In this document: in pieces, positions 1-64,000 of the stretch
Layout of the letters: each line of letters opens with the position of its first letter
Numbering within the stretch: the stretch's first letter is position 1
From: Leptolyngbya sp. FACHB-261
GTDB taxonomy: Bacteria; Cyanobacteriota; Cyanobacteriia; FACHB-261
DNA: 64,000 nt
Direction: 5' to 3'
NCBI RefSeq assembly: GCF_014696065.1
Contig: NZ_JACJPL010000031.1
Span: forward strand, 248,001-312,000
The notes under the pieces: model-generated
The model's input: the letters and a program-made list of their open reading frames with translations, nothing else
The model's database searches: none
Told to the model about the DNA's origin: nothing
Position numbers and translations under genes: made by a program

Positions 1-1
1 T

Positions 2-1057
2 GTAAGTAACGCCTTCAATACAATCAAGCCCAATGTTGTTCTCTTACATAATCATCTATCTGGTTTAGAGTGGGATAAGTTAATTGAATTTGAATATAAA
101 ACACTCGTTGACCTGGCACATTTAGCACCGTGGGAACCACCCGTTTTGGCTTCCTCTATGGATTTTATTGATGGTTTTGAGAATCAATCTGACACTGAAG
201 CTAAAGAATACCTTTGCAAAGTGAAAGAGGAGGTCGACTACATTCTGGTCTGCGGAGCCAGTCTCGACCTGTTCATGCAAAGTTGTCCGCTCGCTGCGCA
301 ATTTCAGGACAAGCTAATTTTGGCTGGTTACCCTGTAGACAGCACGCCTCTACTGCCACTGGCTGAGGTTCAGGAGCCTGAGGTCATTGTTGCAGCAGGT
401 GGTAGTGAACTGGGTAATCAGCTGTTCCGAGCCGCGATTGAAGCCTTTGGTCTAGCCCAGCGCTCCCCAAATTGCCTTTTGGGCCAGCATCCCTGGCGAC
501 TCCTGGTCGGACCACACTTGAAGGCTGAGATGGCTGCTCTGCAAGCCATGGCCGAAGCGGTAACGACAGCGACAGGGACTCAGGGTAGGTTGATCGTGCA
601 GCCAACTGTCAGCAGTGCTGAGTATGCCGCCCGCTTAATGCATCACTGTGTTGCCTCTGTCTCTCAGTGCGGACAAAGCACATTTGTTGATCTTGAACGA
701 ACTGGGGTACCGGCCCTAGTTGTTCCCTACGAAGCCAACGGCATGGTGCAGGAGCAGCTTTACCGCGCCCAATTTCTTCACAATTCTGGTCGTGGCGTTC
801 TGCTTAGAGAACAGAATTTGTCTGCCAGCAGCCTCCTAGCAGGGCTGGAACAAGCCCTGGCGATCGGCCCGAAGCGAATTGGCGTGAATCTAACTGGAGC
901 AGAATTTGTAGCAAAATTCATTCACGACTTAGCACTCAGCAATCAGCACAGAAGTAGCTCGAGGCACTCGAGGCAAATCGACACCCATCTTCGAGCCCGC
1001 CAGCCCAGTGGGGCTAGCCAACCTCACTTCACTGACACGCCTTATCTGTACCGCTAG
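2..1057 (+). CDS. Glycosyltransferase, C-terminal part (5' end outside window)
   Basis: The frame is open from base 2 with no stop, so the gene enters from the left and its N-terminus is missing. About 351 residues are visible. The C-terminal half resembles GT28/MurG-like and COG4671-type predicted glycosyltransferases: a strand-turn segment VIVAAGGSELG begins the nucleotide-sugar domain. Later SQCGQSTFVDLERTGVPALV and the VPYEANGMVQEQLYRAQFL stretch match the usual G-x-T-x-E, PALVVP and EQ-x-RA donor-site pattern. The last ~35 residues are polar and probably disordered. By family it would move a sugar from an NDP-sugar to an unknown acceptor in the cytoplasm. The TTG at 146 is an internal codon rather than the start. 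The fold is fairly secure, the substrate unknown. Confidence 0.72.
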   Translation, partial: VSNAFNTIKPNVVLLHNHLSGLEWDKLIEFEYKTLVDLAHLAPWEPPVLASSMDFIDGFENQSDTEAKEYLCKVKEEVDYILVCGASLDLFMQSCPLAAQFQDKLILAGYPVDSTPLLPLAEVQEPEVIVAAGGSELGNQLFRAAIEAFGLAQRSPNCLLGQHPWRLLVGPHLKAEMAALQAMAEAVTTATGTQGRLIVQPTVSSAEYAARLMHHCVASVSQCGQSTFVDLERTGVPALVVPYEANGMVQEQLYRAQFLHNSGRGVLLREQNLSASSLLAGLEQALAIGPKRIGVNLTGAEFVAKFIHDLALSNQHRSSSRHSRQIDTHLRARQPSGASQPHFTDTPYLYR

Positions 1058-1082
1058 CTATAGCGTTAGCTGACTCCTCGCG

Positions 1083-1994
1083 CTACAGCTTTATGACGCC
1101 TCGGTCAAAGACACTGCCATCGGTTCCAATTGCTTCAATCTCAATCCGATCGTCATAGACTTCAAGCCCAGCAAAGCTTAAGCGTTGTGCCGAGTGAGCA
1201 GTCCAGCCTGAGCGGCCCACGGGGCGGGTACCTGCACCTGCCCCACAAATCAGGTAAGTCGTGCCATTAATGACTTGGGTCCGCTCGTAGCTGTGGTCGT
1301 GGCCATTGATATAGAGCTGAACCCGGTGCTTCTCGAACAGTGGGGTTAAGTCGCGGATAAAAGCTCGATTGACCCCGTAATGGCCCGATGAATAAACCGG
1401 ATGGTGGCCGAAGACAACTTTCCAGGGCGCAGTGCTACGGCTCAATTCTTGATCGAGCCAGGCCAGTTGCGTTCGCCAAGCGGCATTCCCATTCGTATCT
1501 AGCGCAAAAAACTGTACTGGAGCTTGAGTGAAGGTGTAGTAGCGCCCTTCCATGTTGAAGCCTGGATAGCGCAGTTGAGGTTCGCCATTCGCGGTACGGA
1601 TGTCGTGGTTGCCCAAGCAAGCCCGGAACTTGACACCTTGATTTAGCAAGGTCTCATAGGGCTGCTCAAACACAGCACTGATTTTCTCAATTTCGCCGTT
1701 GTTGTAAATATTGTCTCCAGCTAGGACCACTAAAGGGAAGGGGTTCTGAGCGTGGTAGCCAGCCATTGCTTTGGCAACAGCGTACTGCCCCTCACCACCC
1801 GTGCCTGTATCGGCGACAGCGGCAAAACGCAACTGTGGTCCTGCTGGCGTAGTTGGCACAGGCGTGGGGATAGCAGCGCTGGCAGCAGGAGGGTTTGTCT
1901 GCGAAGAACCCGCTCTAGAACGCATGCAAGCGGTGGCGGCCCCGAGTCCAGCTAGACCAGTCCAGGTGAGCAACTGACGGCGCTTTAACGGCAT
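1083..1994 (-). CDS. Metallophosphoesterase (purple acid phosphatase-like), exported
   Basis: The protein carries the calcineurin-type metal-site blocks in order: AVADTGTGG, LAGDNIYNNGE, LGNHDI, FGHHPVYSSG and YINGHDHSYER. This is the D-GDN-GNHD-HH-GHDH series that binds two metal ions, and GHDHSYER is close to purple acid phosphatase forms. The N-terminus MPLKRRQLLTWTGLAGLGAATAC has twin arginines, a hydrophobic stretch and a Cys, suggesting Tat export and perhaps lipidation. I therefore start at the ATG at 1994; an in-frame ATG at 2009 adds five residues. The likely role is hydrolysis of phosphate esters outside the cytoplasm. It is divergent from the gene at 2091 across a short promoter region. 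Family is secure, substrate not. Confidence 0.85.
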   Translation of the reverse strand: MPLKRRQLLTWTGLAGLGAATACMRSRAGSSQTNPPAASAAIPTPVPTTPAGPQLRFAAVADTGTGGEGQYAVAKAMAGYHAQNPFPLVVLAGDNIYNNGEIEKISAVFEQPYETLLNQGVKFRACLGNHDIRTANGEPQLRYPGFNMEGRYYTFTQAPVQFFALDTNGNAAWRTQLAWLDQELSRSTAPWKVVFGHHPVYSSGHYGVNRAFIRDLTPLFEKHRVQLYINGHDHSYERTQVINGTTYLICGAGAGTRPVGRSGWTAHSAQRLSFAGLEVYDDRIEIEAIGTDGSVFDRGVIKL

Positions 1995-2090
1995 AACAAT
2001 AGTCAACATCTCCAGGGACTAAGATAACGCTCTCCTGTGAAGACAGGGCAGCAGTGATACAGTGATCCGGTATCAGAATGTACTGTTGCC

Positions 2091-3284
2091 ATGACCGGCC
2101 AGCCGCCTGACCTCCCCCCTGAAAACGAAGCGCCGAACGACTCAGCTCCTGGGCCTGACGACAGTCCACCGAGCCCGCTAAGCCCACCGCAGGAGTCTGC
2201 TGCCTCACCGCCACCTGCGCTGCCACCGCAGGATGCTACAGCACTTTTGCGCAAGGCCATCGCTCAGTTCCAGCAATTTTGGCAAGTAGCCCAGCCCTGG
2301 CTGCGTCGGCAGGCTATTGTGTTGCTGCGCGCAGTGATCCGAGGGGCCGAGTATTTGTTGGTCAGGCTAGAGACTGAACCGGCAGCGTTACCTCCTTCTA
2401 CTTCAGTAGCAGATACCTCAATTGCAGAAGTCGCAACAGCTGCTACACCCGGTGTCCCCCGTCCACAGGCGACAACTGGACCTTTATCCCCTGTTGACCT
2501 TGGTGGCCAATTGGCCCGGATCCAGCCTTTGTGGCAACAGGCTGTAGTTTGGCTAGAAAACGTCTTTGGACGGGTGCGCGATCTGCTGCCAGAACGCGTG
2601 CGCACTGCCCTAGAATCAGCGCTGGCCTGGGGTCTAGACAAGACACGGGCCATCTTGCCTGCCTCACTCAATGAGCGGCTGAGCGACCGGGGCTTGGTTG
2701 CTAGTGCTTCTGGGGCACTGCTAGTGTTGCTGTTCACGCTTTCATCGGCTCTGAGCCCAGCGCCACCGCCCAAGATTGCTGTGGTGCCGCCGCCTGTCCA
2801 GCAGCCCACTGAGAAGCAGCCCACTGAGACGACTCCGCCACTCATAACCCCACCAGAGGTACCATCCCCACCGGCAGCGCCCGTCCTGCCACCAGAACTG
2901 ACGGCTCCGGAGCCAGAGACGCCGCCAGTTAGTGTCTCGCCACCCCCCAAGGCTGAGGAGCCTGAACCCGAGCGGTTGCCTCAGCTCACGCCTGAACAAA
3001 GTTTGATTGCCTCAATGCAGAGCCAGGTTTCCGAGGTCACCAACAGCTACGCGCCAGGTTTGATTCAGGCAATTCGGGCCAACTTCCAGAGCAATCGTCT
3101 CACTGTGCAGTTAGGCAGCGATTGGTACAACTTGGCGGCAGCAAAACAGGACCAGTTGATGGCCGATCTGCTTAAGCGAAGCCGCGACCTTGATTTCAGC
3201 CGCCTGCTGGTTGTGGACGCGCAAGATCAGTTGGTCGCCCGTAACCCTGTGGTTGGGGAAAACATGGTCATCTTCCAACGCTAA
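2091..3284 (+). CDS. Proline-rich single-span membrane protein, unknown function
   Basis: About 397 residues. The first ~50 are acidic and proline-rich. Amphipathic segments with many Trp and Arg follow (for example QFWQVAQPWLRRQ). One membrane span is likely in GLVASASGALLVLLFTLSSA near residue 210, then a long Pro/Glu/Thr linker. The final ~95 residues, starting near SLIASMQSQVSEVTN and ending VVGENMVIFQR, form a compact hydrophilic domain with mixed helices and strands. The layout suggests a membrane anchor, a spacer and a folded C-terminal domain, probably outside the cytoplasm. I do not recognise a named family. Anti-sense frames through the proline-rich parts are shadows. Confidence 0.7.
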   Translation: MTGQPPDLPPENEAPNDSAPGPDDSPPSPLSPPQESAASPPPALPPQDATALLRKAIAQFQQFWQVAQPWLRRQAIVLLRAVIRGAEYLLVRLETEPAALPPSTSVADTSIAEVATAATPGVPRPQATTGPLSPVDLGGQLARIQPLWQQAVVWLENVFGRVRDLLPERVRTALESALAWGLDKTRAILPASLNERLSDRGLVASASGALLVLLFTLSSALSPAPPPKIAVVPPPVQQPTEKQPTETTPPLITPPEVPSPPAAPVLPPELTAPEPETPPVSVSPPPKAEEPEPERLPQLTPEQSLIASMQSQVSEVTNSYAPGLIQAIRANFQSNRLTVQLGSDWYNLAAAKQDQLMADLLKRSRDLDFSRLLVVDAQDQLVARNPVVGENMVIFQR

Positions 3285-3313
3285 ATTCTGGCTGAATTTT
3301 GTGGGACTGTTCT

Positions 3314-3364
3314 GCGTTCTTATCTGGGTTCTTATCTAGGCCTGTGAGACCCAGATAAGAACGC
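3314..3364. terminator. Bidirectional terminator-like inverted repeat
   Basis: A perfect 16-bp inverted repeat (3314-3329 with 3349-3364) encloses a 19-base loop. It lies between the convergent genes ending at 3284 and 3369. The loop begins with a second copy of part of the left arm, TTCTTATCT. There is no long T tract, so termination is inferred from symmetry and position. Confidence 0.6.
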
Positions 3365-3368
3365 TCGG

Positions 3369-4232
3369 TCAACCCGCATAAACTTCCTGCGCCAAAAACT
3401 CCCGCACCTGAGCTAAGTAGGTTTGAGGATCTTCCAGCATAGGGAAGTGAGCAGTTTTGGGAATCACAACATATTTCACTTGCTCGCTCAGGGCCGCGGC
3501 CTTCTCGCCCATGTCCGCAGGAATGATAATGTCCTTCTCACCCGAAATTAGCAAGGTAGGAACTTGCACCTGGGCAAATTCTTGAGGCATAACCTCTGTC
3601 GCTTTTTTGCTGACGCTAGCGAAAATTGTATTCAGAGCGGCATGATAATCGGCTAGCAAAAAGTCTTCTAGAAAAGCTTTTTGGTCAGCAATGGCAATCG
3701 GACGGTGCAAAAACCGCGCCATGAACATGCGTTCAACGAAGGGGATTTTGGCCAGCCATTGAGGGCGAAACTTCACCACATATCCGCCAAACTTATAGAA
3801 CTGCTCAAAGGCATTTTTGTCGTATTCAAAAATGCCACTGCAGGTCAAGATGGCCCGTTCAACACGCTCCGGATAGCGGTTCAAAAACAGAACAGCCATC
3901 GAAGCGCCCATTGAGTGAGCATTGAGATACACGCGCTCCAAATTCAGAGCATCTAGCATCTCAGCCAAATCGTCCGCATAGGCTTCTAGTTCATACAGGG
4001 TTGTAGGACCACTTTCTGTCAACGCTGCTACCTTGGAACGGCCAAAGCCACGCAGGTCATAAAGTAAACCATCAAACTCCGGTGAAAGCGCCCGTGCAGT
4101 GCTCTCCCAGTAGCGACCAGAGCCACCCCACCCATGGACGTAAACCATAACGGGGCGTCCAGTTGGACGATCGCCGTAGGCCGTGACCCACTCGTAGTAA
4201 TGGGGAATTTGGCGGATTTCAAGGTATGGCAT
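3369..4232 (-). CDS. Alpha/beta-fold hydrolase
   Basis: A 287-residue hydrolase with an oxyanion segment VYVHGWGGSGRYW near residue 31. The nucleophile elbow NAHSMGA places the catalytic Ser at about residue 107. The acid is Asp in SGEKDIIIP (~234) and the base His in TAHFPMLED (~262). Length and order match the prolyl-iminopeptidase, haloalkane dehalogenase and esterase-like group of soluble hydrolases. There is no signal peptide. Its start lies 9 bases beyond the clpB stop, so it is probably the last gene of a clpB transcript. The substrate cannot be read from the sequence. Confidence 0.85.
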   Translation of the reverse strand: MPYLEIRQIPHYYEWVTAYGDRPTGRPVMVYVHGWGGSGRYWESTARALSPEFDGLLYDLRGFGRSKVAALTESGPTTLYELEAYADDLAEMLDALNLERVYLNAHSMGASMAVLFLNRYPERVERAILTCSGIFEYDKNAFEQFYKFGGYVVKFRPQWLAKIPFVERMFMARFLHRPIAIADQKAFLEDFLLADYHAALNTIFASVSKKATEVMPQEFAQVQVPTLLISGEKDIIIPADMGEKAAALSEQVKYVVIPKTAHFPMLEDPQTYLAQVREFLAQEVYAG

Positions 4233-4241
4233 GGCAGATGT

Positions 4242-6926
4242 CTACACAGCCTGCTGGTAGAGCGGAGGGGTAACTTGACGTGTCGCTTTACGATCAAAGG
4301 TCAGGTGATTGTCTGTCACATCGACCAAAATGGTATCGCCTTCTTCAAACGCCTCTTCCAAGATCTTGACTGCAATTGGATTCTCAATTTCGCGTTGAAT
4401 GGCTCGCTTGAGCGGACGGGCCCCATAGACAGGGTCATAACCGACTTCTGCAACGTAAGTTTGAGCGGCCTCCGAGAGTTCCAAATGCAATTTCTGGTCC
4501 GCCAACAGCTTTTCGATGCGACGAATTTGCAGACCGACGATCTTGCGAATCTCAGCCTTGCTGAGTGCGTGGAAGATGATCGTTTCATCCACCCGATTCA
4601 GAAACTCAGGACGGAAGTTGGTTCTCAGAGCTTCATTCACCCGCCGACGCATTTCCTCATATTGGGTGTCGTCCCCTGAGACATCGAGAATTACATCACT
4701 ACCAATGTTGCTGGTCATGATGATTACAGTGTTTTTGAAGTCCACTGTGCGACCTTGAGAGTCAGTAATGCGCCCATCATCGAGAACCTGTAGCAGGATA
4801 TTGAATACATCCGGATGGGCTTTCTCAACCTCATCAAACAAAATGACTGAGTAAGGACGGCGACGGATCGCTTCAGAAAGTTGCCCCCCTTCGTCATAAC
4901 CCACGTAGCCAGGAGGCGCGCCGATCAACCGCGAAACTGAGTGCTTCTCCATGTACTCAGACATGTCGATCCGCACAATCGCTTCGTCGGTATCAAATAA
5001 GAATTGAGCCAGAGTCCGCGCCAGCTCGGTTTTGCCGACCCCTGTCGGTCCTAAGAAGATAAAGGAGCCGATCGGACGTCCCGGATCTTTCATGCCAGCC
5101 CGAGCCCGACGGATCGCCGCAGAGACAGAGGAAACAGCTTCTTCTTGCCCTACAACCCGTTCATGCAAATGGGATTCCAGTTGCAATAGTTTTTGCCGCT
5201 CAGATTCCAGCAAGCTCTTGACAGGAATTCCCGTCCAGCGGGCTACGATCTCAGCGATATCGGCCTCAGTGACCTGCTCCCGGAACAGGCCAGTAGCATT
5301 GCTATCCAGCTTGACTTCTAGGGCATCCAGTTGTTCTTGCAGTTCCCTAAGCCTGCCATAACGTAACTCGGCAATTTTGTTGAGGTTATATTCGCGCTCT
5401 GCTTGATCGATCAACACCTGAGTTTGGCTGATCTGCTCCCGCAAATCCTGCACCGTGTCAATCGTTTCCTTCTCGGTTTGCCAGCGAGAATTGAGCTCGG
5501 TTTGCTTCTCTTTGAGGTCCGCAATTTCGCGTTCAATTCGCTCCAAACGCTCATTGGAACTGCGTTGGCCTTGGCGATTGCGATAGATAACTTTGCCGTC
5601 TTTTTCGGTACGCTCCAAGCTTTCGTCTTCTCCCTGCACGGAGAGTTTCTCCATCTCCAGTTGCAGCAAGCGACGGTCGATCTCATCCAGCTCGACGGGC
5701 TTGGAGGTAATTTCCATCTTGAGCTTGGCAGCCGATTCATCCACCAAGTCAATAGCTTTGTCGGGCAAGAAGCGATCCGAGATATAGCGATCGGACAGGA
5801 CTGCGGCTGCGACTAGCGCTGAGTCGGCAATTTTGACCCCGTGGTGAGTTTGGTAGCGCTCTTTCAAACCCCGCAAAATCGAAATCGTATCCTCAACTGT
5901 GGGCTGATCGACAAAGACCTGCTGGAAACGCCGTTCTAGTGCCGCGTCTTTCTCGATGTATTTGCGATACTCATCCAGGGTTGTAGCACCGATACAGCGC
6001 AACTCGCCTCGCGCCAGCATGGGTTTGAGCAGATTACCGGCATCCATGGCACCTTGGGTGGCACCGGCACCAACCACTGTGTGAAGCTCGTCAATGAACA
6101 GCACGATCTGCCCGTCGGAGCTGGTGACTTCTTTAAGCACCGCTTTGAGCCGGTCCTCAAATTCGCCCCGATATTTTGCCCCCGCAATCAAAGAACCCAT
6201 ATCTAGGGAAATTAGCTTGCGCCCCTTCAGCGACTCAGGGACATCCCCGTTCAGAATGCGCTGGGCCAAACCTTCAGCAATTGCGGTCTTACCCACCCCG
6301 GGTTCGCCAATCAGCACAGGATTATTCTTGGTGCGGCGGCTAAGCACCTGAACCACGCGGCGGATCTCATCGTCTCGACCGATCACCGGGTCCAATTTGC
6401 CAGCTTTTGCTTGCTCAGTCAGGTCACGACCAAAGCGCTCTAGGGCTTCGTACTTGGCTTCTGGGTTCTTGTCAGACACAGTTTGATTGCCCCGCACGTC
6501 TTTGATGATGCCTTCAAGGCGGCTACGGTCTAGGGCAACTGTCTTAAAGATGCGCCGGCCAATGCGGTCATCTTCAACAAAGGCCAGCAGCAAGTGCTCG
6601 ATCGAGATGAATTCGTCTTCGAATTTCTGACGGGCTTCGTCTGCCCGGTCCAAGAGCAACTCCAGATTGCGGCCTAGGTAAAGTTGATCGGTGGTACCAA
6701 CCTTGGGCTGCCGTTGCAGGAACCCCTCCAACGGTTGCAGCAGTCGCGCCGGTGGCACATTGGCACGTGCCAGAATGGTGCCAGCTAGCCCTTCTTGCTC
6801 CAGCACAGCCACCATCAGATGTTCCACCTCTAGCTGTTGGTGGGAGGAACGTCGCGCAACATCCTGAGATTTAACAATCGCATCCCAGGCTTTTTCAGTG
6901 AACTTGTTGGGATCGGTGGGCTGCAT
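4242..6926 (-). CDS. clpB: ATP-dependent chaperone ClpB
   Basis: An 894-residue Hsp100 disaggregase, normal length for bacterial ClpB. The order is a Clp-N double repeat (residues ~1-145), the first AAA+ module with Walker [14 protein letters not shown] (~205) and Walker [10 protein letters not shown], then the long coiled-coil middle domain rich in Glu/Arg/Gln (~400-530). The second AAA+ module has Walker [12 protein letters not shown] and Walker [14 protein letters not shown]. The middle domain separates ClpB from ClpA and ClpC. It pulls polypeptides out of aggregates with DnaK. A GH57 gene lies 46 bases upstream and a hydrolase 9 bases downstream, so the three may be co-transcribed. No CIRCE element was seen upstream. 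Confidence 0.97.
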
Positions 6927-6972
6927 CGGCTATCATCCAGGGCGGAATTTTAGTCTAACAAGGGTAGATTCT

Positions 6973-8562
6973 CTAGAGAGGCCGGTAAACCCGGTAGTTG
7001 AGGCTAGGGAAGATATTGTCAATCTTTTCGACCTTCTCAAGCCAACCCGAATCGACTTTGCCGAGGTTCAGGTCTTCAAACAACTTATTGAAGCGCAATA
7101 GGTGAGAACGGGTCCGGCGCACCGCATAAGGGACCATGGTGCCAGTCCGCATAATAAAGGCCCAGTCCGAGGATTGAGCTAAAAGTAACTCGCGCGCCGC
7201 TTGGTTAAGCGCACGCCATTCTAGTTCATCTGCAGGCTCCTGGTTGGAAAGCTCGATCATGCGCTCAGTTGCTTTGTGCAGGTGCGGGTAGATCCAGGCG
7301 TTGGTTTCGTTGAGCCAATACTCATGAAAGCCTTTATAGCCCCAGCTGGACTGAGCGGGACGGGCTACCTGCTGCGAGGGGTTGTCGCGCAGATAGTCCG
7401 CCAAGTGAGTCATCTGGTAGGTGCCCTGGTCGTAGTGCGACTTGCGGATCAGATAGTCAATAAACCAGGGGCCTTCGTACCACCAGTGCCCAAAGAGTTC
7501 AGCATCGTAGGGCGAAACGACAATCGGCGGACGCTTCATGATGCCGTGAAGGTGCTCAACCTGCTGTTCTCGGTTGAACATGAAGTTAGCGGCATGATCA
7601 GCAGCCTTTTGCTTGGCCCAGTAGGGGTCGTAGAGGGCTTTATCAGAGAGCCCCAAACCGCGCCCAGTAATTTTGTGATATTTGATGCCAATGTTTTTGC
7701 GCTGGCCATTGGGCATGATGTACGGCTTAATGTACTCGTACTCTGCTTCCCAGCCCAAATCCTTGTAAAACTCTCGATAGGCCGGATCGCCTGGATATCC
7801 TACTTCTGAAGACCAGACCTGTTGGGAGGACTCATGGTCGCGGCCAAAAGCAGCCACGCCAGTCTCCGTAAAAATCGGTGCGTAAGTGCCAAAGCGAGGA
7901 CGGGGGTTGGCATAGAGAATGCCATGCCCATCGCTTAGGAAGTAGCGCAAGCCTGCATCGGCCAGCATGCGCTCCAAGCCGTTGTAATAGGCGCATTCAG
8001 GCAGCCAAATGCCCTTCGGGGGGCGACCAAAGTTTTCTTCGTAGTGCTCGCAGGCTACTTGAATTTGAGCCCACACCGCCTGCGGGTACATTTTCATCAG
8101 CGGTAGATAACCGTGAGTTGCGCCGCAGGTAATGATCTCTAGATTGTTGGAGTCCAGAAACTGCTTAAATGCGCCCACTAAGTCTCGGTCGTAGCGCTCC
8201 CAGAGCTGACGAACAGTCCGGAATTCCTCAACGTAGTGGTTCGCCAAATATTTGATATGGCCGTTGTGCTCGTTGCGGACGGCTTCTTTCTCAGCTAGTT
8301 CCTCAAGCTGGGCTAGGTGCTTGTCGTAGCGCTCCTGAAGCAGGGGATCCCGCAACATACTGACCAGGGGCGGCGTCATACTCATCGTTATTTTGAAGTC
8401 GATGCCGTCCCGTTTGAGCCCTTCAAATACCTGTAGTAGAGGCACATAGGTTTCGGTGATCGCTTCGTAGAGCCACTCTTCCTCTAGGACATAATCACTC
8501 TCAGGGTGCCGTACAAAGGGCAAATGAGCGTGCAGGACAAACGCGAGATAGCCGATGCTCAT
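6973..8562 (-). CDS. GH57 1,4-alpha-glucan branching enzyme (DUF1957-type)
   Basis: A 529-residue family-57 glycoside hydrolase. The N-terminus SIGYLAFVLHAHLPFVRHPE is the conserved HxHxP block of these (beta/alpha)7-barrel enzymes. The segment GIWLPECAYYNG carries the expected nucleophile Glu (~189) and SPYDAELFGHWWYEG the acid/base Asp (~353). The C-terminal helical domain (DELEWRALNQAARELLLAQ) is typical of the branching-enzyme subgroup. By family it makes alpha-1,6 branches in glycogen-like polymers, in the cytoplasm. It precedes clpB on the same strand. The branching role comes from the subgroup, since some family members are amylases or 4-alpha-glucanotransferases. Confidence 0.88.
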   Translation of the reverse strand: MSIGYLAFVLHAHLPFVRHPESDYVLEEEWLYEAITETYVPLLQVFEGLKRDGIDFKITMSMTPPLVSMLRDPLLQERYDKHLAQLEELAEKEAVRNEHNGHIKYLANHYVEEFRTVRQLWERYDRDLVGAFKQFLDSNNLEIITCGATHGYLPLMKMYPQAVWAQIQVACEHYEENFGRPPKGIWLPECAYYNGLERMLADAGLRYFLSDGHGILYANPRPRFGTYAPIFTETGVAAFGRDHESSQQVWSSEVGYPGDPAYREFYKDLGWEAEYEYIKPYIMPNGQRKNIGIKYHKITGRGLGLSDKALYDPYWAKQKAADHAANFMFNREQQVEHLHGIMKRPPIVVSPYDAELFGHWWYEGPWFIDYLIRKSHYDQGTYQMTHLADYLRDNPSQQVARPAQSSWGYKGFHEYWLNETNAWIYPHLHKATERMIELSNQEPADELEWRALNQAARELLLAQSSDWAFIMRTGTMVPYAVRRTRSHLLRFNKLFEDLNLGKVDSGWLEKVEKIDNIFPSLNYRVYRPL

Positions 8563-8806
8563 GAACGGGTCCCTCAGAGTGGATTAAAGCAGGACAAGCG
8601 GGTTACGAACAATTTACAGCCAATGGACAACCCTTGACTTATCCCAGCTTGAGGGATAGCCAGCCAATTCTCGGCCAATCCGAGAGAATCAAAATAAGCG
8701 GACTGATCGGATTGATCCCAGAAAACATATCGATAGCCATCCCGGCGTCATCAAGGTTGTACTTCAACGACACAGACTCTCTCCTAGGAGCCGTTAGGAT
8801 AAAGCA
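8563..8806. promoter_or_regulatory. Divergent promoter region between GH57 gene and lepB
   Basis: This 244-base gap must hold the start signals of both divergent genes. An imperfect inverted repeat lies around 8668-8690 (ATTCTCGG with CCGAGAGAAT), a candidate operator or hairpin. No convincing promoter hexamers were assigned. Confidence 0.35.
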
Positions 8807-9397
8807 ATGACCAAGCAAGATGCGTCCCCCCCTCCCTCCCCTAACGTGTGGGTTGACAACCTGAAAACTCTAGGTGTGAGCGTTCTGCTCGCCTTTGGGA
8901 TTCGTGTGTTTGTCGCTGAGGCCCGCTATATTCCCTCAGAGTCTATGGTGCCAACGCTAGAGGTGAATGATCGGTTGCTGGTGGAGAAGATTAGCTACCG
9001 CTTGCACCCACCGCAACGGGGAGACATTGTCGTGTTTCAGCCCACCCAGGCGCTGCAGAACGAGGGCTACAAGGACGCCTTCATCAAGCGGGTGGTTGGC
9101 CTGCCAGGCGATGAGGTTGCCGTCCATGACGGTTCGGTCTTCGTGAACGGTAAGCCCTTAAGCGAACGCTATCTTGAAGGCAATCGCCCCAATTACGTTT
9201 GGGGGCCTGAGCGAATTCCTGAAGGGCAATATATGGTCCTGGGAGACAACCGCAACAACAGCTACGATAGCCACTTCTGGGGCTTTGTGCCCCGCGATCG
9301 CATTGTTGGTCGTGCCGCCTTCCGCTTCTGGCCGCCGCAACGCGTTGGTGAATTAAACCTCGCTGGGGGTAGTGCGATTGCTCAACCGACTCCATAG
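8807..9397 (+). CDS. lepB: Signal peptidase I
   Basis: A 196-residue type I signal peptidase. After a short Pro-rich N-terminus there is one membrane span (LKTLGVSVLLAFGIRVFVAE, ~19-38). The catalytic serine follows in IPSESMVPTL (Ser ~46), then DRLLVEKISY. The general-base lysine is in AFIKRVVGLPGDEV (Lys ~94). The box GDNRNNSYDSHFWGFVP completes family S26. It removes signal peptides on the outer face of the plasma or thylakoid membrane. Cyanobacteria often have two copies. The ATG at 8807 has an AGGA about 8 bases upstream. Confidence 0.95.
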   Translation: MTKQDASPPPSPNVWVDNLKTLGVSVLLAFGIRVFVAEARYIPSESMVPTLEVNDRLLVEKISYRLHPPQRGDIVVFQPTQALQNEGYKDAFIKRVVGLPGDEVAVHDGSVFVNGKPLSERYLEGNRPNYVWGPERIPEGQYMVLGDNRNNSYDSHFWGFVPRDRIVGRAAFRFWPPQRVGELNLAGGSAIAQPTP

Positions 9398-9442
9398 CTC
9401 CATGAGGGACTAGGGAACAGCAGAGAAGGGACAGCAAACATT

Positions 9443-9478
9443 GAAGGGGCATGCCTTGGCATGCCCCTTCAAAAATTT
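9443..9478. terminator. Bidirectional rho-independent terminator
   Basis: A 13-bp perfect stem (9443-9455 with 9458-9470) lies between the convergent lepB and NdbB-like genes. AAAAATTT follows on the plus strand, which makes a T run for minus-strand transcription. It can serve both genes. Confidence 0.75.
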
Positions 9479-9509
9479 AGAATCATTTATTGGCAACTGC
9501 TCTCAAAAC

Positions 9510-10721
9510 TCACCTCTGACGCTCAGCAACTGCGGCATCAAACTGAGATAGAGCCTCAAGCACAGGGCGAGTAATCCAATTCAAGCCGACTTTGATCTGG
9601 TGCTCCAGGGTCGGCATACGGCCCAGATAGACTACACGGCGAACCAGGTAGGCTAGCGGTCCATCCAGGTTTAAACCCAGACCCGAGAAGGCTGCAGCAT
9701 CTTCACCCAAAGTCAAGAGTTCGCCTAGTTGGAGATAGCGGAAAGACAGCAAAGGTCGACCATTGAGCGAAGCCCAAACATTCCAGGCGCAGAACTCTGC
9801 CTGCTGAAAAGCTGCCTGGGCTGTGATCGGAACCAGTTGTCCATCGGCATCGTGGCTTTCTGCTAGATCACCCAGAGCAAATAGGTCTGCATGGTCGGGC
9901 ACTTGCAGCGTGGATTCAGCCACGACCTGGCCTCGCTCGTTGTGCTTAAGCGGCAATGTCCGCACCAAGTCCGGGACCGTCGTGCCAGCAGCCCACAATA
10001 CCAAATCAACAGGTAAGGTTTCAGATTCGTCGCGATATTCCAAGGTGATCGCATCACTGCTGACATTCAGCACCTTGGTTTCCAGGTTGAGCCAGATCTG
10101 CCGCCGTTCCAGCGCCTTTTGGGCTGCTTCTCGTGTGGTGGGGGCAAAACCAGCAACAATTTGATTGCCGTAGTCAACTAGCCGCACCCGACCTCGATCG
10201 CCTAGCCGGTCTGCTAGCTTACAGGCCAATTCCACGCCGCTAGGACCAGCGCCGATGATCACGATGCGGATCTTGTCCTGCTTGGCTTCTTCTAAAACAC
10301 GCAGACGTTCCTCTAGCCGACGAGCATCAGCAACGCTGCGGAAAGCGTAGGTATGCTCAGCGACGCCTGGAATACTGCTGCTAGCGGGTTCACCCCCTAA
10401 AGCCAGAACTAGCCGGTCATAGGTCAACTCTGGTCCCTCAGTCAGTTCCACCCGGTGCTCGGCTAGATCAATGCCAGTAACAACGCCTTGCAGAAACCGC
10501 ACGCCCGTATTGGCTAATAGTTCTTGAAAAGGAGGGGCAATTTCCCAGGTTTGAAGCTCCCCGGTCAGTAATTCGTAGAGTAGGGGCGTAAACACAAAGC
10601 AATCTGACTGATCGACCAGAACAATTTCCGGTTGCTGAGCTTTCCAGGGCAGACGGCTGAGATTCAGGGCGGTGTAGAGACCACCGAAGCCACCACCAAG
10701 GATGCAGATCTGCTGAGTCAT
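9510..10721 (-). CDS. ndbB: Type-2 NAD(P)H dehydrogenase, NdbB-like
   Basis: About 403 residues with two Rossmann sites. The FAD site is ICILGGGFGGLYTALNLSRL at the N-terminus and the NAD(P)H site is IVIIGAGPSGVELACKLADR. The segment LFALGDLAE binds the FAD ribityl chain. The N-terminal third (FVFTPLLYELLTGELQTWEI) matches my memory of the cyanobacterial NdbB group, in which NdbB reduces demethylphylloquinone during vitamin K1 synthesis. I start at the ATG at 10721; an upstream TTG at 10727 adds two residues. NDH-2 membership is firm; the NdbB assignment against NdbA or NdbC is likely but not proven. Confidence 0.8.
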   Translation of the reverse strand: MTQQICILGGGFGGLYTALNLSRLPWKAQQPEIVLVDQSDCFVFTPLLYELLTGELQTWEIAPPFQELLANTGVRFLQGVVTGIDLAEHRVELTEGPELTYDRLVLALGGEPASSSIPGVAEHTYAFRSVADARRLEERLRVLEEAKQDKIRIVIIGAGPSGVELACKLADRLGDRGRVRLVDYGNQIVAGFAPTTREAAQKALERRQIWLNLETKVLNVSSDAITLEYRDESETLPVDLVLWAAGTTVPDLVRTLPLKHNERGQVVAESTLQVPDHADLFALGDLAESHDADGQLVPITAQAAFQQAEFCAWNVWASLNGRPLLSFRYLQLGELLTLGEDAAAFSGLGLNLDGPLAYLVRRVVYLGRMPTLEHQIKVGLNWITRPVLEALSQFDAAVAERQR

Positions 10722-10883
10722 AGTCAAAATGGGGAGGACCGGGCGCTGCCTCCAGGATAACGAACTTCGACTCTCGCCATCTTGGGCGGGGTTGGACTGG
10801 AGGCCAGCCTTTAGGAAAGGTCAGGGCGCAACTTGAGGAGCCTTACTCACGTCCGATCAATTGCTGGCTTTAGTACTGCTGCT

Positions 10884-11759
10884 ATGAATAACCGCTCTTT
10901 TTCTCGCTTGATACACCATCTATCTTTCCGGCAGCGCTGGCTGTTGCCCTGCCTGTCGGCAATTGTGGCTTTGACAATTTGGGCAACGTCCTATGCTCAG
11001 CCAGCTAATGCCCAACGCGGCCTAGTAGACCTGATCTTTCGTGGCATTCAGGTGATCCAGCTGTCCAGCCTCTCCGACCGCCAAGAGGTTACCTTGGGCG
11101 GTCAGATTAATCAGCAGCTTCTCAGCAGTGAGTTTCGCCTGCTTAACGAGCCAAACATTACCAGATACGTTGACCGCATCGGCCAAAGACTAGTGCCCTA
11201 CAGCGAGCGGCCCAATATCCCCTATCGCTTCCAGGTAGTCCGCAACAATCAAGTCAATGCCTTTGCTACGATGGGCGGCTATGTCTATGTCACCAGTGGC
11301 TTGCTAGCCAAGGCTGCCAATGAAGCAGAACTCGCCAGCGTTCTGGGACACGAGATGGGACACATCGTTGGCCGACACGCCGTCAATCAGATGAAGCAGC
11401 AGGCGATTGAGGCTGGTCTGGCAAGCGCGGCTGGACTTGACCGCAACACCGCCGTCCGCATTGGCGTGGAGCTTGCCCTCAACCGTCCGGGCAGCCGTCG
11501 AGATGAGTTTGAGGCTGACCGCTTAGGCCTATTCAGTCTGACGCGCGCTGGCTACGCAGCCAGTGCCATGCCTGCCTTCATGCAGAACTTGGTCAGTTCT
11601 CGCTCAGTGCCCAATTTCTTGAGCACGCACCCAGCCACCCCTGACCGCATCCGGACGCTCAACCAGCTGATTGCTCAAAATAATCTGGCAGGCTCGGCAG
11701 GTTTAGACAATGCAGCCTACCAGTCAGCGGTGCGCTCAAGGTTGACAAGTCAGCGCTAA
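10884..11759 (+). CDS. M48 family zinc metallopeptidase, exported
   Basis: About 291 residues from the ATG at 10884; a TTG at 10833 is in frame but less likely. The N-terminus has an Arg-rich start, a hydrophobic core (WLLPCLSAIVALTIWATS) and an AQPANAQ cleavage region, so it is exported. The zinc motif is HEMGH (~156-160), and the third ligand is in RDEFEADRLGL. These define the M48B/BepA-like group without extra membrane spans or TPRs. Likely work is quality control of envelope or lumen proteins. It is divergent from the ndbB-like gene. Confidence 0.9.
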   Translation: MNNRSFSRLIHHLSFRQRWLLPCLSAIVALTIWATSYAQPANAQRGLVDLIFRGIQVIQLSSLSDRQEVTLGGQINQQLLSSEFRLLNEPNITRYVDRIGQRLVPYSERPNIPYRFQVVRNNQVNAFATMGGYVYVTSGLLAKAANEAELASVLGHEMGHIVGRHAVNQMKQQAIEAGLASAAGLDRNTAVRIGVELALNRPGSRRDEFEADRLGLFSLTRAGYAASAMPAFMQNLVSSRSVPNFLSTHPATPDRIRTLNQLIAQNNLAGSAGLDNAAYQSAVRSRLTSQR

Positions 11760-11869
11760 CAGCGGCACAATCAGAGATCGCCTGTTTATTTTGCTCGGAT
11801 CAGGTCAGGCGCTAAGCTTGATGCTCTGCATCAGGCACCTGTACGGCGACCCCAAGGCAACTTCAACCC

Positions 11870-12256
11870 ATGACTTACGCAATCATTCAAACGGGCGGCA
11901 AGCAATTGCGCGTCGAGCCCGGTCGCTTCTACGATGTAGAACTTCTGCCCGTAGAACAGGACGGGACACTTACGCTCGACCAGGTGCTCTTGGTCAAGCA
12001 CGATGATGGACTGAGCATTGGTCAACCTCTGGTGAGCAATGCAACAGTTGAAGTCACCTCTCTGGGCAACCGACGCGGACGTAAGGTCATCGTCTACAAG
12101 ATGAAGCCCAAGAAGAAGACCCGCAAAAAGCGCGGTCACCGTCAGAATTACACCCGAATTCTGGTCACCAGCATCTCGCTAGAGGGCCAGGTGGTGGGTG
12201 AAGCAAGCGGCAGCGCCCCAGTTCTTGCAGCTGCTACAACTAATGAAGAAGAGTAA
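11870..12256 (+). CDS. rplU: 50S ribosomal protein L21
   Basis: 128 residues starting [20 protein letters not shown], the invariant L21 opening, with the conserved basic segment [20 protein letters not shown] near residue 77. About 25 C-terminal residues rich in Ala, Gly and Glu extend beyond the usual core, a common cyanobacterial feature. It binds 23S rRNA in the large subunit. rpmA follows after 29 bases, the usual rplU-rpmA operon. The 110-base leader may carry the promoter and any autoregulatory structure; none was identified. Confidence 0.98.
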
Positions 12257-12285
12257 ACTGATGACGGTTTAAAAGGTTAACTCCT

Positions 12286-12588
12286 ATGGCTCACAAGAAA
12301 GGGACTGGCAGCACCCGGAACGGGCGCGATTCTAACGCTAAGCGTCTCGGCGTCAAGCGCTACGGCGGACAAGTCGTGCGGGCGGGCAACATCCTAGTTC
12401 GTCAGCGTGGCACTAAGTTTCACCCAGGCAACAATGTTGGCCGGGGTAATGACGACACCTTGTTCGCAACGATTGACGGAGTTGTGACTTTTGAGCGTTT
12501 TGGCAAAACTCGCAAGAGAATCAGTGTCTACCCCGCTCCTGCTGCCGAAACGGCGCCTGCAGAAGCAGTACTCACTGAGGCTGCATAG
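12286..12588 (+). CDS. rpmA: 50S ribosomal protein L27
   Basis: 100 residues, starting [20 protein letters not shown], the hallmark of L27, whose N-terminal tail reaches the peptidyl-transferase centre. The motif [14 protein letters not shown] and the basic stretch [15 protein letters not shown] complete the family pattern. The last ~15 residues are Ala/Glu-rich. There is no cleavable leader of the Firmicutes type. Second gene of the rplU-rpmA operon, followed by a terminator. Confidence 0.98.
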
Positions 12589-12933
12589 ACCAGGCGAGTA
12601 GCAATCGGCACTTCTAGCTGTAGTAGTTACTTCTACTAAACTCTAAGGAATCAAAGAAAGATTCCAGTAAAAGAGGTGGGTAATCCTTATGAGGATTTGC
12701 CCACCTTTTTTTCTTGTAAACTGTTCTTGTAAAGATTTTAATTAGTCAGTATAAGTCAGCCATTGTGCTGAATTAATTTCGGCCCTATGTATTCTTCAGG
12801 CGAAGAACGATAGGTTTATGGAATCTTCAATGCTCCTTCTGTCTCAAGATAGAGAGTTAAAGATCACTATTCTCCTTATGTTGGGTCTAGACAGCAACCG
12901 TTCCCTGCCCTTTTAACTAACTTCTTAAATCCT
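12589..12933. other. Gene-free gap after rpmA
   Basis: 345 bases without a credible reading frame. It holds a small 6-bp hairpin (12647-12652 with 12660-12665), then the rpmA terminator at 12673-12712, then an AT-rich stretch that should contain the promoter of the response regulator at 12934. Nothing else was recognised. Confidence 0.6.
12673..12712 (+). terminator. Rho-independent terminator of rplU-rpmA
   Basis: An imperfect stem pairs AGGTGGG and ATCCT with AGGAT and CCCACCT around a TATG loop. A run of seven T follows. This is a classic intrinsic terminator about 85 bases after the rpmA stop. Confidence 0.85.
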
Positions 12934-13365
12934 GTGCCAACTTACACTCCTCTCCCGACTTCCGCCTGCTTACGCATCCTCATTGCTGACGACGACGAGT
13001 TAGTTCGTCTCAGCTTGAAACTAGCTTTGCAGCATCAGTCAGGTCTAGTCGTAGTGGGCAGTGCTAGCAACGGTGCTCAGGCTGTTGATTTCAGCGACAA
13101 ATATCAGCCTGATATTATCATCATGGATTACCAAATGCCCCAGCTGAACGGGCTGGAAGCAGCTGAGGCGATTCGGCAACGCCAACCAACGACTCGCATT
13201 ATTCTGCACACCTCCCACGATGACTTGGAGGCAGTCTCTGAGCAAAATCCCAGCATTGACGCTTTCTGCCCTAAGGGAGCACCAGTGCCAGAACTGGTGT
13301 CATTGATCTGCCAAGTAGGCCAGGCACCAGCAAACGGTGATAATGACCTCACTCAGCAAGCTTGA
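12934..13365 (+). CDS. Single-domain response regulator (CheY-like)
   Basis: 143 residues holding only a receiver domain. The acidic pocket is DDD at 19-21, the phosphoacceptor Asp about residue 65 in IIIMDYQMPQLNG, the switch Thr about 93 and the conserved Lys about 114 in FCPKGAP. There is no output domain. The GTG at 12934 is the best start. No histidine kinase is adjacent, so it is an orphan that must interact with a partner elsewhere. The nearby terminator at 13433-13464 suggests a single-gene transcript. Confidence 0.9.
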   Translation: MPTYTPLPTSACLRILIADDDELVRLSLKLALQHQSGLVVVGSASNGAQAVDFSDKYQPDIIIMDYQMPQLNGLEAAEAIRQRQPTTRIILHTSHDDLEAVSEQNPSIDAFCPKGAPVPELVSLICQVGQAPANGDNDLTQQA

Positions 13366-13432
13366 GGGCCTCTGCCTGCCTCTTAACAGGCCAGGAATAC
13401 GTCTCTCATAGCCCTCTGATAAATCCCTAAAA

Positions 13433-13464
13433 GAAAGCGCCTCAGCATCGGCTGAGGCGCTTTC
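13433..13464. terminator. Strong bidirectional terminator hairpin
   Basis: A perfect 14-bp stem (13433-13446 with 13451-13464) with an ATCG loop sits between the convergent response regulator and map genes. GAAAGC/GCTTTC ends give an A/T-rich base on either side. Confidence 0.8.
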
Positions 13465-13538
13465 CCATACGAGCCTGGATTTGAGTTTCAAACTCCAGTT
13501 TTAGCAGCCTACTTTGGAACCGTGGCTTTGACCCAGAT

Positions 13539-14360
13539 TTAGACCTTGGTGCGGTCGGTCAAAATCTCATAGCCATCGGCTGTCACCAAAACGGTGTGCT
13601 CAAATTGAGCTGAGAGCTTATTGTCAACCGTAACCGCAGTCCAGCGATCACTTAGGATACGAGTGTGACGTGAGCCCTGATTGACGATCGGTTCAATCGC
13701 CAGCGTCATCCCCTCCCGCAGCTTAACGTTGGGGAGATCGTGGGTCCGGAAGTTGAAAACGGAGGGCTCTTCATGGAGGTTACGGCCAACCCCATGTCCC
13801 GTGAAGTCTTCGACAATGCTGAAGCCATTGCTCTCAACATGGTCCTGAATGGCACCCGCTAGGTCTAGCAGGTAAGCGCCTGCCTTGACTTGCTCAATTC
13901 CCTTGTAGAGCGATTCCTCAGCAACTTGAATCAGCTTGGCTGCTGCCTCAGAGACCTGTCCAATCGCCAAAGTAATGCAGGAGTCTCCGTGAAAGCCTTG
14001 GAAGAAGGCTCCGGTGTCAACCTTGAGCACGTCGCCATTCTTGATGACTTTCTTGGGATTGGGAATCCCGTGGACAACTTCATTGTTGATGCTGGCGCAG
14101 ATCGAAGCGGGGAAACCGCTGTAGCCTTTAAAGCTGGGTACCGCGCCCATTTCGCGAATTCGCTTCTCGGCGTGAGCATCCAGATCGGCAGTGGTCATGC
14201 CAGGCTGCACCAGTTCTGAAATCTCCTTCAGCACGGTCGCCACAATCTTGGCTGACTGACGCATGATTTCGATTTCACGCCGAGACTTAATCTCAATGGT
14301 TCGACGCTGACGGGTGCGGGAAGGCGCGGGTTGGGCAACCAGATTGCTGAAGATATTCAT
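13539..14360 (-). CDS. map: Methionine aminopeptidase, type I
   Basis: About 273 residues from the ATG at 14360; a TTG at 14390 would add ten unlikely residues. The pita-bread metal ligands are all visible: Asp in VDTGAFFQG, Asp in FHGDSCIT, His in [12 protein letters not shown], Glu in LAIEPIV and Glu in [10 protein letters not shown] short basic N-terminal extension ([19 protein letters not shown]) precedes the catalytic domain. It removes the initiator Met from nascent proteins in the cytosol. Cyanobacteria often carry several map copies. Operonic partners are not evident. Confidence 0.96.
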
Positions 14361-14501
14361 GAAAATGCCGTAGTAACAAACTCTGGGCAAAACACCTGTT
14401 TAAGGTGGTCCCGTTTAGACTAGCCGGAACGTCAAGCGGGAGCCTGGGTCTGCAAAACCCGCCCTCCCTAAGTTAACCTAATTTACCCAGAGTTTTGCGG
14501 C

Positions 14502-15143
14502 TTAAACCGTTGTCTCTAAACTAATAGCGCTAACAGCGGGGTAAAATGTCAGATCATCCAGCACTAGGTTGCCGTCGTAGCAGGTGAAGGTGACTCTGTG
14601 AATACCAACTGCTCGCACGCTCAAAAACTGGTTGGGTGATAAACCCGAATCTGTCTTGCCCAGATTCGCTGCTGACAACGTCGCTTGGTCTAGCAGCTGG
14701 CCGGCGGCGTCGTAGGCGGACATGATCATGGGTTTTGAGGCGGTCACCCAGGCTCCGACGAACTCCACAGGCTTGGCGAAGATTGCCTCGATGGGACGAC
14801 GGTTTTCCTGAGCACCCAACAAAACAGTGTTGCCCGAATGGGGTGGAAAAGCGGGGTTAGAAGGGCGCAACGCGATTGGCCCCGCAAAGGTGACTCCCTG
14901 AGATTGAAAGTGAATATCAACAGGTTTGAAGTCTGGCAACCCTTCAAAATCCAGCACCATAAAGGCCTCACAGGCCAATGGGCAAGCCAAAGGAGCAAGG
15001 GCATCTTCGTGATCCGCGTTCTGTTGAACAGCCGCGTTACTGCCACGCTCTGTAGGTATGGATTGGCTGGAGAGTTGTTCTAGCATCTTGGCTTTTCGAC
15101 CGGCAGTTCGACCTGCCGGTTGGACAATCGTACAAGCAACCAT
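14502..15143 (-). CDS. Hypothetical beta-sandwich protein
   Basis: About 213 residues from the ATG at 15143, chosen because AAGGA and GGGGG lie just upstream; an ATG-like start at 15197 and a later ATG at 15086 are possible. The C-terminal ~150 residues look like a jelly-roll: VLDFEGLPDFKPVDIHF, GVTFAGPIALRPSNP, PPHSGNTVLLGA, FVGAWVTASKP, YDAAGQLLDQ and VTFTCYDGNLVLDDLTFYP. This series resembles domains found in PEP-CTERM-type and carbohydrate-binding proteins, but no PEP-CTERM tail or clear signal peptide is present. Function unknown. Confidence 0.65.
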   Translation of the reverse strand: MVACTIVQPAGRTAGRKAKMLEQLSSQSIPTERGSNAAVQQNADHEDALAPLACPLACEAFMVLDFEGLPDFKPVDIHFQSQGVTFAGPIALRPSNPAFPPHSGNTVLLGAQENRRPIEAIFAKPVEFVGAWVTASKPMIMSAYDAAGQLLDQATLSAANLGKTDSGLSPNQFLSVRAVGIHRVTFTCYDGNLVLDDLTFYPAVSAISLETTV

Positions 15144-15197
15144 AAGCCCCCGTTCCTTTGGTTTGGTTTGTCTGACTACGCTATTACTCGCAAGCAA

Positions 15198-15673
15198 TAA
15201 TGCTGAGACAATCTACCATCCCCATAGAAACACGGGCGACCGGGAAGGATTAAGAGTTTCCCCGTGAATTTACAAGCACTTTATCCATCCATAAAGCCCT
15301 AATAAATGGGCATTGCCAGATCAATCGGCTACTGTCTTGGTAGTTCATCCCTTGTCCTACAGATTAGAGAATCCTGTCATTCATCACGTTGACAGGGATA
15401 TCCGCTCCGGAAGATTTGAGAAGTTATACCTAAAGACAGAGTACGATTCCCTGAAGTCTTGGATGGCTAGAGCTTGCGGTAAATACGACCCACTCTAAGT
15501 GTACTTAAGAAGGACGTAGAGCTGTGTTTAGTATAACTCAGTACAACCACTGGAACAGCATTGCCGGAAGCTTAAGCTATTTAGCTTAGACCTGGTGTAA
15601 TCAAACGTATGCCCAGACTGGGTTGCAGCTGGGTCTACAACAGAGAATTCAATTTCAACTCTTGTATATATCG
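15198..15673. other. Gene-free stretch downstream of trpA
   Basis: About 475 AT-richer bases without a convincing gene. A palindromic element at 15573-15588 (TAAGCTA, TT, TAGCTTA) could be a weak terminator or protein site near the end of trpA. A 61-codon frame at 15313-15498 has no recognisable features. Confidence 0.5.
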
Positions 15674-16471
15674 CTACTCGGCGGTGGCAATGGCTGTCTT
15701 GAGGGTGCGACAGAAATCCCCTAGTGCAGGCAGGCCTTGATGGGGATCAGCGAGGCGTTTCACACAAGCACTGCCAACAATCGCCGCATCTGCGCCCCAC
15801 TCCACGACTTGGCGGGCATGTTCAGGCTGAGAGATGCCGAAGCCTACCCCGATTGGCTTGTCACTGACTTGGCGTAGGCTCATCAAAAGCTCCTGAACCT
15901 GCTGGCCTACCTGGGCTCGTACCCCCGTTACACCCGTGGTACTGACCAGATAGATGAAGCCCTGCGAAGCCTGAGCAACTGCTTGAATGCGCTCGGGGGG
16001 ACTGGTCGGTGCGACTAACAGAATGACTTCTACGCCAACGTCGGCAGCTGTATCTAGCAATCCTTGCGCTTCCTCCAGAGGCAGGTCGGGCACCACTAAA
16101 CCCCGGGCGCCGCTGGCATAGATCTTTTCTAGAAAAGACCGAATGCCCCAATTGAGAATGGCGTTGTAGTAGGTGAATAGGATCAGCGGCGCCCGCAAGC
16201 TAGGACTCACCTGCTGAGCCACCTCCAGAACCTGAGCCAGGCGAGTACCACGGGCTAGGGCACGGGTTGCAGCAGCTTGAATGACGGGTCCATCAGCCAG
16301 AGGATCAGAGTAGGGAACGCCCAGTTCAATGAAGTCGGCACCGCTACGATCGAGGAGGCGCAGTGCCTCGGCTGTGGTCGCCAAGTCTGGATCGCCAGCT
16401 GTAATGAAGGGAATCAGAGCTCGTTCGCCCCGTTCGCGTAGTTGTTCAAAGCGGGCAGACACAGAAAGCAT
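15674..16471 (-). CDS. trpA: Tryptophan synthase alpha subunit
   Basis: 265 residues from the ATG at 16471, the normal TrpA length; the frame upstream to 16576 is open but has no family similarity. Catalytic Glu49 and Asp60 fall in [16 protein letters not shown]. The loop [13 protein letters not shown] and the phosphate-binding segment [14 protein letters not shown] are present. TrpA cleaves indole-3-glycerol phosphate and channels indole to TrpB. In many cyanobacteria trp genes are scattered, and trpA sits beside ndhL and a DUF3007 gene, as here. Confidence 0.97.
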
Positions 16472-16535
16472 GGAAACCACAGAAGACGTTGCAATACTCC
16501 TGGAGCATAGCGGCTTAGGGGGCACCGGCTCAACG

Positions 16536-16883
16536 TTAGCCGGGAGAGTGTAGCTCTGGTGGGCTTGCCGAGTCACTCTGCTTTTGGCGCTCCGCTTCGA
16601 CTTCTGTCTGCAACTGCGCCAGTTCTTCGGGGCTCATCTCCGCCAGCCGCTTGGCCAACACAGCCTCTTCGTAATCTTTGAGCTGCTGGTTGTAGGTCAT
16701 TTTGTGGCTAACTGCCCGGAGTAGATAAGTGCTCAGGTAAGCCACCAAGCCCACCACCAGCAGGACCTGGCTCCAAATGCCTGCATCTTGAGAATCTAAT
16801 CCAAATTGGCGAAAGGCGAGATAGATACCGCCCCCCGCCAGAAATGCCACCAGGCCAATAGTTAAAACATCAATACGTCGCAT
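16536..16883 (-). CDS. DUF3007 family membrane protein
   Basis: 115 residues. Two membrane spans are clear: [19 protein letters not shown] and [21 protein letters not shown] charged helix follows ([29 protein letters not shown]) and a Ser/Pro-rich tail. This matches the cyanobacterial and chloroplast DUF3007 family as I remember it. It sits 27 bases after ndhL and 64 before trpA on the same strand, a linkage recurrent in cyanobacteria. It may belong with thylakoid electron transport, but its role is not established. Confidence 0.85.
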
Positions 16884-16910
16884 TAGGCTTGGACGGACCT
16901 TAACGAAACC

Positions 16911-17138
16911 TCAAACCTGACGGGGCTTGGGGCGGAAGTTGAGAAAGGGGCTGAGCAAGAGCAACCCTGGGAAAAACAAGAAGATCAAGAAGTACATAAA
17001 TACGCGTTCAATCGAACCGGCGGCGTACCAGCGGTCGCGTGCGTAAATAAAGACTAGCAATGGTAATACGACCAGAAAGGCCCCACCCACGCCCAGATAG
17101 AGGAATGGCACCAACGGCAGATCAGCAGCAAAAGACAT
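16911..17138 (-). CDS. ndhL: NAD(P)H-quinone oxidoreductase subunit L
   Basis: 75 residues with two hydrophobic spans (VPFLYLGVGGAFLVVLPLLV and VFMYFLIFLFFPGLLLLSPF). The signature WYAAGSIERVFMYF and the C-terminal LSPFLNFRPKPR are characteristic of NdhL, a small subunit specific to oxygenic phototrophs. NdhL belongs to the NDH-1 complex in the thylakoid membrane, which serves cyclic electron flow, respiration and CO2 uptake. Start MSFAADLP at 17138 is the only reasonable ATG. First gene of ndhL-DUF3007-trpA. Confidence 0.93.
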   Translation of the reverse strand: MSFAADLPLVPFLYLGVGGAFLVVLPLLVFIYARDRWYAAGSIERVFMYFLIFLFFPGLLLLSPFLNFRPKPRQV

Positions 17139-17314
17139 GATGGTTCAGAGGCCAAAGAACGCTGGATAACTGACCTCATCTTACCTCCGAACTTTGTACC
17201 CCCCAGCCTTTGTCCGTTCACGACAGAGCTACTGAATCAGGAAAGCGTCCAGTACACTATGTCTGGCTTAGCTGAGTCTGGCTAACAGCCCTGTCTGGGC
17301 AAACAGCACTATCT

Positions 17315-17869
17315 ATGTTTACCTGCCCCCAGTGCTTACAAACCTTTCTGTTTGAGACCACGCCCTGCATGGGCTGTGCCGCCTTGACACTCAAGCAGCA
17401 GAAAAGCCAGAAGGCCAAAGAGCGCCGCGCTCGCTATGACCCTGAGGGGCGAGTGATGGACGCAGAATTTTGGCAGTTGCAGCGGCAGTATAATCGCTGC
17501 CCTTGTTGTGGCAAAAGTTGGCATCAAGCAGGGTTAGTCGCTCGGGATCACATCATTCCAGTCAGCCGAGGGGGACCGAATCAAGCCCTTAATCTCCAGC
17601 CACTGTGTCAGGCTTGCAACCTATGGAAGCTGGATGCAGTAATCCACTTTGATCCGGCCTTTCCCGGACGCCCTGCGGCCTTGCCTGCTCGCTTGCATGA
17701 AATCGCAGAGCGCTTAGGGCTTTTGGCGGAGCCCGAATTAGAAGCCGAACAACTCAGTTTTGGGCCGATTGGTTCCCCCCCTGTTTGGAATTACCCTGCG
17801 GCGACGCCGCAGCAACTAGAACAACAGACGCTAATTCTGACCCGGCAGGCCAGAGACCTGCCTCTGTAA
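17315..17869 (+). CDS. HNH endonuclease family protein
   Basis: 184 residues. The N-terminus has two zinc-knuckle pairs, CPQC and CMGC. A third pair, CPCC, begins the HNH module: RDHIIPVSRGGPNQALNLQP followed by CQACNLWK. Asp-His at DHIIP and the final Asn/Lys segment are the expected beta-beta-alpha metal site. Such HNH proteins occur widely in cyanobacteria as stand-alone genes; whether they act in repair, restriction or homing is unknown. No intron, intein or mobile boundary was seen around it. It is divergent from ndhL and its stop is 38 bases before the methyltransferase start. Confidence 0.85.
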   Translation: MFTCPQCLQTFLFETTPCMGCAALTLKQQKSQKAKERRARYDPEGRVMDAEFWQLQRQYNRCPCCGKSWHQAGLVARDHIIPVSRGGPNQALNLQPLCQACNLWKLDAVIHFDPAFPGRPAALPARLHEIAERLGLLAEPELEAEQLSFGPIGSPPVWNYPAATPQQLEQQTLILTRQARDLPL

Positions 17870-17907
17870 TCGACAATCAACCATCGAATCGCCTGGGACC
17901 AATAGCC

Positions 17908-18750
17908 ATGCTTGCCAACCCTGCTCAACTCGGAACAGATTTACCAGCATGGGATGCGGCTTGGGAGCCTTTTCTGCTCTGGTTGGGGGCGGTGCTCAGT
18001 CTCGACCTCTACGCTTACAAGCCCCACCAAATCCGACGCAGGCTGTTGTTATATGCAGAGGCTGCTGGCTATGACAACCCACTGCTCTATCAGGCTTACC
18101 TGGAGCAGAATCCTGAGGCTCTCAAGCGTTTAACCGGACGCTTGACAATCTCAACGACGGCTTTTTTTCGAGACCGTGAACTATGGCAAGAATTTAAGCA
18201 GGATTGGCTAGAGCGCTTGTTGCATCGGTCTGCTAAGCCAATCCGAATCTGGAGTGCGGCTTGCGCTACTGGGCAGGAGGTTTACTCTCTAGCGGTCTTA
18301 TTAGCGGAACGTAGGGCCCTGGATCGAGTCCAGTTGATTGGCAGCGATTGGAGCGAGAGAGCTTTGCAGCAAGCCCGTTCAGGGATTTATCGGCCTGAGG
18401 AACTAGAGGGTCATTGGGATCGCCTACGCCCCTATCTGCAAGCCGTGGGTAACCATTGGCAATTCCAGCCAGAATTACGCGATTGCATTGAATGGCGTCG
18501 CCAGGATTTGTTCAGCAGTTCCTTTCCTAAAAGCTGTGATTGGATTCTGTGCCGTAATTTGCTGATTTATCTGCATGAGGGGGCACAAAGACGGTTGGTA
18601 CAACGCTTGCTCTCTGGGCTCAAGCCCGATGGTCGGCTCTGGCTAGGCAAGTCAGAGCGGTTGAGTGGCTGGAAAGCTTTGGGCCTGAATGGTCTGGCGC
18701 GTCATCTCTACAGTCCAAGTCTGCTAAGCTCCAGTCAACTTGGTGTCTAA
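17908..18750 (+). CDS. CheR-type protein methyltransferase
   Basis: 280 residues from the ATG at 17908. The N-terminal helical part has [20 protein letters not shown] and [19 protein letters not shown], the CheR substrate-binding region. The SAM-binding core follows: [61 protein letters not shown] and [15 protein letters not shown]. These match CheR glutamate methyltransferases acting on chemoreceptors. No receptor or CheA gene is in this window, so it is isolated. mtnP starts about 11 bases downstream. Confidence 0.9.
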
Positions 18751-18761
18751 GCAGGGGCGCT

Positions 18762-19640
18762 TTGAGAGTGCAGAACGCAGAAATCAAAATTGGCATCATC
18801 GGCGGCAGTGGTCTGTATCAGATGGAGGCGCTTCAGGATCTGGAAGAACTGGACGTGCTGACTCCCTTTGGAGCCCCTTCGGATCGGCTAATTGTCGGCA
18901 GTTTGGAGGGCACGCGGGTTGCATTTCTGGCCCGACATGGGCGTGGTCATACGCTTCTGCCCACCGAACTTCCCTTCCGCGCCAATATCTACGCCATGAA
19001 GTCTCTAGGCGTGGAATACCTGATCTCGGCCTCAGCGGTGGGCTCGCTCAAAGAAGAAGCGCGGCCGCTGGATATGGTGATTCCTGACCAGTTTATTGAC
19101 CGCACTCGTCATCGCGTGGATACCTTCTTCGGTGAGGGGTTAGTGGCTCATATTGGTTTTGCCGATCCGGTTTGCGCAAAATTGGCCAGTGTTTTGGCAG
19201 ACTCGGCTGAAGGTTTGGGCGATGTGCAAGTGCACCGCGGCGGCACCTACATCTGCATGGAAGGGCCTGCTTTTTCAACCAAGGCAGAGTCGAATTTGTA
19301 TCGCAGTTGGGGGGCAACGGTGATTGGCATGACCAATCTTCAAGAGGCAAAATTGGCCCGCGAAGCTGAGATTGCTTATGCAACTCTGGCACTAGTGACG
19401 GATTACGATTGTTGGCACCCAGATCACGATAGCGTCACGGTTGAGATGGTGATTGGCAATCTGCAACGCAATGCCGTGAACGCTCAAAAAGTAATTCAAG
19501 AAACGGTGCGTCGTTTGGGTGAAAATCCACCAGAATCGGAAGCTCATCACGCACTCAAATATGCGCTCTTGACCCCTTTAGATAAAGTGCCAGAAGCGAC
19601 GAAGGAGCGATTGAGTTTGCTATTAAAGAAGTACCTTTAA
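18762..19640 (+). CDS. mtnP: 5'-methylthioadenosine phosphorylase
   Basis: About 292 residues. The phosphate-binding opening [13 protein letters not shown] is followed by [20 protein letters not shown] and [13 protein letters not shown], standard for the MTAP/PNP family. The block [19 protein letters not shown] and the DYDCWH segment near residue 222 are typical of MTAP, whose Asp contacts the adenine. The reaction splits methylthioadenosine into adenine and methylthioribose-1-phosphate in methionine salvage. The start is TTG at 18762 or GTG at 18768. It follows the CheR-type gene closely, probably by chance. Confidence 0.95.
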
Positions 19641-19665
19641 TCGGTATCTGCAGAGGGGAATCGTC

Positions 19666-20442
19666 ATGGTACAGTATGACCCGCTAGCATACCTGCCATC
19701 CGCAGAGGAACTGCCTGACTCTGACGACACCCCTGTGGATAACGAGTTTCAAAACCTGATTCCTAATCTGCTTTTAGCCAGTTTGGCCTTGGCTTGGCCG
19801 AAGCGGATGGACTGGTTTTTTGGCGTAGATATGGGAATCTACTACACGCCTTCTCCGCGACCAATACCGATTGTGCCTGATGGCTTTTTGAGTTTGGGTG
19901 TGCCGAGGCGCACGCGGGAGCCGGGAAGGTTGAGCTATGTGCTTTGGGAGGAGAATTGGGTAGTTCCCAAGCTTGTTCTAGAATCTGTTTCCCAAACTTA
20001 TGGCGGCGAGTATGACGAGAAGCTGGCAAAGTACGCCCAGTTAGGGGCGTTGTATTACGTCATTTACAATCCTGATTTTTGGCGCAGGGATAAGCATGAG
20101 CCGTTCGAGGTCTATCAGCTAACGGATGGTCAATATGTTCGCTTACCCGGTGAGCCAGTATGGTTGCCTGAAATTGAACTGGGTATTGGCCGAGGTCAGG
20201 GCGAGTATGGGGGCTGGATGCGAGAGTGGCTATATTGGTACGACCGATCTGGGAGAAGGTTGACGACACCAGAGGAACTGGCAGCGCAGGAACGTCAACG
20301 CGCTGAGCAAGAGCGTCAACGGGCAGAACAAGCTTCACAGCAGCTTGAGTCTCTGCTTGAGAATTTACGAGCCCAAGGAATTGACCCCAGTAAATTTCTC
20401 ACTGACGTAGACTCAGGAGCAGCGGATGGCCCCAAAGTTTGA
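19666..20442 (+). CDS. Uma2 family (DUF820) restriction-nuclease-fold protein
   Basis: 258 residues. The PD-(D/E)XK-like core of Uma2 proteins is seen in PKLVLESVSQTYGGEYDEKL and AQLGALYYVIYNPD, and the C-terminal half carries GWMREWLYWYD. The end has a charged coiled segment with EERQRAEQ-type repeats (AAQERQRAEQERQRAEQAS), common in cyanobacterial Uma2 proteins. These genes are highly multiplied in cyanobacteria; a nuclease role is inferred from the fold only. A GAGGGG precedes the ATG. Its 3' end overlaps the next gene by 17 bases. Confidence 0.9.
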   Translation: MVQYDPLAYLPSAEELPDSDDTPVDNEFQNLIPNLLLASLALAWPKRMDWFFGVDMGIYYTPSPRPIPIVPDGFLSLGVPRRTREPGRLSYVLWEENWVVPKLVLESVSQTYGGEYDEKLAKYAQLGALYYVIYNPDFWRRDKHEPFEVYQLTDGQYVRLPGEPVWLPEIELGIGRGQGEYGGWMREWLYWYDRSGRRLTTPEELAAQERQRAEQERQRAEQASQQLESLLENLRAQGIDPSKFLTDVDSGAADGPKV

Positions 20443-20785
20443 GCAGCAGGCTGAGCCTTTTAGAGGTGGCATTAGAATTGCTGCGACTTCGGTGATGTGG
20501 GCTTTGGGTACAGGAATGCTGGCGATCTGCATTCCACTGGTGAAGGTTACGCAAAGTGGTCCGTTGCTGCCGGTGGCTGTGGTTACGGCGATCACGATCA
20601 GCACAGTTGCGGTTTGGTTTAGCCCTGGTGGTCGGTCTAGAAATAGTTCTGCTCTAGCGGAAAGTGTAGAGGTGTTAGAGCAACGGCTGAATAGCTTGGA
20701 AGGTGTCAGTAGCGCTGATGAATTGACAGAAAACCAAGTTCAGCAACTTGAACCAGGTAGCGTTGAGGAGCCCGAAAAGGGTTAG
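20426..20785 (+). CDS. Small membrane protein, unknown
   Basis: 119 residues with two likely membrane spans (VMWALGTGMLAICIPLV and LLPVAVVTAITISTVAVWF) and a polar, acidic C-terminal tail that may form a short coil (SVEVLEQRLNSLEGV). The ATG at 20426 has AGGAG 5-9 bases upstream inside the Uma2 gene, and the 17-base overlap suggests translational coupling. I do not recognise the family. Confidence 0.6.
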   Translation: MAPKFEQQAEPFRGGIRIAATSVMWALGTGMLAICIPLVKVTQSGPLLPVAVVTAITISTVAVWFSPGGRSRNSSALAESVEVLEQRLNSLEGVSSADELTENQVQQLEPGSVEEPEKG

Positions 20786-21203
20786 TTATTAAGTCAGTCT
20801 CGCTTTTAATTTAGTTAGCTTTGTATGGTTGAAGGCTAAGCGAGATGCGTTTCAGATCAATCGCCAGTACTCAAAACTGATTTGTAAAACCAGGCCATTA
20901 GTACGTCCTTGAACTGTTACGCCATCATTATCAATGGAGATTTGAAATAGAAGATAACTTGCTATTACCGGTCCTGCAAATTGAGGTGAGGAAATGGAAA
21001 TCTAGCAATTAAGATCCGGCGAATTTATTTGCTAGGTGTTTCTCAACGCGGAGATAGCTTTGAGAATTCATGTTCCTCAACCCATTTCTAGATCAAATCT
21101 ACAGCCTGTACATCCTCAGCTTCGCCCAATCCTATGAGTGTAGCGAAATCATTCCAAGCCCTAACAATCCGGGTCAGAAAATGTGCGTCCTGACCCGCTA
21201 CGT
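20786..21203. other. Gene-poor stretch, possible decayed sequence
   Basis: About 420 bases. A hairpin pairs 20798-20805 with 20838-20845, with inner pairing TTAGCTTT to AAGGCTAA, and may end the preceding transcript. On the minus strand two short protein-like frames in different phases (around 20855-21010 and 21010-21085) could be remnants of a broken gene. On the plus strand 21070-21207 reads as 45 codons overlapping the cupin stop. None is convincing. Confidence 0.4.
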
Positions 21204-21605
21204 CTAAGCGAATAGATATCCGGAAAACGGCAGCTTGTCCGAGGCAAGCTGCTGCTCAATCGTCTTCGTGAGCGGCGTTTCAACATCGCCTGTGTGCTTG
21301 GTCGTAACCGTTTCAATTAGCACAATCCAGCATTCGTCCTTGGCAACCGGATTGTGCATCACACCTTTGGGCACCACACAAAATTCACCCTCACCCAGTT
21401 CCACATCACCATCTTCAAACTGGATCACCAGTCGCCCTTTGACCACCTGAAATAGCTCATCTTCGTTGTCATGCTTGTGCCAAGCAAGCTCACCCTTAAG
21501 CTTTGCGACCTTGATGTACTGGTCATTCACTTGGCTCACCACCTTAGGCGACCAAAACTCCGTCACGCTAGCCAGTTCGGTCTCGAAGTTCTTCGCAACT
21601 TTCAT
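21204..21605 (-). CDS. Cupin domain protein
   Basis: 133 residues from the ATG at 21605, chosen over a TTG one codon earlier because AGGAGG lies seven bases upstream. The cupin motif 1 region is ELAWHKHDNEDELFQVVKGR with two His and a Glu for metal. Motif 2 is GEGEFCVVPKGVMHNPVA with the final His. This is a one-domain beta-barrel cupin of the kind often annotated as mannose-6-phosphate isomerase-like. Substrate is unknown; metal binding is likely from the intact His/Glu set. Confidence 0.9.
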   Translation of the reverse strand: MKVAKNFETELASVTEFWSPKVVSQVNDQYIKVAKLKGELAWHKHDNEDELFQVVKGRLVIQFEDGDVELGEGEFCVVPKGVMHNPVAKDECWIVLIETVTTKHTGDVETPLTKTIEQQLASDKLPFSGYLFA

Positions 21606-21656
21606 CAATGCCCTCCTGATTCAGTTTGTCCTGCTAGCCGGGAACAAGAGCCAAGG

Positions 21657-24212
21657 TTAGACCCCTACAATTAATTGCCACAAACCCCAAGTCAAAGCAA
21701 GAGCTGCAAAATGCTGAGGCAGCAGCAACCGAAACGGCTGACGGGCAATCTTCTGCGTAAGCACAACCGTGAGTAGCAACGAAGCCAACAGCGTCACTGC
21801 CTGCAAGAATTCCACCACAGCAGGATGGGCCACAAATACCGGCAATGTCCCCATGCCATAGCCAAACGTCGCTGCCCCTACCGGCAGCAGACGACCCGCC
21901 TCCGTCAAGCCCAACCGCAGATAGTGAGCCAGACTGCCACCCAGCACCAGCGGCAGATAGCCATAGGCCAGTTCGATGAACGAACGGGGTTTCAGCTTGC
22001 GGCTAAACAGCCGAATCAGACCATAAGCCAGCAAAGTCACCGCAGTGGGAATGAGCAAAATCAGCATCGAGGCCCCAGCATGGACCCAGAAATTCTCTAA
22101 ATCCCAGCTCAGCCCCAATCGCGGCAACAGCTCCGGCAAGCGATGGAGAAATGTGCCACCAAACAGCAACAGCAACAACGCCACTTCATAAGTGGTTGGC
22201 GTGTGACTAGTCCACAATTCAATGCCAGGCGGACGCAGATTCAATTCCACCGAGCGGTGCGGGCAGGCTTTGAGACAGGTCATGCAAAGCACACAGTCGC
22301 GGTTCTCAGAAAGTTGTGCCGGATGGGAATAAACAGGGCAACCGAAGGTTTCTAGTCCTTCGCCTTTTTGAGGACCGCCCTTATAACACTGATAAGTCGT
22401 GCACTCCGCCGAACACACACCCTGTTGCGCCCGCAATTCAACCATCGAAAGCTTGGCAAATAGACCATTCATGCCCCCAATTGGGCATAGATAACGACAC
22501 CAAAAACGCCGCTCAAACAGCAGCGAAAAGATTACTGCTCCCGCTGTAATGAGCAACAACAAACAGCCCGATAAATAAGCCACATTCTCCAGGTGCCACA
22601 ATTCTTCCCAGAGAAAAATCAGCGTGAACAACCCAAACAGAAACCAGCCGCCCCAACGCTCAGCACTCTCACGAGGCCAAGTCTTAAGCTGACGCGGATA
22701 GATCGCCAGGGATAGCTTCTGGGCAACTTCGCCATAGATCATGAACGGGCAGACCGAGCACCACAGCCTTCCCACAAACGGGAAGGCTACCAAGATTAGA
22801 GGCCACCACCAGGCCCAAAAAAAATTCAGCGCCAGGTTTTGATCCCGAGTTTGCGGTCCAAATAATAGCAGGGCCACAACAACGGCAAAAAAGCCAAAAG
22901 TAAAACCGTAGTTAATGCGATCCGGCCACCAGGGACTGCGCAAAAAATTACGCAAAGCAGGGTAAGCGTTGAGCAAATTCAACCGGAACGAGCGCTTCTT
23001 TTCGCGGGTTCCCCAGAATACTTCTTCGGTAAGTTCTGTAGCATCGCCAGTCTCGCGTCGCGATTGCACAATTGCCCGTTCCACTAAGCTCTGAAGTTCT
23101 GGCAAATTGCCGGGAAAATCGTAGCTTTGCAAACGGCGCAGCGCTTCCGGTGAAATGCTGGGACGGGCAATACTCTCGGCTCGACTAAACAGACTGGCAT
23201 AGTAATTGACCTGGGCTTCAATGTCTTCTTTACGCACCCTCAAAGGCGGCACTTTGATCGTGTGTCCCAGCAGTTTGCGCTCGTCACTGAGTCCCGGTAC
23301 CACCTGTTCAGCCGTGAAGATAATGCGGGCTTCGCTAGTTTGAGCGGCAGATGGTTCCCCGTCCCGCGACACCGGACTGTAAGTGCCATCGCGCATTAGC
23401 ACCTGAAGCTTGGTCAGCAGCTCGGGGCGCAGATCTTGGGCGTGGTCGAGAACCAGGGTGCCCTGACCTAGCAGCGCCAGCAGACCTAATTTGCCACCTG
23501 TCCGCCCAAACAGATCGGCCCCACTAGTCTGAAGCGCACCACAGTTCAAACGGATCAACGGCTCGCGGCGGTTCGGGGACATGAAGTGAATCAGAGCGGC
23601 AGCATTGACCTTACCGGTACCCGCTTCGCCAAAAATCAAGACCGGACGCCGATCGTTAGCAGCTTCGCGGATCTGCTGACGCAAGCGCACAGCATAGCGA
23701 CTAGAGCCGACAATGCCACGGGTGGCTTTGGGTACCAGGTAAGGCCGCAGAGTGTTTGAGCGCTCCTGCTCTAGGGCCAATTGCGAGGCTACTGTTGCCA
23801 GTTCATCAGCCAACTGCTGCGAGACGACGCGAGCGATCTGTGGATACTGGCGGCTCAGCGCCTCGAACTCGGCTTTGGGGATCGTCCAGAGTTCGCCATC
23901 GCTTAGAGTAATCACCGTTTGCTGCGCCGGACGATCGAGTAGCAACTCTTGCAGGTGAATCACAGCACCAGGGAGTAGACTGGCTGCCTCAGCCGGACCA
24001 CTGGGGCTAGTGTGGTAGGTTTCCAATCGCCCTTGGCGCAGAATGTACAGCGCCTGCGGTGGCGTGTCTTCCAGAACCAAGCGGCGGTTTTCCTGAAAGG
24101 GCTCGACCACGACGGCAGCCGCTAGCGCTGCCACCACCTCATCACTCAGCACATTCAGCGCAGTCATCTGCTGCAACCAACTCACCTGGGAAGGATCTGA
24201 AGCGGTAGACAT
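21657..24212 (-). CDS. Fusion: cNMP-binding domain, degenerate NtrC-type AAA+, NapH/NosR-like 4Fe-4S membrane module
   Basis: 851 residues. Residues ~15-135 look like a cyclic-nucleotide-binding fold (ALYILRQGRLETYHT). Residues ~165-400 resemble sigma-54 activators: Walker A GEAGTGK (195-201), RLNCGALQTSGADLFG, Walker B LVLDHAQDL, and FPGNLPELQSLVERA. The GAFTGA loop is absent, Walker B Glu is His, and the sensor-II Arg of the usual PGNVREL is Pro. From ~430 there are about nine to ten membrane spans with WCSVCPFMIYGE (484-495), WCRYLCPIGGMNG (571-583), CSAECTTYQC (600-609) and CVLCMTCLKACP (640-651), the polyferredoxin pattern of NapH/NosR/CcoG relatives. The Fis-type HTH expected after the AAA domain is replaced by this module. 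It may be a redox or nucleotide-sensing membrane electron-transfer protein. Confidence 0.85.
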   Translation of the reverse strand: MSTASDPSQVSWLQQMTALNVLSDEVVAALAAAVVVEPFQENRRLVLEDTPPQALYILRQGRLETYHTSPSGPAEAASLLPGAVIHLQELLLDRPAQQTVITLSDGELWTIPKAEFEALSRQYPQIARVVSQQLADELATVASQLALEQERSNTLRPYLVPKATRGIVGSSRYAVRLRQQIREAANDRRPVLIFGEAGTGKVNAAALIHFMSPNRREPLIRLNCGALQTSGADLFGRTGGKLGLLALLGQGTLVLDHAQDLRPELLTKLQVLMRDGTYSPVSRDGEPSAAQTSEARIIFTAEQVVPGLSDERKLLGHTIKVPPLRVRKEDIEAQVNYYASLFSRAESIARPSISPEALRRLQSYDFPGNLPELQSLVERAIVQSRRETGDATELTEEVFWGTREKKRSFRLNLLNAYPALRNFLRSPWWPDRINYGFTFGFFAVVVALLLFGPQTRDQNLALNFFWAWWWPLILVAFPFVGRLWCSVCPFMIYGEVAQKLSLAIYPRQLKTWPRESAERWGGWFLFGLFTLIFLWEELWHLENVAYLSGCLLLLITAGAVIFSLLFERRFWCRYLCPIGGMNGLFAKLSMVELRAQQGVCSAECTTYQCYKGGPQKGEGLETFGCPVYSHPAQLSENRDCVLCMTCLKACPHRSVELNLRPPGIELWTSHTPTTYEVALLLLLFGGTFLHRLPELLPRLGLSWDLENFWVHAGASMLILLIPTAVTLLAYGLIRLFSRKLKPRSFIELAYGYLPLVLGGSLAHYLRLGLTEAGRLLPVGAATFGYGMGTLPVFVAHPAVVEFLQAVTLLASLLLTVVLTQKIARQPFRLLLPQHFAALALTWGLWQLIVGV

Positions 24213-24315
24213 TGGAGATCTCCCTGCTGCAAGCGCCTTGATGCAAGCGCCAAGACATCCCGATCATATCGAGCCCTTCACCCGACCTTTGGAGATCCCC
24301 TTACCAGAGGAATTC

Positions 24316-24340
24316 AGGCTACCAGTGGCCTTGGTAGCCT
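24316..24340. promoter_or_regulatory. Inverted repeat in divergent alr promoter region
   Basis: A perfect 9-bp inverted repeat (24316-24324 with 24332-24340) with a 7-base spacer lies between the iron-sulfur fusion gene (minus) and alr (plus), 26 bases before the alr ATG. It could be an operator or a leader hairpin. Confidence 0.4.
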
Positions 24341-24366
24341 GACGGTGTGAAGTGTGGAGTGCCAGC

Positions 24367-25530
24367 ATGCAGAACTGGGAGCTGACCCATCGGGCCTGGG
24401 TTGAAGTCGATCTCAATGCCTTGGAGCACAATGTTCGTGCCCTACGTGGTCTGCTCAAACCCAGTACTGAGCTGCTGGCTGTAGTCAAGGCCGACGCCTA
24501 TGGACATGGCGCAGTCACAGTTAGCCAAAGCGCTCTAGCCGCAGGGGCAACCTGGCTGGGCGTCGCCACTCTACCGGAAGGCTTGGAACTACGTGCGGCA
24601 GGCATTCCAGCCCCAATTTTGCTGCTGGGAGCCACAAATACGCCAGAAGAGGTGCAGGCCGTGGCCCAGGCTCAACTTCAGCCAACCATCTGCACCCCCA
24701 AGCAGGCACTAACTTACGCGGAAACCCTGGCTACGCCCCTGGCCGTGCACCTAAAAATCGACACCGGCATGTCTCGGTTGGGCACGTCTTGGCAGTCAGC
24801 CCTGGAGTTTGTGCAACTGGTGCAACGGCTACCCAACCTCAAAATCGCCTCGATCTACTCCCATCTAGCCACGGCTGACGACCCCAACCCGGCCTTGATG
24901 CAACTGCAACAGCAGCGTTTTGAGCAGGTAGTCGCACAGGTCCGTTCAGCCGGGTTGACCGAGCAACGGCTGCATCTCGCCAACTCTGCTGCCACTCTCG
25001 CGGACCCTGACCTCCACTACGACTTGGTACGAACAGGCTTGGCTCTATACGGGCTCTATTCAGCACCGCATCTGAGTCTCCACGTGGACCTGCGACCTGT
25101 GCTCCAAGTTCGGGCGCGCATCACCCAGGTCAAAACGATTGCGCCAGGCACAGGCGTCAGTTACGGCCATCTCTTCGTGGCGTCACAAGAGACTCGGGTA
25201 GCAACTGTAGCAATTGGCTATGCCGATGGGGTACCACGCCTGCTCTCCAATCGCCTGCAAGCAATTGTACGAGGCGTGCGCGTGCCTCAAATTGGTGCAA
25301 TCACTATGGATCAATGCATGATTGACGTAACGGCAGTACCAGATGCCCAGGAGGGTGAAGTCGTCACCTTTCTAGGCGAAGATGGAGCGGAGCAAATCAG
25401 CGCTGAGGACTGGGCCGAGGCCCTGGGAACTATTTCCTGGGAGATCCTCTGTGGGTTTAAGCACCGTTTGCCCCGCGTGACTGTACGCCGTGCCCCTCAG
25501 TTTGAGCAGAGTGCCCCATCTTCTAGGTAA
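24367..25530 (+). CDS. alr: Alanine racemase
   Basis: 387 residues from the ATG at 24367; a GTG at 24352 is in frame. The PLP lysine is Lys ~41 in AVVKADAYGHGAV, the family signature. The second catalytic residue, Tyr, lies in GTGVSYGHLFVA. The segments IDTGMSRLGT, SNSAAT-type HLANSAATL and GYADGVPR are also standard. It makes D-alanine for peptidoglycan. The next gene starts within or just after its 3' end. Confidence 0.97.
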   Translation: MQNWELTHRAWVEVDLNALEHNVRALRGLLKPSTELLAVVKADAYGHGAVTVSQSALAAGATWLGVATLPEGLELRAAGIPAPILLLGATNTPEEVQAVAQAQLQPTICTPKQALTYAETLATPLAVHLKIDTGMSRLGTSWQSALEFVQLVQRLPNLKIASIYSHLATADDPNPALMQLQQQRFEQVVAQVRSAGLTEQRLHLANSAATLADPDLHYDLVRTGLALYGLYSAPHLSLHVDLRPVLQVRARITQVKTIAPGTGVSYGHLFVASQETRVATVAIGYADGVPRLLSNRLQAIVRGVRVPQIGAITMDQCMIDVTAVPDAQEGEVVTFLGEDGAEQISAEDWAEALGTISWEILCGFKHRLPRVTVRRAPQFEQSAPSSR

Positions 25531-25543
25531 TCATTGCGAATCT

Positions 25544-26821
25544 GTGACCGCAAAGGAGCGCTCTGGCGCTGTTAATCCCCAGACCTGGCCCTTCACGCCG
25601 GACGAGCTACCAAACCCGGCTTACTTGGTGGGAGGTGCTGTCCGGGACAGCTTGTTAAATCGGGTGAGCCCCCGTCTGGATCTAGATTTTGTCTTGCCGA
25701 GCGGCACCGTTGCAGCCGCAAAAGCCCTGGCCTACCGCCATCAGGCTGGTTTCGTGTTGCTGGACGCCGAGCGCGAAATCGCTCGGGTCGTCTTTGAGAC
25801 GGCCACAGTCGATCTAGCTCGGCAGTGTGGCGATAGTCTCACCTCCGACTTGCAGCGCCGAGATTTCACCGTGAATGCGATCGCCTGGGATCCGCATGGT
25901 GACGAAATCATTGACCCCTTAAACGGCTACCGAGACCTACAGGCTGGCTACATCCGCATGGTTAGTCCCGCCAACTTGCAGGAAGATCCCCTGCGGTTGC
26001 TGCGGGCCTATCGACAAGCAGCCCAGTTGGGGTTCACCATCGAGCCTCAAACCCGAGCTGCGCTGCAACAATTAGCGCCAGCTTTGGCGCAGGTAGCAGC
26101 TGAGCGGGTGCGCACCGAAATTGGTTACTTGCTGCGCCATCCTGAGGGCACACCCTGGCTACAAGCGGCCTGGCAAGATGGTCTGTTGCGTCCTTGGCTG
26201 CCCAAGCTTCAGCAGTCGCACTTTGAGCATCTAGCGGCGGTAGACCAACAGAGCCATCAGCTCACAGCGCACTGGCCCGAGCTGAAATCCCTGCTGGCCG
26301 AATCTCTGTGCGATCAGCGCACAGTTTTGATGGGCACCAAACTAGCCGCCTTGCTATTAGCCGAGACTGTCGATGTCGATGCCCTAGAGTATTGCCTGAG
26401 CGAGCTGCGCTACAGCCGAGCCGAAACTCGCTTTGTGCTGCAACTGCTGCAACTGCTGCCTCGGTTTCTGCACTTGATTGAGGCCTTTCCCCTCAGCCGC
26501 TGCCAGCAATACCGCTTATTCCAGGCAGCAGGCGATACCCTGCCAGCGCTCTGCGTTCTAGCCGCAGCCGTTGGCATCTCGGCAGAAGCACTAGATCCCT
26601 GGCTGAGACGGTTTTTAGACGCTGATGATCCGGTAGCGCATGCCTCCTCGCTGGTCACTGGCACCGAGCTTATTCAAGCCTTAGAGATCATGCCCGGTCC
26701 TCAAATTGGGCAATTGCTGGCCGCATTGAAGCTGGCCCATGCCGAAGGCCAGATCTACAACCAGGCAGAGGCTCTGGAACTTGCCCGCTTGCTAGTGCGT
26801 TCAGATTACTCGTCCAGGTAG
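25544..26821 (+). CDS. tRNA nucleotidyltransferase / poly(A) polymerase family protein
   Basis: About 425 residues from a GTG at 25544; an in-frame start at 25490 would overlap alr by 41 bases. The class II nucleotidyltransferase head has AYLVGGAVRDSLL and the catalytic Asp pair in PRLDLDFVLP. RRDFTVNAIAWD and EDPLRLLRAYRQAAQLGF are the following signature blocks. It adds nucleotides to RNA 3' ends. Cyanobacteria often split CCA addition between separate CC- and A-adding enzymes, and which activity this one has cannot be read from sequence. Its 3' end overlaps tyrA (opposite strand) by 16 bases. Confidence 0.9.
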   Translation: MTAKERSGAVNPQTWPFTPDELPNPAYLVGGAVRDSLLNRVSPRLDLDFVLPSGTVAAAKALAYRHQAGFVLLDAEREIARVVFETATVDLARQCGDSLTSDLQRRDFTVNAIAWDPHGDEIIDPLNGYRDLQAGYIRMVSPANLQEDPLRLLRAYRQAAQLGFTIEPQTRAALQQLAPALAQVAAERVRTEIGYLLRHPEGTPWLQAAWQDGLLRPWLPKLQQSHFEHLAAVDQQSHQLTAHWPELKSLLAESLCDQRTVLMGTKLAALLLAETVDVDALEYCLSELRYSRAETRFVLQLLQLLPRFLHLIEAFPLSRCQQYRLFQAAGDTLPALCVLAAAVGISAEALDPWLRRFLDADDPVAHASSLVTGTELIQALEIMPGPQIGQLLAALKLAHAEGQIYNQAEALELARLLVRSDYSSR

Positions 26822-27678
26822 GCAGGACGGGCTTGCTGAGTTTGACTGAGGCTCCGCTCCAGCACTGACCAATTTTCGGTTTCGATCCAGCCAGTAACTT
26901 GATCGAGACAGTGGCGGTACTGAGAGAGCGCTGACAGCAGGCTCTCTCGGTTGTAGCGGGCCATCAGCACACCTAGTTCTGGATTACCGCCACCGACGCG
27001 GCTGGTGTCTCGAAAGCCAGAACTGGCAAACTGCTGAGCCAGGCTCCGGATTTGAGCGTTGGGCTCAGCTTCACAGGCAGCAATCAGGCTGGCACTAACC
27101 ATGACCGGCAAGTGGCTAATCTGGGCCACGGCCTGGTCGTGGGCTTGCGGGGCACATTGGTAGACCCGACTGCCAAGGGACTGGGCGAGAGCCGTAACTG
27201 TTTTAAGCGCAGGGCTCGGTGTGTCTGAAGTGGGCGTCAGAACGTAAGCTCGACCCTGGAACAGTCCAGCCTGCGCAGCTTCCAAGCCCTGTTCTGCAGT
27301 CCCTGCCATCGGATGTCCGCCGACAAAATTTGGCCATAGCGGTGCGATCTGGGTGACTACTGGTGCCTTAACTGAGCCGACATCGGTGAGGACGGTTTCA
27401 GCTTTGAGCAATGGCACTAGCTGGCACACAGTAGCTTCAATGGCCGCGAGAGGGGTGCAAATGAAGATCACCTCTGCAGTTTGGAGCAAGCTCAGGTCAG
27501 TTGTCGCCTCGTCCACAACCTGACGGTTCAGGGCTGCCTGACAGGTTTCAGACCGACGAGCCACCGCCAGCACCCGGTGTCCCAGAGCTTTAAAGTCCAT
27601 CGCCAGAGAGCCGCCGATCAGCCCGAGACCGACAATGCCAATAGATTGGGCTGGGGTTTCACTCATACTTTCGCTCAT
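26806..27678 (-). CDS. tyrA: Prephenate/arogenate dehydrogenase
   Basis: 290 residues. The NAD(P)-binding opening is IGIVGLGLIGGSLAMDF. FICTPLAAI, VLTDVGSVK and GGHPMAGTAEQGLEAA are the TyrA dehydrogenase blocks, and HDQAVAQISHLPVMVSASLI follows. This strongly resembles the cyanobacterial TyrA that oxidises L-arogenate with NADP to tyrosine. The His in SHLP is the expected catalytic residue. Start is MSESMSETPAQS at 27678 or the second Met four residues later. There is no fused chorismate mutase. Confidence 0.94.
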   Translation of the reverse strand: MSESMSETPAQSIGIVGLGLIGGSLAMDFKALGHRVLAVARRSETCQAALNRQVVDEATTDLSLLQTAEVIFICTPLAAIEATVCQLVPLLKAETVLTDVGSVKAPVVTQIAPLWPNFVGGHPMAGTAEQGLEAAQAGLFQGRAYVLTPTSDTPSPALKTVTALAQSLGSRVYQCAPQAHDQAVAQISHLPVMVSASLIAACEAEPNAQIRSLAQQFASSGFRDTSRVGGGNPELGVLMARYNRESLLSALSQYRHCLDQVTGWIETENWSVLERSLSQTQQARPAYLDE

Positions 27679-27854
27679 GCTTGCGCTTAGGGGCTCAGCC
27701 TTAGTGGGACTAACTGTGGGAGTAAGTAAAGAAACGGTCAGGCTGGGTTACCACGACAGTCTCATAGAGAGGCTAGCGATATGATGTTACGCATACTGCA
27801 TTAGGCATTAGGCGTTGCCTGATCTGCAGCCGCTCCCCCGCTCCTCCACCTTGA

Positions 27855-30638
27855 GTGACTGTGCCCCCTTCTGATTCTCTAGCGTTGGGGTCTACCTCGT
27901 TGGACCTGGCTAGTCTATTTCCGTTTCAGCTTGATGAATTTCAGCGCTCAGCCATTGCAGCCCTGCAAGCAGGACGCTCGATTGTGGTTTGTGCTCCCAC
28001 GGGTTCCGGCAAAACCCTAATCGGTGAGTACGCAATCTATCGAGCGCTTGCTCAGGGTCGTCGGGTCTTCTACACCACCCCCCTCAAAGCACTCTCCAAC
28101 CAGAAACTGCGCGACTTCCGCAAAATGTTTGGGGCAGAGCAGGTGGGGTTACTGACCGGCGACATCTCGATCAACCGCGAAGCGCCGATTTTGGTGATGA
28201 CGACCGAAATCTTCCGCAACATGCTCTATGGCACGGCAATTGGCGAGGTCGGCACCTCGTTAGCCAGGGTCGAGGCTGTGGTCCTCGACGAGTGCCACTA
28301 CATGAACGACCGTCAGCGCGGCACGGTTTGGGAAGAGTCGATCATTTACTGCCCAGCGGAAGTTCAACTGGTAGCGCTTTCAGCCACAGTTGCCAATAGC
28401 GATCAGCTCACAGACTGGATCGATCAGGTGCACGGGCCAACTGAGCTGATTTATTCCACCTTCCGACCGGTCCCTCTGCAATTCTCCTTCTGCAATCCCA
28501 AGGGGCTGTTTCCTCTGTTGGACGGCAGTGGCACTCGGATTAACCCCAACCTCAAAGCCAACGAGCGGCATCGCAATCCCAAGTCCGGCCAACCGCGTGG
28601 CAATCGGCAGGAAGCCCCGCCGCTCGCGTTTGTACTGGATCAGTTGCGCAGCCGCGACATGCTGCCTGCGATCTACTTCATTTTCAGTCGGCGCGGCTGC
28701 GACCAAGCCGTAGCCGAATTGGGCGAGATGAGTCTGGTTAACGCAGCGGAAGCCGATCGGTTGCGTGAGCAGATCAACCATTTCCTGGAACAAAATCCTG
28801 ATGCGGGTCGCTCCGGTCAAGTTGAACCGCTGTACCGAGGCATCGCAGCGCACCATGCCGGGATTTTGCCTGCTTGGAAGGGCTTAGTTGAGGAACTGTT
28901 TCAGCAGGGCCTGATCAAAGTGGTGTTTGCCACCGAAACTCTGGCGGCGGGTATTAATATGCCAGCCCGCACCACGGTTATTTCTAGCCTGTCTAAGCGC
29001 ACCGACCGTGGCCATCGCCTACTCAACCCCTCTGAGTTTCTGCAAATGGCCGGTCGTGCTGGTCGGCGGGGCATGGACGCTCAGGGCTATGTTGTGACCG
29101 TCCAGACTCCCTTCGAAGGAGCGAAAGAGGCTGCCTATCTGTGCACGGCTGGTGCCGATCCGTTGGTCAGCCAGTTTGCTCCCAGCTACGGCATGGTCTT
29201 GAACCTGCTGCAGCGCCACACCATGGAAGAAGCCCGTTCGCTGATCGAACTCAGCTTTGGGCAGTACCTAGCGACCCTTCACTTGCGCCCACAACAGGAG
29301 CAAGTCAAGAAGCTGACTGCGGAGTTGCGCAGCCTAGAAACGCAGTTTCGCGATGTTGACCTGGAACTGGTCAATAGCTACGAAAAGCTCAAGGAGCGTC
29401 TTAAAGAAGAGCGCCGTCTGCTGAAAATTTTGGAGCAACAGGCTGAAGAACACGCCTTTCACGACCAGGTAGCCCTGCTGCAATATGCAATTTCCGGCAC
29501 GCTGCTGACCCTGGCTCCCAACGCGCAAACGCCGCAACCTCTAGAAGCCGTTCTGGTCAGCCGCATTCCCGGCCCTGGTCAGTTTCCGCTGCTAATCTGC
29601 CTAGGAGCCGATAACCGCTGGCGAGTGATTGCCGCCAATGAGGTGCTGCTGATGCATCCCGATCGGCCCCGTCTAGAGGCTGCCGATCACCTATCCCCGC
29701 CCCTAGAACTGCCGCTCAAACGTGGTTCAAGTCGCAAGGGCGATGAGCAAACAGTCGTTGTGGCCCGCAGTATTCCGCCTTTGCCCTTGCCAGATCCCTC
29801 CCCAGAGGTCCGGCAACAGCTTCAGCGCTTGGGCATGGTAGAAGACCAGATTGCCGCCCACCCAGCTCATCAATGGGCTGATCGGGGCAATCTGGCGAAG
29901 AAACAGCGTCGCTATCAACAACTGCGTCAGGAATTGGAGGTTAAGCAACGCCAGCTCGGTGCCCAGTCCCAGCGGCATTGGCGCGAATTTCTCAGTCTCG
30001 TTGAGATTTTGCAAAGCTTTGGTTGTCTGGAGCCTCTTCCAGCTGAGCCCCAGTCAGGTTCCGGACGCGCCCGAGCCCGACGTGAAGGAGAGGAAATCCA
30101 TCGTCCGCGCCAACCGGAAGGAATGGACCGATTACAGCCTACGCCGGTCGGTCAAGTGGCGGCGGCTCTGCGGGGCGACAACGAACTGTGGTTGGCGCTA
30201 GCACTGGCCTCGGGCGAACTGGACGACCTGGCTCCCCATCATCTAGCCGCAGCCGTGGCTGCGTTGGTTAGTGAAGCTGCCAGACCCGATAGTTGGGCTC
30301 AGTATCAACCTTCGGGCGAGGTGGAAGAAGCTCTCTCGGGCTTGCGTGGCATCCGGCGACAGCTCTTTCAACTACAGCGGCGTCACCAAGTGGTCATGCC
30401 AGTCTGGCTGGAGTACGACTTGGTGGGATTGGTGGAGCAATGGGCTCTGGGTTTGGACTGGCCTGACCTGATTGGCGGCACAAGTCTAGATGAAGGAGAT
30501 GTGGTGCGGATGATGCGGCGAACTCTAGATCTTCTGGCTCAGTTACCTCACACGCCTCACCTGAACGAAGTCCTAAGACAAAATGCCCAACGAGCAATCC
30601 AGCTCATTGACCGTTTTCCTGTGAACGAGGTAGTTTGA
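27855..30638 (+). CDS. Ski2-like DEAD/DEAH-box RNA helicase
   Basis: 927 residues. Motif I is APTGSGKT (47-54), Ia TTPLKALSNQK, motif II DECHYMND (145-152), motif III SATVAN, motif V FATETLAAGINMPARTT, and motif VI QMAGRAGRRGMD. The C-terminal half has the DSHCT-like region of Ski2/Mtr4 relatives. Such proteins act on RNA; the cyanobacterial member is not well characterised. GTG start at 27855. It is coupled to the downstream gene by a TGATG overlap at 30636-30640. Confidence 0.93.
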   Translation: MTVPPSDSLALGSTSLDLASLFPFQLDEFQRSAIAALQAGRSIVVCAPTGSGKTLIGEYAIYRALAQGRRVFYTTPLKALSNQKLRDFRKMFGAEQVGLLTGDISINREAPILVMTTEIFRNMLYGTAIGEVGTSLARVEAVVLDECHYMNDRQRGTVWEESIIYCPAEVQLVALSATVANSDQLTDWIDQVHGPTELIYSTFRPVPLQFSFCNPKGLFPLLDGSGTRINPNLKANERHRNPKSGQPRGNRQEAPPLAFVLDQLRSRDMLPAIYFIFSRRGCDQAVAELGEMSLVNAAEADRLREQINHFLEQNPDAGRSGQVEPLYRGIAAHHAGILPAWKGLVEELFQQGLIKVVFATETLAAGINMPARTTVISSLSKRTDRGHRLLNPSEFLQMAGRAGRRGMDAQGYVVTVQTPFEGAKEAAYLCTAGADPLVSQFAPSYGMVLNLLQRHTMEEARSLIELSFGQYLATLHLRPQQEQVKKLTAELRSLETQFRDVDLELVNSYEKLKERLKEERRLLKILEQQAEEHAFHDQVALLQYAISGTLLTLAPNAQTPQPLEAVLVSRIPGPGQFPLLICLGADNRWRVIAANEVLLMHPDRPRLEAADHLSPPLELPLKRGSSRKGDEQTVVVARSIPPLPLPDPSPEVRQQLQRLGMVEDQIAAHPAHQWADRGNLAKKQRRYQQLRQELEVKQRQLGAQSQRHWREFLSLVEILQSFGCLEPLPAEPQSGSGRARARREGEEIHRPRQPEGMDRLQPTPVGQVAAALRGDNELWLALALASGELDDLAPHHLAAAVAALVSEAARPDSWAQYQPSGEVEEALSGLRGIRRQLFQLQRRHQVVMPVWLEYDLVGLVEQWALGLDWPDLIGGTSLDEGDVVRMMRRTLDLLAQLPHTPHLNEVLRQNAQRAIQLIDRFPVNEVV

Positions 30639-33600
30639 TGCCGCTCGATCGTCAAGTCTGGCGCAGGAGAGGACTCCTGTCTGCCTGCACTGTTCTGACT
30701 CTAAATTCTTTGGGCGCAGGGCTGGGTGCATCTGCATCTGAGCCACCTGTTTTCCCTATCGAGGCCAATGCCTCCGCTTCGGTCATAGCTCAGACTCCAG
30801 GGGACACTGCCGAAACCCTGGTTCTGGGTGTGGTCCGGAGTAACGATACAACTCAATGGTCTGACGTTCAAGCCCGCCTGACCCGGACTGGCGTGGCCTA
30901 TCGAGTTGTGGAGCCAGAGCAATTCCAGACCCTGCAAGCGCTACAGACCCTTTTGGGTAACCAGGGCGTACTGTTTTTGCCCAACCAATCGCTGTTGAGT
31001 GCTGAGCAAGTTGAAGTTTTGCGCCAGTGGCTACAAGGCGGTGGCCGCCTGATTGTCAGTGGTCCTGTGGGTAGCCGCTCGTCGCAGTTTGTACAGCAGT
31101 CCTTGCGCAGTTTACTGGGAGCTTACTGGTCATCTAGCCTGGATCGCAGTGCAGGTCTATCGGTTCGGCGCGAGTTTCAGTCTCGTTGGGGCGGGACGGC
31201 AGATACCCCCCCAGAGGCTGGCTTGCAGGGGGGCGTTTTGATTCCCACGGGTCTCGATAGCCAAACAGTCGCTGCCTGGGATCAGCAGGGAAAGCCGCCT
31301 GCGGTCGTGGCCACCCAGCAAGTTGCATTTCTTGGCTGGCAATGGGGAACCAATACCCCAATCATGGCGAACTCAGATGGCCGCTGGTTGCGGGCAGCGT
31401 TAGGTTACTTTGGGGCAGACCGGCTGGCTCAGAGTGCGCCGGTGCAGTCCGTTCGTCCGGAACTGGGGCTTGCATCAACCCCCAACCGCATTCAGCTGGG
31501 CACTCCCGGAACTAGCCCCGGAACCAGCCCCGCAACCAGTCCTGTAGCTAGACCCCTAACTAGACCTGTCCCTGGCCCTGTAGCTACCCCAACGGCTAGC
31601 CGTCGGACACCCACCTTGGCAGAACTGCGACAGTCGCGAACCGCCCCGACTCCATCCCGTCGCGCCGAGCGTCGCACACCGACCCTAGCAGAATTGCGAG
31701 GCCTGCGACTTGGTGCTGCTCCGGCCAGCCGTCGAGCGATCAACGATGTACTGGGAACTGCTTCATCGCCGTCTCAGCAGGTTCAACCGACTGAAGACAC
31801 TGATATTTTGGATCCGAGCTGGATGCAGCCGGAGCCTGTGCCAGCTCCAATTACACCGATCAGCCCCCTGGAATCAATCGCCCTGCGCCGAGAGTTATCG
31901 GAACTGCTAGGCCGAGTTGAGAGTGCCCTGGTCAGCCGCGTCGCCAGTAATGCCTCAACTTCAGCAGTTCTACCTGCTGCCGATGATCAGGCGCTCGACC
32001 AGGCTCGACGTTTTTTGCAAGACTTCCCTAAGTTAGTCACAGCCGGTCAGTACGCTGAGGCCCGGTTGCAATGGGCTGCAACCCGCGATAGTTTACGCGC
32101 CATTTATCCGACAGAGCAGCTGACAGCCTTGCCAGAAGTCCGAGCTATCTGGTTGGACCGGGGCACGATTGTGGAAGCGGGCTCTGAGGCAGGTCTGACT
32201 CGGGTCTTTGACCGACTGGCCGCCGCTGGAGTCAACACCGTCTTTTTTGAGACGATGAATGCGGGTTATCCTATTTACCCTAGCCAAGTTGCCCCAGAGC
32301 AGAATCCACTGACACGCGGTTGGGATCCCCTGGCGGCGGCTGTGCGCTTAGCTCACGAGCGCAAGATGGAGCTGCATGCCTGGGTCTGGGTCTTCGCTGC
32401 TGGCAATGACCGCCACAACGCGCTGCTGGGCTTACCCGCCAACTACCCCGGTCCACTGATTGCCCGCAATCCCGGCTGGGCCAATTTCGACAACCGGGGC
32501 AGCTTAGTGCCGCCGGGACAGGGAAAACCCTTTTTAGACCCAGCAAACCCACAGGTGCGCAGCTTTCTGCTGCGGCTATTCCGCGAAATTGCTACCAATT
32601 ACAAGGTGGATGGCTTGCACCTGGACTATATCCGCTATCCGTTCCAAGACCCTGGCGCTAGGCGTACCTATGGTTACGGTCAAGCGGCACGAGAGCAATT
32701 CCGGCAAATTAGCGGTGTTGATCCACTAACGATTACGCCTGCTGACCGCTCACTGTGGTGGTTGTGGACCGAGTTCCGCACCGAGCAAGTCAATCAGTTT
32801 GTGGCTGAGACCGCCCGCATGGTGCGCAGTGTCCGTCCCAGCCTAATCCTGTCGGCTGCGGTGTTTCCACTTCCTGAACACGACCGCACCCTGGAGTTGC
32901 AACAGCATTGGGAAACCTGGGCGCGTAAGGGAGACATTGACTTACTGGTGCCCATGACCTATGCGCTAAGCACCACCCGCTTACAGGCATTGGTAGAACC
33001 GTCGCTGGCTCAGGTCCGACAGGCTCCGGTGCTGTTCTTACCCAGCCTGAAGCTGTTAAATCTACCCGAAGCCGAGTTTATCGACCAACTCCAAAGCGTA
33101 CGTGACTTGCCTGCTGGGGGCTATTCTCTATTTGCCGCGGCTCATCTAAGCGATGGTTTGCAGCAGATCCTCTCGCCAATAGCTTCAACGGCCTGCCCCA
33201 CGGGTGCAACAACCCCAGTTGCCAGCACCGCTAGTCCCGCTGCTTGTACACCAGCAGGCTTAGATGCAGACGGCAGCATCGTGCCCTATCGTCAGCCATT
33301 TGCCGCAGCCCAAGCTCGGTTTAAGGGCTTACGACGCGAGTGGGACTATCTGAATCGCAATAACCAACTTTGGATCCGCGATAACGAACGCACGGCTTGG
33401 CGTGAGCAAGCCACCACGCTAGATTCGGCCTTGGGAGCCCTAACGCGCACGCCATCTCGGGCCAATCTAGAGACGGCTCGCACAGCCCTAGCGCAGATGC
33501 GCACAGGGCTGAACCGCTGGATGCGTCTGGATGCGCTGGAGCGGCCCTACCGCCTGCGGACCTGGCAGAACCGGCTCGAAGCCCTTGACGCTTTACTGCG

Positions 33601-33688
33601 TTTTGGCGAACGCACGACCATAGCCCGGTCGAATCGAACCAATCAGGTCAGCGCTGACCCTCAAGCGGAAGTCAGAGTCTGGCCATAA
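30638..33688 (+). CDS. Family-10-like glycosylhydrolase (GHL10), exported
   Basis: 1016 residues. The N-terminus (RRRGLLSACTVLTLNSLGAGLGASA) is a signal peptide. An N-terminal region (~60-260) resembles a flavodoxin or GATase-like domain, GVVRSNDTTQWSDVQ to LFLPNQSLLSAEQVEVLRQW. A Pro/Thr/Arg-rich linker follows, holding two copies of RTPTLAELR. The TIM barrel runs from PEVRAIWLDRGTIVEAGS (~500) to about 850: NTVFFETMNAGYPIYPS, ELHAWVWVFAAGNDRHN, VDGLHLDYIRYPFQDPG and ILSAAVFPLP. This matches the GHL10/DUF187 family; the substrate, possibly an envelope polysaccharide, is unknown. The ATG overlaps the helicase TGA by one base. Confidence 0.9.
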   Translation: MPLDRQVWRRRGLLSACTVLTLNSLGAGLGASASEPPVFPIEANASASVIAQTPGDTAETLVLGVVRSNDTTQWSDVQARLTRTGVAYRVVEPEQFQTLQALQTLLGNQGVLFLPNQSLLSAEQVEVLRQWLQGGGRLIVSGPVGSRSSQFVQQSLRSLLGAYWSSSLDRSAGLSVRREFQSRWGGTADTPPEAGLQGGVLIPTGLDSQTVAAWDQQGKPPAVVATQQVAFLGWQWGTNTPIMANSDGRWLRAALGYFGADRLAQSAPVQSVRPELGLASTPNRIQLGTPGTSPGTSPATSPVARPLTRPVPGPVATPTASRRTPTLAELRQSRTAPTPSRRAERRTPTLAELRGLRLGAAPASRRAINDVLGTASSPSQQVQPTEDTDILDPSWMQPEPVPAPITPISPLESIALRRELSELLGRVESALVSRVASNASTSAVLPAADDQALDQARRFLQDFPKLVTAGQYAEARLQWAATRDSLRAIYPTEQLTALPEVRAIWLDRGTIVEAGSEAGLTRVFDRLAAAGVNTVFFETMNAGYPIYPSQVAPEQNPLTRGWDPLAAAVRLAHERKMELHAWVWVFAAGNDRHNALLGLPANYPGPLIARNPGWANFDNRGSLVPPGQGKPFLDPANPQVRSFLLRLFREIATNYKVDGLHLDYIRYPFQDPGARRTYGYGQAAREQFRQISGVDPLTITPADRSLWWLWTEFRTEQVNQFVAETARMVRSVRPSLILSAAVFPLPEHDRTLELQQHWETWARKGDIDLLVPMTYALSTTRLQALVEPSLAQVRQAPVLFLPSLKLLNLPEAEFIDQLQSVRDLPAGGYSLFAAAHLSDGLQQILSPIASTACPTGATTPVASTASPAACTPAGLDADGSIVPYRQPFAAAQARFKGLRREWDYLNRNNQLWIRDNERTAWREQATTLDSALGALTRTPSRANLETARTALAQMRTGLNRWMRLDALERPYRLRTWQNRLEALDALLRFGERTTIARSNRTNQVSADPQAEVRVWP

Positions 33689-34335
33689 ACGCAACCCTCC
33701 CGCAGCACACAGGCTTGACAGCGAGGTTTTTGAGCTTTGCAAGTCTGACGTCCGTGCTGAATGAGCAGAACGTGGAAGGGATACACCTGCTCGGGTTGTA
33801 GTTGGGCTTGAAGCGCCTGGTGGACAGCAACGCCGCGCTGACGGCTAGGCGCAATCAACCCGAGCCGAGTCGCCACTCGATGAACATGAGTATCCACTGG
33901 CAGGACAGGCGCCCCGCAGTGGAACATCAACACGCAGGCAGCAGTCTTGGGACCGATGCCCGGCAGTGATATGAGATAAGCCCAGGCTTTTTCTGGGGGC
34001 CATGCACAGAGGAAGTGGCCTTCGATGTCCTGCTGGTCTTGCCAGAAGCGGGCTAGAGTAGTACTAATGTACTGAGCCTTTGTCCGGGCCAGGCCGCAAA
34101 CCCGGATTGTGGCTTCAAGTTCTAGGCGAGGAAGATGCAACAGCTCACGGGTGTCGGGGAAGCGCTGCTTCAGGGCCGCAAAAGCGCGGCCACTGTTGGT
34201 ATCGGTGGTGTTCTGGCTGAGAATAGTGCCAATCAACTCATCGGTGGGGGTCCGCCCAGGGTCGGGCGGGACCCAGGTGCGGGGACCATAGGCAAGTTCG
34301 AGACGCGTTAGGATCCAAGCGATCCACTCACTCAA
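33661..34335 (-). CDS. nth: Endonuclease III (DNA glycosylase/AP lyase)
   Basis: 224 residues. The helix-hairpin-helix LPGIGPKTAACVLMF carries the catalytic Lys ~130, and LPVDTHVHRVATRLGL the Asp ~148. The C-terminal iron-sulfur loop has four Cys with spacing C-x6-C-x2-C-x5-C (CKAQKPRCQACVLREGC). This fits a [4Fe-4S] HhH-GPD enzyme that removes oxidised pyrimidines and nicks AP sites. It lies 4 bases overlapping the response regulator at 34332 and its 3' end overlaps the GHL10 gene by 28 bases in the convergent direction. Confidence 0.93.
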   Translation of the reverse strand: MSEWIAWILTRLELAYGPRTWVPPDPGRTPTDELIGTILSQNTTDTNSGRAFAALKQRFPDTRELLHLPRLELEATIRVCGLARTKAQYISTTLARFWQDQQDIEGHFLCAWPPEKAWAYLISLPGIGPKTAACVLMFHCGAPVLPVDTHVHRVATRLGLIAPSRQRGVAVHQALQAQLQPEQVYPFHVLLIQHGRQTCKAQKPRCQACVLREGCVYGQTLTSA

Positions 34336-34724
34336 GGTAGAACCGAGAGAACTTGATCTACAAATTGCTGGTGATCAACTACCGGTTTAGAGATATAGTC
34401 ATCAGCGCCACTCGCTTTCAAGAAGTTTTCTCGATCTCCTTGCATCGCGTGAGCTGTCACCAAAATAATCGGCAGTTTAGCCGTAACGGGGTCCGCTTTA
34501 AGCATCTGCGTGATCTTAATACCATCAACCGATTTGCCTTGGTAAGTGCTGTGGGCTAGGGAAACATCCATCAAAATGACGTCTATTTCGCCCGCACGCG
34601 CAATGGTCATCACTTCCTCAACATCCTCTGTGTGTCTAACCTCCAGGCCGCCCCGTTTGGTCAGAATCTTGGAAAAGACGCGAGCATTAATCGGGTCATC
34701 TTCCACAATCAAGACAGTGGTCAT
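34332..34724 (-). CDS. Single-domain response regulator
   Basis: 130 residues, receiver domain only. The acidic pair is EDD (8-10), the phosphoacceptor Asp ~53 in VILMDVSLAHSTYQGK, Thr ~90 in ILVTAHAMQGD, and Lys ~113 in YISKPVV. The sequence VEDDPINARVF resembles the receivers of cyanobacterial hybrid kinases and of Rcp-like proteins. Its 3' end overlaps nth by 4 bases, so the two are probably translated from one mRNA. The cognate kinase is not here. Confidence 0.9.
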   Translation of the reverse strand: MTTVLIVEDDPINARVFSKILTKRGGLEVRHTEDVEEVMTIARAGEIDVILMDVSLAHSTYQGKSVDGIKITQMLKADPVTAKLPIILVTAHAMQGDRENFLKASGADDYISKPVVDHQQFVDQVLSVLP

Positions 34725-34787
34725 GGTGCCTCGCAGCTTGTTCTGGCTATTACTACTGTTATCTGAAGACGAAAGAAGGAAGTGCTC

Positions 34788-37250
34788 ATGGCCAAGCAGT
34801 TAAATCTGCAAGAGGGTAAGGTAATCGCCACTGCCTTGCACACCGAAATGCAGCAGTCCTATCTCGAATATGCCATGAGTGTGATCGTGGGGCGGGCACT
34901 GCCAGATGTTCGCGATGGCCTTAAACCAGTCCACCGTCGCATCCTCTACGCAATGCACGAGCTGGGGTTGACTCCTGATCGGCCCTATCGTAAGTGCGCT
35001 CGTGTGGTTGGCGATGTGCTCGGCAAGTATCACCCGCATGGTGATCAGTCGGTCTATGACGCCCTCGTGCGATTGGTACAAGACTTCTCCAGTCGATATC
35101 CATTGCTGGCTGGCCATGGCAATTTTGGCTCAGTAGACAACGATCCGCCAGCAGCAATGCGCTACACGGAGTGTCGTCTAGCTGGGATGGGCCATGAGGT
35201 CTTGCTGGACAACATCAGTGAGGCCACAGTTGACTTCACCGATAACTTCGATGGCTCCCAACAAGAGCCTACAGTGCTACCCGCTCAGTTGCCGATTCTG
35301 CTCCTGAATGGTTCATCAGGCATTGCAGTGGGCATGGCGACTAACGTGCCGCCTCACAACCTAAATGAGTTGGTAGATGGGCTGATTGCCCTGATCGACA
35401 ACCCAGAGCTACCCGATGAACGGTTGCTAGAGCTCATTCCCGGTCCTGACTTTCCCACAGGTGGCGAAATTGTGGGTCAGGAGGGCATTCGGGATGCCTA
35501 TACCACCGGTCGTGGTTCGATTACTCTACGGGGCAGAGCCGAGGTCGAAGAAATTCAGCCCGGACGGGGACGGCATCGGCGCACCGCGGTTGTGATTACC
35601 GAGTTTCCCTTTCAGGTCAGCCGCGATAGCTGGATCGAAAAAGTGGCTGACTTGGTTAACCAGGGACGTCTAGACGGCATCGCTGACATCCGCAACGAGT
35701 CAGATCGGGACGGCACCCGCGTGGTGATCGAGCTGCGCCGAGAAGCCAATCCACAAAAAGTTCTCAACAGTCTGTACAAGCTGACGCCGCTGCAGGTTAA
35801 CTTCGGGGCAATTTTGCTGGCTCTCGACGACAACCAGCCGCGTCAGATGAGCCTGCGGGAACTGCTCACTCAGTTTCTCAACTTCCGCATCGAGACCTTG
35901 ACCCGGCTGTACAGCCACGAGCAGGAGCAAAAGCGGGCTCGGGCGCATGTGGTGGAGGGGCTGTTGCGGGCTCTGTCTGACCTCGATACGGTGATCGATC
36001 TGCTGCGTCACGCGCCAGATGGCTCAACCGCTAAAGTTCAGCTGCAAGAGCGGCTCAACCTCAGCGACCGGCAGGCAAGCGAAATTCTGGCCATGCCCTT
36101 GCGCCGTCTCACCGGGTTAGAGCGCCAGAACCTACAGACCGAATTTCAAGAACTCAACGGCCGGCTTCGGGAGCTGGAGCGTCTGCTGGGCAGCCGCAAC
36201 GAGTTGCTGAAAGTGCTCAAGAAAGACCTGCGTGGGCTCAAACGCAAACACGGCGATCAGCGACGCACCGTGATTAGCGGAGCCGTCACTGTCTCCTTTG
36301 AGGAAGAGCACGAAGACATTCCCGATGTGCCCTCGCTGCTGCAGTTCACCCACCGAGGCTATGTGCGACGCTCTGAAGTGGGACCGAGACGGGGCCGACC
36401 GCCCAAGGAGGTCAACCCTGAGGAAGCGGAAGATTTTGTTGTGGAAACTCAGGTCGGCAGTAGTCGGGATGATCTGTTGCTACTGACCCGGAGCGGCCGT
36501 GCATTCTCATTGAAGGTAGCCGAGGTGCCACTGACCAGCGGACGCTCTCGCGGGACTCCGTTGATTGGCCTGCTACCTCAGGGCGAACCAATTGTGGCTC
36601 GGTTTACGGAAGGAACCTACAGTGAAAGCACCTGCCTACTCCTACTAACGCGGCAGGGACGGATCAAGCGGGTGCCGCTGGCAGAGTTCAACGAGTTGAC
36701 CGGACGCGGCTTGAGCACCTTGAAGCTCAAAGATGACGACGAACTAATTTGGGCAGCCCGGGTGCATACCGGCGACCAAGTAGTACTAGCAACCTCAGGC
36801 GGGCGATTACTGCGCTTGATGGCTGATGAAGAGCAGATTCCCTTAATGGGTCGTACGGCGATGGGTAACCAGGCTCTGCGCCTGCGCCAAGGGGAGGGCT
36901 TGATCGGAGCAGCGGTCGTTCGTGAATCAACTGAGTTAGCGTTGGTCACGCAGAAGGGCTACGCCAAGCGGCTGCGCGCCAGTCTCTTGCGTCTCTCGCA
37001 ACGCGGTGATCTCGGTGTTCAGGTGCTGCCATTCAGTCTCAAAACCGATGCACTTATGGGCATTGCTGCTGTCACCCCCGAAACGGAACTGCTACTGACC
37101 ACCGATGCCCCTCGCTTACTGCGCTTATCGGCCCAAACAATACCGCCGCTAGGCCGAGACGCAGAGGGACGTCGTGTGGTTCAAACCAACAAAAGTGAAA
37201 AGCTAACCGAGCTAACGGTGATGGCAGTCGAAGTGGGACCTGAAGGGTAG
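34788..37250 (+). CDS. DNA gyrase/topoisomerase IV subunit A
   Basis: 820 residues from the ATG at 34788, preceded by GAAGGAAG. The breakage-reunion domain is complete: [44 protein letters not shown] (83-91) and catalytic Tyr ~126 in [13 protein letters not shown]-terminal beta-pinwheel repeats follow ([61 protein letters not shown]). At the site of the GyrA box the sequence reads PRRGRPPKE, not QRRGGKG. The QRDR Ser83 equivalent is Gln. Cyanobacteria often carry a second GyrA/ParC-like subunit, and this may be it. Confidence 0.9.
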
Positions 37251-37313
37251 GCAGTTGCATGAGTTCTGCATAAGCTTATGACTTCAGACCACCACTGGCT
37301 TTCCTCGGTTCTG

Positions 37314-38063
37314 ATGCCGCAGCGCTTCAGAGCGCTTTGCTTGCTGCTCTTGAGCCTGGTTTTGATCCAGAGTTGTCGTCCAGAAGACCCGCCGCTCTCA
37401 GGAGCAGAAGTAACGCCAGTTAAGCTTCAAGATGCCGATGAAGGCCAGGATCTGGCCAATTATTTGATCAACTTTCCCCACTACCCTGGCGCAACCCCCT
37501 ATCGGCTCGGCCTAGGTCCTCTATCCGGGGAGCAGGTCATTTGGAGCGACCAAACTCCTGACGACCCCAAACAGGTGCAGCAGTACCTCCTAAAGGCCCT
37601 AGTGCTCAATGGCTATAGCGTCTTACCTGTCGCCAGTTCTGAGCAGGGAGTGATTGCTGCCGTGTCGCGCCAGAGCGTTCGGCGTTATCTGTTCGTAGGC
37701 TTGCAAAATCCTACCGTCATTTCCCTACAGGACTTACCCAGCCTAGATGCACAGGTAGACCGACGGCGTTTCGTCCAAGAATTTCCCAAGTATCCGAGAG
37801 CAGCTGAGGCGGCAAAGCCCAATTCGAAAACGGGTCTGATTTGGTCAATTGCCAGCCGCGATAGCGCTCAGATGGTGCAGGAGTTTTACCAAACTCAACT
37901 GGCACGGCGCGGCTTTACCCTCCTGTCTCGCAGCAATTCCGGTGGAAGTATTCGGTTCGAGGTTAGCCGCTACCGGCAGCGCTATGACCTGCTAATTAGT
38001 GGCAACTCGCCCACACAGATTGTGTTGCAGGAACCTCAGACTGAGGCATCTATGGCACAGTAG
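37314..38063 (+). CDS. Putative lipoprotein, unknown
   Basis: About 249 residues from the ATG at 37314; an ATG at 37278 adds 12. The N-terminus is RFRALCLLLLSLVLIQSC, a signal peptide ending in a lipobox-like LIQSC. The body has two similar segments: one from NYLINFPHYPGATPYR to GLQNPTVI and one from FVQEFPKYPRAAEAAK to IVLQE. Both hold a [FY]P-[HK]YP-A motif and a helix-strand pattern (QQYLLKALVLNGYSVL and VQEFYQTQLARRGFTLL). It looks like a duplicated alpha/beta fold on the outer side of a membrane. No named family recognised. Confidence 0.7.
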   Translation: MPQRFRALCLLLLSLVLIQSCRPEDPPLSGAEVTPVKLQDADEGQDLANYLINFPHYPGATPYRLGLGPLSGEQVIWSDQTPDDPKQVQQYLLKALVLNGYSVLPVASSEQGVIAAVSRQSVRRYLFVGLQNPTVISLQDLPSLDAQVDRRRFVQEFPKYPRAAEAAKPNSKTGLIWSIASRDSAQMVQEFYQTQLARRGFTLLSRSNSGGSIRFEVSRYRQRYDLLISGNSPTQIVLQEPQTEASMAQ

Positions 38064-38090
38064 AGCACAAAGCGTGAGGGCAGTGAGGCG

Positions 38091-39086
38091 ATGGATGGAC
38101 AGCAGCCTTTCTGGAGAGTTTTCGGTTGGCACAAGGCCAGCAGCCAGGCAATAGGACTGACGCTGTTGGGGAATTTATGGCTGGGATGCTTATTCCTACG
38201 AGTAGAACCGGGAGCAGCTCAAACTTCGCAACCACCCACTCCAACGGAACAGGTTGGTAGGCAGTCTGCTCAGCAGTGGTTTGAGCAGGGCAACCGCCAT
38301 ATCGAGCAGGGCAACTTACCCCAGGCAACTGCTGCGTTTCGGCGGGCAATCGAACTTGATGCCCGCCTAGCCCCGGCTCACTACAATCTAGGTTTGGCAC
38401 TGCGCCAACAGGGCGATCTACAGGGAGCAGTGAATAGCTTCTATCAGGCGGTGCGCAATCAGCCCAATTTCGCTCTGGCTTACGCCAATCTAGGAGCAGC
38501 CCTACTGGAAGGGGGGAATCTGGACCAAGCAGCTGCCTACCTCCAACGGGGCATCCAGATCGATCCTAATTTGGGTCTAGCTCAGTACAACTTGGGCTTG
38601 GTCTATCAGCGCCAAGGCCGCTTTGACCAGGCAATTGCAGCTCTGCAACAGGCCGTTCGGTTGAGCCCAGGAGCGGCCGAGCCGCCTTATTACCTTGGCC
38701 TCGCCTATCAAGGCAAAGGTCAGTTGCCTGAAGCTGCCACTGCCTTTCGTCAGTCTCTGGCGGCGAATCGCAATGCGCCCACCGCTCACTATGGCCTGGG
38801 CTCAGTTCTGTTTCAGCAAGGAGATCTCAACGGTGCCCTCGCCGCCTTTCGCGAGGCGACCCGCCTCGATCCCAACTATGCCAATGCCTACTATGCTGCG
38901 GGGTTAGTATTTGCCCAGCAGGGACAGGCAGCACAAGCAGCCCAGGTCCTTAACTACGCCCGTAGCCTGTTCAATGCTCAGGGCAATGCTCAATGGACAA
39001 GGCTGACTGAAACTCAGCTCCAGCGCCTTCAGGGGGGCCAAGCTGGACAAGCTCCAGCCTCACCTGCGGGAGCCAGTTCTCCCTAA
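38091..39086 (+). CDS. TPR repeat protein, exported or membrane-anchored
   Basis: 331 residues. A hydrophobic segment near residue 20-35 (GLTLLGNLWLGCLFLRV) is followed by AAQT, so it is exported or anchored. From about residue 65 there are six or seven tetratricopeptide repeats with the consensus pattern, for example AHYNLGLALRQQGDLQGAVN, LAQYNLGLVYQRQGRFDQAI and AHYGLGSVLFQQGDLNGALA. The last ~20 residues are Gln/Gly/Pro-rich. It is a scaffold for protein contacts with unknown partners. It lies 27 bases after the lipoprotein gene. Confidence 0.9.
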   Translation: MDGQQPFWRVFGWHKASSQAIGLTLLGNLWLGCLFLRVEPGAAQTSQPPTPTEQVGRQSAQQWFEQGNRHIEQGNLPQATAAFRRAIELDARLAPAHYNLGLALRQQGDLQGAVNSFYQAVRNQPNFALAYANLGAALLEGGNLDQAAAYLQRGIQIDPNLGLAQYNLGLVYQRQGRFDQAIAALQQAVRLSPGAAEPPYYLGLAYQGKGQLPEAATAFRQSLAANRNAPTAHYGLGSVLFQQGDLNGALAAFREATRLDPNYANAYYAAGLVFAQQGQAAQAAQVLNYARSLFNAQGNAQWTRLTETQLQRLQGGQAGQAPASPAGASSP

Positions 39087-39121
39087 AACCAGATCTCTAG
39101 AACTAGCACTTCGAGTCAAAA

Positions 39122-39152
39122 CGCTGAGATTGATTTTCCCGGCTCCTCAGCG
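39122..39152. terminator. Weak convergent terminator hairpin
   Basis: A 7-bp stem (CGCTGAG at 39122-39128 with CTCAGCG at 39146-39152) sits between the convergent TPR and priA genes. No T tract adjoins. Confidence 0.4.
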
Positions 39153-39155
39153 ACT

Positions 39156-41651
39156 TTATAGAATCGTCAGTGGATCCACATCAATGGTCAGACTGACGCC
39201 AGTCGCACACAGATTGCGCAACGCTATTAAATCGGGAAACTCGCTTGTGTCACGGGGAAGCTTGAGCAGCACCTGCCAGCGATAGCGTCGAGCTACCCGA
39301 GGCACCAGAGCTGGCGCGGGACCGAGCACATCACAAAAAGCTGCATCCCGGACTGTCTGAGCCACTAGTGTTGCACTCTCTGCTACCGCACCGCCATCTG
39401 GCCCACTTATACGCAGTAGGACCAAACGGCTGAAGGGAGGGTAAAGCTGGTCCGCTCGCTCCTGCAACTCTGCCCGCATAAAGCTCAGCAACTCATGGGC
39501 CTGCACAGCTTGAATGACTGGGTGCTCTGGTGTGTAGGTTTGCAGAATGACCCGTCCTGGCTCTTCACCGCGCCCGGCCCGTCCTGCAACTTGAGTCAAA
39601 GTTTGAAAGGCACGCTCTGCCGCTCGGAAGTCAGCAAAATTAAGCAAGCCATCTGCCGAGACCACACCAACTAGCGTCACCTGCGGCAGATCAATGCCCT
39701 TGGTCAACATCTGGGTACCCACCAGCACATCAGCCTCACCGCTTGCAAAGCGTCCCAGCAGTTGGGCATGTGCCCCTTTATTACGGGTGGTGTCGCTGTC
39801 GTAGCGGATCACGCGCAGATCAGGAAACAATTGAGCTAGCTCTTGCACAACTCGTTGGGTGCCGCTGCCAAAATGACGGAAGTAGGGTGATTCACACTGC
39901 GGGCACTCAGGCGGATGACCCTGGCTATGACCACAGTAGTGACAACGCAGAAGCGGCTTGGCGTTGAGATGAGGATGGTGAAAAGCCAGCGAGACATCGC
40001 AATTCGGGCACTCCATCACAAAGCCACAGGCGCGACAGGAGACAAAGGTGCTGTGACCGCGACGGTGAATAAATAAAATTCCCTGCTGCCGTCGCTCCTG
40101 CAGCTCCCACAAAGCCGCTTGCAAGCGCTGGCTAAAAATTGAGCGATTGCTGGCTCGAAACTCCGAGCGCATATCCACCACCTCAACCGGCGGCAGTGGC
40201 CGTTGACCGACCCGATGCGGCAAGCTCAGATAGGTAGGTACGTCAAGTGGTTCAGTGGCGTCCCCTACCACCTGCTGCCAGGTTTCCAGGGCTGGGGTCG
40301 CTGAGCCTAGTACCAGTGGGCATTGGTCCAGCTCCGACCGCCAGCGAGCAACTAAACCAGCGTGGTAGCAAGGCTGGGGCTGATCCTGCTTAAACGAAGC
40401 GTCATGTTCTTCGTCCAGCACAATCAAGCCCAAATTGGGTAAGGGTGCAAACACCGCTGAGCGAGTGCCAATCACTACCCAAGTCCGGCCGGAGAGCATC
40501 TGCCGCCAAGTGTCATAACGCTCCCCATCGGAGAGAGCACTGTGATACACCTGCACCGCATCCCCAAACCGGGCTCGAAAGCGGTCTGTGAGTTGAGGAG
40601 TGAGACCGATCTCAGGTACCAGCACCAAGGCCGAGCGGCCAGATTGCAAAATGGGCGCGATTGCCTGGAGGTAAACTTCAGTTTTGCCCGAACCGGTAAT
40701 GCCATGCAGCAGCACTTGTGCTGAACCCTGCAAGCCCTGAATCGCCTCAAGGGCCTGAGCCTGGTGGAAAGTTAGCCGCTTAGCGCTATCGGACACAGGG
40801 GTTGCCCCTGGTAGACCGCTCCGCAACACCTCCCGGTCCTGTAAGCTAACGTAGCCCTTACGCTCCAGGGCTTTCAGCACAGCTGAGGTAGTATGACAGG
40901 CTTGCAATAGCTCACTGGCCCAGAGATCCCCCCCCTGTCGTCGCAGCACCTCCAACACTTCGCGCTGCCGTGGGCTGAGGTCCATCACAGCATCGCTGGC
41001 CCGGACTAGAGTTACAGCCTGACGAGTCTTAGGGCGGGGTGGCTCTGGGGCAGCTAGATAACTGTCTACCCAGCGCCGTTGCAACAACTCCCGCAGCCCC
41101 CGCTCGGCGCCCGGTACAGCTTTGCGCAGATGGTTCCAGGCACAATCCTGGCCCACAGTTTGTTGGAGATAGCTGATTAGGGCGCGGCCTGCAGGGCTCA
41201 GAAAAGTTTCAGCCCCCGGTGGCATTACCCCCATTTGGCAGCGGATCCGGCGCTGCGCGCGGGCCAGCAGTCCCGGCGGCAAGGCCACGCGCACGGCTTG
41301 CACGAGCGGTGTGCAGTAGTAGGCAGCAACCCGCTCTAGCAGAATCCAAAACGGAGCTGAAAAAAAACTGGGGCTGACCACCTCAACAACCAGCCGAATC
41401 TGAGTAGATGTCAGCTCAGTCGGTAATTGGCTCAGACAACGTACAACGATTCCGCCAACCTGGCTGCTGCTAAAGGGAACCGAAACGATGTCCCCTGTGC
41501 TGACCTTCAAACCAGGTGGCACTGCATAAGTATAGAGATCTTGAACCCCTGCGCAGTCTACCAATACCTCGACCCAAGCCACCGGTGGTACAGGGGGCTT
41601 GGGTTCAATAGATTCAGCGAGGCAAAGGGCGAGCTGGGCTGGGTCGCTCAT
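39156..41651 (-). CDS. priA: Primosomal replication protein N' (PriA helicase)
   Basis: About 831 residues from the ATG at 41651; a GTG at 41675 adds eight. The N-terminal 3'-end binding domain has VEVLVDCAG-type sequence. The helicase core has GITGSGKTEVYLQAI (Walker A), VLDEEHDASFK (motif II), and GTQMLTKGIDLPQVTLVGVV. The zinc-binding Cys cluster is CRACGFVMECPNC followed by CHYCGHSQG and CPQC. It restarts collapsed replication forks. The cyanobacterial enzyme is longer than E. coli PriA (732), chiefly in the N-terminal part. Confidence 0.95.
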   Translation of the reverse strand: MSDPAQLALCLAESIEPKPPVPPVAWVEVLVDCAGVQDLYTYAVPPGLKVSTGDIVSVPFSSSQVGGIVVRCLSQLPTELTSTQIRLVVEVVSPSFFSAPFWILLERVAAYYCTPLVQAVRVALPPGLLARAQRRIRCQMGVMPPGAETFLSPAGRALISYLQQTVGQDCAWNHLRKAVPGAERGLRELLQRRWVDSYLAAPEPPRPKTRQAVTLVRASDAVMDLSPRQREVLEVLRRQGGDLWASELLQACHTTSAVLKALERKGYVSLQDREVLRSGLPGATPVSDSAKRLTFHQAQALEAIQGLQGSAQVLLHGITGSGKTEVYLQAIAPILQSGRSALVLVPEIGLTPQLTDRFRARFGDAVQVYHSALSDGERYDTWRQMLSGRTWVVIGTRSAVFAPLPNLGLIVLDEEHDASFKQDQPQPCYHAGLVARWRSELDQCPLVLGSATPALETWQQVVGDATEPLDVPTYLSLPHRVGQRPLPPVEVVDMRSEFRASNRSIFSQRLQAALWELQERRQQGILFIHRRGHSTFVSCRACGFVMECPNCDVSLAFHHPHLNAKPLLRCHYCGHSQGHPPECPQCESPYFRHFGSGTQRVVQELAQLFPDLRVIRYDSDTTRNKGAHAQLLGRFASGEADVLVGTQMLTKGIDLPQVTLVGVVSADGLLNFADFRAAERAFQTLTQVAGRAGRGEEPGRVILQTYTPEHPVIQAVQAHELLSFMRAELQERADQLYPPFSRLVLLRISGPDGGAVAESATLVAQTVRDAAFCDVLGPAPALVPRVARRYRWQVLLKLPRDTSEFPDLIALRNLCATGVSLTIDVDPLTIL

Positions 41652-41757
41652 GGCACACCACAAACTCACTGCCACTTAAGGATAGGGCTCTAAGCGGCTT
41701 TGCGGTAGATATAGTGTTTCCCGGAGTTCCAAAGCTGCTCAAACACTAGTGCTGCCT

Positions 41758-42666
41758 TTATGGAGTCGCAGTACCAGGGGTTCTCGCTGCTTGAGGCACC
41801 GCTGGGCTTGCCGTTGAAGCTGGGAGGCTAGTAGGAGCCCTCGGCACGGGACTATTGGTATAGCTACTGGCTGGATTAGCAAATCCAGGTCGATAGGTCA
41901 AAGGCTTATAACTACTGCTTGAGCCTGGGACGGAGGTTGAGCTTGGCGCTCCTCCCGAAACTCCAGTCGAGGGTGCAGTAGTTGAGCCGGTAAAGCCAGC
42001 GGAACCAGTAGACCCAGCTGAACCAGACGGGGAAGAACTGGTGGAACTGCCAGACTGGGCAGCAGGGGCAGGTTGGCTTATGCCACTTTGCACGGGCCCT
42101 GTCTGGATTGGACCAGCATTGATCGGGCCACTGTCTAAAGGTCCAGCGGGTAAGGGACCGGTCTGGATAGTACTGGATGCGTTAGGCGCCGGAGCAACTG
42201 GGACAGCTGAGCCTGCCGCTGTCGAACCTGCCGCCGCTGAACCGGGTAGCTGATAGTTGCGACGATAGGGCTCAAACGGATCGACCACACCGCTACTACC
42301 AGCCGCAGGGGCAGGTTCAGTATCTGAGAACAAATTGTCAAGGCCCAAATCTACGTTTTGCCTGGCTGGCAAATTGTTCCCAGTTTGATTGGCCCCATTT
42401 GCCGGATTAGGTTGACGCTGATCGCGTTGCTGGGGAACTAGACTCTTGGAGGCCCGAACTGGCGTAAACTTATCGCTTTCTGCTTTGACCACACGGGTGG
42501 CATTGAGATACCAAAGCGCCCCCATGCCAGAGCCCAACATGACCAGCATCACGAGAAAGGTTGGATTTCCCAACAAACGGCTCAGCAGACGAGATAACTT
42601 ATTCGTCCTTCGCCCTGAACGGCTTGCAGCCGTTCGCGTTCCGTTGAATAGGCTACTCAGTTTCAT
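41758..42666 (-). CDS. Ser/Gly/Pro-rich single-span membrane protein
   Basis: 302 residues. The N-terminus is basic with many Ser/Arg. One span lies at FLVMLVMLGSGMGALWYL (~37-54). The rest is low complexity: repeated short motifs PSGSAG/STGSAG, GPIQTGPVQSG and PSTG, interrupted by PSSTS-type runs. No enzyme motif is visible. Such proteins can be envelope spacers. Codon usage looks like its neighbours. It is divergent-free, in a minus-strand run with DUF1823. Confidence 0.65.
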   Translation of the reverse strand: MKLSSLFNGTRTAASRSGRRTNKLSRLLSRLLGNPTFLVMLVMLGSGMGALWYLNATRVVKAESDKFTPVRASKSLVPQQRDQRQPNPANGANQTGNNLPARQNVDLGLDNLFSDTEPAPAAGSSGVVDPFEPYRRNYQLPGSAAAGSTAAGSAVPVAPAPNASSTIQTGPLPAGPLDSGPINAGPIQTGPVQSGISQPAPAAQSGSSTSSSPSGSAGSTGSAGFTGSTTAPSTGVSGGAPSSTSVPGSSSSYKPLTYRPGFANPASSYTNSPVPRAPTSLPASTASPAVPQAARTPGTATP

Positions 42667-42772
42667 GGAGACCCGGGAGCTCAGCTGCCCCCAGTCTAGC
42701 TGCTACAGAGCAGCTGGCAAGCTGAAACCGTATAAACCCGCAAGTTCCTGCTCAGAATGATCACCCGTAGAT

Positions 42773-43162
42773 TTACACCTCAGCCTCCGGAGCAGTTGGC
42801 TCCTGAGCGTGCAACTGGCTGAGGAGCCAATTGGCAGCAGTGGCCCGACGAGTCTTGCGAGGTACCAGTTCACTCACTTTGTAACCGGCAAAGCCCAAAT
42901 CCTCTTTGAGCAATTGCTTGTGGGCAGCAGGAATCGAGCGAGTCAATTTAACGGTCGCGGGACGGCTAGCGATAAAATCAGGCGGTTCTGGGTATTCGTC
43001 TCGCCACTCTGGTACAACTGCCCCCGTGTCCCAATTGCCATCCGTCAAATTTTGACGATACCCAAGGTAGTGCCAGAGCAGTCGGTTTAAGGTAGCATCA
43101 TCGATTGTGTCGGTCAAAATGGCCCAGATCGTTTCCCGAGTTAAAGGCGGCAAGCTAGACAT
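42773..43162 (-). CDS. DUF1823 family protein
   Basis: About 129 residues from the ATG at 43162; a longer frame to 43246 adds an unrelated N-terminus. The core has LNRLLWHYLGYRQNLTDGNW, VVPEWRDEYPEPPDFIASRP, ATVKLTRSIPAAHKQLLKED and PRKTRRATAANWLL. These recall the DUF1823 family shared by cyanobacteria and plant chloroplasts. Function is not known. The basic PRKTRR patch would permit nucleic acid contact, but this is speculation. Confidence 0.85.
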   Translation of the reverse strand: MSSLPPLTRETIWAILTDTIDDATLNRLLWHYLGYRQNLTDGNWDTGAVVPEWRDEYPEPPDFIASRPATVKLTRSIPAAHKQLLKEDLGFAGYKVSELVPRKTRRATAANWLLSQLHAQEPTAPEAEV

Positions 43163-43774
43163 TAGATTCAAACAACTGGCAAGATTAAAAATCGAGTCAA
43201 CAAGTGCCGCAATAGTGTATGTACGGCTAAGCTTCCTGAGGCTCATTTATGAGTTTAGGAGGATATAAATGGTCAGAACGCTTTATTAACATTACTAAGC
43301 CTTGGCAGAAGAGCCATTAGTCATAACGGGACCTCATAATAGGAGCCCGACAGAATACTGGTGTTATCCTGCTAACACTTCTCATAGTTTTATGGCTTAA
43401 AACCATTCAGCTATTTGCAGTCATGGTTAGGCAAAAATCATTTAGCTAGAATCTTGCTCCCCAGTATTGGGGGAAGGCGCATTAGCCCTGCATTTCAAGG
43501 GTTCTAGGGTCTAGTTCAGATGCAGACTAGCTCAGGATTCAGTCTATGTCAGCAAGGAAGCGTTGCAGCTAGAGTTGAACCTTGCCTAACATCATCAGTG
43601 CCTGCGCTCACACCACAATCAACCAAGGTAAGAGAGCCATAAGTGATTCTGGATTTGTCGTGAAATTAAATTACAAATCCCTTTCACACAACCAGCCAAT
43701 CCGCGCCCTGAGGCTTTACTTTTCCCTTAGTATCAGTGATAGTGCCGTTTCCACCAAGAGAGGACCACTGACTG
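43163..43774. other. Gene-free region upstream of petF
   Basis: About 610 bases. At 43257-43289 there is a strong AGGAGGA, a 5-6 base spacer and an ATG opening a six-codon frame (MVRTLY), on the plus strand. A small hairpin (TCCCCA 43458-43463 with TGGGGGA 43468-43474) follows. The rest should contain the petF promoter and 5' leader; a frame at 43582-43833 overlapping petF is a shadow. Confidence 0.45.
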
Positions 43775-44074
43775 ATGGCAACCTTCAAGGTCACACTGAT
43801 CAGCGAAGCCGAAGGGCTAAACACTACCATTGAAGTACCCGATGACGAGTACATCCTTGATGTAGCTGAGGAACAGGGAATTGACCTACCCTACTCCTGC
43901 CGTGCGGGTGCTTGCTCCACCTGTGCTGGCAAAATTGTCGAGGGAACGATTGACCAGTCTGACCAGTCTTTCCTGGATGATGATCAGATCGAAGCAGGCT
44001 ATGTCTTAACCTGCGTGGCTTACCCCACTTCCGACTGCACCATCCAAACTCACCAAGAAGAAGAGCTTTACTAG
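43775..44074 (+). CDS. petF: [2Fe-2S] ferredoxin, plant type
   Basis: 99 residues. The cluster ligands are Cys42, 47, 50 and 80 in [11 protein letters not shown] and [13 protein letters not shown], the standard photosynthetic pattern. The N-terminal beta strand ([13 protein letters not shown]) and the acidic C-terminus (HQEEELY) fit soluble ferredoxin I that receives electrons from photosystem I and passes them to FNR and other enzymes. The long upstream gap and the strong terminator suggest a monocistronic, highly expressed unit. Confidence 0.97.
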
Positions 44075-44088
44075 CGCCTTCAGATGCA

Positions 44089-44133
44089 AGAGGCGGGGAC
44101 TGGAATGTGAGTCACATTCCAGTCCCCGCCTCT
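44089..44133. terminator. Very long perfect terminator palindrome after petF
   Basis: The 45 bases form an almost perfect palindrome of about 20-22 bp arms (44089-44110 with 44112-44133), G/C-rich at the base. TTTTC follows on the plus strand. It separates convergent petF and the SpoIID-like gene. Confidence 0.9.
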
Positions 44134-44149
44134 TTTCAATTCAATTAAT

Positions 44150-45817
44150 TCAATTCGCTTCTGGTTGCTTGACAGCTTCTCCATCAGCAAGTGCAGCACC
44201 AGGTTTCCGGCTCACCTGAACATCCTGGCCCACTCGCTCCAGCCGGGTGCCTGAGTAGTAGAAACTCAAAATGCGATTGTAGTTCCAGCCCAACCGCCCT
44301 AGGCGGTAAGAGCCTGTCTGGCTCATGCCAACCCCATGCCCTAAGCCGCCTCCCACAAAGCGATAGCCCTTTAAAATGGGGATTCCAGATCGGTTGTCGT
44401 AGAGCGGATCTAAGTAGAACAGGGTGCTGGTCGGTGCATAGAGAGCTTGCAAGATTTCATCTTTTTTGAGCACAATCGGCTCCCCATCAGTTTGAATTTC
44501 CACCTTAAGTGCCCGCCCAGAGGCTGAACGCTCGACAACGCGGACATCTCGAATCGTCGTGAACGAAGGGGCTGTGCCGCCCAAAGACGTGAAGTAGCGT
44601 TTCAGGAAGCTGGTCATATCCGCCAGGGTGCTATCTTCTCGCCAACGAAATACATTCCAGCCTTCTTCGTTGAATCCAGCTCGGCTATTCAAGAATGCTC
44701 GCAAGTTGGCTTCATCGGCTAGACTCCGGTTTGACAAATCCCAAGGTTGCCCCACGGAGTCAATAATTGTGCGCAGGTAAGGCCGATCTTCGCCATTCCA
44801 CATGTCGCTGTAGGGAGCAGTTACGCCTCCGGTGGCGGAGGAGTAGAGCGCATCAATCACCTGCCCATTAAAAGTTAGAACTTGACCTCGAGTTGAGGTG
44901 ACAGCCCGGTCACTAACGGCCAGGGTACCGGTGAGACCCTTATAAACCTGACAGTGGGTCGTTGCACACAGTTCATAATTGTCAATCTCAAAGCGGTGCA
45001 AATTGCGCAGGGCATAGGTCCGCGCCAGTACAGCCTGAGCTTGAACGGCATTAGCCGGAGCCCCGGGTCCAATCTCATGGGGGACCACTCCACGCAGGTA
45101 GGTTTCCAGGGGCACTTGGTTGACTAGACTGTAATTAGCGTAAGCATTGGGCTGTAAACGCAAAGAACCCGCATAAAGGTTACGGTTAACCCAGATCAGA
45201 CTGCGTCCTGAGCGGATGTCCAGTTCATCACGGCTGTAGCGGTAACCGTTGACGATCCAGGAAGCCTGGGGTCGCGCCCTAACTACCCGGCTCTCGATTT
45301 GAGCAAACTGATTGCCCTGTTGTCGCAGGCTATCGAGTAACAAACGCCGCAGCAAGGGTTCATTGTAGACTTCCCGCTGGGCCCACACCTGCCAACGTTT
45401 TGGCTGGGCAATTTCGACCTTTAAGCCTTTAGAGCGCCAGTAATTAGCACTGGCCTCGGCATTCTCATAACTACGATGGGCACTGACAATGAGACGCTCC
45501 TCCACTTCGGGAGGGGCCACTGGCTCACTAATCAACTCCAGCGTTACCTGATTGGTACGCAAAACTTGAGGCTGAGCGTTGTCGGGCTGCTTGAAGCTGA
45601 GGGTCAGGGTATCGCCAGGCATAGCTCGCAACTGCAAACGGTCTCCCGTTGACTCGCCAAAGCGCTGCACAATACCAATCTTCAGCTCAGGATTAAGAGC
45701 TGACTCTGAATCCTGACGACTAACGGCGAAGCTGGCCTCACCGAATAGGTTCAGCCAGCAAAATAAACCTAGAGCAACATGACCCAGCGGGGAAGTAAAC
45801 CAGAGGGAACGAGGCAT
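44150..45817 (-). CDS. SpoIID/LytB domain protein
   Basis: 555 residues. A signal-like segment at the N-terminus (GHVALGLFCWLNLFGEASF). Residues ~95-180 may form a SPOR-like fold (RLIVSAHRSYENAEASANYW and WQVWAQREVYNE). The SpoIID domain has YLRGVVPHEIGPGAPANAVQ, AQAVLARTYALRN, TTHCQVYKGL and YSSATGGVTAPYSDMWNG. In Bacillus, SpoIID is a lytic transglycosylase on denuded peptidoglycan; a wall role is inferred here. It ends in a Lys/Pro-rich tail. Confidence 0.88.
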   Translation of the reverse strand: MPRSLWFTSPLGHVALGLFCWLNLFGEASFAVSRQDSESALNPELKIGIVQRFGESTGDRLQLRAMPGDTLTLSFKQPDNAQPQVLRTNQVTLELISEPVAPPEVEERLIVSAHRSYENAEASANYWRSKGLKVEIAQPKRWQVWAQREVYNEPLLRRLLLDSLRQQGNQFAQIESRVVRARPQASWIVNGYRYSRDELDIRSGRSLIWVNRNLYAGSLRLQPNAYANYSLVNQVPLETYLRGVVPHEIGPGAPANAVQAQAVLARTYALRNLHRFEIDNYELCATTHCQVYKGLTGTLAVSDRAVTSTRGQVLTFNGQVIDALYSSATGGVTAPYSDMWNGEDRPYLRTIIDSVGQPWDLSNRSLADEANLRAFLNSRAGFNEEGWNVFRWREDSTLADMTSFLKRYFTSLGGTAPSFTTIRDVRVVERSASGRALKVEIQTDGEPIVLKKDEILQALYAPTSTLFYLDPLYDNRSGIPILKGYRFVGGGLGHGVGMSQTGSYRLGRLGWNYNRILSFYYSGTRLERVGQDVQVSRKPGAALADGEAVKQPEAN

Positions 45818-45874
45818 GGAGAAGGACCAGAGCTGTCAGAGTTGCCTGACATCATAGCCTTCCCACTCTCATTG

Positions 45875-45912
45875 AAACCAACCTTTGGATAGATGTATCA
45901 AAGCTGGTTTTT
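45875..45912. terminator. Imperfect hairpin between SpoIID and sigma genes
   Basis: AAACCA/CCTTTG pairs with CAAAG/TGGTTT across 45875-45912 with one internal mismatch. It lies downstream of the sigma gene stop in minus orientation and is T-rich on the plus strand. Terminator function is tentative. Confidence 0.35.
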
Positions 45913-45939
45913 ATGAACCCGCCAAGGTAAAAGACACCA

Positions 45940-47151
45940 TTAGGTAAGGGCTTCTAAATAGTCCCGCACCCGGTTGCGACGCTTTGGCTGCCGCAGTTTT
46001 TGCAGGGCTTTGGCTTCAATTTGTCGGACTCGTTCACGCGAGAGATCCAGAGCCCGCCCAATCTCTGCTAGCGAATAAGTTCGACCGTCACCCAATCCAA
46101 AGCGCATCCGAATGACATCGCGCTCCCGGTTGGTGAGATCGCTCAGAAGCTGTAACAGGTCGCGATGCAGCGCTTCGCGCATCATGACCTCTTCTGGAGA
46201 CACATTCTCAGTTTCCAGAAGGTCGCCTAGTTCTGTATCTTTGTCCTTGCCTACTTTGGTTTCTAGAGACACAGAGCGGGGCACCCGCACCAGCAGTTCG
46301 CGAACTTGTGGTGGGGTCATCTCTAGTTCTTCAGCGATGTCCTCAATTGTTGCCGTACGGCCCTTTTCTTGGGAGAGCTTACGCTGAGCTTTTTTAATCT
46401 TGTTCAGCTTCTCAGTAATGTGAACTGGCAGTCGGATCGTGCGGCTTTGCGTCGCGATGGCTCGGGTGATGCCTTGGCGAATCCACCAGTAAGCGTAGGT
46501 GCTGAAGCGATAGCCCTTGGTCGGATCGAACTTTTCAACGGCTCGTTCCAAGCCCAAAGTGCCTTCCTGGATCAGGTCCAGCAACTCTAGGCCGCGATTT
46601 TGATATTTCTTCGCTACCGAGACGACCAGGCGCAGGTTGGCCTTGATCATATGCTCTTTGGCTCGGGTGCCTTGGTCCTGAATTTGCTCTAGATCGCTCA
46701 GGCTAAGACCCGCTGCTGCGGCCCAAGCCCGCTTGCCGTCTGCAAGAATCTGCTTAAGCTCTGCTGTGTCCGCTAGGCTCGATTCGGCTGCCCAGCGCTC
46801 TAGAGAGGGACGGTGCCCAAGCTGAGCAATCAGGCGATCACGCACTTCAATGACATGAGCGAGCGGCTGGAGCGCTACTTGGTCCTCTTGAGCTGCTTTG
46901 CTCCGCAGTTCCAACAGTGCCATATAGCGTTGGACTCTCTGGGCTTCTGATACCTCTTCATCTCGCGCCAGTAACTTGACACGCCCGATTTCTTGCAGAT
47001 AAAGACGAACTAAGTCTGTTGTGCGGCGACCTGGAGAGCCTTTGAAATCAGCAACTAACTCAACGTCCTCTACGTCTACCTCTAGATCTTTAGAGTCTGG
47101 CTCAAAGTCTTGGCCGTACTCGGCTTCAGCGTCGAAAGGTATTCCTGCCAT
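45940..47151 (-). CDS. Group-2 RNA polymerase sigma factor (sigma-70 family)
   Basis: About 403 residues from the ATG at 47151; a start at 47205 would add 18. Region 1.2 begins TDLVRLYLQEIGRVKLLARD. A long non-conserved spacer follows. Region 2 is nearly canonical: AKEHMIKANLRLVVSVAKKY, GLELLDLIQEGTLGL, YRFSTYAYWWIRQGITRAIA. Region 3 (HITEKLNKIKKAQRKL) and region 4.2 helix-turn-helix (SLAEIGRALDLSRERVRQIE) complete it. Region 1.1 is absent. It resembles the SigC-like group by linker, but the letter is uncertain; group 2 factors are non-essential and stress- or carbon/nitrogen-linked. Confidence 0.9.
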   Translation of the reverse strand: MAGIPFDAEAEYGQDFEPDSKDLEVDVEDVELVADFKGSPGRRTTDLVRLYLQEIGRVKLLARDEEVSEAQRVQRYMALLELRSKAAQEDQVALQPLAHVIEVRDRLIAQLGHRPSLERWAAESSLADTAELKQILADGKRAWAAAAGLSLSDLEQIQDQGTRAKEHMIKANLRLVVSVAKKYQNRGLELLDLIQEGTLGLERAVEKFDPTKGYRFSTYAYWWIRQGITRAIATQSRTIRLPVHITEKLNKIKKAQRKLSQEKGRTATIEDIAEELEMTPPQVRELLVRVPRSVSLETKVGKDKDTELGDLLETENVSPEEVMMREALHRDLLQLLSDLTNRERDVIRMRFGLGDGRTYSLAEIGRALDLSRERVRQIEAKALQKLRQPKRRNRVRDYLEALT

Positions 47152-47389
47152 AGCGATTGTCTCAGCGGCTCCAGATGGACGGACGATAGAGAGTGTGATC
47201 AACAACCCGACCTTAGTGTTCCCAATGAATCAGGTTCTTCGAACATTGACCCGAGCTTCTGCTTCTGTTGCAAAGGTCAAGGGCAAGTCGTAATAAACAG
47301 TCACCCCAACGAGCCTGCTAGACTGAACTGATTCGTTCCTAGACAACGAGATCAACCCAAAGCTGAGATCGCTACTGCTGTGCATTGGC

Positions 47390-47959
47390 ATGTCTGACCC
47401 TATTTTAGCCTCGACCTTTGTGTTGACTCTGCTGCTGCTCGTGGGGTTGTTTTTCTTTGTGCGGGCATCGGTGAAGGACCGAACTCAGGAGTACATACTG
47501 TCATCTGATTTGGCAGGTGAGCAGCTGATGCAGCAACTCAGACAGTACTTCACGCAGCGGGCTTATCAGGTGATCTCAGTTGTGCCTGAAGATAGACCTA
47601 GATCACCGGAAACCCGTGATCTCTGGAGTCAGCCTGGAACTATAACCCTATCGGGTCAAGTTCGCCCTAGTGCCTTCCTGGCATTCTTCCTCAGCGCCCT
47701 AACCGTATCCGGTCTGTTCTGCATCGGCTTGGTACTATCTGTTGTTTATCCTCAACTGGGCAGTAGTTCATTAGGGCTAGCCCTGTTGGGACCAGCCGCT
47801 GGTTTGTTCTATTGGCGAGGTGCAGGTCGTGAAGAGCGGGTCGACCTGAGAGTTGAGCAGACGGAATTAGCACCCAGACCGAGCCGGGTGCTAATTCGAG
47901 CTCACCGAGATGAGGTGAGTGAGCTACAAAACGCTCTGAAGTTAATTGAACAGGACTGA
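47390..47959 (+). CDS. CCB2/CCB4-family cofactor assembly of complex C protein
   Basis: 189 residues. A first membrane span FVLTLLLLVGLFFFVRASVKD is followed by DRTQEYILSSD and YFTQRAYQVISVVPED, then two spans (FLAFFLSALTVSGLFCIGLVLSV and LGLALLGPAAGLFYWRGAG). These features recall the cyanobacterial members of the family related to chloroplast CCB2/CCB4, which help attach the covalent c-i heme of cytochrome b6. It is divergent from the sigma factor. Family assignment by memory. Confidence 0.75.
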   Translation: MSDPILASTFVLTLLLLVGLFFFVRASVKDRTQEYILSSDLAGEQLMQQLRQYFTQRAYQVISVVPEDRPRSPETRDLWSQPGTITLSGQVRPSAFLAFFLSALTVSGLFCIGLVLSVVYPQLGSSSLGLALLGPAAGLFYWRGAGREERVDLRVEQTELAPRPSRVLIRAHRDEVSELQNALKLIEQD

Positions 47960-48047
47960 GTGACTTAGCCAACCAGGCGCAACGCCCCAGTAGACTAAGT
48001 TAGCTGTGATAGGTAGCTAAACTCGGTTTCCGAGTAGCTTGGTCAGG

Positions 48048-48266
48048 TCAATCTTCATCCCAAGACTCGACTGCTAGCAGGTCGGTCACAGGATCTTGCA
48101 TTGAAAACTCAAAATCCAGGAGTTCCTCTTTCCAGTGCGGCCAATCGTTGCCATACAAGAGAGCGATTTTCCAAATTTGGTCATCAGGTTTGAGAACACC
48201 AGAGTCCACAAGGGAACGGACCTGGTTCTGAAGCTTCACCATCGGGTGAGTAACTTGCTGAGCCAT
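48048..48266 (-). CDS. Small conserved cyanobacterial protein (DUF4327-like)
   Basis: About 72 residues from the ATG at 48266; a longer frame to 48338 is possible. The core QNQVRSLVDSGVLKPDDQIW and KIALLYGNDWPHWKEEL resembles the small DUF4327 family, though weakly. The tail is acidic (LLAVESWDED). No catalytic residue. Function unknown. Confidence 0.6.
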   Translation of the reverse strand: MAQQVTHPMVKLQNQVRSLVDSGVLKPDDQIWKIALLYGNDWPHWKEELLDFEFSMQDPVTDLLAVESWDED

Positions 48267-48820
48267 GGTTTTCAACCAACACGTTAGTTGTGTTTGATTT
48301 TGTGCTTGATTCAAGAAGCCAATGGGACGAGCCAGCAAAGTAGGCTAGTCGCTCAATCAACTTTCGCGCCTAGCACCCTAAGCGACTCAGAGAGGACTGC
48401 CAGGGCACTCGTGCAGCAAGTGAAATCAACTTGCTTCGATAAGCACCTAGGCTACCATACTTCATTGTTCATCATGTCCACAGCTTAGATTTCCGTAAAG
48501 AGCGGGACGCTTTTTGAGGGTATTAGCTTGCGCTAAGGCCCCTAGAAACCTTCAGGCCATTAGTCAAGAGTTTTAAAAAGCTGGGGGCGAGGATTCTAAA
48601 GACTTATCAATGCAAGTCAATACTGGGTACGTGCCATAAGCCGTTAGTCCCTGAAGTGCTTACAGGTAGAAGCTCACAGCCCTGTACTTATAGGGTCAGC
48701 GCCCAACTGCTATAGAACTCGGTTCAGTCCCTCATCTACTCCAGGAGTAGTTGCCTAGCCCTTAAAACTTTGTTACAAGGTAAATAGGCCTTCGTAAACA
48801 AGTGCAAAGGAGAGCAGTTG
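48267..48820. other. Gene-free gap before the DUF2993 gene
   Basis: About 550 bases, AT-richer in part, with no credible gene on either strand. AAAGGAGAG just before 48821 is the ribosome binding site of the next gene. No strong repeat or RNA structure was recognised. Confidence 0.5.
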
Positions 48821-49612
48821 ATGTTCACCCTCCCCGATAGGCGCTTTGGCCAAATGGCGGCTATGACCGGCGAGAATTTAGGCGAGCAACTGCTCAACAA
48901 AGCAGCTAGTACTGCAATTCGACACCTATTCAGCCAGGCGGAGTCCGTCGAGGTTTCGATTCGGTGTTCCCCTCCGAGCAAACTGCTGCAGGGCAGCCTT
49001 GACAGTTTCCGCATGGACGGGCGAGGACTAGTGATTCGTCGTCAGTTCAGAGTCGAGACGATGTCGTTCGAGACAGACGCCGTCGCAATCGATTTTGCTG
49101 AAATTATGCAGGGTCAAGTGCGCCTGAAGCAGACCACTCAAGCAGTGGCTCAGGTGGTGCTAACAGAAGCGGATCTCAATCAAGCCTTTACAGCTGAGCT
49201 AGTGACCCGACGTCTGCGTCAGCTTAGCCTCCCGAGTTTGTCGGAGCAACCCGTCAGCTTTGAGAAGATTCAGCTGGAGCTGCTGCGCAACAATCGAGTG
49301 CGAATTGAGGCGTTGACCTGTTTTGCTGATGGTACCTCAGTGCCGATTCAATTCATTGCCACCCTGGCTCTGGAGCGACGGCGGCGAATTTTGTTTACCC
49401 AACCTCTACTAGATTGTCCAGCTATTGATGGCAGCACTGAGCGAGGAGAGGCTTGCGCTCTAGCCTTTGTAGAGCTTCTAAATGGTTTGGTTGATCTGGA
49501 TCGCTTTGACCTTGATGGCGTCACACTGCGGCTGAACCGTTTGGAAACTCAAAGCGGACGCCTGGTATTTAGCGGCTACGCCCAAATTGAGCACTTTCCT
49601 CATCAAGGCTAA
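48821..49612 (+). CDS. DUF2993 (LmeA-like) protein
   Basis: 263 residues from the ATG at 48821, with AGGAGAG upstream. The DUF2993 pattern is visible: LLNKAASTAIRHLFSQAESVEV, GSLDSFRMDGRGLVIRRQFRV, VAIDFAEIMQGQVRLKQTTQA and VVLTEADLNQAFTAE. The family is common in cyanobacteria and actinobacteria; LmeA acts on mycobacterial lipid glycans, but a cyanobacterial role is unknown. No signal peptide is evident. The ExbB gene follows about 87 bases on. Confidence 0.87.
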   Translation: MFTLPDRRFGQMAAMTGENLGEQLLNKAASTAIRHLFSQAESVEVSIRCSPPSKLLQGSLDSFRMDGRGLVIRRQFRVETMSFETDAVAIDFAEIMQGQVRLKQTTQAVAQVVLTEADLNQAFTAELVTRRLRQLSLPSLSEQPVSFEKIQLELLRNNRVRIEALTCFADGTSVPIQFIATLALERRRRILFTQPLLDCPAIDGSTERGEACALAFVELLNGLVDLDRFDLDGVTLRLNRLETQSGRLVFSGYAQIEHFPHQG

Positions 49613-49699
49613 GCAGGGTGCGAGCACTGCGGACTAAGCTGATTATGTGATAGCAATAGTCAGCAGTAGATTAAGCAGTGCTGAAGGGCTGATGTGGGT

Positions 49700-50359
49700 A
49701 TGCAGATCCTAGATCTGTTTCGGTCAGGTGGTGTGGTCATGTGGCCGCTCCTGGCATTTTCAATTCTGGGGCTTGCGATGGTTCTAGAGCGGACGGTCTT
49801 CTGGCTGCGCATCTCCCGACGGCAGGAGCGGCTGGTCGTAGAGACACTAGCTCTCTACCGTCGCAATATTCGCTCCGCCTTATTCAAGCTGGAGCAGAAT
49901 GCCGATCTGCCTATTGCTCGCATTTTTCTGGCTGGATTGGAGTTAGACAGTCCTAACCCGGAGGAGTTCCGGCTTGCTTTGGAGAGTGCGGCTCAGGCCG
50001 AGATTCCGCTGCTCAAGCGCTTCAACGTAGCCTTTGAGATGATCATCACAGTTTCCCCCCTGCTTGGATTATTAGGGACTGTATTGGGATTGATTACCAC
50101 CTTCGGTTCCTTGCAAATAGGAGACCTAGGTTCTACCCAGGCAACTGGAGTAACTGCAGGGATCAGCGAAGCGTTGGTATCAACCGCGAGTGGGCTAATT
50201 GTGGCAATTCCAATACTGCTATTTGCAGGTATCTTCCGTGGCTTCTACACTCGACAAATTGCCATGATTCAGGAATATGGCGGTCAATTAGAGTTGTTGC
50301 AGCGACGGCGCTATGAGCGTGGGAGCTTAAATCCAGAGGTGCCCTATGCGTCTAACTGA
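49700..50359 (+). CDS. exbB: MotA/TolQ/ExbB proton channel family protein
   Basis: 219 residues from the ATG at 49700; a GTG at 49694 is in frame. Three membrane spans: VVMWPLLAFSILGLAMVLER, MIITVSPLLGLLGTVLGLI and AGISEALVSTASGLIVAIPI. The motif LGLLGTVLGLITTFGSLQ is typical. It pairs with ExbD as a proton-driven motor in the cytoplasmic membrane that energises TonB-type uptake or a Tol-like system. The exbD start overlaps its end by 14 bases. No tonB gene is in the window. Confidence 0.93.
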   Translation: MQILDLFRSGGVVMWPLLAFSILGLAMVLERTVFWLRISRRQERLVVETLALYRRNIRSALFKLEQNADLPIARIFLAGLELDSPNPEEFRLALESAAQAEIPLLKRFNVAFEMIITVSPLLGLLGTVLGLITTFGSLQIGDLGSTQATGVTAGISEALVSTASGLIVAIPILLFAGIFRGFYTRQIAMIQEYGGQLELLQRRRYERGSLNPEVPYASN

Positions 50360-50753
50360 GGAGCCAGAAAGCAATCCCCAGATCAACATCGTGCCAATGA
50401 TCGATGTGGTCTTTGCAATCCTGACGTTTTTCATTATGTCTACGCTGTTTCTGACGCGTTCGGAGGGGCTACCGGTTAATTTGCCACAAGCCTCTACCGC
50501 TCAGATGCAAAAAGAATCACAGATCAACATCACGATTGATGCAGTAGGCAAAATCGCGTTGAACCGTCAACCCGTTGAACTGCCACAGCTCAGGAGCAAG
50601 CTACAGGCCCTGATGGGCACAGATACTCAGAGCTTAGTTGTGCTGAATGCGGATGAGCAGGTAGCGAACGGCAAAGTGGTTAGCGTGATGGATGTGGTGC
50701 GAACCATTCCAGGTGCTCGAATGGCGATTGCGGCAAAACGTCCAGCACCTTAA
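50346..50753 (+). CDS. exbD: ExbD/TolR family biopolymer transport protein
   Basis: 135 residues. A short cytoplasmic N-terminus (MRLTEEPESNPQINIVPMID), one span with the proton-carrying Asp (MIDVVFAILTFFIMSTLFL, Asp near residue 20), and a periplasmic domain ending near VMDVVRTIPGARMAIAAK. All ExbD family marks are present. It overlaps exbB by 14 bases, so it is translationally coupled. Confidence 0.93.
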   Translation: MRLTEEPESNPQINIVPMIDVVFAILTFFIMSTLFLTRSEGLPVNLPQASTAQMQKESQINITIDAVGKIALNRQPVELPQLRSKLQALMGTDTQSLVVLNADEQVANGKVVSVMDVVRTIPGARMAIAAKRPAP

Positions 50754-50799
50754 ACTCATTCATCAGTGCAGCAAATTTTGAGGTGTCTAAGAGCAGCGT

Positions 50800-51243
50800 A
50801 TGATTCGTTTGCGTTCCCTGTTGTCTGCCATCTTAGTGCTGGTGGCAACGTTTCTAATCGGTTGTGCTAATCCTGCTCCTGAGGCCAATCTGACCAAAGT
50901 TGATACCGCTAAGTTGGAGCAAATTCAGCTCTACACCGAGCGCATCGAAGCTTTCCGCGAACGGTTTGATGAACTGCAATCTTTGATCACCAGACAAAAC
51001 TGGACAGATACTGATTCTTTAATCCACGGTCCTCTGGGAGACTTGCGTCACACGGTTAGTGGTCTGGCTCGCCAACTATCGCCCGGTAAGGCAACGCAAG
51101 TCCGTGATTTGTCTAAGGTCTTATTCAAGGAGTTGGTCAAAATTGACCAGGCCGCTACCGATGAGAATCAAGCGGCGGCTATCAGTGCCTTTGCCCGCGC
51201 CCGTCAGGCGTTTGACAGTTTGCTAGAAGCCAGTGGCAGTTAA
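50800..51243 (+). CDS. psbQ: Photosystem II protein PsbQ (CyanoQ)
   Basis: 147 residues. The signal peptide ends in a lipobox LIGC near residue 22 (LVLVATFLIGCANPAPEAN), so the mature protein is a lumenal lipoprotein. The four-helix core includes LEQIQLYTERIEAFRERFDE, the HGPLGDLRHTVSGLARQL segment and LVKIDQAATDENQAAA, as in CyanoQ. It stabilises the water-oxidising side of photosystem II. It lies about 46 bases after exbD; the link is likely fortuitous. Confidence 0.92.
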   Translation: MIRLRSLLSAILVLVATFLIGCANPAPEANLTKVDTAKLEQIQLYTERIEAFRERFDELQSLITRQNWTDTDSLIHGPLGDLRHTVSGLARQLSPGKATQVRDLSKVLFKELVKIDQAATDENQAAAISAFARARQAFDSLLEASGS

Positions 51244-51342
51244 ATCGCTGGCAGGAAATGTCCGGGAATCCTAAAGGCAGATGATTGAATCAGCCTTGCC
51301 ATTAGTACGATACTGTTGGCTCTGTCGTTGGGTGGATTGTTC

Positions 51343-52545
51343 ATGGGTCGGGCTACTAAAGTCGTATTGGCGTACTCCGGCGGGGTTGATACCTCCGTTT
51401 GCATTCCCTACTTAAAACAGGAATGGGGAGTGGAGGAAGTGATTACCCTAGCGGCAGATCTAGGTCAGGGCGATGAGCTAGACCCTATCCGGCAGAAAGC
51501 GCTGGATTCTGGGGCCAGTGTTTCTTTAGTCCGCGATGTAACTCAGGAATTCGTCACGGAATATGCTTTCCCAGCAATTCAGGCGAATGCGCTTTACGAG
51601 AACCGCTATCCTCTGTCTACAGCTCTGGCTCGGCCCTTGATCGCCCGACTACTAGTTGAGGCGGCTGAAGAGTATGGTGCAGACGCTGTTGCCCACGGCT
51701 GCACTGGCAAGGGCAACGATCAGGTACGCTTTGACGTCTCGATCGCAGCTCTCAATCCTCAGTTGAAAGTGTTGGCTCCTGCCCGTGAGTGGGGGATGAG
51801 CCGGGAGGAGACCATTGCCTATGGCGAACGCTTTGGCATCCCAGCACCAGTCAAGAAGAAATCCCCCTACAGCATCGACCGCAATCTATTGGGTCGCAGC
51901 ATTGAGGCAGGGCCGCTTGAGGATCCCTGGGTTGAGCCTCTAGAGGAAATTTATGTGCTGACTAAGCCAGTCAGCGCTACTCCAGACGAACCTGGCTATG
52001 TAGAAATTAGCTTTGAGCATGGCATACCGGTCAGTTTAGATGGGCAAGCGCTAGCTCCTGTGGAACTAGTGACCCGATTAGGTGAGATTGCTGGCTTGCA
52101 CGGGTACGGTCGCATTGACATGCTCGAGAACCGGTTGGTAGGAATCAAATCGCGTGAAATCTATGAGGTTCCTGCACTGTTGACCTTGATTCATGCGCAT
52201 CGGGAGGTCGAGAGTCTGACCCTGACTGCTGATGTCACGCACTACAAACGTGGCATTGAAGAAACCTACGCTCAGTTGGTGTATAACGGGCTCTGGTATA
52301 GCCCGCTTAAAGCAGCGCTGGATGGTTTTGTTCAAAAGACTCAAGAGCGAGTATCTGGGACAGTTCGCTTAAAGTTCTTTAAAGGCAATCTGAGCATTGT
52401 GGGCCGGAAATCAGCCTTCTCTCTGTATGACGAAGACATGGCCACTTACGGCTCCGGTGACCAATTTGATCACAAGGCAGCTGAAGGTTTCATCTATGTT
52501 TGGGGTCTACCGACCCGGGTATGGTCTCAAAAGAATCGAAGTTGA
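51343..52545 (+). CDS. argG: Argininosuccinate synthase
   Basis: 400 residues from the ATG at 51343; an upstream TTG at 51316 is in frame. The ATP-binding motif [19 protein letters not shown] is at the start. [13 protein letters not shown] and CPWD-like segments with [19 protein letters not shown] complete the pattern. It joins citrulline and aspartate to make argininosuccinate for arginine synthesis. A terminator-like repeat at 52603-52643 follows. Confidence 0.97.
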
Positions 52546-52602
52546 ATCGAGGCTAGAGACGGCGCTCTTGTAGTCTCTAGTTCAACCTGAATTCGAAAAC
52601 CG

Positions 52603-52652
52603 AATGAGAGAAGATTGGCCTGGCGAACCTTTCTTCTCTCATTGTTTTTAGC
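52603..52652 (+). terminator. Terminator after argG
   Basis: A 12-bp stem (AATGAGAGAAGA with TCTTCTCTCATT, 52603-52614 with 52632-52643) with a 17-base loop, followed by GTTTTTA. It ends the argG transcript; the convergent glycosyltransferase stop is 52684. Confidence 0.75.
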
Positions 52653-52683
52653 CAGTTTTTAGCCGAACTTCATGGAGCGAGAC

Positions 52684-53508
52684 TTAACGAGTCAAGCTCA
52701 ATCGCTTCTCTGGAGCCAGAGACGTTAACCCAAACTCAGCCTGAATCATTGAATTCAGAGGTCGTTGGTTGAATCGGCTGAGAATGCCGTTGTATAACCG
52801 CTCTTTCTTGTAATAGATATTTTCTCCGTTCTCGACCATGTAGACAGCCCCTGAAAAGGGTAATGGCTTGAGCGGGCTTCCCTGAGCTGCGAGCGTCTCT
52901 TTCACCCGTTCGTGAGCGATGTAATATTCGTAGTAGCCATAACCACGGTTGTATTCTGGGTGTTCTGGCAACTGATTTAGGTCATAACGAACGATGTTGC
53001 AGGTGCCACACATTCGGTAGAAATTTCTACGTTTCAAGTAAACGAATGAGTCGCCATCGTGATAGCGATAACCTTTGTTGAGAAACCAACCGTTGTTGCC
53101 AGCCCGCTGATCAACGAATGCAGCTAAATTTTTGCTAATGCAGTCATCTGCATCCACCACCATTGTGTGTGATGGTGAAAACTGACGAGCATGGATGAGA
53201 CCCGCTAGAATTTTGCGGCCCTTATCTGTGCGCTTCGCTGCGATGATTGTTTTCTCCTTGGGAGGTTGAAAATCTACCTCAAGGTAGCTCACCTGAGCAT
53301 GCTGAAATTGAATCGCAGGCTTCTCGTTGCAGGCAACAATCACTCTGAAGTTTGTTGAGGTCTGATTGCAGACCGACTTAATACATCGCTCGAAGAGTTG
53401 AGAAACTCGTTCCCAAGACTTTGAAACCTTCTGACTCTTGAGTGGTATCACGAAAACTAGCACGCCAGACTCTTGAATCAGTTCCCTTGAGGTTCTACAG
53501 CCGTTCAC
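52684..53508 (-). CDS. Glycosyltransferase family 2-like protein
   Basis: 274 residues. The N-terminal GVLVFVIPLKSQKVSKSW and later FRVIVACNEKP resemble the nucleotide-sugar binding strand; VVDADDCISKNLAAFVDQRA carries a DxD-type metal site. Many Tyr and Arg residues follow. A typical GT-A fold enzyme is likely, transferring a sugar to an unknown acceptor. It is single on the minus strand between argG and metH. Confidence 0.7.
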   Translation of the reverse strand: MNGCRTSRELIQESGVLVFVIPLKSQKVSKSWERVSQLFERCIKSVCNQTSTNFRVIVACNEKPAIQFQHAQVSYLEVDFQPPKEKTIIAAKRTDKGRKILAGLIHARQFSPSHTMVVDADDCISKNLAAFVDQRAGNNGWFLNKGYRYHDGDSFVYLKRRNFYRMCGTCNIVRYDLNQLPEHPEYNRGYGYYEYYIAHERVKETLAAQGSPLKPLPFSGAVYMVENGENIYYKKERLYNGILSRFNQRPLNSMIQAEFGLTSLAPEKRLSLTR

Positions 53509-53945
53509 GTAGTCAATACAACCAGCTCACATTCAATTTAGAAATCCTTCATTAAGTAGATATTTAAATTTACATTTTTTTCACACACCTCAAGCTGGTT
53601 TTGCTTGGAAATTCTGATAATTGACTAAATCTGCAAAAATTTAAGTATAAAAATATACACAAAGGCTCTCTGCTTGGAGTTTTAGTTGCAAAGACTCCAA
53701 AGGTTCCCTAGCCTTCTAAAAGCTTTGGGTTCAGCGCTCAGGCAAATAGAGTCATAGTCTGAGGCGGTTTGCAGATAGGGGTAGCACCAGGGGTAGTAAC
53801 TGTCTGAACCACCTCTAAAGCTGCAAATCCCCACAAAGACATCCAGAAAGGTCAATTGTTACCTAGGCTCTGAGGGCGACAGGAATGCCCTGCAATAATG
53901 GAAGGGCTTAACGTTCCGTCTTTCCCTTCTGCGAGTCCAACTCTC
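53509..53945. promoter_or_regulatory. Divergent region upstream of metH
   Basis: About 390-435 bases between the glycosyltransferase start and metH. Its first half is AT-rich, with TTTTTTCACACACC near 53575. A direct repeat GGGGTAG occurs near 53776 and 53791. I looked for a B12 box or SAM-riboswitch core and did not find one. Confidence 0.45.
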
Positions 53946-56900
53946 ATGAGCCACCCCCTACTGGACCTTCTCCAAAAGCGCGTGATTGTATTTGATGGCG
54001 CAATGGGTACCTCATTGCAGACTCAAAACCTCACTGCTGAGGACTTCGGCGGTCCTCAGTATGAAGGCTGTAATGAGTACTTAATTGAAACTAAGCCAGA
54101 GGCAGTTGCCAGGGTCCACCGGGAGTTTTTGGCAGTAGGTGCAGACGTCATCGAAACCGATACCTTCGGTGCAACCTCGATTGTGCTGGCCGAGTACGAC
54201 TTAGCCGACCAAGCTTATGAACTGAATCGCAAGGCTGCTGCCTTGGCAAAGTCGGTCGCTCAAGAATTTTCCACCCCTGACAAGCCACGGTTTGTGGCTG
54301 GCTCAATGGGACCGACCACTAAACTGCCTACCCTCGGCCACATCGACTACGACACGATGAAGGCTAGTTTTGCTGAGCAGGCACGAGGACTGCTCGATGG
54401 CGGTGTTGACTTGTTTATCGTCGAAACCTGCCAAGATGTTTTGCAAATCAAGGCCGCTTTGGCTGGCATTGAAACTGTATTTGCGGAGCGTGCTACCCGT
54501 TTACCCCTGATGGTTTCCGTGACTATGGAAGCCACCGGCACGATGCTGGTAGGTTCTGATATCGGTGCCGCCTTAGCGATTTTAGAACCCTACCCAATTG
54601 ACATTTTGGGTTTGAATTGTGCGACGGGGCCAGACAAAATGGCAGAGCACATTCGCTATCTATCTGCCCACTCACCGTTCCTTATTTCTTGCATTCCCAA
54701 CGCCGGTATTCCCGAGAATGTTGGGGGTCATGCTCACTATCATTTGACCCCTGCCGAGCTGCGCGAGGCCCTAACTCATTTCGTTGAAGATTTGGGTGTT
54801 CGAGTCCTGGGGGGCTGCTGTGGCACCCGTCCTGACCACATTCAAGCCTTGGTAGACGCAGCGCAAGAGTTAAAGCCCAAGCAACGGCAACCTCAGTTTG
54901 CTCCCTCAGCAGCTTCCATTTACAGTGCTCAACCCTACGAACAAGACAACTCTTTCTTGATTGTGGGTGAGCGCTTAAATGCCAGTGGTTCCAAAAAATG
55001 CCGAGAGCTACTCAATGCTGAAGATTGGGATGGCCTGATCTCACTGGCTCGTGAACAGGTGCGAGAAGGCTCTCATGTCCTCGATGTCAACGTGGACTAT
55101 GTGGGTCGCGACGGGGAACGAGACATGCACGAATTGGTGTCTCGGCTAGTTACCAATGTCACGATTCCACTCATGCTGGACTCGACCGAGTGGCAAAAGA
55201 TGGAGGCGGGGCTCAAGGTTGCAGGTGGCAAATGCATCCTCAACTCCACCAACTATGAAGACGGTGAACCTCGCTTTCTTAAAGTATTGGAACTGGCTAA
55301 AGCCTATGGTGCAGGGATCGTGGTTGGCACCATCGATGAAGATGGTATGGCTCGGACAGGTGAGGGCAAATTTAAGATTGCTCAACGGGCGTATCGGCAA
55401 GCTGTGGAGTACGGAATTCCTGCCCACGAGTTGTTTTTTGACCCGCTCGCATTACCGATTTCAACTGGGATCGAAGAAGACCGACGCAATGCTGCAGAGA
55501 CCATTGCAGCAATCCGACGCATTAAATCAGAGCTACCTGGCTGCCATGTTGTCTTAGGCATCTCCAATGTTTCGTTCGGTCTAAACCCTGCGGCCCGTGT
55601 GGTGCTGAACTCGGTGTTTTTGCATGACTGTACTGAAGCTGGCTTGGACAGTGCAATTGTCAGTGCCAGCAAAATTTTGCCTCTCGCGCGCATTGAGGAA
55701 AGCCATCAAACGGTTGCTCGTCAACTGATTTACGATCAGCGCCAGTTTGAAGGTGATATCTGCACCTTTGATCCACTCACCCAGTTCACTGATTTATTTG
55801 CAGGAGCGACCACTAAGCAACTCAAATCAGTCACTAATAACCTGCCGCTCGAAGAACAGCTCACGCGCCGTATTATCGATGGAGAACGCATCGGGTTCAA
55901 CGATCTACTGGTCGAAGCTCTCAAGAAATACCCGCCCCTGGAGATTATCAACACCTTTTTGCTAGACGGCATGAAAGTGGTAGGCGAGCTATTTGGTTCA
56001 GGCCAAATGCAACTTCCTTTCGTGTTGCAGTCAGCAGAAACCATGAAGTCTGCTGTAGCCTATCTAGAACCCTTCATGGAAAAGGCGGAGGGTTCTAGTA
56101 AAGGGGTCGTGATCATCGCAACCGTCAAGGGCGACGTGCATGACATCGGCAAAAATCTAGTAGACATCATCCTGAGCAATAATGGCTATCGCGTGATTAA
56201 CTTGGGCATCAAGCAGCCCGTTGATAGCATTATTCAGGCTTATCGAGAGCACCAAGCTGACTGCATTGCCATGAGTGGTCTGCTCGTCAAGTCCACCGCT
56301 TTCATGAAAGAAAATCTAGAGGTGTTCAACGAGCAAGGCATTACCGCGCCGGTGATTTTAGGGGGTGCTGCCCTCACTCGCAAATTTGTCGAAGTAGATT
56401 GCCAAAACGCTTACAAAGGCAAGGTGATCTATGGCAAAGATGCGTTCTCAGATTTGCATTTCATGGATAAGCTGATGCCAGCCAAGGTCGCGGGTCAGTG
56501 GGACGATGCTGTGGGCTTCCTCAATGGTCAACCAATTGCGTTGCCTGAGGAACAACCTATACTAGAGTCTCTAACAGAGCCTCTAACACCAGAGGCTGAA
56601 AAGCTTGACCCTACGGAATCAGTTCTAGAGGTAATCGATACTCGTCGCGCTGAGACGGTTAGCGCAGAGATTGAGCGTCCTTTGCCACCTTTTTGGGGCA
56701 CGAAAGTTCTTGGACCTGCAGAAATTTCACTCGAAGCAGTGTTTGAGTATCTGGATCTGCAAGCCTTGGTCGCTGGGCAATGGCAGTTTCGCAAGCCTCG
56801 CGAGCAAAGCCGCGAAGAGTACGATGCGTTTTTAGCCCAAGAGGTGTATCCAATCCTGGAGCACTGGAAGCAGCGCGTCATTGCCGAGAAGCTGCTGGAA

Positions 56901-57557
56901 CCACAGGTTAGCTACGGTTATTTTCCAGCCCAAGCAGTGGGCAATGATCTCAATCTGTATGCGCCTGAAACTTTTCCAGAACTGCTTGCTCTAGAGGATC
57001 AGCCTAGCCTTTACTACCTGCTGCCCACCGCTAAATACCTGAGTCAACCAACGGCCAGCCCTATTGCTACCTTCCAGTTTCCGCGCCAACGCTCGATGCG
57101 CAGGCTATGTATCGCCGATTTCTTTGCACCGCAGGAATCAGGCTGGGTCGATGTATTCCCGATGCAAGCAGTCACGATGGGAACGGTCGCAACCGAATAT
57201 GCTCAGCAGCTATTTCAGGAGCATCGTTATACCGACTATCTCTACTTCCACGGTTTGGCCGTCCAAACTGCTGAAGCTTTGGCTGAATGGACCCATGCCC
57301 GCATTAGACACGAACTCGGTTTTGGCTCTGAGGAGAGCGACAACATTCGGGATATTCTGGCGCAGCGTTATCGAGGCTCACGCTACAGTTTCGGCTATCC
57401 GGCCTGTCCTAACCTACAAGACCAATACACCCTGCTCAACCTATTGCAGACCGAACGCATTGGCCTGGAGATGGACGAGAGCGAACAATTACATCCTGAA
57501 CAATCAACCACGGCGATTGTGGCCTATCACCCAGAGGCTCGGTACTTTAGTGCCTAA
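53946..57557 (+). CDS. metH: Cobalamin-dependent methionine synthase
   Basis: About 1203 residues from the ATG at 53946; an ATG at 53898 would add 16. The homocysteine domain ([16 protein letters not shown]) holds the zinc Cys in [10 protein letters not shown] and [10 protein letters not shown]. The folate domain follows ([27 protein letters not shown]). The B12 domain has [14 protein letters not shown], whose His (~747 counted from 53898) binds cobalt, and the [18 protein letters not shown] cap. The activation domain starts near residue 900 with the linker EILESL-type region and ends in [13 protein letters not shown]. It makes methionine with 5-methyl-THF. Confidence 0.97.
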
Positions 57558-57568
57558 ATCTTGAGCCC

Positions 57569-59617
57569 TTACTTTGTGAGTGATGACTGAGTAGATTGAG
57601 GCATCAGAATCGTGACTGGTCCTAATGCCCAAACTCGGGTATAGGAACCTTGAGGGGTGAGCAATGTGTTCACCTCATTAGCTCCAGCCTTCAGCTCTGC
57701 TGGTTGGCGGACATTGATGATGGCACAGGGCACAAAGGCACTAAACGGGAGGTGGTCATACAGTGTCGCCGAGAGATTCTGGACATTGACATGCTCGAAA
57801 CGCACTGGGGATTGTCGATTCTGTAGAAGCACCCACCAGGGATATTCCCAGGGATCGCCTAGGGGCAGTTGAAGACCAATATCGGTGCAGTTTTGAGTCT
57901 GCAAAAAAGCAGCACCTTGCTGATAGGGCTGCTCAAATTCAGTGCGGTTATTGAAGTATTGAGCCGTTCGACTGGTATTCCAGATATTTCTGGGGCTCAA
58001 GACGACTTGACGTGATTCCACATAAGCTTGGCGATCCATTGAGAACAATAACGGGCGAGAAAAATTAAACAAAACCCAAGGTAATGCCGATAGGATTAAA
58101 ATAAAAGCAATAGCATTAGCTAGCTTATAACTGGTTAAATGAGACAAGACAACGCCCACAACTGCCGAGAAAATTACAAACAGTGGCAAATGCAAGCGAC
58201 TATGCCAGGGCTGCCATTTGAGTATAAGACAGAAGAGAAAAAAGGCACCCATGCTAGCGGCAAGATAGCACCTGAGCAACTGCTGTCTTCTTAGATTTCT
58301 CCAAATCAAGCATAATAAAACCGCTCCTAAAATCAACCACAAGTGCAATGGATTGCTGGCACTATCTTCATGATTAGACAAGCTGCGAATATGAAATTCA
58401 ACCCCTGGCCAGGTTGTACGAGGGTCGTTGATATCTACGCCTAACACTTGATGAAGCGCGTAAATAGCCCTCTCTGTGCCACGGTTGACGCTGCCGATTG
58501 GCATACTTAGGTGCAGACTAAGGTTTCTAACCAGATTTGATAAGAACGCTGGAAAGCTCCATAGACCATTGAGATACGGCGTTTGGGGATCAGAACCAAA
58601 CGGGGAGCCAAATAAACGAAAATTGCGGAGATAATAACCTGAATTAAGCACGATCACTAGAACCGTGGTTGGCAAAGCGAGCCGCCAGAGCTTCCAGCGA
58701 AAGTCTCTAAAAGCGGCCAAGAACAGCCAGATAATAAAGGGAAATGCGTAGATATAAGTAGTTCCTTTCGTCAAAAAAGCCAAGCCCAGACTAGCACTGA
58801 CTCCCAGCAAGTTCTTGAAGGTCCAAGCAGGCTTAGGTTGAACAACTGACAGAAGATAATGCACAAAGCAAACTAACCAAAAGGCAGCAACATAGTCGTT
58901 TTTGGTACTTGAGCCCTGTAGAATCCCCATTGGAATAGTTGCGGCTGTGACGGCTGCAAAAACTTGCCCTTGTAAATTTGCTCCCAGCTGTTTAGCAACT
59001 AGCGATATGCCAAGAATACTGCCAACCATGCTAAACCACTGCACCAGATTAGCCCAATAATCTCCACCGCTTAGAACGTGAAGATGTAGAATGACCCATT
59101 CAGCAAAAGGCGGCTGATAAATCTGCGGCAGATAACTAGTTGGATAGGGATTCAGATTTTTATTCTGAATCCAATGCATTACCCGAGCCAGATGATAGGT
59201 GAGAGAATCTAGGGTGTTGGGTGCGGCAACCAGGGCAATCAAGCCAACAGTAGCAGTTAGCAGAATCATACTGCTGATTAGAAGCGGGACAGAGCTGAAT
59301 CTTCTAGAGGACCAAGATTGCCTTCCGCCTTGATAAATCGTTCCTAGCAAGTTTGCTTGCTGAGTCCTTTTGCAATCGCTTAATCTACTGTAGGTGCGCC
59401 AACAAATTAGAAGCAATCCTAGATTAGCGATAAACCAGCAAGCTGCTATCCAATTAAAGTCTAACCGTTGACCGAGGTTCAAAGCCTCAGTTATGACAGT
59501 CAGTAAAACACCCCACCACACAGTTGCTGACAGTAGAGCACTGCGGTAACAGGAATTATGCTGGCAAGCAATAAGAAATAGGAGAAGCCAACTCGTTAGC
59601 AACAATACAGTAAACAT
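57569..59617 (-). CDS. Polytopic membrane glycosyltransferase-like protein
   Basis: About 682 residues from the ATG at 59617; a longer frame to 59674 exists. At least ten membrane spans are visible, starting MFTVLLLTSWLLLFLIA. The loop PNTLDSLTYHLARVMHWI after the third to fourth span, and YQPPFAEWVILHLHVLSG, recall GT39/ArnT-type lipid-linked sugar transferases with an Asp in the first loop. The C-terminal domain is soluble. It appears AT-richer than metH. Substrate unknown. Confidence 0.7.
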   Translation of the reverse strand: MFTVLLLTSWLLLFLIACQHNSCYRSALLSATVWWGVLLTVITEALNLGQRLDFNWIAACWFIANLGLLLICWRTYSRLSDCKRTQQANLLGTIYQGGRQSWSSRRFSSVPLLISSMILLTATVGLIALVAAPNTLDSLTYHLARVMHWIQNKNLNPYPTSYLPQIYQPPFAEWVILHLHVLSGGDYWANLVQWFSMVGSILGISLVAKQLGANLQGQVFAAVTAATIPMGILQGSSTKNDYVAAFWLVCFVHYLLSVVQPKPAWTFKNLLGVSASLGLAFLTKGTTYIYAFPFIIWLFLAAFRDFRWKLWRLALPTTVLVIVLNSGYYLRNFRLFGSPFGSDPQTPYLNGLWSFPAFLSNLVRNLSLHLSMPIGSVNRGTERAIYALHQVLGVDINDPRTTWPGVEFHIRSLSNHEDSASNPLHLWLILGAVLLCLIWRNLRRQQLLRCYLAASMGAFFLFCLILKWQPWHSRLHLPLFVIFSAVVGVVLSHLTSYKLANAIAFILILSALPWVLFNFSRPLLFSMDRQAYVESRQVVLSPRNIWNTSRTAQYFNNRTEFEQPYQQGAAFLQTQNCTDIGLQLPLGDPWEYPWWVLLQNRQSPVRFEHVNVQNLSATLYDHLPFSAFVPCAIINVRQPAELKAGANEVNTLLTPQGSYTRVWALGPVTILMPQSTQSSLTK

Positions 59618-59999
59618 GTTACCTACTAGGATAGACAGTTCCCAAACGCAGAATAGCTTTACTCTAAATAGCAAGAATGAGTTGAGAAGTAAACTGCGAG
59701 GTGCTTATTATTACCAATAAATAGCTTGCCATATAATAAGGACATGCTTTATGCTGACCCAAATTGTGAGTAGTTCGAACTTAAGTTGAATCCATAACGG
59801 TCACCGGAGCATCGGCGCTAGACGGTATGAAACCAGTGTGAGACTAGTCAGAGAGAACTCAGCTTACTGGGGTTAACGCGGGGATCACGCTAGGGGAAGG
59901 GCTGGCAGGGACGGGCTCAGAACTGTTACCACTGTCGCCAAGGGGCAACTGACCGTCTAAATTAAAGGGTGAGCAATCTTCGGGGTCAGCTATCGAGCT
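59618..59999. promoter_or_regulatory. Divergent region before the gene at 60000
   Basis: About 380 bases. A 10-bp palindrome AGTTCGAACT lies at 59772-59781, candidate protein-binding site. AT-rich on the left; no clear promoter. Frames inside it are not convincing. Confidence 0.4.
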
Positions 60000-60971
60000 A
60001 TGTCTCAGCCTAGAACAGTCTCTGCGGTCGATGACATTTTCAGTCAAGCCCATCAGGGGAGTGTGGCGGCGATCATTCAGGTCTTGAATGAAAAGCTAGC
60101 CGATCAGGGGATTAGAACCCGAGCGGTACGTGAGGAAGGAGTCCTGCAACTGCTGTGTGAAGCTGCCGGTACTGAGCAGCTAGAGCAGTCCAGCCTGGTG
60201 GAGAGGATTCGACAGATCTTGGAGGCAATTGCCCCTCGTGAGATTCGTCGTATCAAAATCAATAGCCGCATTGTTCGGGAGCAGCAGTTGCTCTGGCTAG
60301 AGGAAATCAACCGTGATCCTGAAGGTCAGCTCCTCTGGTCCGAAGAGATTACCCTGGCTAAGCCCAGTCTTCTCAAACGGCTAAGCCCAAGCCAGAAGCG
60401 GCCTAGGGCTAAGTTTGAGAGAACTGCCTTACCTCTGCCTTCGCCTCCTACCTTCATACGGGAAAAACATCAGTTTAGACGAGGCATCCTTGGTGGTGTC
60501 TGTTTGAGTCTGACGCTGTTGCTGCTGGGTTGGAGCCTCTCAAAGTGGGTGATCCCCAATTGGCGGCTTGGCGCAACCGAGGCAGCCTCAGTTCCTAGCG
60601 CTCCCGCTCCTACCACTCCGGCACCAGCAAAGCCAGAAGCGCTAGCAAAGCCAGAGGCAACGGTTCAGCCGAGCGTAGCCCCAGTAGCAGCACCAGCTCC
60701 AGCAGCCCCAGTCGCAGTTAAAGCTTCTGAGGATGCGTTCGCGGCAGCCGTCAGTCTTGCTGAGCGAGCAGCAGTCTCAGGCCAGGCAGCTCAAACTCCG
60801 GCTCAGTGGCTGGCTTTGGCAACGCAGTGGCAGCAAGCTTCAGAGTTGATGGCTCAGGTTACAAACACAGATGGTCGGTATCAGACGGCGCGGAACCGGA
60901 CCCTACTCTACCGGCAAAATAGTGAGGCTGCTCTGCGTCGAGCCCAGCTCAATCGCTCTCAGCCCCAATAG
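60000..60971 (+). CDS. Ala/Pro-rich single-span protein, unknown
   Basis: 323 residues. The N-terminal ~125 residues form a compact domain with AIIQVLNEKLADQGIRTRAV, REEGVLQLLCEAAG and IRRIKINSRIVREQQLLWLE. A span near ILGGVCLSLTLLLLGWSLSK follows, then an Ala/Pro-rich spacer (PAPAKPEALAKPEATV) and a Gln/Ala-rich C-terminal helical end. The N-terminal type is common in cyanobacteria in my memory, function unknown. Confidence 0.7.
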   Translation: MSQPRTVSAVDDIFSQAHQGSVAAIIQVLNEKLADQGIRTRAVREEGVLQLLCEAAGTEQLEQSSLVERIRQILEAIAPREIRRIKINSRIVREQQLLWLEEINRDPEGQLLWSEEITLAKPSLLKRLSPSQKRPRAKFERTALPLPSPPTFIREKHQFRRGILGGVCLSLTLLLLGWSLSKWVIPNWRLGATEAASVPSAPAPTTPAPAKPEALAKPEATVQPSVAPVAAPAPAAPVAVKASEDAFAAAVSLAERAAVSGQAAQTPAQWLALATQWQQASELMAQVTNTDGRYQTARNRTLLYRQNSEAALRRAQLNRSQPQ

Positions 60972-61606
60972 GTAAGTTGCAGGCAAAGGGGCTCTTTGTC
61001 TGTCCCTGATTGCTTGCAGCTTTTACGTTTTACGCCTGGGGTAGCTCTGAACTTCAGGCAAGGCGTTTTTTGCAGAACCTATTAGCAAAAGCGAGTGAGC
61101 TTGAAGCACAGCGTTGCCTTCTAAGCCCCTCCTGAGCAAAGGTTTGCTGTTCAATCGCTTTGCTCAGCAAACCTTCATGAGCTATGTGAATCAGTTGACT
61201 CTCAACCAAAAGTCAACTAAATTGCTGCGTTCATAAAACTCTAGAAAACTAAGTTATGTGAAGCTAAATAAATACTCCGTCCACTAGCTTGGAGCAGCCT
61301 CGTTGGCTGCTCCATCTTTAGACATAGCAAGCTGCAAAAGCTTCCTCATTTTGAGGCGATTTTGCAGTGTTTTATACGAGTCAACTTAACCCTTAGCCTA
61401 CTCCTTTGATAGGAGCTTTCTCTATCTCTCTAGATAAGGATGAGGAGATTGAAGCAAATAACTCTAGGAGCCACAAACCAAAATCTTTAGCTGCCGCGCA
61501 CTTTGAATCTAGGAAGGCATCAAAGTTGGTCTCAAATTGAGAGGAAGAGCAACTCGTAACAGTTGGCCGATCACACGATCGCTAAATTCCAAAAGCAAGG
61601 AAAAAT
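60972..61606. other. Structured gene-free stretch
   Basis: About 635 bases without genes. Two alternative stems share bases: 61133-61140 with 61159-61166, and 61139-61149 with 61165-61175. A 10-bp hairpin at 61290-61314 follows. This may be an sRNA or a 5' leader of the gene at 61607. Confidence 0.5.
61290..61320 (+). terminator. Terminator-like hairpin in the structured gap
   Basis: A 10-bp perfect stem (61290-61299 with 61305-61314) with loop TCGTT and TCTTT after it. It could end an unannotated RNA that starts after 60972. Confidence 0.5.
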
Positions 61607-64000
61607 ATGATGTTTCAAAGTATAGAAACCCTTCTGGCAATGCCCAGTGCTCAGTTTGGGCTTGCCCAAGCTATTCTCAATTTGCCATTGGCTCAGATTG
61701 TGCTGTCTCCAGACGAATCAGCCTTGTTTTTTCTCTCAGGACCTCAATTTTTCATCGCCTTGATCGCTGGGGTGGTCATGGCTTTTGCCTTTCAGTTTCT
61801 GTTGACGAACATATCGGTTGCAGCAGGTATTTCGGGTGGAGCCAAAGCACTAGATACTGACTCAGATGAAAGTTGGGGCAAGAGTATCCGCAAAGTCGAA
61901 GCCAAAGTGGGGCTTTGGACTCTATTTACGGTTAACACAGCTCTGTTTATCGCCTGTTTTTTAGCTGTAAAACTGACTCTGATTAACAGTGGAAGTTTGG
62001 GAGCTATTGTCGGAGTCGTGATCTGGTCAGTGTACTTTCTGCTGCTGCTTTGGGTGAGTTCGCAAGCAGTTGGCTCTCTGGTCAGTTCTGTTGTTGATAC
62101 GGCAAGCTCAGGTTTACAGGGCGTGATGGGCACAGCAGCAACCGCCCTCAGTGGTCGGGCCATCAATAACCAAGTGGTCAATACGGTGGAAGCTTCTGTT
62201 GAGGCAGCCACTCGAGAATTGCGCTCAGCAATTGCGCCAGACCGGGTGCGAGACGGCGTCGAAGATTACCTCACAAATCTGCAACTTCCTGGGTTAAATC
62301 TGGGAGCAGTTCGGAGCGGCTTTGAAACCTTGCTGCGGAGTTCGGACTTGCAATCGCTTGCTGATAGTGACCTATTGAAGCAGGTAAACCGCGAGACGTT
62401 TGTGAATTTGGTCAGCCAACGCACCGACTTCTCGAAACAAGATGTGGAGCGGGTGGCAGACCAATTAGAGACGGCCTGGAATCAGGTGGTTAAACAAGGA
62501 CGACCGCCAGAACTTCAAGCGAACCTGTTGGACTTCGTCCAATCTGCACTGCCAGAGGAGTTGAAAGGAGGGCAACTGCGGGATCGTCTTGAGCAGCTTA
62601 TTCAGCCACAGCAAAACCAGCAAAATCAACAAGATCGCCAAAACCCGCAGAAGCAAGGTAGCCTAACCAACCGAGCTTTACAGATGGGAATCGGTACTCT
62701 CATGTCGACTTTGTCTAAGAGAGTAGACCTGTCTGATCTAGGCCTGGAGAAGATTGCCGGACAGCTGAATTCTCTCAGTCAACAACTCACTGAGCAAGCT
62801 AGCAAAGTTGGCAGTGGCGCGGATGGCAATGCCTCAGCCGGGCAACCTCCCTTCAGCACCATCCGGACCGATATCGAAAGCTACCTGCTCAATTCTCCAC
62901 CCTGGCATTTGAACCGGGAAACTCTCGATCTCGAATTCAGAGAGACCATTTACGATCCAGAGGCAAACCCAGGCAACGTTCGGCAACAGTTAGAGTCACT
63001 CAATCGTGACTACTTCGTGAACGTGCTAACTCGGCGGGAAGGCATTACCCCTGAGAAAGTTAACGAAGTCGCTGATCAGCTCGAACAGATTCGCCAAGAC
63101 GTTTTTGAAACGGTGCGCACGGCTGAAGAACAAGAGCGGTCGCAGGATCTGCGCCAGCGCCTTGAAAATTATTTGCGCTCCACCTCAAAAGAGGAACTGA
63201 ATCCAGAAAACATTGAGCGCAGCTTTACCCAGTTACTGGCGGACCCAGAAGCCAGTTATGAAATACTGAGCAACCGTTTGTCTCAATTCGATCGGGAAAC
63301 GCTCAAGCAAATTCTAGTAGCCGGACGGCAAGATCTGAGCCAGGAAGAGGCAGACCAAATCTTGACTCAGCTTGAAAGCAGCCGGGATCGCTTTTTGAGT
63401 CAGTCTCAAGAAACCTGGAACCAGGCGCAAGCCCAGGCAGGCGAGTTGCGGCAACGGGTCGAAGCCTATTTGCGCGATACCAATCTAGCGGAGTTAAATC
63501 CTGAAGGCATTCAGCAGGAGCTCCGAACCTTACTCGATGATCCTCAAGCAGGATTGTCCGCATTACGAAGTCGGCTCTCACAATTTGACCGGGACACGCT
63601 GGTGCAACTGTTAACCCAGCGGGGCGACCTCAGTGAGGAGCAGGTCAACCAAGTCATCGATCAGATTGAATCAGTCCGGGATAGTATCCTGGGAGCTCCG
63701 CAACAGTTAGCCGGTCAGGCGAAAGAGCAGTACGACCGCGTCACTACTCAGATTGCAGAGTACCTACGAGGCACCAACTTAGAAGAACTCAACCCGGAAG
63801 GGATTCAGCGTGATCTGCTCACTCTACTCAGCGATCCAACCACCGGAACTTCAGCGCTGCGAGAGCGGCTCTCACAAGTAGATCGAGAAACTCTGGTGAA
63901 GTTGCTGAGCCAACGGGGCGATCTGAACGAGGAGCAAGTCAATCAGATTATTGATCAGGTACAAGAAGCCATTCGCAGCATTATCAAAGCGCCGCGGCGT
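61607..64000 (+). CDS. Membrane-anchored helical-repeat protein (3' end outside window)
   Basis: The frame runs without a stop to base 64000; 798 residues are visible. The start is the ATG at 61607 or 61610, with AAGGAA upstream. Three membrane spans at about 47-68, 102-123 and 129-152. From ~262 a helical repeat appears: RETFVNLVSQRTDFSKQ. After a Gln-rich spacer (~340-355) it is regular from residue 467, with units at 467, 563, 662 and 760. The consensus is R-[DE]-T-L-V-x-L-L-x-Q-R-x-D-L-S-E-E-Q-V-N, and ELNPEGI and RLSQ-[FV]-D recur. Similar long proteins occur in cyanobacteria, of unknown role. The repeat resembles amphipathic apolipoprotein-like helices. Function not assigned. Confidence 0.8.
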   Translation, partial: MMFQSIETLLAMPSAQFGLAQAILNLPLAQIVLSPDESALFFLSGPQFFIALIAGVVMAFAFQFLLTNISVAAGISGGAKALDTDSDESWGKSIRKVEAKVGLWTLFTVNTALFIACFLAVKLTLINSGSLGAIVGVVIWSVYFLLLLWVSSQAVGSLVSSVVDTASSGLQGVMGTAATALSGRAINNQVVNTVEASVEAATRELRSAIAPDRVRDGVEDYLTNLQLPGLNLGAVRSGFETLLRSSDLQSLADSDLLKQVNRETFVNLVSQRTDFSKQDVERVADQLETAWNQVVKQGRPPELQANLLDFVQSALPEELKGGQLRDRLEQLIQPQQNQQNQQDRQNPQKQGSLTNRALQMGIGTLMSTLSKRVDLSDLGLEKIAGQLNSLSQQLTEQASKVGSGADGNASAGQPPFSTIRTDIESYLLNSPPWHLNRETLDLEFRETIYDPEANPGNVRQQLESLNRDYFVNVLTRREGITPEKVNEVADQLEQIRQDVFETVRTAEEQERSQDLRQRLENYLRSTSKEELNPENIERSFTQLLADPEASYEILSNRLSQFDRETLKQILVAGRQDLSQEEADQILTQLESSRDRFLSQSQETWNQAQAQAGELRQRVEAYLRDTNLAELNPEGIQQELRTLLDDPQAGLSALRSRLSQFDRDTLVQLLTQRGDLSEEQVNQVIDQIESVRDSILGAPQQLAGQAKEQYDRVTTQIAEYLRGTNLEELNPEGIQRDLLTLLSDPTTGTSALRERLSQVDRETLVKLLSQRGDLNEEQVNQIIDQVQEAIRSIIKAPRR
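63005..64000 (+). repeat. Tandem ~98-codon protein repeats
   Basis: Three full units (63005-63292, 63293-63589, 63590-63883) and one partial (63884-64000), of 96, 99 and 98 codons. They are divergent at DNA level, more similar in the last two. They encode R-x-TL-x-x-LL followed by QRGDL-[SN]-EEQVNQ-[VI]-IDQ. Confidence 0.85.

Follow-up and report, generated by a model that had tools for sequence, protein, structure and literature searches.

A cyanobacterial fusion of a membrane iron-sulfur module with CRP-type and NtrC-type AAA+ domains that have lost classical signature residues

Introduction

Membrane proteins of the NapH/MauN type (TIGR02163) are commonly composed of about four N-terminal spans with two Cys-Pro motifs, followed by two [4Fe-4S] motifs that are predicted to face the cytoplasm. 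For NapH, quinol oxidation by the membrane helices has been proposed, and function depends on the CX3CP motifs (PMC5928378). The same four-span module with two Cys-Pro motifs is found in NosR and RdhC (PceC) (PMC5928378), and two 4Fe-4S motifs are present in NosR as well. Bacterial enhancer-binding proteins (bEBPs) such as NtrC, PspF, FleQ and VpsR, by comparison, are built around an AAA+ core and lid, while the cNMP-binding domains of CRP/FNR regulators and PKA/PKG kinases carry a long helix behind the fold. FleQ and VpsR are regulators and not purely sigma54 motors. VpsR has been listed among the bEBPs without the GAFTGA motif, and Cyanobacteria are reported to lack sigma54 (PMC3162934).

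Here, a gene of Leptolyngbya sp. FACHB-261 is described in which domains resembling all of these systems are joined. It differs from NapH in its N-terminal cNMP and AAA+ domains and in the absence of visible nap genes nearby, and from NosR and RdhC (PceC) in that no FMN-binding domain is detected by Pfam and no nos or rdh genes are seen near. The closest stand-alone relatives of its membrane part are Deinococcus ficus WP_027463891.1 and haloarchaeal proteins named '4Fe-4S binding protein', whose alignments cover the greater part of the membrane module, including its C-terminal spans, at about 32% and 27% identity, respectively. Both lack the cNMP and AAA+ parts, and the haloarchaeal copies additionally lack several of the ferredoxin cysteines.

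Gene layout and distribution of the fusion

The window, by which the whole analysed stretch of 64,000 nucleotides is meant, contains the gene on its minus strand as one frame of 851 residues with an ATG start, running from 24212 down to 21660 with the stop codon at 21657-21659, whereas the plus strand over 21657-24212 is full of stops (Table 1). The initial annotation had read this frame as a union of a cyclic-nucleotide-like domain, a sigma-54-activator-like AAA+ domain and a polytopic module with iron-sulfur motifs, and had proposed the Pfam models cNMP_binding, Sigma54_activat and Fer4_5 as a check. All three were found above their curated cut-offs, namely cNMP_binding at residues 38-123, Sigma54_activat at residues 167-303 (E 4.1e-15) and two Fer4_5 matches (1.5e-9), together with AAA_lid_14 at residues 325-405 (E 3.5e-13). 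As had also been claimed, no helix-turn-helix (HTH) domain is matched by Pfam in the 851-residue protein; in the AlphaFold model, the membrane spans come after the lid. Structure prediction was informative for the soluble part and the spans, both well modelled, and poor at the iron-sulfur stretch.

Table 1 Features of the fusion gene (positions in the window)
Feature	Position	Strand	Basis
Whole gene, 851 aa fusion protein (clade A)	21657..24212	-	ORF, Pfam, orthologues of similar length
cNMP-binding (CRP-type) fold, residues 38-123	23844..24101	-	PF00027, E 3.4e-14
Long helix linking cNMP fold to AAA+, residues 125-158	23739..23840	-	AlphaFold, block pLDDT about 77-91
NtrC-type AAA+ core without GAFTGA loop, residues 167-303	23304..23714	-	PF00158, PDB sequence and fold matches
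Degenerate Walker A, GEAGTGKV, residues 195-202	23607..23630	-	Column counts
Degenerate Walker B, LVLDH, residues 253-257	23442..23456	-	Column counts
AAA+ lid, residues 325-405	22998..23240	-	PF25601
Polytopic membrane module, about nine predicted helical spans	21669..22931	-	Model helices
C485-x2-C488-P, predicted cytoplasmic end of TM2	22746..22760	-	Invariant, 111/111 and 38/38
C572-x3-C576-P, after TM4	22482..22499	-	Invariant; Pfam Fer4_5 552-588
Ferredoxin-like stretch, residues 600-651, eight Cys	22260..22415	-	Invariant Cys
His690, conserved intramembrane His	22143..22145	-	108/111 clade A, 38/38 clade B
His763, conserved intramembrane His	21924..21926	-	105/111 clade A, 34/38 clade B

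Among 194 genomes drawn from the phylum, a strong match was obtained in 52 genomes of the same class, most of them full length and with 54-67% identity, and four of these 52 have a divergent clade (B or C) instead of clade A. Since, according to the listings, 74 to 95 of the 194 sampled genomes belong to this class, the window's own clade A occurs in at least half of the sampled Cyanobacteriia. All domains lie in one frame in 52 of 52 aligned members, with both PF00158 and PF25601 as well as PF00027 present in each. The fusion is hence real, and an assembly artefact or a sequencing error joining two genes, which the initial annotation had considered, is ruled out by the recurrence of the full-length, one-frame fusion across many Cyanobacteriia genomes. 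In its own 6.9 Mb genome the gene is single-copy, and no other Sigma54_activat match there is strong, the remaining eight scoring E 5.5e-7 or weaker. A scan of named genomes yielded at least 514 relatives, of which the 80 best come without exception from cyanobacteria, among them Nostoc, Fischerella, Calothrix, Leptolyngbya-like, Pleurocapsa and other genera. As searches were run on genomes of the phylum, on plasmid records and in the one named-genome scan, the same fusion may also exist outside the phylum.

Two further clades were distinguished. Clade B shares approximately 40% identity with clade A, has 100% tree support and, at the applied threshold, was detected in 44 of 390 Cyanobacteriia, with plasmid-borne copies in Aulosira and Pseudanabaena. 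Clade C lacks the cNMP part and is known from two small genomes. In the sampled Cyanobacteriia, the AAA+ part was never met without the iron-sulfur part or vice versa, while some members lack the cNMP part, examples being seen in all three clades (L057, L058, L059, L047, L048, L049). Relatives of the membrane module without AAA+ occur in Deinococcus and haloarchaea, as mentioned above. The clade A copies of genomes G076 and G093 carry one in-frame TGA in the matched stretch and are possibly decaying. Presence of the gene follows neither PFOR nor NiFe hydrogenase in the genome sample. A published description of the architecture, or of clade B together with cysK, was not found in a search with subscription journals mostly outside its range. 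Residue counts given below refer to 111 clade A orthologues and 38 clade B proteins or loci.

The membrane iron-sulfur module

The model places spans at residues 428-451, 460-486, 514-538, 545-565, 674-690, 708-736, 745-782, 797-823 and 827-848. A positive-inside count over the loops favours a cytoplasmic N-terminus; by this count, the Cys-Pro motifs and the ferredoxin stretch share one side of the membrane with the cNMP/AAA+ part. The four cysteine clusters of the initial annotation are fully borne out, as all 12 cysteines are invariant in both clades (111/111 and 38/38). Eight of them, arranged as C600/C604/C609/C625-P and C640/C643/C646/C650-P, fit two predicted [4Fe-4S] clusters, although this stretch stays under the Pfam cut-offs for Fer4 families and is modelled with low confidence.

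As a domain reading, the proposed assignment to the NapH/NosR type is right. It agrees with the cysteine arrangement and with a match to NCBIfam NapH/MauN at residues 479-657 (E 4.9e-15), but this match reaches only 55.7 bits against a cut-off of 213.05, and in all members the first motif is CX2CP and the second CX3CP, while the NapH/NosR type has two CX3CP motifs. Compared to NapH, the protein is also extended at its C-terminus by about 190 residues, which hold five further predicted spans and conserved histidines. Besides the two listed in Table 1, of which His763 is also aligned in the Deinococcus relative, His711 is conserved in clade A. No significant fold match to the membrane module was obtained in the PDB (best E 1.2).

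The cNMP-binding and AAA+ domains

The fold of the N-terminal domain matches those of CRP/FNR and PKA/PKG, and the long helix behind it probably sits, as judged from the AlphaFold model, where CRP has its dimerisation helix. In contrast to these receptors, the family has lost the glutamate of the phosphate-binding cassette and mostly also the arginine, and no winged-helix DNA-binding domain follows. In the window's protein, H86-L87 take the place of the G-E and Q98-T99 that of the R-S/T of CRP-type receptors. The Gly-Glu pair is absent in every clade A member possessing the domain; position 87 is never Glu and is Leu in 104 of 111, and position 98 is Arg in only 17 of 111. In clade B, the position of the pocket Glu is occupied by Tyr in 34 of 38. 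On these alignments, the classical cyclic-nucleotide-binding residues are lost throughout the family.

For the AAA+ core, sequence matches in the PDB are FleQ, NtrC1 and PspF, and the fold matches NtrC1 (3m0e, TMt 0.71). The label sigma-54-activator-like is thus appropriate for the fold of core and lid, but not for the functional motifs. GAFTGA is found in none of the 111 clade A proteins, with a gap at this place in the alignment to FleQ, and neither is the Walker B Asp-Glu (0/111), which is replaced by Asn-Asn in 106 and by Asp-His in the window's copy; elsewhere in the family, the motif reads L[VIL]LNN. Relative to FleQ, the window's copy is three residues short in the arginine-finger stretch and the other 110 proteins lack even more, and no Arg of the window's protein aligns with the FleQ Arg pair (arginine fingers). 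The sensor II Arg is mostly replaced, with Pro371 in the window's copy and Lys, Arg or Thr in the family. Walker A reads GEPGL[E/G]KD elsewhere in the family, and the residue before the P-loop Lys is not Gly (mostly Glu, also Asp and others) in 91 of 111 clade A proteins, while clade B retains G-K-T in 37 of 38. An acidic residue following the P-loop Lys is normal in enhancer-binding proteins (PMC7175178) and was for this reason not counted as a loss. The P-loop Lys itself is invariant in clade A (n = 111), its flanking residues nearly so.

A gene for sigma54 (PF04552 above cut-off) was found in 0 of 98 genomes of the phylum, including the organism's own genome. Together with the losses of GAFTGA, Walker B, arginine fingers and sensor II, this makes it very likely, as far as can be judged from the alignments, that the domain is an NtrC-derived AAA+ fold operating without ATP hydrolysis or sigma54 contact. 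A membrane-tethered activator of sigma54-dependent transcription, as might be read from the Sigma54_activat match and from the name 'nitrogen assimilation regulatory protein' given to a clade B member in the database, is effectively refuted by the missing rpoN (in agreement with PMC3162934), the missing GAFTGA and the missing HTH. Separately, a protein of 653 residues in which two Sigma54_activat domains with lids stand in tandem was observed in genome G106 of another class of the phylum (L053:5249-7210).

The strict conservation of GEPGL[EG]KDN and LNN indicates that the AAA+ domain still does something, and given the invariant P-loop Lys, binding of some ligand is conceivable. The window's copy, with an almost canonical P-loop (GEAGTGKV) and the Walker B Asp, could still bind ATP. 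Binding of c-di-GMP in the manner of FleQ is unsupported: the Arg-Asn pair that follows Walker A in FleQ aligns with Ala-Leu in the window's protein. A working AAA+ ATPase gated by cyclic nucleotide, which would drive or gate the electron carrier, draws on the window's P-loop and Walker B Asp, on G-K-T in clade B and on the P-loop Lys, but is highly improbable with the Walker B Glu missing in all 111 proteins, the shortened arginine-finger stretch, the lost cNMP Glu and the absence of GAFTGA. The suggestion of the initial annotation that electron transfer is gated by a nucleotide is weakened likewise by the family-wide loss of residues for cNMP binding and ATP hydrolysis, the P-loop Lys being what speaks for it.

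Gene neighbourhoods

Comparison of neighbourhoods in other cyanobacteria, another check named at the outset, gave no conserved neighbour for clade A and a frequent one for clade B. In the window, a small cupin gene (21204-21608, minus strand) lies 48 bp downstream of the fusion gene on the same strand; neither this cupin nor the upstream alanine racemase is near any of 100 orthologue loci. Gene clusters common to 10-12 clade A loci are lineage-specific. For clade B, in contrast, 27 of 38 loci have a cysteine synthase gene within 5 kb, compared to 3 of 111 in clade A (Fisher p 1e-17, without correction for kinship and therefore overstating the case, as the loci are related), and in 21 of 38 this gene lies directly downstream on the same strand. 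A representative of these cysteine synthases scores above the cysK equivalog cut-off. Recurrent near clade B are, furthermore, genes for rhodanese, nudix, nitronate monooxygenase, psbA, Rieske and SQR-like flavoprotein as well as cytochrome bd (cydAB), HemN, heme oxygenase, AcsF and NrdG, some of these names denoting sequence resemblance only. Several of them are associated in cyanobacteria with low oxygen or sulfide (PMC5061849, PMC12466478, PMC13421787, PMC5295598).

On Aulosira laxa plasmid2 (L198) and Pseudanabaena galeata pPg_03 (L199), the clade B gene is accompanied by cysK, psbA, petC and rhodanese genes, and on pPg_03 also by DsrE and glutaredoxin genes. These plasmid clusters are candidates for mobile sulfide/low-oxygen photosynthesis islands. 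In genome G157 (L045:8513-12627), genes resembling heterodisulfide reductase subunits lie upstream of the clade B gene and encode cysteine-rich and 4Fe-4S proteins and an FAD protein, of which the 4Fe-4S protein was checked with Pfam.

The adjacent cysteine synthase provides a link to sulfur and, together with the connection of NosR to NosZ activation (PMC5928378), could point to a metal-cluster maturation or sulfur-transfer factor that assembles or repairs another enzyme and does not carry electrons for metabolism. No client enzyme gene is found near clade A, the NCBIfam matches of NapH/NosR type shown are to NapH models only and the FMN domain is missing, so that such a role is improbable.

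Proposed role

Taken together, the features are read here, with roughly even confidence, as those of a cytoplasm-facing membrane [4Fe-4S] electron carrier fused to a dead cNMP/AAA+ platform and acting in low-oxygen or sulfide redox balance. In analogy to the proposal for NapH, electrons would move between the quinone pool and the membrane helices with their conserved histidines, and the Fe-S clusters might donate them to, or accept them from, a soluble partner, for example ferredoxin. The CRP-like and NtrC-like domains would have kept their folds while losing their classical chemistry, and may serve as a self-assembly, docking or ligand-sensing platform controlling electron transfer. Low-oxygen or sulfide redox balance is probably the task for clade B, from whose surroundings it is deduced; for the window's clade it is an extrapolation, and the clade B surroundings may not carry over. 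Against this reading stand the lack of a conserved clade A neighbour, the lack of a PDB fold match for the membrane module, the poorly modelled Fe-S stretch, the CX2CP form of the first motif, the P-loop and Walker B Asp of the window's copy with their potential for ATP binding, and a distribution that follows neither PFOR nor NiFe hydrogenase.

Many of the same observations could be accommodated by a membrane redox sensor, in which the Fe-S/quinone module would respond to oxygen, sulfide or the state of the plastoquinone pool, with the AAA+/cNMP part signalling to a partner through its assembly state, without DNA binding. Retention of regulatory-type domains with a nearly invariant P-loop environment, the constant pairing of AAA+ and Fe-S parts and the sulfide and low-oxygen genes often near clade B are in line with such a sensor, as are the regulators FleQ and VpsR among the close sequence or fold relatives of the AAA+ part. 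It is nevertheless the less probable reading, since Pfam finds no output domain (HTH, kinase or cyclase) in the protein and clade A has no conserved partner gene, and since 12 invariant cysteines in a NapH-type arrangement exceed the need of a simple sensor. A recent review on redox signalling in cyanobacteria (PMC13421787), moreover, gave no match to cyclic-nucleotide or sigma-54 terms.

Returning to the electron carrier, its broader form is put forward only tentatively: a non-hydrolysing NtrC-type AAA+ platform would serve a quinone-linked Fe-S carrier in sigma54-less cyanobacteria, with one branch residing in mobile sulfide/low-oxygen photosynthesis clusters. For annotation, caution is warranted, as the database name 'nitrogen assimilation regulatory protein' is misleading for this family. 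Clade B with its own cysteine synthase is a candidate component of cyanobacterial adaptation to sulfide and low oxygen. The family as a whole would illustrate the fate of a sigma54-type AAA+ domain in a sigma54-free phylum, where it is strictly conserved, very likely catalytically broken and attached to a putative electron carrier.
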